From: Burkholderiales bacterium
GTDB lineage: Bacteria > Pseudomonadota > Gammaproteobacteria > Burkholderiales > Casimicrobiaceae
Assembly: GCA_017880805.1 (NCBI GenBank)
Contig: JADGRP010000182.1
Span: 1-38,483, forward strand
Length of the DNA: 38,483 nucleotides
Direction: 5' to 3'
Numbering within the stretch: the first letter of the stretch is position 1; each line of letters starts with the position of its first letter. The notes beneath the pieces are model-generated. The model worked only from the letters and a program-made list of their open reading frames with translations, was not told the origin of the DNA and did not search any database. Shown here piece after piece: positions 1 to 38,483 of the stretch. The translations under genes were made by a program, and so were the position numbers.

Positions 1-1215
1 AGCGCCAAGTCCGATCCGGTGCTGCAAACGCAGCCGGACGAAAATTACGCGCGCGAAGTCATGCAGCTTTTTTCCATCGGCACCGTCATGCTCAACACCA
101 ATGGCACCGTGCAGTTGGGAATCGATGGCTTGCCGATTCCGACCTACAGCGAAGACACGGTCAAGGGCTTTGCCCTGGCTCTGTCAGGCTGGACCTACGC
201 CGCCCAGGACCAGACCAAGCCGTGGGTCTGGCTGTATCCCGACATCTGGGACCCCGATCCGGCCATCAGGACCGCCAAGGCATGCCCGGCGTGGACGAAC
301 GCGATGGAGCCGTGGTTGACAAACTACAGCTCTGCGGACGGGACGCGGACCATAGTCGGCCCGGCGCACGACACCGGGGTCAAGCAGTTGCTGGTCTATC
401 CGGGCGCAGTGTTCAGCACGCTGCCCGCCAATCAATCGCCGCTGACCGATCTCAACAACGTCATCGACAACATCTTCAACCATCCCAATGTGGGTCCGTT
501 CCTGGCGAAGCATCTGATTCAGCGCCTGGTGACGTCGAACCCCAGTCCACAATACATCCAGCGGGTGGCGCTGAAATTCAACAATAACGGCAGCGGTGTT
601 CGCGGCGACATGAAAGCGGTCGTCAGCGCAATCCTGCTCGACAGCGAGGCGCGCAGCCTGACCGTGGCCAGCCAGCCATCCTTCGGAAAGCTGACCGAGC
701 CGGTGGTTCGCTTCGTGCAGCTGCATCGCGCGTTCAACGCGAAACGTGCCAACGGCTATTACGACTTCTGGGATTTCGGCGCGCCGTCGGCGCTCGGCCA
801 GAGCCCGCTGCATGCTCCGTCGGTATTCAATTTCTATCATCCGGACTTCACGCCGGCAGGTCCGCTTCAGGTGACGAATCTTGTCGGTCCGGAGTTTGAA
901 ATCACCAACGCGTCGTCAGTCGCGGGATTTTCCGATTTCAGCAAATGGGGAATCATCAACGGCTTCGATCACTACAACACGGATCCCGGTCACAGAGTAT
1001 TGCCGGACTACAGCTATTACCTCGGGATTGCCGGAACACCGCAGGCGCTGATCGACGAGCTGGACATCGTGCTCTGCGCGGGAGGCATGAATCCAACGTA
1101 CAAGGCGCAGGTCGTGGCGTCCGTGGCCAAGGTCCCGGCAAATCAACCACTGGAGCGCCTCAACATGGCGCTCTGGCTGATCATCAATTCACCTGACTAT
1201 TCGGTGCAGAAGTAG
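1..1215 (+). CDS. DUF1800 family protein (N-terminus outside window)
   Basis: The frame is open from base 1, so this is the C-terminal 404 residues of a longer protein. The opening part reads PDENYAREVMQLFSIGT, the hallmark block of DUF1800 proteins (usually PDENYARELLQLFTLG). Further on come HPNVGPFLAKHLIQRLVTSNPSP and SPLHAPSVFNFYHPDF, also typical of the family. The biochemical role of DUF1800 is not known; members are usually exported and encoded next to a DUF1501 gene, as here, where the next gene starts 3 bases after the stop. That spacing indicates one operon and probably translational coupling. The missing N-terminus would carry any export signal. Family assignment is firm; function is unknown. 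Confidence 0.9.
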   Translation, partial: SAKSDPVLQTQPDENYAREVMQLFSIGTVMLNTNGTVQLGIDGLPIPTYSEDTVKGFALALSGWTYAAQDQTKPWVWLYPDIWDPDPAIRTAKACPAWTNAMEPWLTNYSSADGTRTIVGPAHDTGVKQLLVYPGAVFSTLPANQSPLTDLNNVIDNIFNHPNVGPFLAKHLIQRLVTSNPSPQYIQRVALKFNNNGSGVRGDMKAVVSAILLDSEARSLTVASQPSFGKLTEPVVRFVQLHRAFNAKRANGYYDFWDFGAPSALGQSPLHAPSVFNFYHPDFTPAGPLQVTNLVGPEFEITNASSVAGFSDFSKWGIINGFDHYNTDPGHRVLPDYSYYLGIAGTPQALIDELDIVLCAGGMNPTYKAQVVASVAKVPANQPLERLNMALWLIINSPDYSVQK

Positions 1216-1218
1216 GGG

Positions 1219-2697
1219 ATGGTGATGCGACATTTCGACATCCGGAAAATGAAGCGCCGGCAGTTCCTGAAGCTCCTCGGGGGGATCACGGCGGCGCCGC
1301 TGATGAGCCAGCTCAGCGAGCTCGCTTATGGCGCGGGGCCATTCAACGACTATCGGGCGCTCGTCTGCGTATTCCTGTTCGGCGGCAATGACTCGCACAA
1401 CATGATCGTGCCGCTGGATGGGCGATATGCGACGTACGCAGCCAATCGCGGTCCGCTCGCCCTTCCGTTGGCCAATCTGCAGGCCAACGCGGTCACGGAC
1501 TCGGTCCAGGGCAGTTTCGGCCTGCATCCGCGAATGACGCAGACACGCGCCCTGTTCAACTCAGGCAAGGCGGCGGTGCTCTCCAACGTCGGCGTGCTGC
1601 TGCGCCCGACCACGAAGGCCGACTACACGAGCAAGAACCAATTGCCGCCCCAGCTTTTTTCGCACTCCGACATGCAGGATCACTGGGAGACGAGCTACCC
1701 GCAAGCGCCTGTCAACGATGGCTGGGGCGGGCGTCTGGCCGATCTAATCTTTACCGCCAACACGGGGCAGCTTTCGGTGTCCATTTCCACGGCCAGCTCA
1801 GGCGTGTTTCTGAAGGGCAACACGGCCGTCGCGCATCAAATCGGTACGTACAACGCGGCTTCGCCAGGGACGCCGATCGTGCAGCGCATTCGTGCCTGGC
1901 GCGATTGGGATACCAATGGCGCGAACCCGCAGGCGGTCTACGGCAACGGCATCACCATGGCACGCGCCAACAAACTGGAAGACCAGTTCGGCGATGTGGC
2001 CACGCGCTCGGTGGATATCAACGACCTCATTCTGAATGCCCTTTACACGGGCCCCGACCAGAACGGCAACTACACGCAAAAAACGACGATCAACACGGTC
2101 TTCCCGACCGGCAATCCGCTCGGCGCGCAGCTTCGCTCGGTGGCCATGATGATTGCCGCGCGCCAGGCGCTGGGTGTCAAGCGCCAGATCTTCTTCGTGT
2201 CGGTCGGCGGCAGCTTCGACAATCACAGCGACCAGTTCGACGCGAGCGGCAGCGCCATTCAGCCTCCTACGGACGCTCCGCTGATCCTGTATGGAAAACA
2301 TGCCGATTCGCTTGGGCAGCTCGATGCCGGTCTCAAGGCCTTCTATGACGCGACGGTTGAGCTTGGCGTCCGGAGCAACGTGACAACGTTCACGGAATCC
2401 GACTTCGGTCGCACGCTCACCTCCAATGGCAAGGGCTCGGATCATGGCTGGGGCTCGCATCATCTGGTGATGGGCGGGGCGACAAACGGCGGCAAGATCT
2501 TCGGGACGTTTCACAACATGCAGGTCGGCGCCGGCAATCCGGCAGACGCAGGGCAAGGGCGGCTGATACCTTCGTACTCGGTCGATCAGTATGCAGCGAC
2601 CTTGTCCAAGTGGATGGGGGCGAATGCGGGCGACCTGAATACCGTGTTTCCCAACCTGCACAATTTCCCCGTGACGGACCTGGGGTTCCTGACCTAG
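1219..2697 (+). CDS. DUF1501 family protein with Tat-type signal
   Basis: A 492-residue protein. The N-terminus contains KRRQFLKLLGG at about residues 13-23, a good twin-arginine (Tat) motif, followed by a hydrophobic stretch and a likely cleavage site near ELAYGAG. Tat export suggests folding, perhaps with a metal, before reaching the periplasm. DUF1501 is distantly related to the alkaline phosphatase/sulfatase superfamily; family marks seen here are GGNDSHNM near residue 55, GGSFDNHSDQ, ESDFGRTLTSNG and DHGWGSHHLVMGG. No substrate is established for the family. It follows the DUF1800 gene with a 3-base gap. A second Met three codons in (MRHFDI) is an alternative start. Family identification is firm; a hydrolase role is only an inference from the superfamily. 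Confidence 0.92.
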   Translation: MVMRHFDIRKMKRRQFLKLLGGITAAPLMSQLSELAYGAGPFNDYRALVCVFLFGGNDSHNMIVPLDGRYATYAANRGPLALPLANLQANAVTDSVQGSFGLHPRMTQTRALFNSGKAAVLSNVGVLLRPTTKADYTSKNQLPPQLFSHSDMQDHWETSYPQAPVNDGWGGRLADLIFTANTGQLSVSISTASSGVFLKGNTAVAHQIGTYNAASPGTPIVQRIRAWRDWDTNGANPQAVYGNGITMARANKLEDQFGDVATRSVDINDLILNALYTGPDQNGNYTQKTTINTVFPTGNPLGAQLRSVAMMIAARQALGVKRQIFFVSVGGSFDNHSDQFDASGSAIQPPTDAPLILYGKHADSLGQLDAGLKAFYDATVELGVRSNVTTFTESDFGRTLTSNGKGSDHGWGSHHLVMGGATNGGKIFGTFHNMQVGAGNPADAGQGRLIPSYSVDQYAATLSKWMGANAGDLNTVFPNLHNFPVTDLGFLT

Positions 2698-2936
2698 GAA
2701 CGGTTGCTGCCGTCCCGAAAGCAAGTACATTTCGGCGTCCACGCAGTCTGCGCCTGCGCCGATGTTCCAACGCCGCCAGACGGCGTTCACCCTTCCCGTA
2801 ATCTCAAGATAGAAATCGCTTTGCTCCGGCGGGAATAAACGCGACCGGCATCGAGTAACGTCAATAGGCGACAAGATCGCTCAAGGGGACGCATATCGGG
2901 CTGCCCGCATTTTCCATGTTCACCTAGGAGATTGAC

Positions 2937-4175
2937 ATGCTTCGCAATTTTCGACCCTGGCTGGTCCGAGCGGCATTCGGCGCGCTGGCCTTCGCATTCG
3001 CTTTCGGTGCCGCGGCTGCCGGATCCAAGGCTTACGTCGGCAACTTCAAGGACAACACCGTCAGCGTCATCGACACCGGCACGGGGGCAGTGATCGCCAC
3101 GGTTCCGGTCGTGGCCGGACCGCACGGTATGGGTGTCACGCCGGACGGCCGTACCGTTTACGTCAGCGGCGAAGACTCGTCGGACGTCAGCGTGATCGAC
3201 ACCGCAACCGATCGCGTCACCGGCACGATCAACGTCGGCAAGACACCGCACGGCATGGCGATGGCGCCGGATGGGCGGCTGCTGCTGGTCGGCATCTACG
3301 GCGAGGACAAAGTCGCCTTTGTCGACACCGCGACGCAACAGGTCGTTGCGTCGGTGCCGGTAGCCAAGCCGCACACGATTTCGATCCGGCCGGACGGCAG
3401 GTTTGCATACGTTTCATCGCAGGAGCCGGGTAAGTTTGCGCTCATGGTCGTCGACCTCGCCACGCACATGGTCGTCCGCACCTTGCCGCTGGAAAAGACC
3501 CCGCGGGATCTCGAATTCGGCTACGACGGCAAGGCGCTGTATTTCACGATGGCCGGCGTCAACGCCGTTCAGGTGCTCGACCCTGCATCGGACAAGATCG
3601 TTGCCGAGATCCCGACCGGCGCCTCGCCGCACATCGCGAACTTCTTCCGCGGTGCGCCCGCCGGCACGGTGGTCGTGCAGGGACCGGGCGAGCTCACGCT
3701 TTTCAATCCGGCAACGAATGCAGTGCTCCGCTCGATCGCGGTTGGCAAACAGCCGCATTGGGTCGCCGCGACCGGCGACGGCAAGAGCGCTTACGTGACC
3801 AATGAAGGCTCGAACGACGTGACCGTTGTCGATCTGACGACCGGTCAAACCAAAGCGATTCACGTGGGTAACGCGCCGCGCAAGGTTGTCGTTCAGCGAG
3901 CAGCGCCTAATACCGCGGCCGCCGGCGCAAGAATCTCCATCGCCAACTTTGCTTTTGCGCCGCCGGAAATTACGGTCGTCGCCGGTCAGAGCGTCACCTG
4001 GGCCAACGACGACGGTGCGCCGCACGGGCTCATGTACAAAGATGGCGCCAAAGGCACAGACCTGTTGCTGCCTGGGAAAAGCTTCAGCCGGACCTTCGAC
4101 AAGCCTGGCACGTACGACTATGCGTGCTCGGTGCATCCTTACATGATGGGAAAGGTGATAGTGAGCGCCAGATGA
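2937..4175 (+). CDS. secreted YVTN beta-propeller protein with C-terminal cupredoxin domain
   Basis: A 412-residue protein with a Sec-type signal peptide (hydrophobic run ending AFGAAAAG near residue 28). Residues about 30-320 form a beta-propeller of YncE/YVTN type, with repeated blocks such as TPDGRTVYVSGEDSSDVSVID, APDGRLLLVG, RPDGRFAYVSS and GDGKSAYVTNEGSNDVTVVD. Residues about 330-412 form a plastocyanin-like cupredoxin domain. His363 in APHGL and Cys397, His400 and Met403 in CSVHPYM match a type 1 copper site. The start is supported by AGGAG at 2926-2930, 6 bases upstream. The fusion suggests a periplasmic copper redox protein or copper-dependent sensor; the partner is unknown. A palindrome 10 bases past the stop may end the transcript. 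Confidence 0.9.
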   Translation: MLRNFRPWLVRAAFGALAFAFAFGAAAAGSKAYVGNFKDNTVSVIDTGTGAVIATVPVVAGPHGMGVTPDGRTVYVSGEDSSDVSVIDTATDRVTGTINVGKTPHGMAMAPDGRLLLVGIYGEDKVAFVDTATQQVVASVPVAKPHTISIRPDGRFAYVSSQEPGKFALMVVDLATHMVVRTLPLEKTPRDLEFGYDGKALYFTMAGVNAVQVLDPASDKIVAEIPTGASPHIANFFRGAPAGTVVVQGPGELTLFNPATNAVLRSIAVGKQPHWVAATGDGKSAYVTNEGSNDVTVVDLTTGQTKAIHVGNAPRKVVVQRAAPNTAAAGARISIANFAFAPPEITVVAGQSVTWANDDGAPHGLMYKDGAKGTDLLLPGKSFSRTFDKPGTYDYACSVHPYMMGKVIVSAR

Positions 4176-4185
4176 GCTGAATTTC

Positions 4186-4216
4186 CGAGGGCGGAACAGC
4201 GCCCATCTCGCCCTCG
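4186..4216 (+). terminator. GC-rich hairpin after the propeller-cupredoxin gene
   Basis: A perfect 8-base inverted repeat, CGAGGGCG at 4186-4193 and CGCCCTCG at 4209-4216, with a 15-base loop, begins 10 bases after the stop codon. There is no run of T after it, so it is at best a weak intrinsic terminator or an mRNA 3'-end stabiliser. Confidence 0.4.
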
Positions 4217-4321
4217 TAGAAGTCGAGTCCTGCCGCAGCGCGCGCCGCGCGCGAGAATCGTCGATCGGTTTCGAGATAGAATCGAAGCAGTTTATCCGCC
4301 AAGGCGATTCGGGATGGGGCG

Positions 4322-5953
4322 ATGACAGCGGCACAGCTATTCGTCAAGTGTCTGGAGAACGAAGGTGTCGAATTCATCTTCGGCGTGCCGGGCGAAGAGA
4401 ATATCGACATCATGGACGCGCTGCTCGAAAGTCCGATCGCATTCGTCACCACGCATCACGAGCAGGGCGCGGCTTTCATGGCCGACGTCTACGGACGGCT
4501 GACCGGCAGGGCGGGCGTGTGCATGTCGACCCTCGGCCCGGGCGCAACCAATCTGATTACCGGCGTCGCGGACGCCAACATGGACCGCGCGCCGATCGTC
4601 GCCATCGCCGGCCAGGGCGCCACCACGCGCCTGCACAAGGAAAGTCATCAGATTCTCGATCTGGTGAACATGTTTCATCCGATCACCAAGTATGTGGCGC
4701 AAATTCTCGAGCCGGAAATCGTTCCGGAGATCGTCCGCAAGGCATTCAAGGTCGCCCAGACCGAGAAACCGGGAGCAGCGTTCATCGACTTCCCGGAAAA
4801 CATCGCGGAAATGAACGTCGACAAGACGCCGATCAAGGTGCAAACCGCGTACACGTCGATCGCTCCCGACCGCAAGCTCGATCAGGCCGCGGCGATCATC
4901 TCCAAAGCGAAATTTCCGGTGATCCTCGCCGGCAATGGCGTGATCCGGCAGAACGCGGCGGAATCGCTGGTGACCTTTGCCGAGGTCCTGCGCATCCCGG
5001 TGGCCAACACCTTCATGGCCAAGGGTGTCATGCCATTCAACAACGATCTCTCGCTGGGCACGATCGGATTGAAGGCGCGCGACCTGCCCTGGTTCGCCTT
5101 TGAAAAGGCCGATGTCGTGATTTGCGTCGGCTACGACATGGTCGAGTATCACCCGGAAATGTGGAATCCGGACGGTGACAAGATCATTGTCCACATCGAC
5201 GCCATGCCGGCCGAAGTCGACGCGCGCTACATCCTCGCGGTGGGAGTGCTGGGAGACATTGCGCTAACGCTCAGAGCGATCGCGCTCCGCGCGACGCCGC
5301 AGAAGAGCGCCCCGTTCCAGGCCGTGCGCACGGCGATCATCGACGATCGTTCGGCGTACGCCCACGACGACGGCTTTCCCGTCAAGCCGCAGAAAATTGT
5401 CTGGGACCTCCGCGAAGTCCTGGATCCGGACGACATCGTCATCTCGGACGTAGGCGCGCACAAGATGTGGATGTCTCGCATGTACCGCGCGGAGCGCCCC
5501 AACACCTGCATCATCTCCAACGGTTTCGCGTCGATGGGCATCGCCCTTCCGGGAGCGATCGCCGCCAAGCTCGCGTATCCCGATCGCAAAATCGTCGCAG
5601 TCACGGGTGACGGCGGGTTCATGATGAATTCGCAGGAGATCGAAACCGCGTTGCGCATGAAGACGTCCATCGTGGTGCTCATCTGGACCGATTCCGAATA
5701 CGGGCTTATCACCTGGCACCAGTTGCGGCATTTCGGGCGGCCGAGCCACATCGGTTTCAAGAATCCCGATTTCGTGAAGTACGCCGAAAGCTTCGGAGCC
5801 AAAGGCTACCGCATCGCCAAATGCGCCGATCTCGTCCCAACGCTCAGGCACGCGCTTGCCGACGACACCGTGTCGATCATCGATTGTCCGGTCGATTACT
5901 CGGAAAACATGAAGCTCACCCAGCGGCTCAAGGATCTGAAATCGCCGCTGTGA
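4322..5953 (+). CDS. alsS: acetolactate synthase-like ThDP-dependent enzyme (AlsS type)
   Basis: A 543-residue ThDP enzyme with the normal three-domain order. The N-terminal pyrimidine-binding domain has the catalytic Glu47 in HHEQGAAFMADVYGRLTG. A central domain spans about 190-330. The C-terminal diphosphate-binding domain has GDGG at 429-432 and a second metal ligand Asp457 in IWTDSEYGL, 27 residues later. The IWxDxxY pattern matches the catabolic, FAD-independent AlsS/BudB group better than anabolic IlvB, which has an NN or ND motif. These enzymes join two pyruvates into 2-acetolactate. Neither an ilvH/ilvN regulatory subunit nor an acetolactate decarboxylase gene lies nearby, so the real substrate could be another 2-oxo acid. 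The ribosome site upstream (GGGG) is weak. The family is firm and the exact reaction less so. Confidence 0.85.
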   Translation: MTAAQLFVKCLENEGVEFIFGVPGEENIDIMDALLESPIAFVTTHHEQGAAFMADVYGRLTGRAGVCMSTLGPGATNLITGVADANMDRAPIVAIAGQGATTRLHKESHQILDLVNMFHPITKYVAQILEPEIVPEIVRKAFKVAQTEKPGAAFIDFPENIAEMNVDKTPIKVQTAYTSIAPDRKLDQAAAIISKAKFPVILAGNGVIRQNAAESLVTFAEVLRIPVANTFMAKGVMPFNNDLSLGTIGLKARDLPWFAFEKADVVICVGYDMVEYHPEMWNPDGDKIIVHIDAMPAEVDARYILAVGVLGDIALTLRAIALRATPQKSAPFQAVRTAIIDDRSAYAHDDGFPVKPQKIVWDLREVLDPDDIVISDVGAHKMWMSRMYRAERPNTCIISNGFASMGIALPGAIAAKLAYPDRKIVAVTGDGGFMMNSQEIETALRMKTSIVVLIWTDSEYGLITWHQLRHFGRPSHIGFKNPDFVKYAESFGAKGYRIAKCADLVPTLRHALADDTVSIIDCPVDYSENMKLTQRLKDLKSPL

Positions 5954-5990
5954 TGTCGGCAGAGAAGAGGCTTTTCACTGGAATCCGCTC

Positions 5991-6098
5991 ATGAAAATCA
6001 CGGCCGCGCCGCTCTACGCGATGCAGACGAACATGCGGCTTGATTCGCGCGGATGCAAGCTGATCGTGCGGCGCGCACGTGGAGCGGCGGGAAATTGA
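5991..6098 (+). CDS. possible 35-residue leader ORF ahead of the LysR gene
   Basis: An ATG-started frame of 35 codons ends one base before the LysR start codon at 6100. The peptide begins MKITAAPLYAMQ and ends with a basic tail (VRRARGAAGN). There is no good ribosome site upstream, and nothing identifies it as a known peptide. The opening resembles the N-terminus of enolase-superfamily (mandelate racemase/muconate lactonizing) enzymes, so it could equally be a gene remnant. It is listed because its position would allow translational coupling to the regulator. Low confidence that it is translated. Confidence 0.2.
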   Translation: MKITAAPLYAMQTNMRLDSRGCKLIVRRARGAAGN

Positions 6099-6099
6099 T

Positions 6100-7014
6100 A
6101 TGGAGCTCAATCACCTTCAATCGTTCATCGCCGTCGCCAAGCTTGGCCATCTGACGCGCGCTGCCGAGACCCTGCACTTGAGCCAACCCGCGCTGTCGGG
6201 ACAGATCAAGGCGCTCGAGGAAAACCTGGGCGTGACGCTGTTCGAGCGCTCCTCGTCGGGAATGTCGCTCACCACGTCGGGACGACGGTTGCTCGAGGAC
6301 GCGCAACGGGTCATCGACGCGGTGGAGCAGCTCAAGCACGCTGCGCAACGTCTTCGTGGCCTGACGACCGGCACCATCAAGCTCGGTACGGTGCTGGAGC
6401 CTTCCACACTGCAATTGGGCGAGATGCTTGCTCTCGCCTTCGAGCGTCATCCGCAACTCGAGCTCGAGCTGCACCAGGTTCTGTCCAGCGACGCGCTCGT
6501 CGGCGTGCGCAACGGCACCCTCGACGCGAGTTTCTACTTCGGGCACCAGCCTGCATCGGATCTGGACGCTGTCGCGCTGCGTGAGATTACCTACCGCGTC
6601 ACCTTTCCCATTGCTTGGGCCGACGAGCTCATGACTGCACCGTGGGAAGTTGTTGCTGAGCGGCCGTGGATCATTACGCCCGAGCACAGCTCCCACCGAG
6701 CACTGGTCATGGAACTTTTCCACGATCGTTCTGCGCTGCCGGCAAGACTCGTCGAGGCGGATACCGAACCCGTGATTATCAACCTGGTCGAATCGCAGGT
6801 CGGCGTGAGCCTGGTGCGCGAAGAGCTTGCTTCGGCATCCGCCAAAGCCGGGCGCGTTGCTATCTGGCCGGGAGCAAGCGCGACCACGAAGCTCTGGCTC
6901 GTCCATGACGCCAAACGTAGCACCGATCCGCTGTTGCAGGCGCTGTTGGAGGTGCTCTACGCGATCTGGCCGGGCTCGGAGAAAGTCAAAGCGATTGCGC
7001 CGGACGGCATGTAG
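6100..7014 (+). CDS. LysR family transcriptional regulator
   Basis: A 304-residue LysR-type regulator. The N-terminal winged helix-turn-helix covers about residues 1-60 (MELNHLQSFIAVAKLGHLTRAAE, then LSQPALSGQIKALEENLG and LFERSSSGMSLT). The remainder is a periplasmic-binding-protein-like effector domain. The start is set at the ATG at 6100, because LysR proteins begin at or within a few residues of this MELNHLQ block; an in-frame GTG at 6079 would add seven residues. It lies 146 bases downstream of the AlsS-like gene on the same strand, rather than divergent from its target as is usual for the family. Control of the AlsS-like gene is therefore possible but not shown. The effector is unknown. 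Confidence 0.92.
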   Translation: MELNHLQSFIAVAKLGHLTRAAETLHLSQPALSGQIKALEENLGVTLFERSSSGMSLTTSGRRLLEDAQRVIDAVEQLKHAAQRLRGLTTGTIKLGTVLEPSTLQLGEMLALAFERHPQLELELHQVLSSDALVGVRNGTLDASFYFGHQPASDLDAVALREITYRVTFPIAWADELMTAPWEVVAERPWIITPEHSSHRALVMELFHDRSALPARLVEADTEPVIINLVESQVGVSLVREELASASAKAGRVAIWPGASATTKLWLVHDAKRSTDPLLQALLEVLYAIWPGSEKVKAIAPDGM

Positions 7015-7239
7015 AGCCCACGCATTCCGCATGTGGTAGGCGATACCAAGCGGGACTCGCGCCCGCCGGGCATGCCGGTTCATCCTACAACGGCTTAGGA
7101 CTCCGGCTGATTGTCTCCGAGTAGGTGCAGAAGTAGCCTTGCTACCGTGACCTGATCGCGCGCGAGGTCCGTCCGGTCACCGCAGTTTTCCGCTCGCGCC
7201 CCGCGATACCGCTTTTTAACGAAGGAACTGGAGTGAACC

Positions 7240-7416
7240 ATGAACAAGGATCAGATCAAGGGCCGTGTCGAAGAGGCCAAGGGCAAAGTCAAGGAAATCG
7301 CCGGCAAGGCCGTAGGCAACGCGCGAGTCGAAGCCGAGGGTGGTATTGAGCAGATCGCCGGCAAGGTCCAAAAAACGTACGGCGACGCAAAGAACGAGGC
7401 CGGAAAGTCACGCTAG
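7240..7416 (+). CDS. CsbD family stress-response protein
   Basis: A short 58-residue protein, MNKDQIKGRVEEAKGKVKEI at the start, with the repeated KGKVKE(I)AGKxxG / IAGKVQKTYGDAKNEAGK pattern that defines the CsbD family. It is highly charged and predicted to be helical and hydrophilic, with no signal peptide. CsbD proteins are abundant under general stress in many bacteria, but their molecular action is unknown. GGAG at 7230-7233 sits 6 bases before the ATG and supports this start. A strong intrinsic terminator follows 6 bases after the stop, so this is likely a monocistronic and highly expressed gene. Confidence 0.93.
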   Translation: MNKDQIKGRVEEAKGKVKEIAGKAVGNARVEAEGGIEQIAGKVQKTYGDAKNEAGKSR

Positions 7417-7422
7417 GCTGGG

Positions 7423-7450
7423 TGCCGTCCCTTCGGCGGACGGCAATTTT
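7423..7450 (+). terminator. rho-independent terminator after the CsbD gene
   Basis: A perfect 8-base stem, TGCCGTCC at 7423-7430 and GGACGGCA at 7438-7445, closes a 7-base loop (CTTCGGC) and is followed by AATTTT. It starts 7 bases beyond the CsbD stop. This is the clearest intrinsic terminator in the window. Confidence 0.82.
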
Positions 7451-7497
7451 GAGAGCCGCCATCGATCGTTAGGGGACCGGAAAGGCCGAACGACGAA

Positions 7498-9891
7498 ATG
7501 GCCTGGCTTCCATCGGGGTTGAGTGAGCGTGCCGCGCGGCTCAGCATCCGTGCGCGTTTGCTGCTGCTCGTGCTGGCGCTGGGATTGCCTTTTCTTGCTT
7601 ATATCGGCATCGATGCCGCGGACGAGGGCCGCGCCGATCGCGAGCTTGCCAAGGAACGAAGCCTCGCGGTCGCCCGCGTCGTCGCGGCGCGGCTCGACGA
7701 CTATGTCGGCGACATCAATCAGTTGCTCGCCACGTTATCGCACGTTGTGGTGATCGCACCCGAACATGCGTCCGACAACGATGCATTGCTCCGCGAAATG
7801 CAGCGCGACCTCCCGTCTTACATCAACAACGTTGCGATGTGGACCTTGAGCGGCGCCAACGTCGGATCTCTCGAACCGCAAGGACGGGTCAAGGGCCTCA
7901 GCGTTGCCGACCGGCACTATTTCAACGAAGCCATTTCGAGTCGAAAGCTCTCGGTCGAAGCGCCAATCGTTTCCCGGAGCACCGGCGAGCTCGTTGCCAC
8001 TTTTGCGCGGCCCGTGGTGCGCGGCGACATGGTCTTGGGCGTCGTGTCGGCGTCGACCAAGCTCAAGCACGTGCAAGGCTTTCTGGATCGCGAGGGCAGC
8101 CTGCCCAAGGACTCGGTCATTACGGTCATCGACCCGCAGGGCATCATCCTCGCCCGCTCAGCCGAGACCGAAAAGTGGATCGGCAAGGATGTCTCGGCGC
8201 AGCCGGCGATCACCACCAGCTTGCAGCAGGGCGAGGGTCTGGCCGAAGGTGCTGCGGTGGACACGGTCGCTCGCCTGTATGGCTACACCACCGCGCGCAA
8301 TGTTCCATGGCTGGTATACGTGGGCATCCCGCACGAATCGGCACTGGCGCCGACATGGTCGAATTTCTATCGAAATCTGAAGCTGGGCGGCTCGATGCTG
8401 ATCATCGGGGTGCTCGTGGCTTTGTGGATCGGCAAAAAAATTGCGTTGCCGATGCGGCAGCTTGCGTCCGATGCCACTGCGCTGGGCGCCGGCGACCTCG
8501 GCCATCGGAGCAGCGTCTCGACCGGCGGCGAAGCAGCGTTGCTTGCACAGACGCTCAACAGCATGGCGGAGAGCTTGCAGCAGCGCTCGCATGCGCTCGA
8601 ACAAAGCGAACAGCGACTGCGCCTGATCGCAGACCATATGCCCGCGCTCATTTCCTATGTCGACCGCGACGAGCGCTTCCGCTTCACCAATGCGTTCTAC
8701 AGCGACGTCTACGGCGTCGAGGCATCGCAGATCGTCGGCAAGTCCATGCGCGAGTTGATGGGGGAAGACCTCTACGCCGAAATCAAGCCCAAGATCGACG
8801 AAGCGCTGCAGGGCCTGCCCATCATGTACGAGCTGCGGCAGACCGTTAACGGCGTGACGCGGGATCTGGCCATGATCTACTTCCCGGATTACGGCGAACG
8901 CGAGGAGGTCGCGGGCTTCTACGTCATGGGTCTGGATGTCACTGCGCGGACAGCGGCGGAATCGTCGCTCCGTAAAAGCGAGCAGCGACTGCGCGCGATC
9001 GCCGACAATCTGCCGGTGCTGATCTCGGTCATCGATCGCGACGAGACCTATCGATTCTGCAATGCGACCTATCGCGACTGGCTCGGTGTGGATCCCGCAT
9101 CGATCGTCGGCTGCCGGCTCAAGGACGTTTCCGGCCTCGCCGAATACACCGTCATCAAGCCGTTCGTGACACGCGCCCTTGCGGGGGAATCGGTGACCTT
9201 CGAGCACACGGGAATGATGGGTACGTCGGCGCGGCATATGCTGGTCACCTATCTTCCACTTCGCAGCGATAGAAATGCGGAAAAGAGCTCGGATACCGAA
9301 GGTTTTTACGTGCTGATAGAGGATCTCACCCAGCGCAAGACGCTCGAGGACCAGCTTTCGCACATGGCGCAGTACGACCAACTGACGGGATTGCCGAACC
9401 GATACCTGTTGCACGACCGTTTGCATCTGGCGTATCAGCGAACCGCGCGTGAGAGCAAGCAACTCGCGGTGCTGTATCTGGACGTGGACGACTTCAAGTC
9501 GATCAACGACGCGCTCGGCCATGCCGCCGGCGACGCACTCCTCAAGCAGTTCGGCGAGCGGCTGAAGGTGCAGGTGCGCGCCAGCGACACCGTAGCGCGG
9601 GTCGGAGGCGATGAGTTTGTCGTATTGATGGAAGGACTCTTTTCGCTCGATGATCTGCGCAATGTCGCCGGCAAGATCATCGAGGCGATGCAGCCGCCGT
9701 TCGCTTTGTCGGACCGCTCGGTCCACGTTTCCGCAAGCATCGGCGTCGCCACGTCACCGCCATCGACCACTTGGGAAGAGGTCCTGCACGCGGCCGATTC
9801 CGCGATGTACCAAGCCAAGGCCGCCGGCAAGGGAGGATTTGTGATCATTGCGGCGGACCGTGGCACCGGACCTTCCGCCGCTAACGATTGA
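7498..9891 (+). CDS. membrane diguanylate cyclase (dCache-HAMP-PAS-PAS-GGDEF)
   Basis: A 797-residue protein. A transmembrane helix at about 20-38 is followed by a periplasmic dCache-like sensor region (about 45-290). A second membrane helix lies at about 297-316, then a HAMP linker to about 370. Two PAS domains follow at about 375-495 and 497-620, each opening with a SEQRLR(L/A)IAD block. The C-terminal GGDEF domain (about 630-790) has an intact active site GGDEF at 703-707. An RxxD product-inhibition site (Arg694/Asp697) lies five residues upstream of it. The protein should make cyclic di-GMP from two GTP at the inner membrane in response to an external ligand, with feedback inhibition. There is no EAL domain, so no phosphodiesterase activity is expected. 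The ligand is unknown. Confidence 0.93.
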   Translation: MAWLPSGLSERAARLSIRARLLLLVLALGLPFLAYIGIDAADEGRADRELAKERSLAVARVVAARLDDYVGDINQLLATLSHVVVIAPEHASDNDALLREMQRDLPSYINNVAMWTLSGANVGSLEPQGRVKGLSVADRHYFNEAISSRKLSVEAPIVSRSTGELVATFARPVVRGDMVLGVVSASTKLKHVQGFLDREGSLPKDSVITVIDPQGIILARSAETEKWIGKDVSAQPAITTSLQQGEGLAEGAAVDTVARLYGYTTARNVPWLVYVGIPHESALAPTWSNFYRNLKLGGSMLIIGVLVALWIGKKIALPMRQLASDATALGAGDLGHRSSVSTGGEAALLAQTLNSMAESLQQRSHALEQSEQRLRLIADHMPALISYVDRDERFRFTNAFYSDVYGVEASQIVGKSMRELMGEDLYAEIKPKIDEALQGLPIMYELRQTVNGVTRDLAMIYFPDYGEREEVAGFYVMGLDVTARTAAESSLRKSEQRLRAIADNLPVLISVIDRDETYRFCNATYRDWLGVDPASIVGCRLKDVSGLAEYTVIKPFVTRALAGESVTFEHTGMMGTSARHMLVTYLPLRSDRNAEKSSDTEGFYVLIEDLTQRKTLEDQLSHMAQYDQLTGLPNRYLLHDRLHLAYQRTARESKQLAVLYLDVDDFKSINDALGHAAGDALLKQFGERLKVQVRASDTVARVGGDEFVVLMEGLFSLDDLRNVAGKIIEAMQPPFALSDRSVHVSASIGVATSPPSTTWEEVLHAADSAMYQAKAAGKGGFVIIAADRGTGPSAAND

Positions 9892-9896
9892 TCGTG

Positions 9897-9912
9897 GCCG
9901 GGCGCACCCGGC
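9897..9912. terminator. short hairpin between convergent genes
   Basis: GCCGGG at 9897-9902 pairs with CCCGGC at 9907-9912 around a 4-base loop. It lies 6 bases after the diguanylate cyclase stop and upstream of the convergent transglycosylase's 3' end. No T run follows on either strand, so the terminator role is tentative. Confidence 0.33.
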
Positions 9913-9975
9913 TCGGCGTTGCACGGCATGAAGAAGCAGCGCCGGCGGTTCCGGCATCGGCTAACAGGAATGCGG

Positions 9976-10806
9976 CTACTCCGGCATCCGGTGACCGCGC
10001 GGAATCATGAGTCGCGCGGGCGCGGACGGCGCCGCGGGCAGTGGGCGATACAGCGCATAGAATTGGCGCACCAGCTTGACGTATTCCTGGGTCTCCGGAA
10101 AGGGTGGAATGCTTCGCTTGTAACGCCACACCGCCTGTTCGCCGGCGTTGAACGCCGCCAGCGCGAGGCCGAGATCATTGGTAAAGAGCGCCAGGAGATC
10201 GTGGAGATAGCGCGTGCCGACCGAAAGGTTGATGGCTGGATCGAGTAGTTTTTGCTGCACCGACCGCACTTTGTCCGCTACGACGCCGTAACGAGCTGCG
10301 GTATCCGCCGTGATCTGCATGAGCCCCAGCGCGCCCTTGGGCGATACAGCGGCGGGCTCGAACGCGGATTCGACGGCGATCACCGCCTTGACCAGCGCGG
10401 GGTCGAGGCGGTTCAACTTTGCGTTTCGCTCGATCAGCGGCGCGAATTTCGCGACATTCGGATGCCCTGTCACGTATTGATACATGCGCGAGCGCGAGAA
10501 GTCTTCGCCCGCAGGAGGTGCGGCGGCGTTGGCTCGGGCGGCAGCGTCCAGATTGGTCTCGCCTTTGTAGAAGAGTTGATAGCGCTCGTCGAGTCTTTCG
10601 GTCGCGAAGTGCGCGGCACCCTGTTCGTCGAGGTAGCCCCAGAGGTCCGCGCAGGCGCTTCCCGCGATTACCATTAACGCGCCCGCGGTCAGACACGCAA
10701 TCAGCGACCCGCTGCGCTGCGGCGACTTACGGCCGCTCGGACGTGGGTGCCTTACGTTGACCGTGCAACCGACAAATCCGGCGTGCGACTCGGACTGATT
10801 AGGCAT
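9976..10806 (-). CDS. lytic transglycosylase (DUF4124 plus SLT domain)
   Basis: A 276-residue exported protein. A hydrophobic segment near residues 35-52 (LIACLTAGALMVIAGSACA) looks like a signal peptide with an unusually long, basic leading region. Next comes a DUF4124-like segment (ADLWGYLDEQGAAHFATE). The C-terminal half is an SLT lysozyme-like domain with catalytic Glu146 in AVESAFEP, followed by KGALGLMQITADTAARYG and LALAAFNAGEQAV, the usual substrate-groove motifs. It should cleave the MurNAc-GlcNAc bond of peptidoglycan with formation of 1,6-anhydroMurNAc. The ATG at 10806 is preceded by a GAGG. A shorter start closer to the signal peptide cannot be excluded. It is divergent from the SRPBCC gene, with 70 bases between them. 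Confidence 0.9.
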   Translation of the reverse strand: MPNQSESHAGFVGCTVNVRHPRPSGRKSPQRSGSLIACLTAGALMVIAGSACADLWGYLDEQGAAHFATERLDERYQLFYKGETNLDAAARANAAAPPAGEDFSRSRMYQYVTGHPNVAKFAPLIERNAKLNRLDPALVKAVIAVESAFEPAAVSPKGALGLMQITADTAARYGVVADKVRSVQQKLLDPAINLSVGTRYLHDLLALFTNDLGLALAAFNAGEQAVWRYKRSIPPFPETQEYVKLVRQFYALYRPLPAAPSAPARLMIPRGHRMPE

Positions 10807-10876
10807 GGAACCTCGCGGGGCAGGGCTGCGACTAACCCATCGGGACATTATTCCACGCTACTATCGCAACTTCACC

Positions 10877-11491
10877 ATGAAGAGCACTCTTCGCAGCCTG
10901 CCCGCTCTGATGCTGGGCCTCTCCTTGGGCATCCCGCTCGCACTGGCGCAAGCACCGGCGCGAACCGATGCGCAGGACGGGAGGGACATCGTCGTACAGG
11001 TGAGGAAAGACGGGGCAACCATCATCGTCGATGTCGAAATGGTGGTACAGGCATCGCCGCTGGCAACATGGGATGTGTTGACCGACTACGATCACATGGC
11101 GCAATTCGTCGCCAACGTGCACTCGAGCAGGATCACGAATCGAAATGGCAACACGCTTGTCGTCGCCCAGAAGAGCAGCACTTCGTTCGGACTTTTGAAT
11201 TTCTCATTCGACAACGTGCGGGAAGTCGAGCTGGTCCCGCACAGCGAAATCCGCTCGAAGCTGATCAGCGGTGATATGAAAGCTTCGGCATTCACGACCC
11301 GGCTCGTTAGCGATGGCGGCGGCGTAACACGCGTCATCAATCACGGCGAATTCGTGCCCACGATGTGGGTGCCGCCGGTGATCGGAACCGCTTTCCTGGC
11401 AGCGGAGACCCGACGGCAGTTTATCGAGCTGCGAAACGAAATCGCGCGTCGAATCGTAGCGCTCAGGGCCGCCGTCCCGGCAGTTCAATGA
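10877..11491 (+). CDS. secreted SRPBCC (START/polyketide cyclase-like) protein
   Basis: A 204-residue protein with a signal peptide (MKSTLRSLPALMLGLSLGIPLALAQA). The rest fits an SRPBCC ligand-binding fold: VEMVVQASPLATWDVLTDYDHMAQFVANV is the usual first strand and helix pair, followed by alternating strands and a long C-terminal helix (AETRRQFIELRNEIARRIVALR). Such proteins bind hydrophobic ligands in a deep cavity; a periplasmic or outer-membrane location is inferred from the signal. I chose the ATG at 10877 because it starts the signal peptide directly; an upstream in-frame ATG at 10805 would bury it. No catalytic residues can be named and the ligand is unknown. Confidence 0.85.
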   Translation: MKSTLRSLPALMLGLSLGIPLALAQAPARTDAQDGRDIVVQVRKDGATIIVDVEMVVQASPLATWDVLTDYDHMAQFVANVHSSRITNRNGNTLVVAQKSSTSFGLLNFSFDNVREVELVPHSEIRSKLISGDMKASAFTTRLVSDGGGVTRVINHGEFVPTMWVPPVIGTAFLAAETRRQFIELRNEIARRIVALRAAVPAVQ

Positions 11492-11668
11492 TAGTCGCAA
11501 GCGTTTCGCGATCTGGAGTCCTGCGCGACAACCGCCTGTTGCGGCGCACAAACGCACTTTTGCCGACTGCGGTACGGCTGAACCCGCGCTGAACGAACCG
11601 GGGTGTAGCTGCTCGGTCACATCCGCGTCATACTGAAAGCCTAGCTTCCACCGACATCTCATTCATTC

Positions 11669-12742
11669 ATGACGCCCTATCTGTCGATCGAAGCGCTGAC
11701 CGTGTCCTATGGCGCGACGCGCGTGCTCGACCAGGTGTCCTTAAGCGTGCAGCGTGGCGAGATGATCGCGCTGCTCGGAAGCTCCGGCTGCGGCAAGACG
11801 ACCTTGCTGCGCTCGATTGCCGGCTTCGTGATGCCGGACTCGGGAGCGATACGCGTCGCCGGCAAGGAGATCACCCGCCTTCCGCCCGAGGCGCGCGAAA
11901 CGGCGATGATGTTTCAGTCATACGCCTTGTGGCCGCACATGAGCGTCGCGGACAACATCGGTTACGGCTTGCGCATGCGCAACTGGAAGAAGGATGCGAT
12001 TGCCGCACGTGTGGCCGAGATGCTCAAGCTGCTGCAGCTCGATGGATTCGGTCCGCGCCCGGTGACGCAGCTTTCGGGCGGCCAGCGTCAGCGCGTCGCC
12101 CTGGGCCGCGCGCTTGCGGTCGATCCGCACCTGCTGCTGCTCGATGAGCCGATGTCGAATCTCGATTACAAGGTGCGTATCGAGCTGCGGCATGAGCTCC
12201 GCGCGCTGCAACAGCGGATCGGAATCACCGCGGTGTATGTGACGCACGACCGTGAGGAAGCGTTGACGCTGGCCGACCGCATTGCGGTGATCGACGCCGG
12301 GCGCATCGTGCAAATCGGCGCGCCTGAGGAAATCTTTCACCGCCCGACGTCGGCCTTTGTCGCCGGATTCATGGGCGCCGACAATGCGCTCGACGTGACG
12401 CGCGCCGGAGACGGTGCGCTCGCGGCCATCGGGCCCGACTCCGCGCCCGATCAGCGCATTCGCGTCCATTTTCGCAGCGACGCGGCGCGGCTTGCGCCTG
12501 CCAATGCCACGGACGCGCCAGGCAGCGCCACGAATGCGCACGCATTGGGCGATCTGGTGTTGACCGGTGTCGTGGCGCAGTCGGTGTACGTCGGGCAGGG
12601 CTTTCGGTATCGGGTGCGCACCGACGATGCCGATATCTGGGTTCACGCGTCAGAGCGCGTTGCGGAAGGGACGCCGACCTGTGTCGTCGTTCCGCGCGAC
12701 GCGCTGCTGCTTTTTCCCACCAATCAACCACGTAGTCCCTAG
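11669..12742 (+). CDS. ABC transporter ATP-binding protein (spermidine/putrescine-iron type)
   Basis: A 357-residue ATPase of the PotA/FbpC class. Walker A is GSSGCGKT at 37-44. The signature LSGGQRQRVALGRAL is followed by Walker B LLLLDEPMSNLD and the switch His in YVTHDREEALTLADRI. After about residue 240 there is a TOBE-like C-terminal extension, typical of importers of this class. It powers uptake through the two permeases encoded downstream. This is the first gene of a four-gene unit (ATPase, binding protein, permease, permease); the stop is 9 bases before the binding-protein start. There is no clear ribosome site before the ATG at 11669. Confidence 0.93.
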   Translation: MTPYLSIEALTVSYGATRVLDQVSLSVQRGEMIALLGSSGCGKTTLLRSIAGFVMPDSGAIRVAGKEITRLPPEARETAMMFQSYALWPHMSVADNIGYGLRMRNWKKDAIAARVAEMLKLLQLDGFGPRPVTQLSGGQRQRVALGRALAVDPHLLLLDEPMSNLDYKVRIELRHELRALQQRIGITAVYVTHDREEALTLADRIAVIDAGRIVQIGAPEEIFHRPTSAFVAGFMGADNALDVTRAGDGALAAIGPDSAPDQRIRVHFRSDAARLAPANATDAPGSATNAHALGDLVLTGVVAQSVYVGQGFRYRVRTDDADIWVHASERVAEGTPTCVVVPRDALLLFPTNQPRSP

Positions 12743-12751
12743 GAGGCTGAT

Positions 12752-13897
12752 ATGAAGTTTCGCATGCTAGTAACCGCCGCCGCGCTCGCATTTGCCGGCG
12801 CGTTTGGAGGTGAAACGGGCGCCCAGACGCTCAACGTCGTCAGCGCCGGCGACCAGAACATGGTCGATTACGTCAACAATTACCTGGCGCCGAAGTTCGA
12901 GGCGATGAACCCCGGCGTGAAGGTGCGTGCGGTGGGAACCGGGCCGGGAGATTCCGGATCGCAGAAAATCTACGAAAAGCTATCGGCGCAGCAGAAAGCA
13001 AACGTTGCCGATTGGGATATCGACGTGGCGGTCGTTCATCAGCGTGGTGCCGCGACGATGGTCGGCGACAAGCTGTTGTTGCTCTACCGTAACGACATCG
13101 GCGCCGGCAAGCTGGTCACGCGCGACACGGCGAAGAATGCTCTTGGCGCGAACGTCGACGGCTATGTGCTGCCGATGTTTCACAGCCAGATCGCGTTTGC
13201 GTACAACCCCGAGCTGATCAAGGCGCCGCCGAAATCGTTCGGAGAGCTGACCGAATGGGTCAAGAAGAATCCAAAGCAGTTCGGCTACAACGGTGTCAAG
13301 GGCGGCATGTCGGGCGTGGGCTTCGTGATGGGCTGGGTGGAAGCGAACACCGGCACGGCCGATAAGCTGGAGAAGGGACCTTACGACGGCAGCCAGAAGG
13401 CGGGGATCGACAAGGCGCTCGGCGGCCTCAAGGATTTCAATCAGTACGTGGTGATGACCCCTGGCAATGCGGGCACGCTGGACATGCTCAATCGCGGCGA
13501 GATCGCCATCGGCCCGGTCTGGGTCGACATGTTCTATACCTGGCAGGCGGACGGGCGAATGAGCCCGAAGATGAAGCTTTCGCTGCCTTCGCCCGGATTG
13601 CCCGGGCAGCCGATGTACTACGTAATCCCGGCCAAGGCGGCGCACGCTGCGCTCGCCAAGAAATTCATCGAGCTCGCGGAAAGCCCTGAAGTGCAGGCCG
13701 AAGGTATTGTCAAGCAATTCAACTGGTATCCGGGCATCGATCCGCAGTACGTGCAGTCGAAGATGGACTCGGCGAGCTGGAACAAGCTCTTCACCGACAT
13801 TTCGCCGTCCGATCTGTCGAAATACGGCCGCCCGTTCCCGCTGTCGGAATACTTCACCGATATCGTCGAGGGCTACGAGCGGGTCGTGATCAAGTAG
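12752..13897 (+). CDS. ABC transporter periplasmic substrate-binding protein (family 1)
   Basis: A 381-residue protein with a signal peptide (MKFRMLVTAAALAFAGAFGG, cleavage near GAQ-TL). It then shows the mixed alpha/beta pattern of family 1 extracellular solute-binding proteins: VVSAGDQNMVDYV at the mature N-terminus, PMFHSQIAFAYNPELI and GEIAIGPVWVDMFYTW in the hinge and pocket region. An excellent AGGAGG at 12741-12746, overlapping the end of the ATPase gene, sits 5 bases before the ATG. It delivers the solute to the two permeases. The substrate cannot be read from the sequence. The convergent pentonate-type catabolic genes suggest a sugar acid, but polyamines, iron or other solutes are possible for this class. 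Confidence 0.9.
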   Translation: MKFRMLVTAAALAFAGAFGGETGAQTLNVVSAGDQNMVDYVNNYLAPKFEAMNPGVKVRAVGTGPGDSGSQKIYEKLSAQQKANVADWDIDVAVVHQRGAATMVGDKLLLLYRNDIGAGKLVTRDTAKNALGANVDGYVLPMFHSQIAFAYNPELIKAPPKSFGELTEWVKKNPKQFGYNGVKGGMSGVGFVMGWVEANTGTADKLEKGPYDGSQKAGIDKALGGLKDFNQYVVMTPGNAGTLDMLNRGEIAIGPVWVDMFYTWQADGRMSPKMKLSLPSPGLPGQPMYYVIPAKAAHAALAKKFIELAESPEVQAEGIVKQFNWYPGIDPQYVQSKMDSASWNKLFTDISPSDLSKYGRPFPLSEYFTDIVEGYERVVIK

Positions 13898-13938
13898 GCG
13901 GTATCGCTTGGAAGTCGATTGACGCCGGACGTAGCGCT

Positions 13939-14027
13939 CGTCATCCCCGCGAAAGCGGGGTTCCATTTTGGGTGCACTCAAAACCTAATGGATTCCCGCT
14001 CAGTTACCAAAATGAGCGGGAACGACG
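13939..14027. repeat. CGTCAT-ended palindromic intergenic repeat, copy A
   Basis: The element begins CGTCATCCCCGC and ends GCGGGAACGACG, so its ends are near-perfect inverted repeats. The first arm is a tight hairpin, CCCCGC-GAAA-GCGGGG. The second is a long-loop hairpin (CCCGCTC, loop, GAGCGGG) at 13994-14020. It lies between the binding-protein and first permease genes. Its second arm matches, in inverted orientation, the first arm of copy B at 18653-18740. Confidence 0.85.
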
Positions 14028-14094
14028 AACTTGTGTGAGCGCCGCTCCGAAAAATGTCTGAGTCAAGTCCACCAGGTTCCCCCAAACGGGAGCG

Positions 14095-14955
14095 ATGAGG
14101 TCAGTTGAGCGTACCGATTCAATGAGGAATGGCCGCTGGGTCGGGCTCGCATTGCTTGCCCCGGCGCTTGCGGTCATTCTCGTTTTCTTTGTCGCGCCGC
14201 TCGCGATGTCCGCCATCGTTGCGTTCCGCCGCAAGGACGGCGGATTCACTCTCGAACACTTCGCGAAGTCGTTCGATCTCTACACCACCGATTTGCTTTT
14301 CACGCTGGTGATCGTTCTTGGTTCGACCGTACTGATCGGACTCGTCGCGATCGCCATCGCGGGTTACCTCACGCTTGGTGAACATCCTCGCGCGGTGGCG
14401 ATCCTGCGCTGGCTTTATCGCTGGCCGCTGTTCATTCCGTTCGTGGTGGCAGGCCAGGTGATGCGCACCTTCCTCGCCAAGAACGGCATGCTCAACCATG
14501 TGCTGATCGGAACCGGACTGATCGAGCCTTTATCGGCGCAGAGCTTGCTCGACTGGCGGGGCATCGTCGTCGCCTTCGTCTGGAAGCAGGCGCCGTTCGT
14601 GACGCTGCTCCTGGCCGGCGCCATGGCCTCGATCGAGCCACAGCATATCGAAGCCGCCCGAAATTTGGGCGCGCGGCGTTTGCGGGTGCTGATCGACATC
14701 ATCCTGCCGCAGGTGCGCGGCACGCTGCTGGTCGGTCTGGTGCTGTCGTTCGTGACCATGCTGTCGGTGCTGTCGGTGCCGCTGATGATCAATCCCAATT
14801 CGCCGACGATGGTGACGGTGGACGTCGCCTACCGCATCAACACCTTTGGCGATTACGCGGTGGCGAACGCGTTATGCCTGTTGTCGCTGGTGCTCGCCGC
14901 CGGCGGTGCGTGGTTCTATCTGCATCATGCCGTCGAAAAGGTGAAAGTCGCATGA
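14095..14955 (+). CDS. ABC transporter permease 1
   Basis: A 286-residue inner-membrane protein with about six hydrophobic helices; the first is VGLALLAPALAVILVFFVAPLA. The cytoplasmic EAA loop, EAARNLGARRLRVLIDIILP at about 193-212, is the contact site for the ATPase and marks a binding-protein-dependent importer. It follows the binding-protein gene after a 197-base gap holding repeat copy A, so its transcription may depend on read-through past that hairpin. Its stop overlaps the next permease start. The ATG at 14095 has GGGAG only 2 bases before it; a start at the ATG at 14122 (MRNGRWVG) is an equally good alternative. Confidence 0.9.
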   Translation: MRSVERTDSMRNGRWVGLALLAPALAVILVFFVAPLAMSAIVAFRRKDGGFTLEHFAKSFDLYTTDLLFTLVIVLGSTVLIGLVAIAIAGYLTLGEHPRAVAILRWLYRWPLFIPFVVAGQVMRTFLAKNGMLNHVLIGTGLIEPLSAQSLLDWRGIVVAFVWKQAPFVTLLLAGAMASIEPQHIEAARNLGARRLRVLIDIILPQVRGTLLVGLVLSFVTMLSVLSVPLMINPNSPTMVTVDVAYRINTFGDYAVANALCLLSLVLAAGGAWFYLHHAVEKVKVA

Positions 14956-15779
14956 CGGCGCTCAGTCTTCCGGTGCTGCCGCCGCTACGAAGCGTGCTGC
15001 GCGCTGTCGTGCTGGCATTGTTCGCGTTCGCGATTTTCGGTCCGCTGCTGAATCTGCTGCTGTGGGCATTCGCCGAGAAATGGTACTTCCCGAACAAGCT
15101 TCCGTTGGAATACGGTCTCACGTTCTGGTATCGCGTATTCCAGCCGCGCGGCAACGCACTCGCGTCGCTCGGCACCAGTGTCTGGATCGCGTTCCTGACG
15201 GTTGTCCTTTCGCTCGCGGTCGCCGTGCCTGCAGGCTACGCGTTGGGACGACTCAAGCTTCCGTGGCGCAGCGCGATCCTTCTCCTGTTCCTGCTGCCGC
15301 AGGCGGTGCCGAATCTGCCGGTGTACGTGAACATCGCACAGGTGTTCTATCAGATCGGTCTCAACGGAACGGTTCTTGGAGTGGTGCTCGTGCATGCGTC
15401 GCACGGCTTGGTGCTGGCGGTATGGATCGCATCGGCCGCGTTCGCCTCGGTCGACGTTTCGCTCGAGGAAGCGGCGCGCAATCTCGGCGCATCGCCGTGG
15501 AGCTGCTTTCGAACGGTGACACTACCGCTCGCGGCGCCAGGGCTGATCGCCAGCGCAATATTCGTTTTCCTCGAGTCCCTCGACGAATTTACCGGCACCT
15601 ATTTCGTCGGCGTACCGGACGTCACGACCCTCCCGCTCCTGATGTTCAACGCCAGCATGGGCGGCAACTATCAGATCGCGTCGATCACCGCGCTGCTCCT
15701 GCTGATCCCGTCGATCGGCTTCATGCTGGTGGTCGAGCGCTTTCTCAAGGCGGATGTGCTGGCGATGGTGGGGCGGTAG
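14952..15779 (+). CDS. ABC transporter permease 2
   Basis: A 275-residue inner-membrane protein with about six membrane helices and the EAA loop EEAARNLGASPWSCFRTVTLP, the docking site for the ATPase. It forms the translocation channel with permease 1. The ATG at 14952 overlaps the TGA of permease 1 (ATGA), so the two are translationally coupled; the frame is open further upstream but that part is out of keeping with a membrane N-terminus. It is the last gene of the importer unit and converges on the aldehyde dehydrogenase gene. Confidence 0.92.
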   Translation: MTALSLPVLPPLRSVLRAVVLALFAFAIFGPLLNLLLWAFAEKWYFPNKLPLEYGLTFWYRVFQPRGNALASLGTSVWIAFLTVVLSLAVAVPAGYALGRLKLPWRSAILLLFLLPQAVPNLPVYVNIAQVFYQIGLNGTVLGVVLVHASHGLVLAVWIASAAFASVDVSLEEAARNLGASPWSCFRTVTLPLAAPGLIASAIFVFLESLDEFTGTYFVGVPDVTTLPLLMFNASMGGNYQIASITALLLLIPSIGFMLVVERFLKADVLAMVGR

Positions 15780-15801
15780 CGAAGCCGCCATCGCCAATGG
15801 A

Positions 15802-15830
15802 CTGCCTCGAGCGGCCGCGACTCAAGGCAG
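15802..15830. terminator. hairpin between convergent permease and dehydrogenase genes
   Basis: CTGCCT at 15802-15807 pairs with AGGCAG at 15825-15830, extended inward by GAG/CTC across one mismatch, around a GC-rich loop. It overlaps the stop codon of the minus-strand dehydrogenase and lies 22 bases past the permease stop, so it could serve both transcripts. There is no T run. Confidence 0.4.
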
Positions 15831-17261
15831 CGTGTATGCCGTCTTGACGATCGTAAAGAATTCGCGCGCATAGCGCCCTTGCTCGCGCGGCCCATAGCTC
15901 GACCCTTTGCGCCCACCGAAGGGCACGTGATAGTCGACGCCAGCCGTCGGCAGATTGACCATGATCATGCCGGCCTGGCTTTCGCGCTTGAAGTGCGACG
16001 CGTGCTTGAGCGACGTGGTCACGATCCCCGCCGAGAGCCCGAAGTCGGTGTCGTTGGCTACCGCGAGTGCCTCGGCGTAATCCTTGACCCGGATCACGCT
16101 GGCAACCGGGCCGAATATCTCCTCGCGCGAAGTCCGCATGGCATTGGTCGCCTCGGTCAGCAGCGCCGGGGCGAGATAGTGACCCTGCTTGGCGCGCTGG
16201 AGCAATTCGCCGCCATAAGCGAGTTTCGCGCCTTCGCGCTGGCCGATGCCGATGTAGTCCAGGTTCTGCTTGAGTTGCGTCTCGTCGACGACCGGGCCGA
16301 TGTCCGTGCCTTGCGCCAACGCGTCATCGACCTTGAGTGAACCGAGCCGCTCGCTGAGCGCAGCCACAAACCGGTCGTGGATATTCGCGCCGACGATCAG
16401 CCGCGACGACGCGGTGCAGCGCTGCCCCGTCGAAAAGAACGCGCCGTTGACCGCGCAGTTCACCGCCACCGCGAGGTCGGCGTCGTCGAGCACGACCAGT
16501 GGATTCTTGCCACCCATTTCAAGCTGCAGCTTGGCCATGCGCGCGATCGCCTTGGCCGCAATTGCGCGGCCGGTCGCGACCGAGCCGGTAAAGCTGATGG
16601 CGTCGACGCGCGGGTCGTTAATCATCGTCTCGCCGACGACGCTGCCGCGGCCCATGACAAGATTGAAGACTCCCGCCGGTACGCCCGCCTTGACGATGAT
16701 TTCGGACAGCGCCCATGCCGACCCCGGCACCAGTTCCGCGGGCTTGAACACCACGCAGTTGCCGTAGCACAGCGCGGGCGCGATCTTCCACGCCGGAATC
16801 GCTGCCGGAAAATTCCACGGCGTGATGATGCCGACAACGCCCAACGGTTCGCGCGTGATCTCGACATCGACGCCGGGGCGGATCGACTGGATCTTTTCCC
16901 CGGCAAGCCGCAGCGCCTCGCCGCCGAAGAACTTGAAGATCTGTCCTGCGCGCACGACTTCGCCGATGCCTTCGGGAAGCGTCTTGCCTTCTTCGCGCGA
17001 AAGCAGTCGCCCGAGCTCGTCCTTGCGAGCGAGGATCGCATTGCCGACAGCGTCGAGCAGGTTCGCTCGATCCTGCACCGAGGACATCGACCACGCCGGA
17101 AATGCGGCCCGCGCGGCGGCAATCGCGGTGTCGGCCTGCGCCTTGTCGGCTCTGGCGTATTCGCCGATGACGTCGCTCAAGTCCGACGGATTGATGTTCC
17201 GGGCGGTCTCGGCACCAACCACCCATTCGCCGCCGATGAAGTTGCGGTGTACCTCGCTCAT
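15822..17261 (-). CDS. aldehyde dehydrogenase, probable 2-oxoglutarate semialdehyde dehydrogenase
   Basis: A 479-residue NAD(P)-dependent aldehyde dehydrogenase of normal length. Asn150 (TPWNF), Glu248 (LQLEMGGKNP) and the nucleophile Cys282 (STGQRCTASSR) form the catalytic set; GSVATGRAI is the cofactor-binding turn. The FFSTGQRCTASSR context and the neighbouring FAH-family dehydratase point to 2-oxoglutarate semialdehyde (2,5-dioxopentanoate) dehydrogenase. That enzyme is the last step of the oxidative pentose and hexarate pathways and yields 2-oxoglutarate. It starts 13 bases after the upstream gene's stop on the minus strand, with GAGG as ribosome site, so the two are co-transcribed. Succinate semialdehyde or another aldehyde is the main alternative substrate. 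Confidence 0.87.
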   Translation of the reverse strand: MSEVHRNFIGGEWVVGAETARNINPSDLSDVIGEYARADKAQADTAIAAARAAFPAWSMSSVQDRANLLDAVGNAILARKDELGRLLSREEGKTLPEGIGEVVRAGQIFKFFGGEALRLAGEKIQSIRPGVDVEITREPLGVVGIITPWNFPAAIPAWKIAPALCYGNCVVFKPAELVPGSAWALSEIIVKAGVPAGVFNLVMGRGSVVGETMINDPRVDAISFTGSVATGRAIAAKAIARMAKLQLEMGGKNPLVVLDDADLAVAVNCAVNGAFFSTGQRCTASSRLIVGANIHDRFVAALSERLGSLKVDDALAQGTDIGPVVDETQLKQNLDYIGIGQREGAKLAYGGELLQRAKQGHYLAPALLTEATNAMRTSREEIFGPVASVIRVKDYAEALAVANDTDFGLSAGIVTTSLKHASHFKRESQAGMIMVNLPTAGVDYHVPFGGRKGSSYGPREQGRYAREFFTIVKTAYTLP

Positions 17262-17274
17262 GGTCTTTTGGTCC

Positions 17275-18468
17275 TCAATGCGTGCGCAACAAATTGCGCG
17301 CAGCCAGATTGCGCATCAGCTCGCCGGCGCCAAACGTCCATGGCGGTGCGACATCGCTCGTCGTCACGCGGTTTTCGAGCGCGCCGAAGCGTGCGGCGCT
17401 GATGACAACCCGGTCGTCGTGCATGTGTGTGAAGCCCATGCCCGGCGCTCCACGATCCTCGACCGGCGCGAACATCGTGCCCAGAAATAGCATGAACCCG
17501 TCCGGGTACTGGTGGTTCGAGCCGGTCGCCTGCTCGACCAGTTCGGCGGGATCGCGGCTGATCTTCGCCATCGAGCTCTTGCCCTGGAGATGAAAGCCGT
17601 CCGCGCCGTGAATGTCGAGGACGATCTCGGCGCGGCGGACGTCGTCGAGCGTGAAGCCGTCATCGAAAAGGCGTATGAACGGACCGATGGCGCACGACGC
17701 GTTGTTGTCCTTGGCCTTGCCGAGCAGGAGCGCGCTGCGGCCTTCGAAGTCGCGCAGGTTCACGTCGTTGCCCAGCGTCGCGCCCCGGATCCTGGCGCGC
17801 GAATCGACCGCCAGCACGATCTCCGGCTCTGGATTGTTCCACGTCGATTTCGGATGCACACCGATCAGCGCGCCATGGCCCACGGCCGCCATCGGTTGCG
17901 TCTTGGTAAAGATCTCGGCGTCGGGGCCGATGCCGACCTCGAGATACTGCGACCATGCGCCTTGCTCGACCAGCACCTGCTTGATGCGCGCCGCCTCTTC
18001 CGAGCCGGGCCGCACCGAGGCGAGATTGTCGCCGAGAATACCGGCGAGCCGGGCGCGAATCGACTCGGCGCGGCTCGCGTCGCCGCGCGCCTGCTCCTCG
18101 ATGACGCGCTCGAGCGTGCTTGCGACAAAGGTGACGCCGGCGGCCTTGATCGCCTGCAGGTCGCACGGGGCGAGCAATCGCGGCTTGGCGTCATCGAAAT
18201 CGGGACGGCTGTTCGAAAGCAGGGCGTCGATCGATCCTATCGCCCGGCTCGTGGGCGCGAGAGCGCGTACCGCGGCGGCGGCATCGCCCTGCTCCAGAAA
18301 CATGCTGACGGTCGGGCAGATGGCCGCAAGGTCGATGACCGTACCGTCAGGCCGAACGGTAATGGGCGAAGGACCCGCGAGATTGCCCGGGACCCAGGCA
18401 CGGCCGAGCAGCGTGGCCGATCTCCAGTCGGAGGGCAGGGCGGGCAGCGCGGTGGTCGGGGGAGTCAT
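17275..18468 (-). CDS. FAH-family protein, probable 2-keto-3-deoxy-pentonate dehydratase
   Basis: A 397-residue protein with a C-terminal fumarylacetoacetate hydrolase fold. The metal site is visible as the Glu-x-Glu pair in NPEPEIVL and the Asp in LGNDVNLRD. A conserved Lys lies in LLGKAKDNNASCAIGPFI and a substrate segment in DGFHLQGKSSM. Length and motif layout fit the group that dehydrates 2-keto-3-deoxy-D-xylonate or -L-arabinonate to 2,5-dioxopentanoate (XylX-like). It is the promoter-proximal gene of a two-gene unit with the semialdehyde dehydrogenase, giving two consecutive Weimberg-type steps. The upstream dehydrogenase, lactonase and first dehydratase are not in this window. The start is the ATG at 18468; a TTG two codons earlier is possible. 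The ribosome site is weak. Confidence 0.82.
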   Translation of the reverse strand: MTPPTTALPALPSDWRSATLLGRAWVPGNLAGPSPITVRPDGTVIDLAAICPTVSMFLEQGDAAAAVRALAPTSRAIGSIDALLSNSRPDFDDAKPRLLAPCDLQAIKAAGVTFVASTLERVIEEQARGDASRAESIRARLAGILGDNLASVRPGSEEAARIKQVLVEQGAWSQYLEVGIGPDAEIFTKTQPMAAVGHGALIGVHPKSTWNNPEPEIVLAVDSRARIRGATLGNDVNLRDFEGRSALLLGKAKDNNASCAIGPFIRLFDDGFTLDDVRRAEIVLDIHGADGFHLQGKSSMAKISRDPAELVEQATGSNHQYPDGFMLFLGTMFAPVEDRGAPGMGFTHMHDDRVVISAARFGALENRVTTSDVAPPWTFGAGELMRNLAARNLLRTH

Positions 18469-18841
18469 GCGCAAATGTTTCGGTAGCGAATCGGTTGCTT
18501 CAGCTCGGTGGAACGGCGTAGCCGGCGACCAACCGACGGTACGGTCTTCTGCCCACTCTCATTGCAAGTTTACCCCTGTTCACGACGCCGCCGTCGGGTG
18601 TAGGCTGTTGTCGAGCATTGCGAAAGTGCGCGACACGGGAAATTCTTTAGGTCGTCATTCCCGCTCATTTTGATGACCCAGCGGGAATCCATTGGTTGTC
18701 GACGGGCGCAAAATGGATCCCCGCTTTCGCGGGGATGACGCCATTTTTGTGGAAACTGTCGCCCATGTCAGGGACCCTCAGTAAATAATGACTGCAGCGT
18801 AGCGCGCCCATAGCCGCATCTCAACAGGACATCCACGCCCC
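18469..18841. other. gene-free stretch between divergent units
   Basis: These 373 bases separate the minus-strand dehydratase gene from the plus-strand Asp-rich gene. They hold palindromic repeat copy B (18653-18740). They should also carry the promoters of both neighbouring units, but I see no convincing -35/-10 pair on either strand. Confidence 0.7.
18653..18740. repeat. CGTCAT-ended palindromic intergenic repeat, copy B
   Basis: It runs from CGTCATTCCCGC to GCGGGGATGACG. The first arm is the long-loop variant (CCCGCTCATTTTG, loop, GCGGG); the second is the tight CCCCGC-TTTC-GCGGGG hairpin. It is therefore copy A in inverted orientation: the reverse complement of A's long-loop arm matches B's over 26 bases with four differences. 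Confidence 0.85.
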
Positions 18842-19063
18842 ATGAATGCCGCGATCCACTTGTCCGACGATCACACGCCGCAACCCATCCCTCCGCTGGA
18901 TGGTGACGACGACGATGATGACGACAAGATCAAGCCGGGCTCGGGGGGTGGAAACATCGATCCCGACGATGACGAGGGCTTCTCGGACGATGATGAGGAC
19001 GATGACGACGAAGATGAAACGATGTGGTCCGGCAGCGACGTCGAGTCGCGGGTTGTGAAATGA
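18842..19063 (+). CDS. Asp-rich acidic small protein, hypothetical
   Basis: A 73-residue frame beginning MNAAIHLSDDHTPQPIPPLDG. It holds three acidic blocks: seven consecutive Asp at about 22-28, PDDDEG in the middle and an Asp/Glu block at about 49-59. Asp plus Glu make 28 of 73 residues. There is no signal peptide, membrane helix or recognisable domain; it is probably disordered. A weak AGGA lies about 14 bases upstream of the ATG. I do not recognise a family. Calcium or cation binding, a chaperone-like role or nucleic-acid mimicry would each fit the composition, but nothing shows which. A low-complexity GAC/GAT tract that happens to be open is the alternative. A strong extended -10 element for the next unit lies just beyond the stop. 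Confidence 0.5.
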   Translation: MNAAIHLSDDHTPQPIPPLDGDDDDDDDKIKPGSGGGNIDPDDDEGFSDDDEDDDDEDETMWSGSDVESRVVK

Positions 19064-19085
19064 TCCACGATGAGTGACCGTTCTG

Positions 19086-19094
19086 TGCTATAGT
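19086..19094 (+). promoter_or_regulatory. probable extended -10 promoter for the helicase gene
   Basis: TGC followed by TATAGT (19089-19094) is an extended -10 element (TGn-TATAAT type, one mismatch). No good -35 hexamer lies 16-18 bases upstream, which is normal for extended -10 promoters. A start near 19101 would give the helicase mRNA an untranslated leader of about 380 bases. Confidence 0.5.
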
Positions 19095-19100
19095 TCGCCT

Positions 19101-19481
19101 CGCGCGGCGCTCTGCAATTAACGAGCGCCAGACGCAGGGCTGCCGGCCTCCACCTCAGGTTCGCTCCGAGTGGATCTCAGTGGACAGAGGCGGCCCGATC
19201 ATCGGCTTCTAATCTCTCGCTCAAGGCAATTCCTCCGAGCGGCAGTCTCCGGTTAGAGAAGATGTGTTTGCAGTTCTCGACCCGGTTGCGGCCGTTTGCG
19301 CGCGCCTGGACGATTGATCTCGGCTAAGCACGCCGGGCGATTTCGCGCCAGCGATCCGCACTTCCGCCATTCCGGAATTCTGGGCACAGGTCGCCACTTT
19401 GGCGCCGCCTGCTTTTTGCCCGTGCCCGTTCCGCGCCTTCATCGGCGCTCGCGGGTTGTGCGCATGACGATGGGATCTCCA
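19101..19481 (+). promoter_or_regulatory. long untranslated leader of the DEAD-box helicase gene
   Basis: No convincing protein is encoded here, although the helicase frame stays open back to about 19296. The leader has several short inverted repeats, for instance CGCTC/GAGCG around 19217-19241, and a pyrimidine-rich part (CTTCTAATCTCTCGCTC). Long structured leaders are known for cold-shock helicase genes such as E. coli deaD. Regulation through this leader is an inference. Confidence 0.4.
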
Positions 19482-20846
19482 ATGAATTTCGAAGGACTAA
19501 AACTCGTTCCGGAACTGCTGCGCGCGCTCGCCGATTGCGGCTACACCGAACCCACGCCGATCCAGGCGCAAACCATTCCTCCGCTGCTAGCCGGCCTCGA
19601 CGTGATCGGCTCGGCGCAGACCGGCACAGGCAAAACCGCCGCCTTCGTGCTGCCCGCGCTGCAACGGCTGGCCGCGATGGCGCCAGGCATTCCGCCCGCG
19701 CATCGCGCGACGGGCCGCCCGCGCGTGCTGGTGCTGGCGCCGACGCGCGAGCTTGCGCAGCAAGTGGCCACCCAGGCAGTCGAATACGGGCGGTACATGA
19801 AACTGAAGACGGTGTGCATCTACGGCGGCGCACCGTACCCGGTGCAGAACCGCGAGCTCGCGCGCGGCGTCGACATTCTCGTCGCGACCCCTGGCCGGCT
19901 GATCGACCATCTGGAGCGCGGCCGCGTCGATTTATCTCAGCTGGAAATGCTGGTGCTCGACGAAGCCGACCGCATGCTGGACATGGGATTCATCGACGAC
20001 GTCGAGTTGATCGCCGCGCGCACGCCCAAGACACGCCAGACAGTGCTCTTTTCGGCAACATTCGACGCCGCGATCGCGCGCCTCGCCGGAAAGCTGTTGC
20101 GCGACCCGGTGCGCATCGAAGCCGACCCCGACAAGGCGCCGCCGCCCGCGATCGAGCAGCGAGTGCATTTCACCGACGATCACGCGCACAAGCATCGCGT
20201 CCTCGACCACCTGCTGGCCGATGTGGCGATGACCCAGAGCATCGTTTTCATTGCCACTAAACGCGATGCCGAGTCGCTCGCGGCACGGCTGCGCGGCGAG
20301 GGCCATGCCGCCGCGGCGCTGCACGGCGACATGAATCAGTTCGAGCGCACCCGCACGCTCTCGGATATGCGCCGCGGAAGCGTGCGCACGCTGGTCGCGA
20401 CCGACGTCGCGGCGCGCGGCCTCGATGTCGCGGGCATCAGCCATGTCATCAACTTCGACCTGCCGCGGCAAGCCGGAGACTACGTCCATCGCATCGGCCG
20501 CACGGGACGGGCCGGTGCGGCGGGCATTGCAGTGTCGCTGGCAGGTCATGCCGAGCGCGGAGCGCTGCGCCAGATCGAGCGCTACACCGGCGCAGCCATC
20601 GCGGCGCACGTCATTCCGGGCCTGGAGCCGCGCGCGCGTCACGCAGGGAACGAGCGCGGTGCCGGTGGTAGCGCCGGCAAAGGAAGCCCGCGCAGCGCGC
20701 ACCATCGCCCTTCGTCTCACCCGCACGCGCGCGAGGACAGCGCTCATGGCACGCGCGATCGCGGCTGGTCGGCGTCGCCGCCGCCTGCCCGCCAGCCGCG
20801 TGACGAGACGAGCTGGCAGGAGAGGAAGTTCGGCCGCTCACGGTAA
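19482..20846 (+). CDS. rhlE: DEAD-box ATP-dependent RNA helicase, RhlE type
   Basis: A 454-residue helicase with all core motifs in order: Q motif PTPIQAQ near 25-31, Walker A AQTGTGKT at 45-52, PTRELAQQ, TPGRL, DEAD at 160-163, the SAT motif, VATDVAARGLDV and HRIGRTGRAG. The core ends near residue 375. A disordered tail rich in Arg, His, Ser and Pro follows (for instance HHRPSSHPHARED) and probably binds RNA. It unwinds short RNA duplexes in ribosome assembly or mRNA decay, often in the cold. The start at 19482 (MNFEGLKLVPELLRAL) aligns with RhlE N-termini; ATGs at 19464 and 19470 would add a few residues. Assignment to RhlE rather than another DEAD-box group rests on the N-terminus and the basic tail. 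Confidence 0.9.
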   Translation: MNFEGLKLVPELLRALADCGYTEPTPIQAQTIPPLLAGLDVIGSAQTGTGKTAAFVLPALQRLAAMAPGIPPAHRATGRPRVLVLAPTRELAQQVATQAVEYGRYMKLKTVCIYGGAPYPVQNRELARGVDILVATPGRLIDHLERGRVDLSQLEMLVLDEADRMLDMGFIDDVELIAARTPKTRQTVLFSATFDAAIARLAGKLLRDPVRIEADPDKAPPPAIEQRVHFTDDHAHKHRVLDHLLADVAMTQSIVFIATKRDAESLAARLRGEGHAAAALHGDMNQFERTRTLSDMRRGSVRTLVATDVAARGLDVAGISHVINFDLPRQAGDYVHRIGRTGRAGAAGIAVSLAGHAERGALRQIERYTGAAIAAHVIPGLEPRARHAGNERGAGGSAGKGSPRSAHHRPSSHPHAREDSAHGTRDRGWSASPPPARQPRDETSWQERKFGRSR

Positions 20847-20934
20847 CAGCGGTCGCCTTTGCTTGCCGGCGGTCGAGTCACGCCGTAGTATTCGCGAAGC
20901 ATCCCAGCTTGCTCACGACCCGGAGAATCAGAAC

Positions 20935-21231
20935 ATGAAGCGCCTTCTGCTTTTTGTCTCGTTGCTTGCTTTTTCGACGCTTGCGTCGGCTGCCCCGATT
21001 AACCTCAACGCGGCTACTCGGACCGAGCTTGCCGCGCTGCCCAACGTCGGTGCCGTCAAAGCCAAGGCGATCGTCGATTACCGAACCGCCAACGGGTGCT
21101 TCAAGAACTTCAGCGACGTCCTGAAGGTCGACGGCATGAGCCAGGCTGATATCGACGGTATGAACGGTCTGGTCGTTGTCGGAAGCTGCCCACGAAGTGG
21201 TTCGCCGGCCGCGTCCAAGGCCGAGACCTGA
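20935..21231 (+). CDS. secreted ComEA-like helix-hairpin-helix protein
   Basis: A 98-residue protein: a signal peptide (MKRLLLFVSLLAFSTLASAA), then one helix-hairpin-helix pair, INLNAATRTELAALPNVGAVKAKAIVDYR and FKNFSDVLKVDGMSQADIDGM. This is the ComEA-type DNA-binding module, which contacts the DNA backbone without sequence preference. In natural transformation ComEA holds incoming DNA in the periplasm; many bacteria carry several such small paralogues whose roles are unproven. GGAGA at 20922-20926 precedes the ATG at 20935 by 8 bases. No other competence gene is nearby, so DNA uptake is possible but not supported by context. Confidence 0.88.
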   Translation: MKRLLLFVSLLAFSTLASAAPINLNAATRTELAALPNVGAVKAKAIVDYRTANGCFKNFSDVLKVDGMSQADIDGMNGLVVVGSCPRSGSPAASKAET

Positions 21232-21334
21232 TCGACGCAACGGCGCGTTGTTGAAGGCCGCAGGATCGGCCTGCGTCCCGCTTCCGCATCGGCGTCGAGC
21301 AGCGACCACCCGTCTCGCCGCGTAGGAATTGTTC

Positions 21335-23980
21335 ATGCCTGAACAGTCGGGCAGCGCGGTCACTTTTCTCTTCAGCGACATCGAGGGCAGCACCCGGCTT
21401 TGGGAGTTGCATCCGGAGACCATGCGCGAGGCGCTGGCGCGGCACGATCTGCTGTCGCAGGCTGCGGTCACCGCCCATGGCGGTACGGTGGTCAAGACGA
21501 CCGGAGATGGTCTGCACGCGGTCTTCGATGAACCGGGCGATGCTCTTCGTGCCACCGTCATGCTGCAGCGCGCATTTTGCGATCCCGATGCGACTGCTGG
21601 CATACGGCTACGCGTGCGCTGTGGATTGCACCTCGGCGTCGTGCAGCGACGCGACAATGATTTCTTTGGCACCGCGGTCAATCGTGCGGCGCGCATCATG
21701 CGTGCCGCGCATGGCGGCCAGACGCTGATCTCGCAGGCGGTCGCCGATTCGGTTCAATCCTCTCTGCCTGTGGACGCATCTCTGCGCGAGCTGGGTGTCT
21801 TGCTGTTGCGAGACCTCGAGAGTCCGGAGCGCGTGTATCAGCTTCTGCATCCCGATCTGGTACAGGATTTTCCTCCGCTGCGCTCTCTCGATACGACGCC
21901 GAACAACCTCCCTGAGCAGCTGACATCGTTCATCGGTCGCGACGAAGACCTCGCGCAAGTTCGACAGCTTCTGGAAAGCACGCGGCTGCTCACCTTGCTG
22001 GGCCCAGGCGGCATCGGCAAGACGCGGCTTGCGCTGCAGGTCGCCGGAGAGGTCCTCGATGCGCATCCGGATGGTGCATGGTTCGTCGCGTTGGAGTCGA
22101 TCACAGACGCTACGCTGGTGCCGCAGGTGGTCGCACAGGCGATGGCGGTACGGCAAGACGGTGGCACTTCGCTTTTGCAGGCGCTGACGGCCCACGTCAA
22201 GGCGCGCCGGCTGCTGCTGGTGCTCGACAACTGCGAGCACGTGCTCGGGGCCTGCGCGACCACGGCCGATGCGCTGCTCCGCGCGGCGCCGGACCTGCGC
22301 ATCGTCGCCACCAGTCGCCAGCCGTTGCGCATCGGCGGAGAACAAACCTATTCTTTGTCGACGTTGTCGCTCCCCGAGGAACATCGCGAGATCGGCATCG
22401 AGGCATTGGCACAATTCCCTGCGGTGGCGTTGTTCATGGATCGCGCACGACTGCAGCAGCCGGGCTTCGCGCTCACGGCGCTAACCGCCGCTGCCGTCAC
22501 CGCGATCTGCCGGCGCGTCGAGGGCATACCGCTGGCGATCGAGCTGGCCGCGGCCCGTGTCCGGGTGCTTTCGGTGGAGAAGATCGCCGAGCGTCTCCAG
22601 GATCGCTTCCACCTGTTGAGCGGCGGCAGCCGCCTCGCGCTGCCGCGCCAGCAGACGCTGCGTGCGCTGATCGACTGGAGTTACGACCTGCTGACCGACG
22701 CCGAGAAGACCATGTTCCAAAGGCTCTCGGTGTTTGCGGGAGGTTGCACGCTCGAGGCCGCGGAAGAGGTTTGCGCAGGGGGCATCGTGCTGGAGCCCGA
22801 CGCGCTCGATTTGCTGGCCAGCCTGACGGAAAAGTCGCTGGTCGTCTTCGAAAGTCCGGAAATGCCCGCGAGCTACCGCTGGCTTCAGACGATCCGCGAT
22901 TTTGCTATGGAAAAGCTGGAGCAATCGTCGGAAGCGGGCGCGATTCGTGATCGCCATCTCGATTTTTACGTTGCCCTCGCCGAGGAGGCGAAGGCAAAAC
23001 TGCTGGGACCGGCACAGGGCGATTGGTACAAGCGTCTCGATAGCGAGCTCGAGAACCTGCTTGCCGCCCACGCGTGGTGCGCCCACGCCGTCGACAGCGC
23101 GCAGAAAGGCCTGCGGCTCGTTACCGCAATCAGGACCTACTGGGTCAATCGCGGGCTGTTCGAGCTCGGCGCGCGGGTGCTCGACGAAGCGCTGGGGCGC
23201 GCCGGCGCGAAGGCGTCGACGCTCGAGCGCGCGCGCGCTTTGTTCGCCGCGGGCCAGATTGCGTTTTTCCGCGGACGCTACGGCGAGGCCCGCGGCTATC
23301 TCGACGAGAACCTGGCGCTGACGCGCGAGCTCGGGAGCAAGGCCGATACGGTCAATGCGCTTGCATGGCTGGGACACACGGCGGCGGCGCAGGACAATCC
23401 CATGGAGGCGCGCGCGCACCTGGAAGGAGCGCTGACGCTTGCGCGCGAGCTCGGCGAAACGGTCAGTATCTCGGTTGCGCTCAACGGACTCGCGGAATTC
23501 CACCGCACCGAGGGGGACATGCCGGCGTCGCTACCGTTGTACGAAGAGGGTCTGGCGCTCAATCGCACTCTGGGAAACCGCAGCAACGTCGCCAACGCTT
23601 TGGTGAATCTTGCCGCGGCATCGGCCGCGCTGGGTGACCTTGACGCGCCGGTCGCGATGCTTCGCGAAGCATTGACGCTCTGTGACGCCATCGGCTCGAA
23701 GTCGCAGGGCCAGTTCGCGCTGGACGTAAGCGCAGGATTGGCGATGGCGCGCGGCGCGTGGGCGCGGGGTGTCCGCCTCCTTGGGGCGTCGGACGAGCAA
23801 CTGAAGCGAATGGGACTGCAGCGCGAACCGCCCGATGAGCGCTTTATCGCGCCTTTGCATGAGCGGGCGCGCCAGGCGCTCGGCGACGCGGCGCACGACT
23901 CGGCGTACGAAGCGGGTGCGGCGCTTTCCTACGAATCTGCGACCGGCGAGGCCGCTGTTTGGCTGAGCGAGCAGGTGTGA
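21335..23980 (+). CDS. class III nucleotide cyclase fused to NB-ARC-like ATPase and TPR region
   Basis: An 881-residue multidomain signalling protein. Residues about 8-170 are a class III adenylate/guanylate cyclase catalytic domain, with metal ligands Asp15 (FSDIEGS) and Asp58 (TTGDGLHAVF) and the Asn/Arg pair in VNRAARI. Residues about 195-480 form a STAND/NB-ARC-like ATPase with Walker A GPGGIGKT at 223-230, Walker B LLLVLDNCEHVL and the AfsR-like winged block LRALIDWSYDLLTDAEKTMFQRLSVF. The rest is alpha-helical and contains TPR-like repeats. Related actinobacterial proteins end in a LuxR-type DNA-binding domain; I see none here. AGGAA at 21324-21328 supports the ATG at 21335. Activity as a cyclase is likely from the intact metal ligands; the signal sensed is unknown. 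Confidence 0.88.
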   Translation: MPEQSGSAVTFLFSDIEGSTRLWELHPETMREALARHDLLSQAAVTAHGGTVVKTTGDGLHAVFDEPGDALRATVMLQRAFCDPDATAGIRLRVRCGLHLGVVQRRDNDFFGTAVNRAARIMRAAHGGQTLISQAVADSVQSSLPVDASLRELGVLLLRDLESPERVYQLLHPDLVQDFPPLRSLDTTPNNLPEQLTSFIGRDEDLAQVRQLLESTRLLTLLGPGGIGKTRLALQVAGEVLDAHPDGAWFVALESITDATLVPQVVAQAMAVRQDGGTSLLQALTAHVKARRLLLVLDNCEHVLGACATTADALLRAAPDLRIVATSRQPLRIGGEQTYSLSTLSLPEEHREIGIEALAQFPAVALFMDRARLQQPGFALTALTAAAVTAICRRVEGIPLAIELAAARVRVLSVEKIAERLQDRFHLLSGGSRLALPRQQTLRALIDWSYDLLTDAEKTMFQRLSVFAGGCTLEAAEEVCAGGIVLEPDALDLLASLTEKSLVVFESPEMPASYRWLQTIRDFAMEKLEQSSEAGAIRDRHLDFYVALAEEAKAKLLGPAQGDWYKRLDSELENLLAAHAWCAHAVDSAQKGLRLVTAIRTYWVNRGLFELGARVLDEALGRAGAKASTLERARALFAAGQIAFFRGRYGEARGYLDENLALTRELGSKADTVNALAWLGHTAAAQDNPMEARAHLEGALTLARELGETVSISVALNGLAEFHRTEGDMPASLPLYEEGLALNRTLGNRSNVANALVNLAAASAALGDLDAPVAMLREALTLCDAIGSKSQGQFALDVSAGLAMARGAWARGVRLLGASDEQLKRMGLQREPPDERFIAPLHERARQALGDAAHDSAYEAGAALSYESATGEAAVWLSEQV

Positions 23981-24056
23981 TGTGGCTGACCAACAGCGAA
24001 CTGCATTTCGTACTTTGACGAGATTAACGATCCGGCGCCGCGGACTTTCTTAATGT

Positions 24057-25004
24057 TCAAACCTGCAATCCGCCGAAGCGCCGATAGAAGTATGGCGCCG
24101 CCGATCGCAGCGCTCCGCGAGAATCTTCGAGGATCGCGGCGAGATATCGTTCGGCGCGCTCATGCGTCAGCCGATAGAGGTCGCGGCACAGCGAATACGC
24201 GGCGGCCTCGGGCCAATTCGAAGGCAGCAGCTCGGAAGGCAACTGCGGGTCGTGCAACGTGACACGTCGGAACTCGTGAATGAGCAGGGTGCGCACGACG
24301 AAGCATTGCTGAGGGGTCGGGTTGGCACCCTGGCCGAGCGCGCCGGCAATGCCCTTAAAGCGCGCGACGAAACCGCGATATGCGGCGGAAACGCTTTCCA
24401 GGTCCCAACAATCCTTCGTCAGCGAGGCGATCGACCCGGCGCCCTGCGGGATCGCGTGCGCGGTCACGATCGCGAAGCGCCCGGCTATGCCGAGCACTTG
24501 CGTCGTTTCATTGAGCGCGGCTTCATTGCCGGGACGCGCCGGCCGCGCAAACAAACCTGGCCCGAGCGCGGCAAAGCCGTCCCATTCCAGTTCCTTGCGC
24601 AATTCGCGCCGGGAGGATTTACCGATAGTCGCCGGCGGCACGATGACCAGATGCCAGCCGCCGTCCCATGGGTCCGTCGCGGGCGGCGCGTAGATGCGGC
24701 GATAGGCATGCTCGAATCGTCGCTGCCCCTGGCGCGTCAGCCGATAGAGGCTGCGTCTTCCTTCCTGCCGGGCGGCGAGCCATCCTTCCTGCGCGAGCCG
24801 GTAGACGCTGGTGCGGACCAGCCGCTCGTTGATGCCGAAAGGCTCGAGCAGCCCGATGAGGCCCGATAGCCAGACCGCACCGCCGTGCGGCGCGATGGAG
24901 TCGCCCCAGACGGTCACGACCAGCGACTTGGCTTTGGGCGGCGCTGACGCGAGCGCTCGCCGGATCCAGCGATTGGTACTTGGATCGGGCCGGTCAGCAG
25001 TCAC
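24057..25004 (-). CDS. paaX: PaaX family repressor of phenylacetate catabolism
   Basis: A 315-residue regulator divergent from paaA. The N-terminal winged helix includes [24 protein letters not shown], then [26 protein letters not shown] and RRSLYRLT. The middle and C-terminal parts ([40 protein letters not shown]) match PaaX throughout. PaaX represses paa promoters and is released by phenylacetyl-CoA. I place the start at the GTG at 25004, because the family begins just before RWIRR; a TTG at 25046 would add 14 residues and lie inside the operator-like palindrome. The gene ends 76 bases from the convergent cyclase gene with no clear terminator. Confidence 0.93.
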
Positions 25005-25019
25005 GGCTGCCGCCAATGT

Positions 25020-25056
25020 GATACAGAATTTGCCATTATCATACAAAAAGTGTATC
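25020..25056. promoter_or_regulatory. imperfect palindrome between paaX and paaA, candidate PaaX operator
   Basis: GATACAGAATTTG at 25020-25032 and CAAAAAGTGTATC at 25044-25056 are inverted repeats matching at 10 of 13 positions, with outer GATACA/TGTATC perfect. The half-sites are 24 bases apart centre to centre. The repeat covers the candidate paaA promoter and sits just upstream of the paaX start, where an autoregulating repressor would bind. Confidence 0.6.
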
Positions 25057-25058
25057 GT
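25030..25058 (+). promoter_or_regulatory. candidate sigma-70 promoter of the paaA operon
   Basis: TTGCCA at 25030-25035 and TATCGT at 25053-25058 are separated by 17 bases. Both hexamers fall within or at the edge of the palindrome at 25020-25056, so repressor binding would block polymerase. The paaA ribosome site follows about 40 bases downstream. Confidence 0.5.
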
Positions 25059-25115
25059 TTTTCGGGGGTTGCCGCCAGCCGAGCCGCCAAGCCAAGCGAC
25101 AAGGAGGAAAGCTTC

Positions 25116-26102
25116 ATGTATGCGCAGATGGTCGACACCGGAGCGACGCGCTTGCGCTCGCTGGATGAGCTATCGCCCGAGGAACGCGAATTCCAGGCGC
25201 GCATCGATGCCGACATCAAGATCGAGCCCAGGGACTGGATGCCGGAGGCCTATCGCAGGACCCTGATCCGGCAGATCTCGCAGCACGCGCACTCGGAGAT
25301 CGTCGGCATGCTGCCAGAAGGCAACTGGATCACGCGCGCGCCGAGCCTCAAGCGCAAGGCGATTCTCATGGCCAAGGTCCAGGATGAAGCGGGCCACGGC
25401 CTCTACCTTTACTGTGCCGCCGAGACGCTGGGTGTTTCGCGCGACGAGCTGGTCGCCGATCTGCATTCCGGCAAGGCCAAATACTCGAGCATCTTCAACT
25501 ATCCGACGCTGACCTGGGCCGACATCGGCGCGATCGGATGGCTGGTAGACGGCGCCGCGATCATGAACCAGATTCCCCTGTGCCGGTGCTCGTTCGGACC
25601 GTATTCGCGGGCGATGATCCGCGTCTGCAAGGAAGAAAGCTTTCACCAGCGCCAGGGTTTCGACATCATGATGACGCTGTGCAAGGGAACTCCTACGCAG
25701 AAAGCGATGGCGCAGGACGCGCTGAACCGATGGTGGTGGCCGTCGCTGATGATGTTCGGGCCGCCCGACGCGACGTCAGTGCACAGCGCGCAATCGGCGC
25801 AATGGAAGATCAAGATGTTGTCCAACGACGAGCTGCGCCAGCGCTTCGTCGATCAGACGGTGCCGCAGGCGGACTATCTCGGCATCGCCATGCCCGATCC
25901 GGAACTCAAGTGGAACGCCGAGCGCGGCCATTACGATTTCGGTCCGATCGATTGGGACGAGCTCTACGACGTCGTCAAGGGCAACGGGCCGTGCAATCGC
26001 GAGCGGCTGCGGGCGCGTGTGGACGCATGGGAAGAGGGCACGTGGGTACGCGACGCGGCAATGGCGCATGCAGAGAAACATGAAGCCAGAAAAGCGGCGT
26101 GA
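25116..26102 (+). CDS. paaA: 1,2-phenylacetyl-CoA epoxidase catalytic subunit PaaA
   Basis: A 328-residue ferritin-like di-iron oxygenase subunit. Iron ligands are visible in [13 protein letters not shown] (Glu91, His94) and [11 protein letters not shown] (Glu174, His177), with a further candidate Glu61 in HAHSEIVG. With PaaB, PaaC and PaaE it epoxidises the ring of phenylacetyl-CoA using O2 and NADPH. AAGGAGG at 25101-25107 lies 8 bases before the ATG at 25116 and settles the start; the frame is open upstream to 25050 but that part runs through the promoter. It is the first gene of the paaABCD unit. Confidence 0.96.
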
Positions 26103-26132
26103 GACGAAACTGAGCGAAAATGAGAGCACACG

Positions 26133-26417
26133 ATGAGTCATGAATGGCCGTTGTGGGAAATCTTCATCCGGTCGCAGCATGGGCTCGCGCACAGGCACGT
26201 CGGCAGCCTGCACGCGCCCGATGCGGAAATGGCGGTCAAGAACGCGCGCGACGTCTACACCCGGCGCAATGAAGGCGTCAGCATATGGGTCGTGAAGTCG
26301 GCCGACATCGTCGCCAGCTCACCAGGCAAGAAGGAGCCGATGTTCGAGCCCGCAAGCAGCAAGGTGTACCGGCATCCGACGTTTTTTCCGATGCCTGATG
26401 AAGTGAAGCACATCTGA
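26133..26417 (+). CDS. paaB: 1,2-phenylacetyl-CoA epoxidase subunit PaaB
   Basis: A 94-residue protein, the usual length for PaaB. It opens SHEWPLWEIFIRSQHGLAHRHVGSLHAPDAEMA, the diagnostic PaaB block, and ends near YRHPTFFPMPDEVKHI. PaaB is a small non-catalytic subunit needed to join the PaaA-PaaC heterodimers into the active epoxidase and to connect to the reductase. It starts 30 bases after paaA and its stop is one base before the paaC ATG, so it is firmly within the operon. Confidence 0.96.
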   Translation: MSHEWPLWEIFIRSQHGLAHRHVGSLHAPDAEMAVKNARDVYTRRNEGVSIWVVKSADIVASSPGKKEPMFEPASSKVYRHPTFFPMPDEVKHI

Positions 26418-26418
26418 C

Positions 26419-27204
26419 ATGGCGTCCGATCAGCAACTGCTCGACTACGTCCTGCGGCTTGCCGACAGCGACCTGATCCTCGCGCAGCGCCTCGGCGAAT
26501 GGGTCGGCCACGGGCCGGTGCTCGAGGAAGATATCGCGCTCACCAATGTCGGTCTCGATCTGCTCGGGCAGGCGCGGCTCTGGTTTGCATACGCGAGTGA
26601 GATCGAGGCGCGCGAGGTTCAAGCTCAATCTGGCGGCGCGGGTCGCAGCGAAGACGAATTCGCATTCATGCGCGAAGGCGGCAGCTTCCGCAATCTGCTG
26701 CTCGCCGAGCAGCCCAACGGCAATTACGCGGACACGACGGCGCGCCAATTCTACTTCGACGTCTGGCACGAGTTATTGCTGCGAAGCCTCGCGGGCTCGC
26801 GCGATAGGCGTATAGCGGAAATTGCGACGAAGGCGCTTAAGGAAGTGATGTATCACGCGGAGCGCAGCGCCGACTGGGTGATCCGGCTCGGCGACGGCAC
26901 CGACTTGAGCCACGCCAGGATGCAGTCGGCAATCGACGATCTGTGGATGTATACCGGGGAGATGTTCGCTGCCGACGACACAGAAATTGCGCTTGCCGCG
27001 GAGGGCGTCGCCGCTGACGTTGGCGCACTGTTGCCTGTCTGGCGCGATCGCGTCGCCTCGGTCCTTGACGAGGCGACCCTGACCATGCCGTCGGCAGCGT
27101 GGATGCAGCGTGGCGGCAAGCAGGGCGTGCACACCGAACACCTCGGCCGCCTGCTCGCTGAAATGCAGTCACTTCACCGCGCTCATCCAGGTGCACAGTG
27201 GTGA
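26419..27204 (+). CDS. paaC: 1,2-phenylacetyl-CoA epoxidase structural subunit PaaC
   Basis: A 261-residue ferritin-like protein paralogous to PaaA. Typical PaaC blocks are LADSDLILAQRLGEWVGHGPVLEEDIALTNVGLDLLGQ, REGGSFRNLLLAEQPNGNYADT and EVMYHAERSADWVIRLGDGT. It forms the structural partner of PaaA and helps bind CoA; it is not expected to hold the catalytic iron pair. A 22-residue region near 68-90 (VQAQSGGAGRSEDEF) looks slightly variable, as in other members. It starts one base after paaB ends, and its TGA overlaps the GTG start of paaD. Confidence 0.96.
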   Translation: MASDQQLLDYVLRLADSDLILAQRLGEWVGHGPVLEEDIALTNVGLDLLGQARLWFAYASEIEAREVQAQSGGAGRSEDEFAFMREGGSFRNLLLAEQPNGNYADTTARQFYFDVWHELLLRSLAGSRDRRIAEIATKALKEVMYHAERSADWVIRLGDGTDLSHARMQSAIDDLWMYTGEMFAADDTEIALAAEGVAADVGALLPVWRDRVASVLDEATLTMPSAAWMQRGGKQGVHTEHLGRLLAEMQSLHRAHPGAQW

Positions 27205-27746
27205 CGACAAGGTCTGCGGTTGTGGATCGTCCCGGCATCGACGCCATATGGCGCGCGCTGGCGGCGGTTCCGGATCCGGAGATTCCGGTGATATCGGTGG
27301 TCGATCTGGGCATCATCCGCGGCGTCGAGTGGCGTGACAATGAACTAGTGGTCTCGGTCACCCCGACCTATTCCGGGTGCCCCGCCACCGAGGTTATTGC
27401 CAGCGACATCGGGCGCGCGCTGGTCGCCGCCGGTGTTGTGCGCTTTCGCATCGAGACCAGGCTCGCGCCGGCTTGGACGACGGACTGGATCGTGCCGGAG
27501 GCCCGGCAGCGGCTTGCAGACTACGGTATCGCGCCGCCAGGAGCGCGCGCGTCCGCATCAAGTCAAATCAACCGCATCGACATCAGCGCATTGCGCCGAC
27601 ATCGCACCGAGGCGGCAAGCGTTCCCTGTCCGCGCTGCCATTCGACGCGCACGCACGAGCAATCGCGCTACGGTTCGACACCCTGCAAGGCGCAGTACCG
27701 CTGCGACGATTGCCTCGAGCCATTCGACTATTTCAAGCCGCATTGA
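27201..27746 (+). CDS. paaD: phenylacetate degradation protein PaaD (Fe-S assembly type)
   Basis: A 181-residue protein. The first part is a MIP18/DUF59 domain (WRALAAVPDPEIPVISVVDLGIIRGVEW, TPTYSGCPATEVIASDIG). The C-terminal 45 residues carry a zinc-ribbon-like set of Cys pairs, VPCPRCHS and YRCDDCLEPFDYF, with a further Cys between. PaaD is required for an active epoxidase in vivo, probably through assembly of its iron or Fe-S centres. The start is the GTG at 27201, overlapping the paaC stop (GTGA); the adjacent GTG at 27198 is equally readable. It is followed by a 198-base gap with repeat copy C before paaE. Confidence 0.94.
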   Translation: MTTRSAVVDRPGIDAIWRALAAVPDPEIPVISVVDLGIIRGVEWRDNELVVSVTPTYSGCPATEVIASDIGRALVAAGVVRFRIETRLAPAWTTDWIVPEARQRLADYGIAPPGARASASSQINRIDISALRRHRTEAASVPCPRCHSTRTHEQSRYGSTPCKAQYRCDDCLEPFDYFKPH

Positions 27747-27808
27747 TTGTTCGCAGGGATCGCTATGTTGAGGACTGCCAATATCGGCAACAGCTTCAAC
27801 AATACTGG

Positions 27809-27880
27809 CGTCATCCCCGCGGAAGCGGGGATCCATGTTTCTTAAAATGCCAATGGATTCCCGCTTTCGCGGGAATGACG
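27809..27880. repeat. CGTCAT-ended palindromic intergenic repeat, copy C
   Basis: It lies between paaD and paaE. The ends CGTCATCCCCGC and GCGGGAATGACG are inverted repeats; the two arms are CCCCGC-GGAA-GCGGGG (27815-27830) and CCCGC-TTTC-GCGGG (27860-27873). The last arm, read on the minus strand, is identical to the first arm of copy D over about 31 bases. Confidence 0.88.
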
Positions 27881-27944
27881 ATATTGGGTACGCGATTATC
27901 GTTAGGACTCCAGGTGGCACGCACTTTCTCAATGCTCGATATCG

Positions 27945-29021
27945 ATGAGTAAGTTTCACGCGCTCACCATCGCTTCGGTCGCCCGGGAAACCCGCGACGT
28001 GGTCACGCTGACTTTCGACGTGCCGTCCACGTTGGGAGACGCGTTTCGTTATGTGCAGGGCCAGCACCTGACGCTGCGCGCGGACATCGGCGGCGAACAC
28101 GTGCGCCGCTCTTACTCGATCTGTTCGGCGGTGCAGGACGACAAACTGCGCATCGCGGTCAAGAAGACCCCGGGAGGCGTGTTCTCAACGTGGGCCAACG
28201 AGCACCTCAGGCAAGGCGCGACCATCGACGTGATGCCGCCGATGGGCCACTTCAACGTCGCGCTCGAGCCGGCGAATCGCAAGCACTACCTTGGTTTCGC
28301 GGCTGGCAGCGGCATCACTCCGCTGTTGTCGATCGTCAAGACGACGCTGCTCACGGAAGCCGACAGCCGGTTCACGCTTTTCTACGGCAACCGCTCGTCG
28401 AGCGCGGTGATCTTTCGCGAAGAGCTCGCCGACCTGAAGGACTGCTTCCTGAGCCGCCTGAACCTGGTATACGTCATGAGCCGCGAGCCGCAGGACATCG
28501 ACATCCTGAACGGGCGCATCGACCGCAAGAAGGCCGACGCACTGCTGGAACATTGGGTCGACATGAGCGAGGTCGATGCCGCCTTCGTCTGCGGGCCCGA
28601 CGGCATGATGCAGGCGGTCGCGGAGTCGCTGCAGGCGCACGGATTGGCGAAGTCGCAGATCAAGATTGAGCTATTCGCGGCGAGCATCCCGAAGCACGAG
28701 CACAAGGTCCCGGAGTCGCTTCCGCCCGGTCAATCCGAATGCGCGGTGACGGTGATCATCGACGGCGCCCGCCGCGAATACACGCTGGAAAAGTCCCACG
28801 AAAACATTCTCGACGCGGCGCTGAGGCAGGGCATCGAGCTGCCCTATTCGTGCAAGGGCGGAGTGTGCTCGACCTGCCGCGCCAAGCTGATCGAGGGTGA
28901 GGTCGACATGGACGTCAATTTTGCGCTCGAGGACTACGAAGTGGCGCGCGGGTTCGTGCTCTGCTGTCAGAGCTACCCGGTGACCGACAAGGTCGTGGTC
29001 GATTTCGATCAGGGTGCATAG
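27945..29021 (+). CDS. paaE: 1,2-phenylacetyl-CoA epoxidase reductase subunit PaaE
   Basis: A 358-residue reductase. An FAD domain with RRSYSICSAV (about 45-55) and an NAD(P) domain (FAAGSGITPLLSI) are followed by a C-terminal plant-type [2Fe-2S] ferredoxin domain with Cys303, Cys308, Cys311 and Cys341 (SCKGGVCSTC, then LCCQSYP). It passes electrons from NADPH to the PaaA di-iron site. It follows paaD after a 198-base gap holding repeat copy C; the ribosome site before the ATG at 27945 is poor. It may therefore be made at a different level from paaA-D, or from its own promoter. Confidence 0.95.
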   Translation: MSKFHALTIASVARETRDVVTLTFDVPSTLGDAFRYVQGQHLTLRADIGGEHVRRSYSICSAVQDDKLRIAVKKTPGGVFSTWANEHLRQGATIDVMPPMGHFNVALEPANRKHYLGFAAGSGITPLLSIVKTTLLTEADSRFTLFYGNRSSSAVIFREELADLKDCFLSRLNLVYVMSREPQDIDILNGRIDRKKADALLEHWVDMSEVDAAFVCGPDGMMQAVAESLQAHGLAKSQIKIELFAASIPKHEHKVPESLPPGQSECAVTVIIDGARREYTLEKSHENILDAALRQGIELPYSCKGGVCSTCRAKLIEGEVDMDVNFALEDYEVARGFVLCCQSYPVTDKVVVDFDQGA

Positions 29022-29024
29022 ACT

Positions 29025-29046
29025 CCACTGAGACCCCACTGAGACC
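29025..29046. repeat. perfect 11-base tandem repeat in the paaE-paaN gap
   Basis: CCACTGAGACC occurs twice in direct succession (29025-29035 and 29036-29046), 3 bases past the paaE stop; a degenerate third unit may follow. Its role is unknown. Confidence 0.7.
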
Positions 29047-29136
29047 GCGCCGAGGCCGCACCAAGCCGATTCCGGGTGCCGCCACAAGCTGCTAATCTTC
29101 AACTAATTTTTATTTGTCGCAACCGGAGCTTCTCTC

Positions 29137-30807
29137 TTGTCTCATCCTTTGTTCGAACGTCACAAGCCGCTGCTCGATCAGGCGCTCGCAGCGATTGCCG
29201 CCCGCGGTTACTGGAGTGCATTCCCGGAGTCGCCGAGCCCCAAGGTTTACGGCGAAGGTGCGGCGGAAGCCGGTAAGGCGGCGTTCGACGCGCTGCTGAA
29301 CAAGCCGTTCCCAATGCAACTCCCGGGAAGTCAGGGCACGGTCGGTGCGGAGATGTCACCTTACGGCATCCCGCTCGGCATCAGCTATCCGAAAGTCGAC
29401 CTCGATCAACTTTTCGCGGCCATCGCCAGGGCCGAGCCCGCGTGGCGCAAGGCGGGTCCCGAAGCGTGGGTGGGGGTAGCGCTGGAAATCCTGACCCGAA
29501 TCAACAAGCGGAGCTTCGAGCTTGCGCATGCGGTCATGCATACGACCGGCCAGGCATTCGTGATGTCGTTCCAGGCCGGGTGTCCGCACGCGCAGGATCG
29601 CGGACTCGAGGCGATCGCGTACGCATGGGACGAGCTGCGACGCATTCCGGCAAAAGCGTATTGGGAAAAGCCGCAAGGCAAGAACGAGCCGTTGAAGATG
29701 GAGAAGCACTACCGCATCGTGCCGCGGGGCATAGCGCTGGTAATCGGCTGCAACACCTTTCCGACCTGGAACGGCTATCCCGGGATGTTCGCGAGCCTTG
29801 CCACCGGCAATGCGGTTATCGTCAAGCCGCATCCCAACGCGATCCTGCCGCTGGCGATCACTGTCCAGGTTGCGCGCGAGGTGCTGGCCGAAGCCGGGTT
29901 CGATCCGAATATCGTGACGCTGGTCGCGCACGCGGCCGGCGACGACACCGCGCAGAAGCTTTCGCTTCGGCCGGAGGTGAAGCTTATCGACTTCACCGGC
30001 AGCACCGCCAATGGCGAATGGCTGGAGAAGAACGCGCGCCAGGCGCAGGTCTACACCGAAAAAGCCGGCGTGAACCAGATCGTCGTTGACTCCGCGGCCG
30101 ATCTCAAAGGCGTCGCGCGCAACGTCGCGTTTTCGCTTGCGCTGTACACCGGGCAGATGTGCACCGCGCCGCAGAACATCTACGTCCCGCGGGACGGCAT
30201 CGCTACGGCTGAGGGTCATCTGTCGTTCGATCAGGTCGCGCAGGCATTGGCCGAGGGCGTGCAAAAGCTGCTCGGCGATCCGGCTCGCGCGGTGGAGATT
30301 CTGGGCGCGGTCGTCAATGACGGCGTCGCGCGGCGCATCGACGCGGCGCGCGCACTTGGGCCCGTGGTCCTCGACAGCCAGACGCTCGCTCATCCGCAGT
30401 TTCCGCAGGCAACGATCCGCACGCCGCTCTTGGTGAAGCTGGAAGCGAAGGACGACGCAAAATATCTCAAGGAATGGTTTGGACCCATCGGCTTTGTCAT
30501 CGCTACCGACGGCACAGCGCAGAGCCTGGACATCGCGCGGCGAGCGGCAAAGGAACACGGTGCGTTGACGCTCGCGGTGTACTCGACCGATCCGAAGGTG
30601 ATAGCCGATGCGATCGCGGTGGCCGAGGATGCCGGGGTTGCGCTGTCGATCAACCTGACCGGCGCCGTATTCGTCAATCAGTCGGCGGCGTTTTCCGACT
30701 TTCACGGTACTGGCGCCAACCCGGCGGCGAACGCGTCGTTGACCGACGCAGCATTTGTCGCCAACCGTTTTCGCGTGGTGCAGCACCGCATGCATGTGAG
30801 CGCATGA
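29137..30807 (+). CDS. paaN: phenylacetate degradation protein PaaN (aldehyde dehydrogenase family, no hydratase domain)
   Basis: A 556-residue aldehyde-dehydrogenase-fold protein of the PaaN group. Marks include RGYWSAFPESPSPKVYGEGA near the start, VIGCNTFPTWNGYPGMFASLATGNAVI in the cofactor region and the catalytic Cys342 in YTGQMCTAPQN. It probably oxidises the ring-opened semialdehyde of the phenylacetyl-CoA pathway. E. coli PaaZ also has a MaoC-type oxepin-CoA hydrolase domain, which is absent here, so that activity must come from elsewhere. The start codon is TTG at 29137: GGAG at 29125-29128 lies 8 bases upstream, and the family begins SHPLFERH exactly there. The stop overlaps the paaG start (ATGA). 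Confidence 0.93.
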   Translation: MSHPLFERHKPLLDQALAAIAARGYWSAFPESPSPKVYGEGAAEAGKAAFDALLNKPFPMQLPGSQGTVGAEMSPYGIPLGISYPKVDLDQLFAAIARAEPAWRKAGPEAWVGVALEILTRINKRSFELAHAVMHTTGQAFVMSFQAGCPHAQDRGLEAIAYAWDELRRIPAKAYWEKPQGKNEPLKMEKHYRIVPRGIALVIGCNTFPTWNGYPGMFASLATGNAVIVKPHPNAILPLAITVQVAREVLAEAGFDPNIVTLVAHAAGDDTAQKLSLRPEVKLIDFTGSTANGEWLEKNARQAQVYTEKAGVNQIVVDSAADLKGVARNVAFSLALYTGQMCTAPQNIYVPRDGIATAEGHLSFDQVAQALAEGVQKLLGDPARAVEILGAVVNDGVARRIDAARALGPVVLDSQTLAHPQFPQATIRTPLLVKLEAKDDAKYLKEWFGPIGFVIATDGTAQSLDIARRAAKEHGALTLAVYSTDPKVIADAIAVAEDAGVALSINLTGAVFVNQSAAFSDFHGTGANPAANASLTDAAFVANRFRVVQHRMHVSA

Positions 30808-31598
30808 CTTATCAGCACATCCTGTACGCCACCGATGGCGGCGTCGCGCGACTGACCCTCAATCGGCCGGATCGATTGAACAGTTTCAACGACGCCATGC
30901 ATGCCGAGGTCCGGGATGCCTTGTCGCGCGCCAAGGCGAGCGCCGATATTCGCGTGCTCTTGTTGACTGGGGCGGGACGCGGCTTTTGCGCCGGGCAGGA
31001 TCTGGGCGACCGCGCAGTCGCGCCCGGCTCGGAGCCGGTCGATCTGGGCGCGTCAATCGAGCGCAACTACAAACCGCTGGTGTTGAGCCTGCGGGCGCTC
31101 CCGCTGCCGGTCGTGTGCGCGGTCAATGGCGTCGCCGCCGGTGCCGGCGCGAACATCGCCTTGGCCTGCGACATCGTGATTGCAGCGAAGTCGGCGAGCT
31201 TTATCCAGGCATTTTCGAGAATAGGACTGATCCCCGATTCCGGCGGCACGTATTTCCTCCCGCGCCTGGTCGGCTCTGCTCGGGCAATGGGAATGGCCAT
31301 GCTTGGCGACAAGCTCTCCGCCGAGCAGGCCGCGGCGTGGGGGCTGATCTGGAAATGTGTCGACGATGCCGAATTTCCTGCCACCGTCGACGCGCTCGTG
31401 CAACACCTGTCCACGGCCGCGACGCGCGGGCTCGCGGCGACCAAGCAGGCGATTTATGCCGCCGGCGACAATACGCTCGAGGCGCAGCTCGATCTGGAAC
31501 GCGACGTGCAGCGCGTGCTTGGCAAAAGCCTGGATTATCGTGAGGGTGTAAGTGCGTTCGCAGCCAAACGGCAACCTCGCTTCACGGGCACTCAATGA
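30804..31598 (+). CDS. paaG: 1,2-epoxyphenylacetyl-CoA isomerase PaaG (enoyl-CoA hydratase family)
   Basis: A 264-residue crotonase-fold protein. RLTLNRPDRLNSFNDAMH opens the family core; GAGRGFCAGQDLGDR forms the oxyanion-hole loop with the PaaG-typical GQDL; and FSRIGLIPDSGGTYFLPRLVG holds the catalytic-loop Asp. PaaG isomerises the ring epoxide of phenylacetyl-CoA to oxepin-CoA. The ATG at 30804 overlaps the paaN stop, indicating coupled translation. No paaF, paaH or paaJ follows. The gene is followed by repeat copy D. Confidence 0.93.
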   Translation: MTYQHILYATDGGVARLTLNRPDRLNSFNDAMHAEVRDALSRAKASADIRVLLLTGAGRGFCAGQDLGDRAVAPGSEPVDLGASIERNYKPLVLSLRALPLPVVCAVNGVAAGAGANIALACDIVIAAKSASFIQAFSRIGLIPDSGGTYFLPRLVGSARAMGMAMLGDKLSAEQAAAWGLIWKCVDDAEFPATVDALVQHLSTAATRGLAATKQAIYAAGDNTLEAQLDLERDVQRVLGKSLDYREGVSAFAAKRQPRFTGTQ

Positions 31599-31635
31599 CC
31601 ATTACAAGTGTGGTTGACACCTGGATCCCTGGAAT

Positions 31636-31708
31636 CGTCATTCCCGCGAAAGCGGGAATCCATTGCTTTTGAAGTTCAAGATGGGTCCCCGCCTTCGCGG
31701 GCACGACG
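31636..31708. repeat. CGTCAT-ended palindromic intergenic repeat, copy D
   Basis: It lies between paaG and paaI. Ends are CGTCATTCCCGC and GCGGGCACGACG, with arms CCCGC-GAAA-GCGGG and CCCCGC-CTTC-GCGGG. It is copy C inverted: about 31 bases of its left end match the reverse complement of C's right end exactly. Confidence 0.85.
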
Positions 31709-31750
31709 CAACTTGTGGAAGCTGGAGCTCATTTCGCTAGTCCTCATTAG

Positions 31751-32233
31751 ATGACCAAACCTGACATTTCACACGCGTCCGCCGCGCCTCTCACGTCCGC
31801 CGAAGCGCAGTCGCTCGCCGAACGTGTCGCCGCGGAAATGTTCGCTCGCGATCGGGCGTCGCAGGCGATGGGCGTGCACATCGCCAAGGTTGGACCGGGA
31901 CGGGCCGAATTGACGATGAAGGTTCGTGCCGACATGCTCAACGGTCACGCCACATGCCACGGCGGATTCATCTTCACGCTGGCCGACAGCGCATTCGCGT
32001 TCGCCTGTAACAGCGCCAACATGACCACGGTGGCTTCCGGCTGCAGCATCGACTTTATTGCGCCGGCACGTGAGGACGACGTGCTGACGGCGATCGGCGA
32101 GGAACGATCCTTAAGCGGCCGCACCGGCATCTACGATATCGAGGTCAGGAATCAGCGTGGCGAGACGGTTGCGCTTTTTCGCGGCAAGTCGCACCGAATC
32201 AAGGGTCATGTCATTGCCGAGGCTGCACCGTAG
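31751..32233 (+). CDS. paaI: phenylacetyl-CoA-pathway thioesterase PaaI (hotdog fold)
   Basis: A 160-residue hotdog-fold acyl-CoA thioesterase. NGHATCHGGFIFTLADSAFAFACNS holds the HGG loop and the catalytic Asp (LADSAFA); ASGCSIDFIAPAREDD forms the CoA-contact strand. PaaI hydrolyses hydroxylated or stalled phenylacetyl-CoA derivatives to free CoA, acting as a rescue enzyme of the pathway. The ribosome site before the ATG at 31751 is weak. It follows repeat copy D and is 9 bases upstream of the truncated paaK. Confidence 0.93.
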   Translation: MTKPDISHASAAPLTSAEAQSLAERVAAEMFARDRASQAMGVHIAKVGPGRAELTMKVRADMLNGHATCHGGFIFTLADSAFAFACNSANMTTVASGCSIDFIAPAREDDVLTAIGEERSLSGRTGIYDIEVRNQRGETVALFRGKSHRIKGHVIAEAAP

Positions 32234-32242
32234 AGGGCCGGT

Positions 32243-32617
32243 ATGCCAGTCAAGAAACCAGCGCCTGGCGAACTCGAGGCCATCGAGACCGCAAGCCGCG
32301 ACGAGGTGGAGGCGTTGCAGTTGCAGCGTTTGAAGTGGACGCTGCGGCACGCCTACGACAACGTCGCGCATTGCCGCGCCGGCTTCGACGCCGCGGGCGT
32401 TCGACCGGACGATCTTCGAACGCTCGGCGATCTGGCCAGGTTTCCGTTCACGATCAAGACCGATCTTCGTGATCACTATCCGTTTGGCATGTTCGCCGTG
32501 CCGCGCGAGCAGGTGGTGCGCATCCATGCGTCGAACAGGCCACTCTGCGTGGTTCAGATGCGCACTCGCACCGTTACAACATATAAACTAACCGCCGAGC
32601 GATTCACCGGGCAATAG
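32243..32617 (+). pseudogene. paaK: truncated phenylacetate-CoA ligase PaaK (N-terminal fragment)
   Basis: A 124-residue frame. Residues 1-97 match the PaaK N-terminus (LQLQRLKWTLRHAYDNVAH, FPFTIKTDLRDHYPFGMFAVPRE, VVRIHAS). A normal PaaK then continues with the SSGTTGKPT ATP-binding loop and about 310-340 more residues. Here the sequence changes after Ser97 (codon ending at 32533) to 27 unrelated residues and stops. The other two forward frames beyond this point do not resume PaaK, so this is a deletion or rearrangement, not a frameshift. With no AMP-binding domain the fragment cannot activate phenylacetate. The break point adjoins the hpaG genes, 62 bases from the stop. A ligase encoded elsewhere would be needed for the pathway. 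Confidence 0.88.
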
Positions 32618-32679
32618 ACCGTGACCTGTCCGCTGGCGCGTGTGTCGGCACGGCAGTTGAAAAACCTTAGGAGCCTCTG

Positions 32680-33465
32680 GTGCCGGTAGTGATGGCAAGA
32701 ACTCGGTTCATGGCGCAGCCAGAACGCTTCGAGGTCGATCCGCTTTCCGGCTCGATACGCAGCGGTGGAAAGACGCTCGGCATGAATGAACTTCAGTGGG
32801 ACATGCCGACACGCGGCGCCGTTTATGGCGTGCTGATGAATTATCGCGGCGTTCTCGACGCCCTTGACGCCGCCGGTGGAGAGTCATCTGCCCCGCCTCG
32901 GGCGCCTGTCCTTTTCGTGAAGCCGGCCAATACATGGATTGCCTACGGCGACGCGATACCGGTTCCGGAGGACGTGGAATGCATCGAAGCAGGCGCGGCG
33001 CTTGGCATTGTGATGGGCAAGACCGCGTGCCGCGTGGCTGCCGTCGATGCGCTCAACTTTGTCGCCGGCTATACCATCGTCAACGATGTATGCGAGCCGC
33101 ACCAGAGTTATGACCGTCCGGCGACGCGCCAGCGCTGTCGCGACGGCTTTTGCGCCATCGGCCCCTGGGTCATGCCGAAGCAATCGGTACCGTCGCCGGA
33201 CAGGCTGACGCTACGCGTGCTGGTCAACGGCGTGCTCCGGACGGAGAACACCACCGCGAACATGATCCGTTCGGTGGCGACGCTGATCGCCGACGTGACC
33301 GAATTCGTCACCCTGTCGGCGGGCGACATTCTGCATACGGGCGTGCCCGAGAACGCTCCGAGAATCGCCGCCGGCGATCGAGTGCGCATCGAGTTCGACC
33401 GCATTGGAGCGCTCGAGAATCGCGTCGTCGCCGAACGTGAGCTCATGACGGGCGGGTCGCGGTGA
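32680..33465 (+). CDS. hpaG1: HpaG1-type FAH-family isomerase/decarboxylase subunit
   Basis: A 261-residue FAH-fold protein resembling the N-terminal half of HpaG/HpcE: GVLMNYRGVLDALD, LFVKPANTWIAYGDAIPVP, GYTIVNDVCEPHQSYDRPATRQRCRDGFCAIGPW. In the homoprotocatechuate pathway HpaG decarboxylates and isomerises the ring-cleavage product. The Glu-x-Glu metal pair is replaced (AGAALGIVMG), as I recall is usual for this half of the fused enzyme. The start is the GTG at 32680, with AGGAG at 32669-32673 six bases upstream; an ATG at 32692 is an alternative. The stop overlaps the start of hpaG2. Whether the true substrate is a homoprotocatechuate product is unproven, since other hpa genes are absent. 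Confidence 0.82.
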   Translation: MPVVMARTRFMAQPERFEVDPLSGSIRSGGKTLGMNELQWDMPTRGAVYGVLMNYRGVLDALDAAGGESSAPPRAPVLFVKPANTWIAYGDAIPVPEDVECIEAGAALGIVMGKTACRVAAVDALNFVAGYTIVNDVCEPHQSYDRPATRQRCRDGFCAIGPWVMPKQSVPSPDRLTLRVLVNGVLRTENTTANMIRSVATLIADVTEFVTLSAGDILHTGVPENAPRIAAGDRVRIEFDRIGALENRVVAERELMTGGSR

Positions 33466-34250
33466 AGCGCGCCCGCGTCGCGTATCTCGGGGCAGTGCAC
33501 GATGCGGTTGAAGAGGAGGGCCGGCTAAGGCTCGCAGACGGACGCCTGATTGACGAATCCGCAGTGGTATGGCTGCCGCCGCTGCCGACGACCACGCGGC
33601 CACGTACGATTTTTGCCGTGGAGATGAACTACACCGACTATTCCAAGGAGCTCGCGTTCAAGGCGCCGGATGAGCCGCTGGTTTTTGTCAAAGGACCCGG
33701 CACTCTGGTCGGACATCGCGGCGAGACGCGCCGCCCTGCGGACGCCACCTACATGCACTACGCATGTGAGCTCGCGGTGGTCATCGGCAAGACCGCGCGG
33801 CGGGTCACTCGAACCGACGCTTACGAGTACGTGCAGGGATATACGGTGGCCAACGATTACTTGGTTCGCGACTATCTCGAAAACAACTATCCGCCCAATC
33901 TCCGCGCTGCCGGCCGAGACGCCTGCACGCCGCTGGGGCCCTGGCTGGTCGACGCGGCTGATGTCCGCGACCCGATGAATCTGCGCCTGCGAACGCTGAT
34001 CAACGGCGGGATCACGCAGCAGGGCAGCACCCGGGACATGGTCTTCGACATCCGCTTTCTGATCGCCTATCTCAGCGCGTTCATGACGCTCTTTGCCGGC
34101 GACGTGATCCTTACCGGAACCCCCGATGGCCTGGTCGGCGTTCAGGATGGCGACGAGGTGGTGACCGAAATCGATGGCATCGGGCGTTTGAGCAACACGA
34201 TCGTCGGCGCCTCGTCGGTTCCCTATGCGCCCGGGTCGCGTCACGGCTAA
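33462..34250 (+). CDS. hpaG2: HpaG2-type FAH-family isomerase/decarboxylase subunit, altered metal site
   Basis: A 262-residue FAH-fold protein like the C-terminal half of HpaG/HpcE: TIFAVEMNYTDYSKEL, FVKGPGTLVGHRG, GYTVANDYLVRDYLENNYPPNLR, LTGTPDGLVG. In the family the Mg site is Glu-x-Glu plus Asp. Here the segment reads HYACELAVVIGK, so the first Glu is Ala101 (codon GCA at 33762-33764), while Glu103 and Asp132 remain with the normal 29-residue spacing. This may lower or change activity. GTG start at 33462 overlaps the hpaG1 stop (GTGA), so the pair is coupled and probably forms a hetero-oligomer. Confidence 0.83.
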   Translation: MKRARVAYLGAVHDAVEEEGRLRLADGRLIDESAVVWLPPLPTTTRPRTIFAVEMNYTDYSKELAFKAPDEPLVFVKGPGTLVGHRGETRRPADATYMHYACELAVVIGKTARRVTRTDAYEYVQGYTVANDYLVRDYLENNYPPNLRAAGRDACTPLGPWLVDAADVRDPMNLRLRTLINGGITQQGSTRDMVFDIRFLIAYLSAFMTLFAGDVILTGTPDGLVGVQDGDEVVTEIDGIGRLSNTIVGASSVPYAPGSRHG

Positions 34251-34253
34251 TTC

Positions 34254-35234
34254 ATGAAGGTCACGATTTTCGGCGCCGGCGCCATCGGCGGTTTTCTCGG
34301 CACGCGACTGGCGCAAAGCGGCTGTGAGGTCGCGGCCATCGCCCGCGGCGCGACCGCCGCAGCGCTGCGCGCACACGGCTGGCGCTTGCAGACGGGCGGC
34401 ACCTTGGTCGCCGTGCCGGCACGCGTCGCCGAACAGCCGAGCGAGCTCGGGCCGCAGGATCTGGTCGTGGTCGCCGTGAAGGGGCCGGCGCTCGCCAGCA
34501 TCGCGGCGGCGATTTCGCCTTTGCTCGATCGCGATACGGTGGTGATGAGCGCGATGAACGGCGTCCCGTGGTGGTTCTTTCACGAGTTTGGCGGCGAGTA
34601 CGCAGGCACGCAGATCGCGTCGATCGATCCCGATGGATCGATTGCCGCGGGCATTCCCGCTCGCCACGTCGTCGGCTGCGTCGTTCATGCGGCGTGTGCG
34701 AGCCTGGAACCCGGGCTCACGCGGCACAACGTCGGCAATCGCCTGATCATCGGCGAGCCGCGCGGTGGCGACTCGCCGCGGGTGCGTGCGGTGGCGCAGA
34801 CGCTCTCCCACGCTGGCTTCGACGTGGAGGTCTCCGCCTGCATCCAACGCGACGTCTGGTACAAATTGTGGGGCAACATGACCATGAATCCGGTCTCGGC
34901 GCTCACCGGCGCAACGGTCGACCGGGTACTCGACGATCCCCTCGTCAATGGTTTTTGTCTCGAGGTGATGCGAGAGGCGGCGGCAATCGGCGCGAGAATC
35001 GGCTGTCCAATCGAGCAAAGCGGGCAGGATCGCAACGCCATCACGCGAAAACTGGGAGCATTCAAGACCTCGATGCTGCAGGACGTCGAAGCCGGCAAGC
35101 CGGTCGAGATCGACGTGCTGCTGTCCGCGGTGCGCGAAATCGGGCAGAAGGTCGGCGAGCGAACGCCGCAGCTGGATGCGTTGCTTGGCCTTTCGCGCCT
35201 GCAGGCCAGAATGCGGGGCCTCTATCCCGGCTGA
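34254..35234 (+). CDS. ketopantoate reductase (ApbA/PanE) family oxidoreductase
   Basis: A 326-residue NADP-dependent oxidoreductase. The dinucleotide fold opens FGAGAIGGFLGTRLA (about 5-19). The C-terminal domain holds the catalytic Lys in WYKLWGNMTMNPVSALTGAT and the substrate-binding block MLQDVEAGKPVEIDVLLSA. True PanE reduces 2-dehydropantoate for coenzyme A synthesis. This copy starts 3 bases after hpaG2 within a catabolic unit, so a role in reducing another 2-oxo acid from aromatic breakdown is more likely. I therefore leave the gene symbol blank. Confidence 0.87.
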   Translation: MKVTIFGAGAIGGFLGTRLAQSGCEVAAIARGATAAALRAHGWRLQTGGTLVAVPARVAEQPSELGPQDLVVVAVKGPALASIAAAISPLLDRDTVVMSAMNGVPWWFFHEFGGEYAGTQIASIDPDGSIAAGIPARHVVGCVVHAACASLEPGLTRHNVGNRLIIGEPRGGDSPRVRAVAQTLSHAGFDVEVSACIQRDVWYKLWGNMTMNPVSALTGATVDRVLDDPLVNGFCLEVMREAAAIGARIGCPIEQSGQDRNAITRKLGAFKTSMLQDVEAGKPVEIDVLLSAVREIGQKVGERTPQLDALLGLSRLQARMRGLYPG

Positions 35235-35269
35235 TGAACGGAACCATGCATAGCGCGTCAACGGTCGTT

Positions 35270-35297
35270 TGACGGTCACGATTTTGATTGCTACTGT
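35270..35297 (+). promoter_or_regulatory. candidate sigma-70 promoter upstream of the MBL-fold gene
   Basis: TTGACG at 35270-35275 and TACTGT at 35292-35297 are separated by 16 bases. They lie in the 174-base gap between the PanE-like gene and the MBL-fold gene. The pair would start a separate MBL/monooxygenase/DUF2783/hmgA transcript. Confidence 0.5.
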
Positions 35298-35408
35298 GCA
35301 AGCGGCCTATCAGCGCACATGGCGCCAAGCCATGCGCGCCGTACAGTACGAAATCGGCCGCGCCTGCACGACGATCGGCACACGCCAGCCCAACACCGGA
35401 GCGCATCG

Positions 35409-36362
35409 ATGAGTGACAAGAAATTCGCTTCGCAAGCCGACCTCGAGGAAAAGACGATCAGCTTCGACAAGCTGTCCGATCATGCGTATGCGTACACCGC
35501 AGAGGGCGACCCGAACACCGGCATTATCGTCGGCGATGACGCGGTGATGGTGATCGACACGCAGGCGACGCCGGTCATGGCGCAGGACGTCGTCCGCCGC
35601 ATCCGCGAGGTGACGAGCAAGCCGATCAAGTACGTCGTGCTCTCGCACTACCACGCGGTGCGCGTTCTCGGCGCATCCGGGTACAAACCCGAGCACATCA
35701 TCGCCAGCCGCGACACCTACGACCTGATCGTCGAGCGCGGCGAGGCCGACATGAAAAGCGAGATCGAGCGCTTTCCACGGCTCTTTCGCGCGGTCGAGTC
35801 GGTTCCCGGGCTGACCTGGCCGACGCTGATATTCGAGCAGCACATGACGCTCTGGCTCGGCAAGCTTCGGGTCGAGATCATGCAGCTCGGCCGCGGCCAC
35901 ACCAAGGGCGACACCGTCGTCTGGCTGCCGCAGGAAAGGATCCTGTTCTCCGGCGATCTTGTGGAATACGGCGCGACGCCCTACACCGGCGACGCGTATC
36001 TGACCGATTGGCCCGCGACGCTGGACGCAATCGCGGATCTCGAGCCTTTGAAGCTCGTGCCCGGGCGAGGCTCCTCGTTGATGAATCCCGTCCAGGTCAA
36101 GGCGGGTCTCGAGGGCACACGCTCATTCGTCAGTGAAATGTTCAGCGCCGTGAAGCGTAGCGCTGCCGCCGGAAACGATCTGCGCACCGTCTACAAGGAA
36201 ACGTATGCGATGCTCAAGCCGAAGTTCGGAAATTGGGTCATTTTCGACCACTGCCTTCCGTTCGACGTGACGCGGGCGTACGACGAAGCGACACAATATC
36301 GCGATCCGCGCATCTGGACCGCGGAGCGCGACAAGGCGATGTGGGAGTCCCTGGAAGGCTAG
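35409..36362 (+). CDS. MBL-fold protein lacking the second zinc site
   Basis: A 317-residue metallo-beta-lactamase-fold protein. In hydrolytic members the motif HxHxDH is followed by later His, Asp and His ligands. Here the motif reads H80-Y-H82-A-V84-R85, with His164 (GRGHTKGD) and Asp183 (FSGDLVE) present, but the final PGHG is PGR220G. The Zn1 ligands (His80, His82, His164) are therefore intact, while three ligands of the Zn2 site are Val, Arg and Arg. One-metal or altered chemistry is expected. GGAG at 35398-35401 supports the ATG at 35409. The gene lies in the homogentisate-type cluster next to a flavin monooxygenase, so it may act on a lactone or thioester of that route; the substrate is unknown. 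Confidence 0.88.
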   Translation: MSDKKFASQADLEEKTISFDKLSDHAYAYTAEGDPNTGIIVGDDAVMVIDTQATPVMAQDVVRRIREVTSKPIKYVVLSHYHAVRVLGASGYKPEHIIASRDTYDLIVERGEADMKSEIERFPRLFRAVESVPGLTWPTLIFEQHMTLWLGKLRVEIMQLGRGHTKGDTVVWLPQERILFSGDLVEYGATPYTGDAYLTDWPATLDAIADLEPLKLVPGRGSSLMNPVQVKAGLEGTRSFVSEMFSAVKRSAAAGNDLRTVYKETYAMLKPKFGNWVIFDHCLPFDVTRAYDEATQYRDPRIWTAERDKAMWESLEG

Positions 36363-36412
36363 TGGGGCGGTGGAGGTATGGACTCGCTTCCACGAATTAG
36401 CGCGCATTCCAA

Positions 36413-38071
36413 GTGAAGACCTACGCCAATCCGATCTATTCCTGTGCCGTGCCGGCCGAGTTGAGCGGCACGCCGCATCACTGGCCCGTGGTCGTCGTCG
36501 GCGCCGGTCCGGTCGGTCTTTGCGCCGCAATCGATCTCGCGCAGCGCGGAATCGATGTGCTGGTGCTCGATGAAGACAATACCGTCAGCATCGGTTCGCG
36601 CGCCATCTGCTGGGCCAAGCGGACGCTGGAAATTCTCGACCGCCTTGGATGCGGGGATCGCATCGTCGACAAGGGCGTCGAATGGAACGTGGGCAGGGTC
36701 TTTTTCAGGGACGAGCAGATCTACCAATTCGACCTGCTGCCGGAAGCCGGCCACCGTCGCCCGGCGTTCATCAATCTCCAACAGTACTGGGTGGAGCAAT
36801 TTCTGGTCGAGCAATGTGCCTCGCTGCCCCAGGCCGAGGTGCGCTGGCAAAACAAGGTCGTCGGAGTGACGCCTGAGCGCGATCGTGTCGCCATCCGCGT
36901 CGCTGCGCCCGAGGGGGAATATACCGTCCACACCGATTGGCTGATCGTCGCCGACGGCGCGCGAAGCCCGGTCCGGGGCATGCTCGGCCTCGAATGCGAG
37001 GGGCTGGCATTCCGTGATCGCTTTCTGATTGCTGACGTGCTCATGCACTCGGATTTTCCGAGTGAACGGTGGTTCTGGTTCGATCCTCCTTTTCACCGCA
37101 ACCAATCGGCGCTGCTGCACCGGCAGGCGGACAATGTCTGGCGCATCGATTTTCAACTCGGCCCCGATGCGGATCCCGACGAGGAAAAGAAGCCCGAGAA
37201 GATCATGCCGCGCCTGCGCGCGATGCTCGGAGAGAAGGCAGAATTCGAAATCGAATGGGCGAGCGTTTACACCTTCCAGTGCCGGCGCATGCGCTCGTTT
37301 CGCCATGGTCGCGCGTTGTTCGTGGGCGACGCCGCGCACCTGGTGTCTCCGTTCGGCGCGCGGGGCGCGAACAGCGGCATTCAGGATGTCGACAATCTGA
37401 TCTGGAAGCTGGAGCTGGTGATGGCAGGACTCGCGCCGGAATCGCTTCTGGACAGTTACGACACCGAGCGCGCGTTCGCGGCCGACGAGAACATCCGGCA
37501 CTCGACGCGAAGCACCGACTTCATAACGCCCAAGAGCGAGGCGAGCAGGGCGTTCCGCGACGCGGCGCTGCTGCTCGCCAAGCATTACGCGTTCGCACGT
37601 CGCCTCGTCAATAGCGGCCGCTTGTCGCTGCCGACCACCTTTGACGCCTCCCCACTCAACACCCGAGACGCAGAACCGTTTGCGGGCGCCGTAGCGCTAG
37701 GCGGACCGGCGGTCGACGCTCCCGTCGAAGGGCCGCGTGGCGTTTGGCTGCTGTCGTATCTGGAGGGAGGGTTTACGCTAATGGTGTTCGGCGCTTCACC
37801 GCCGGCGGCCGCGACCGAGGCGTTGGCCAACGATGCCATTCCGTGCAATGTGGTGCGGGTCGGCGGCAGACCCGAGGCCGGGGGATCCTGGATCGAAGAC
37901 AGGGAGCGCCTGGTCGCAGCGCGTTATGATGGCCAACCGGGAACGTGCTATCTGTTCCGGCCGGACCAGCACCTGTGCGCCCGCTGGCGCAGCTTCGATT
38001 TGCAATCGGTGCGCAAGGCGATCGCGTGCGCGACGGGCTTGGGCTATGTCGCGGCGAGGGAGGCAGCGTGA
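36413..38071 (+). CDS. FAD-dependent aromatic hydroxylase (MhpA/PHBH family)
   Basis: A 552-residue class A flavoprotein monooxygenase. The FAD site is VVVVGAGPVGLCAAIDLAQRG (about 26-46), the second FAD motif is IVADGARSPVRG and the third is LFVGDAAHLVSPFGARGANSGIQD. The C-terminal 150 residues form a thioredoxin-like extension typical of MhpA relatives. These enzymes hydroxylate a phenol ring using NAD(P)H and O2. Placement just before hmgA suggests that the product may be homogentisate, for example from 3-hydroxyphenylacetate; this is an inference. GTG start at 36413; the upstream gene ends 50 bases before. Its stop overlaps the start of the DUF2783 gene. Confidence 0.88.
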   Translation: MKTYANPIYSCAVPAELSGTPHHWPVVVVGAGPVGLCAAIDLAQRGIDVLVLDEDNTVSIGSRAICWAKRTLEILDRLGCGDRIVDKGVEWNVGRVFFRDEQIYQFDLLPEAGHRRPAFINLQQYWVEQFLVEQCASLPQAEVRWQNKVVGVTPERDRVAIRVAAPEGEYTVHTDWLIVADGARSPVRGMLGLECEGLAFRDRFLIADVLMHSDFPSERWFWFDPPFHRNQSALLHRQADNVWRIDFQLGPDADPDEEKKPEKIMPRLRAMLGEKAEFEIEWASVYTFQCRRMRSFRHGRALFVGDAAHLVSPFGARGANSGIQDVDNLIWKLELVMAGLAPESLLDSYDTERAFAADENIRHSTRSTDFITPKSEASRAFRDAALLLAKHYAFARRLVNSGRLSLPTTFDASPLNTRDAEPFAGAVALGGPAVDAPVEGPRGVWLLSYLEGGFTLMVFGASPPAAATEALANDAIPCNVVRVGGRPEAGGSWIEDRERLVAARYDGQPGTCYLFRPDQHLCARWRSFDLQSVRKAIACATGLGYVAAREAA

Positions 38072-38349
38072 CGCCGCATTTGCCCTCCGGTACGGTCGTG
38101 AGTTCACTAAACACGCAGCCGAATATTCCGGCGCCGGACGACTTCTATCAGGAGCTGGTCGACATGCACCGCGATCTGTCGGAGAAGCAGAGCGCGCTGG
38201 TCAACGCAAAGCTGATCCTGCTGCTCGCCAACCACGTGGGCGATCTTGCGGTCTTGCGCGAGGCCATGCGAGCGGCGCGGCAGGACATGGCACCGGAAGC
38301 GAACGGCGACGGGACCACGAGGTTGGCATCAAGTGAGATCCTCAGGTGA
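38068..38349 (+). CDS. DUF2783 family small protein
   Basis: A 93-residue protein whose central block, DDFYQELVDMHRDLSEKQSA followed by LVNAKLILLLANHVGDLAVLREAMRAAR, is the DUF2783 signature. It is predicted to be all-helical and cytoplasmic. The family is usually encoded with a flavin monooxygenase and homogentisate dioxygenase, as here; no function is established, and an accessory role to the monooxygenase is a guess. The start is taken as the GTG at 38068, overlapping the monooxygenase stop (GTGA); a GTG at 38098 is an alternative. Confidence 0.85.
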   Translation: MTPHLPSGTVVSSLNTQPNIPAPDDFYQELVDMHRDLSEKQSALVNAKLILLLANHVGDLAVLREAMRAARQDMAPEANGDGTTRLASSEILR

Positions 38350-38379
38350 CATACTCAGCTGACATCAAATGAGAGCGGG

Positions 38380-38483
38380 ATGAAAACCACTACCACCGGG
38401 TGGCAAAGCGAGGCGGCGCCTATCGCGGAGCAGCACGCGGCGTTGAGCTACCAGTCAGGCTTCGGCAACGAGTTCGCCACCGA
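38380..38483 (+). CDS. hmgA: homogentisate 1,2-dioxygenase, N-terminal fragment cut by window end
   Basis: Only the first 34 codons are in the window. The peptide begins MKTTTTGWQSEAAP and reaches YQSGFGNEFAT, the strongly conserved HmgA opening motif. HmgA is an iron(II) dioxygenase that cleaves the homogentisate ring to maleylacetoacetate. The start is 30 bases after the DUF2783 gene, with a GAGAG about 5 bases upstream, consistent with the same operon. The rest of the gene, and any hmgB/hmgC, lie outside. Confidence 0.9.
   Translation, partial: MKTTTTGWQSEAAPIAEQHAALSYQSGFGNEFAT

Follow-up and report, generated by a model that had tools for sequence, protein, structure and literature searches.

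The question raised by this locus is how a paaK reading frame in a phenylacetate (paa) gene cluster came to break off directly in front of an hpaG gene pair, and whether the break leaves the organism without the ligase that opens the pathway. The stretch analysed here, which we call the window, is a whole contig (C293; 38,483 bases) of a 3.91-Mb draft genome that comprises 353 contigs, with estimates of 93.8% completeness and 6.0% contamination. The features that matter for the argument are the following, with profile scores given against the curated cut-offs.

24057..25046, minus strand: paaX, repressor of the paa genes (TIGR02277, 292.8 bits, cut-off 264.55).
25050..29021, plus strand: paaA, paaB, paaC, paaD and paaE, the phenylacetyl-CoA epoxidase genes (TIGR02156, 02157, 02158, 02159 and 02160, each above its cut-off).
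29137..30807, plus strand: paaN (PaaN_2, aldehyde dehydrogenase type; TIGR02288, 927.1 bits, cut-off 578.75).
30804..31598, plus strand: paaG isomerase (TIGR02280, 411.3 bits, cut-off 345.15), its start picked by homology inside a longer ORF (30474-31598).
31751..32233, plus strand: paaI thioesterase (TIGR02286, 168.6 bits, cut-off 118.9).
32243..32617, plus strand: truncated paaK, 124 codons (TIGR02155, positions 1-84 of 422 only).
32243..32533, plus strand: the 97 PaaK-homologous codons, from the N-terminus to IHAS, before the ATP-binding loop (comparison with eight relatives; DNA matches stop here).
32534..32679, plus strand: the 27-codon tail, stop codon and hpaG1 leader, of no recognised origin (GC 0.568).
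32680..33465, plus strand: hpaG1, FAH-family subunit and first gene of the insert (TIGR02305, 234.4 bits, cut-off 228.65).
33462..34250, plus strand: hpaG2, FAH-family subunit (TIGR02303, 342.6 bits, cut-off 276.4).
34254..35234, plus strand: panE-like reductase, an ancestral paaK neighbour (69.5% and 73.6% identical genes follow paaK in G002 and G005).
35319..36362, plus strand: metallo-beta-lactamase-fold hydrolase, an ancestral neighbour (81-84% identical after paaK in G002, G005 and G010; PF00753).
36359..37585, minus strand: rev408, an ancestral neighbour (48-54% identical, after the hydrolase in G002, G005 and G010).

The window also carries palindromic TTCCCGCGAAAGCGGGAATCC-type repeats, which presumably are of the kind known as REP elements: five matches with up to three mismatches were found (31641-31661, 27855-27875, 27814-27834, 13944-13964 and 18715-18735) against 0.01 expected from shuffles. 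Three of them fall between genes of the paa cluster (in the paaD-paaE and paaG-paaI gaps), two of these being exact, and a further exact copy is on another contig of the same genome, C124.

The paaK ORF begins with an ATG at 32243, and the TAG that ends it at 32617 leaves a product of 124 residues. Residues 15-98 align to the beginning of the TIGR02155 profile with 126.7 bits, far below the curated cut-off of 646.3, and residues 9-100 match the solved PaaK2 structure 2y4o (E 9.8e-43 by phmmer), so that the N-terminal PaaK segment is present; the fragment contains no Pfam domain at E≤0.001. Alignment with eight relatives places the end of PaaK homology at about 32533, where the window reads HASNRP and the relatives HASSGT. 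The ATP-binding loop SSGTTGKP is absent from the ORF, SNRPLCVV standing at that place, and after the last PaaK-like residue there are 27 unrelated residues and then the stop codon. The initial annotation had recognised 97 N-terminal residues of PaaK, an abrupt switch before the ATP-binding loop and 27 further residues, and the profile, 2y4o and the eight relatives all agree with it; the GTG of hpaG1 at 32680 likewise lies 62 bases past the paaK stop, as it had stated. The likeness of the fragment to PaaK is not due to chance, because it is 60-79% identical at the amino acid level over the aligned stretch to paaK in all 14 of the relatives' loci that we fetched, and in every one of them paaK adjoins paaI. 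In B. cenocepacia PaaK, according to the relevant text of PMC8388817, Ser94, Thr96 and Thr97 hydrogen-bond the ATP phosphates. The window's ORF lacks the ATP-binding loop, the adenylation core and the C-terminal domain, and it therefore follows from the known mechanism of the family that the remnant cannot act as a ligase.

A frameshift that lets PaaK resume in another frame was considered and ruled out. With residues 98-432 of the intact PaaK of G005 as the query, the missing part could not be found anywhere on the window's contig, even at E≤10, which bears out the earlier statement that no other frame resumes PaaK. The same query found nine matches at E≤10 in the genome as a whole, of which only a gene on contig C44 was strong (420.3 bits, 59% identity); the next was a different ligase on C25 (92.7 bits), and the other seven scored 20 bits or less. 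The search for a second copy that the initial annotation had proposed thus returned distinct ligases only (C44, C25 and remoter ones). When a DNA query running from paaI to hpaG2 was compared with 41 genomes, 25 genomes besides the window's own were matched, all 25 of them in the paaK part, and the match ended at window position 32532-32534 in 19, earlier in six and later within paaK in none.

We fetched 17 stretches from related genomes, 14 with a relative's paaI-paaK (from 14 of the 25 genomes in which paaK was matched) and three with hpaG loci. Eleven of the 14 paaK loci could be aligned with the C44 ligase as far as its C-terminal residue; the others were L087, where the alignment reached residue 403 of 420 with the frame open, L091 (G016), where paaK is cut by the contig end, and L083 (G001), where the paaK frame shifts near codon 330, possibly through an error in the sequence. 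In the latter genome, which belongs to the same genus as ours, there was no other match at E≤1e-60 besides this frameshifted paaK (L083 4150-5484). The 124-residue form seen in the window occurred in none of the 14 loci, including the five same-genus paaK loci; G003, the sixth same-genus genome, had no paaK match.

What follows paaK in the relatives proved informative. In G002, of the same genus, paaK is followed directly by the panE-like gene (69.5% identical), the metallo-hydrolase (83.9%) and rev408 (49.7%), and in G005, also of the same genus, by an extra gene that from its translation appears by eye to be aldolase-like, and then by the panE-like gene (73.6%), the hydrolase (82.4%) and rev408 (53.8%). 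In G010, which is of another genus, the order is paaK, hydrolase (81.5%) and rev408 (48.4%), with no panE between. Genes of this set stand behind paaK in only three of the 14 loci; different genes occupy the position in G001 and G006, and some of the contigs break off shortly after paaK. The slot behind paaK (L082 4001-4917, L083 below 4190, window 32534-34253) is filled differently between species: it holds an aldolase-like gene in G005, an aldolase-like and a receptor-like gene (by eye) in G001, and hpaG1-hpaG2 in the window. This slot is variable in the genus. As to rev408 itself (window 36359-37585), it encodes a 408-residue protein of no recognised family, with no Pfam or NCBIfam match, that is kept behind paaK in three relatives.

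This synteny bears directly on the initial reading of the locus as a deletion or recombination junction at which a paa operon had been joined to an hpaG/hmgA operon. A truncation of deletion or recombination type is upheld. The operon junction is not: although the paa genes do stop and the hpaG genes start at 32533-32680, as a recombination joining two separate operons would predict, what follows hpaG2 is part of the paa locus in G002, G005 and G010, and we regard such a fusion as having next to no likelihood. No hmgA was found among the window genes scanned, which were a subset of its ORFs. Because the genes after hpaG2 are the paaK neighbours of these three relatives, the insert is bounded on both sides and nothing but hpaG1-hpaG2 is new; the foreign part amounts to about 1.7 kb (32534-34253), standing in place of the last ~340 codons of paaK. 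What looked like a fusion of two operons is thereby recast as a single insertion. One ancestral locus with one or two changes is the simplest history, and we think it probable from the comparison of sequences that paaK lost its ~340 3' codons and gained the ~1.7-kb insert by a deletion-insertion in the window's lineage, after which another ligase would have been needed. The left edge of the insert would lie at 32533 and the right edge near the hpaG2 stop (34250) or the start of the panE-like gene (34254).

The deletion-insertion, being read from a comparison with relatives, presupposes a correct assembly, and it is there that the main doubt lies. The true chromosome might instead carry an intact paaK whose 3' part was lost in assembly, or two strain variants might have been merged. 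Such an artefact would suit a fragmented draft bin of 353 contigs with a 6.0% contamination estimate, as well as the result of a repeat search at the insert edges, in which no mobile-element edge was recognisable. It is harder to reconcile with the rest of the evidence: the lost part of paaK is on no other contig except in the distinct C44 gene (59% identical to the query) and in remoter ligases; since the blocks flanking the foreign stretch adjoin each other in relatives, a chimera could arise only from two correctly placed joins; and the hpaG genes are like their surroundings in GC and GC3. We therefore consider an assembly artefact or strain mixture unlikely and retain the deletion-insertion. 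Because the composition of the insert matches that of its neighbours, nothing points to its recent acquisition from a differently composed genome. A comparison of 32534-32679 with 59 other genomes gave only four matches, 18-33 bases long (E 0.04-0.08).

The 97 retained codons had pN/pS of 0.19-0.30 between the window and five same-genus genes, compared with 0.13-0.32 among those five and 0.21-0.29 for the window's paaG and paaI, although this test is weak, with synonymous sites near saturation (dS about 1). The lack of relaxed constraint fits either a recent event or a fragment that is still used, because pN/pS shows no decay. Continued use could mean that the 124-residue product is a retained small protein, a PaaK N-terminal helical microdomain that binds something (for example the C44 ligase) without catalysing. 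The retained part should cover the ~70-residue N-terminal microdomain described for PaaK1 and PaaK2 in the pertinent text of PMC8388817, and its codons are constrained as in the intact relatives; yet the form is confined to the window among the loci compared, 27 unrelated residues stand at its end, and it has two changes, Leu22Val and Tyr44Cys, at columns invariant in nine relatives, a weak point as the other genes have 0-3 such changes each. Such a function seems very improbable to us. The locus looks like ordinary gene decay or disruption at a variable slot and not like a new system, the likely case being that a catabolic entry gene disappeared at a variable insertion slot and a paralogue was kept.

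The insert itself consists of two adjacent genes whose products both exceed their NCBIfam cut-offs (TIGR02305 and TIGR02303) and share 34% identity over 205 positions. Close relatives of HpaG1 are rare, with matches at E≤1e-46 in 16 of 399 genomes of the order, our own included. In a search of 60 genomes G007 (E 3.0e-56), G050 and G033 stood out, and the six same-genus genomes had only remote FAH-family proteins (best E 7.3e-29). An aldehyde dehydrogenase gene follows hpaG2 in all five relatives' loci (G007, G050, G033, G150 and G173); that of G150, the one scanned, is HpaE above the cut-off, and in G007 HpaD_Fe, HpaH and HpaI above cut-off are close to the hpaG pair. In our genome, at an estimated 93.8% completeness, searches for HpaD, HpaE and HpaH did not bring up such homoprotocatechuate partners: HpaD_Fe had no match, and none of HpaD, HpaE and HpaH exceeded its cut-off, the best scores being 149.2 bits for HpaD (a gene cut by a contig end), 61.5 for HpaH and 427.5 for HpaE. 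The hpaG pair may serve another meta-cleavage route. On contig C86 (L155 1372-4193) an MhpA-type hydroxylase and a GntR-like regulator (by eye) accompany the HpaD-like dioxygenase that is cut by the contig end, and this dioxygenase is a possible partner for the orphan pair. As for expression, an AGGAG-like ribosome site precedes hpaG1 (by eye), and a scan of 31580-32760 found no promoter and two terminator-like matches (shuffle mean 1.2); hpaG1 would probably be transcribed either by read-through of the paa operon or from a promoter that escaped recognition.

The initial annotation had also concluded that the paa cluster was left without its entry enzyme. This holds in cis, but the ligase appears to be missing from the paa cluster and not from the genome, because C44 encodes a full-length PaaK-family ligase (456 residues, 596.6 bits, no stops). 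That enzyme is 53% identical to the window's fragment over 86 residues, and by eye it has both the ATP-loop motif and the C-terminal GKA motif. Its score is below the PaaK cut-off of 646.3, which is not decisive, as the family was matched in 10 of 14 control genomes and exceeded the cut-off in one. The absence of paaK from a cluster should accordingly not be equated with the absence of a phenylacetate-CoA ligase from a genome.

The C44 ligase adjoins the subunits of a 4-hydroxybenzoyl-CoA reductase (hcr alpha 1216.4, beta 427.2 and gamma 278.8 bits, all above cut-off). Also beside it are genes encoding a molybdenum and an iron-sulphur subunit together with a membrane anchor, which match general families only and which we take to be a PadBCD-like phenylacetyl-CoA oxidoreductase. 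From this gene context the C44 enzyme is probably an anaerobic phenylacetate-CoA ligase in an anaerobic phenylacetate module. Phenylacetyl-CoA for the epoxidase would then come from another ligase than PaaK, most likely the C44 enzyme. More tentatively, and with less than even confidence, we suggest that loss of the aerobic ligase was tolerated because the C44 enzyme supplies the anaerobic route and the oxygen-dependent paa route alike; if true, a single entry enzyme would serve two pathways that use separate ligases in Azoarcus evansii.

Orthologues of the C44 ligase (75-85% identity) were found in seven of 60 genomes, belonging to genera g3, g4, g5 and g7, and in none of the six same-genus genomes, where the matches were to the paa-cluster paaK and where G003 had none. 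The C44 cluster may have been gained laterally, because orthologues occur in other genera and none in the same genus. The contig could also be a contaminant, its nearest DNA relative being G019 of genus g3 (80%), but this is unlikely as its composition matches the window: the tetranucleotide distance between C44 and the window was 0.141, against 0.149-0.516 for 15 other readable contigs of the genome, in a test that favours long contigs (C44 being the longest piece) and is blind to a same-genus contaminant. C44 was far (0.50-0.68) from single loci of three g3 genomes and of one g5 genome.

Compared with known systems, the window's ORF is like PaaK1 and PaaK2 of Burkholderia cenocepacia (2y27 and 2y4o) over about its first 97 residues, including the N-terminal microdomain as outlined in PMC8388817, and differs from both in being without the ATP-binding loop, the adenylation core and the C-terminal domain. 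The hpaG pair resembles HpaG1/HpaG2 of homoprotocatechuate meta-cleavage clusters in having both subunits adjacent and above cut-off, but it is without the adjoining aldehyde dehydrogenase gene of the five relatives' loci. Among the papers listed by a literature search of open-licence work there was no report of this paaK/hpaG arrangement; it is not among the remodelled paa clusters described in the pertinent portion of PMC13186573, which likewise reports pseudogenes and redundant ligases along with loss and rearrangement of genes. Of the two PaaK enzymes of B. cenocepacia, PaaK1 can be lost by itself with growth unimpaired, according to the relevant part of PMC4498308, so there is a precedent for compensation by a paralogue. 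Azoarcus evansii is described in PMC8388817, as far as its text on ligases goes, as having two phenylacetate-CoA ligases, one near aerobic and one near anaerobic pathway genes. Our genome similarly has one paaK in the paa cluster and another ligase within a cluster of anaerobic type, roles that we read from gene context only, but unlike in A. evansii the aerobic ligase is broken. For a ligase shared between conditions, the same text offers the precedent, with another substrate, of Thauera aromatica, in which one benzoate-CoA ligase is expressed in both conditions (PMC8388817).
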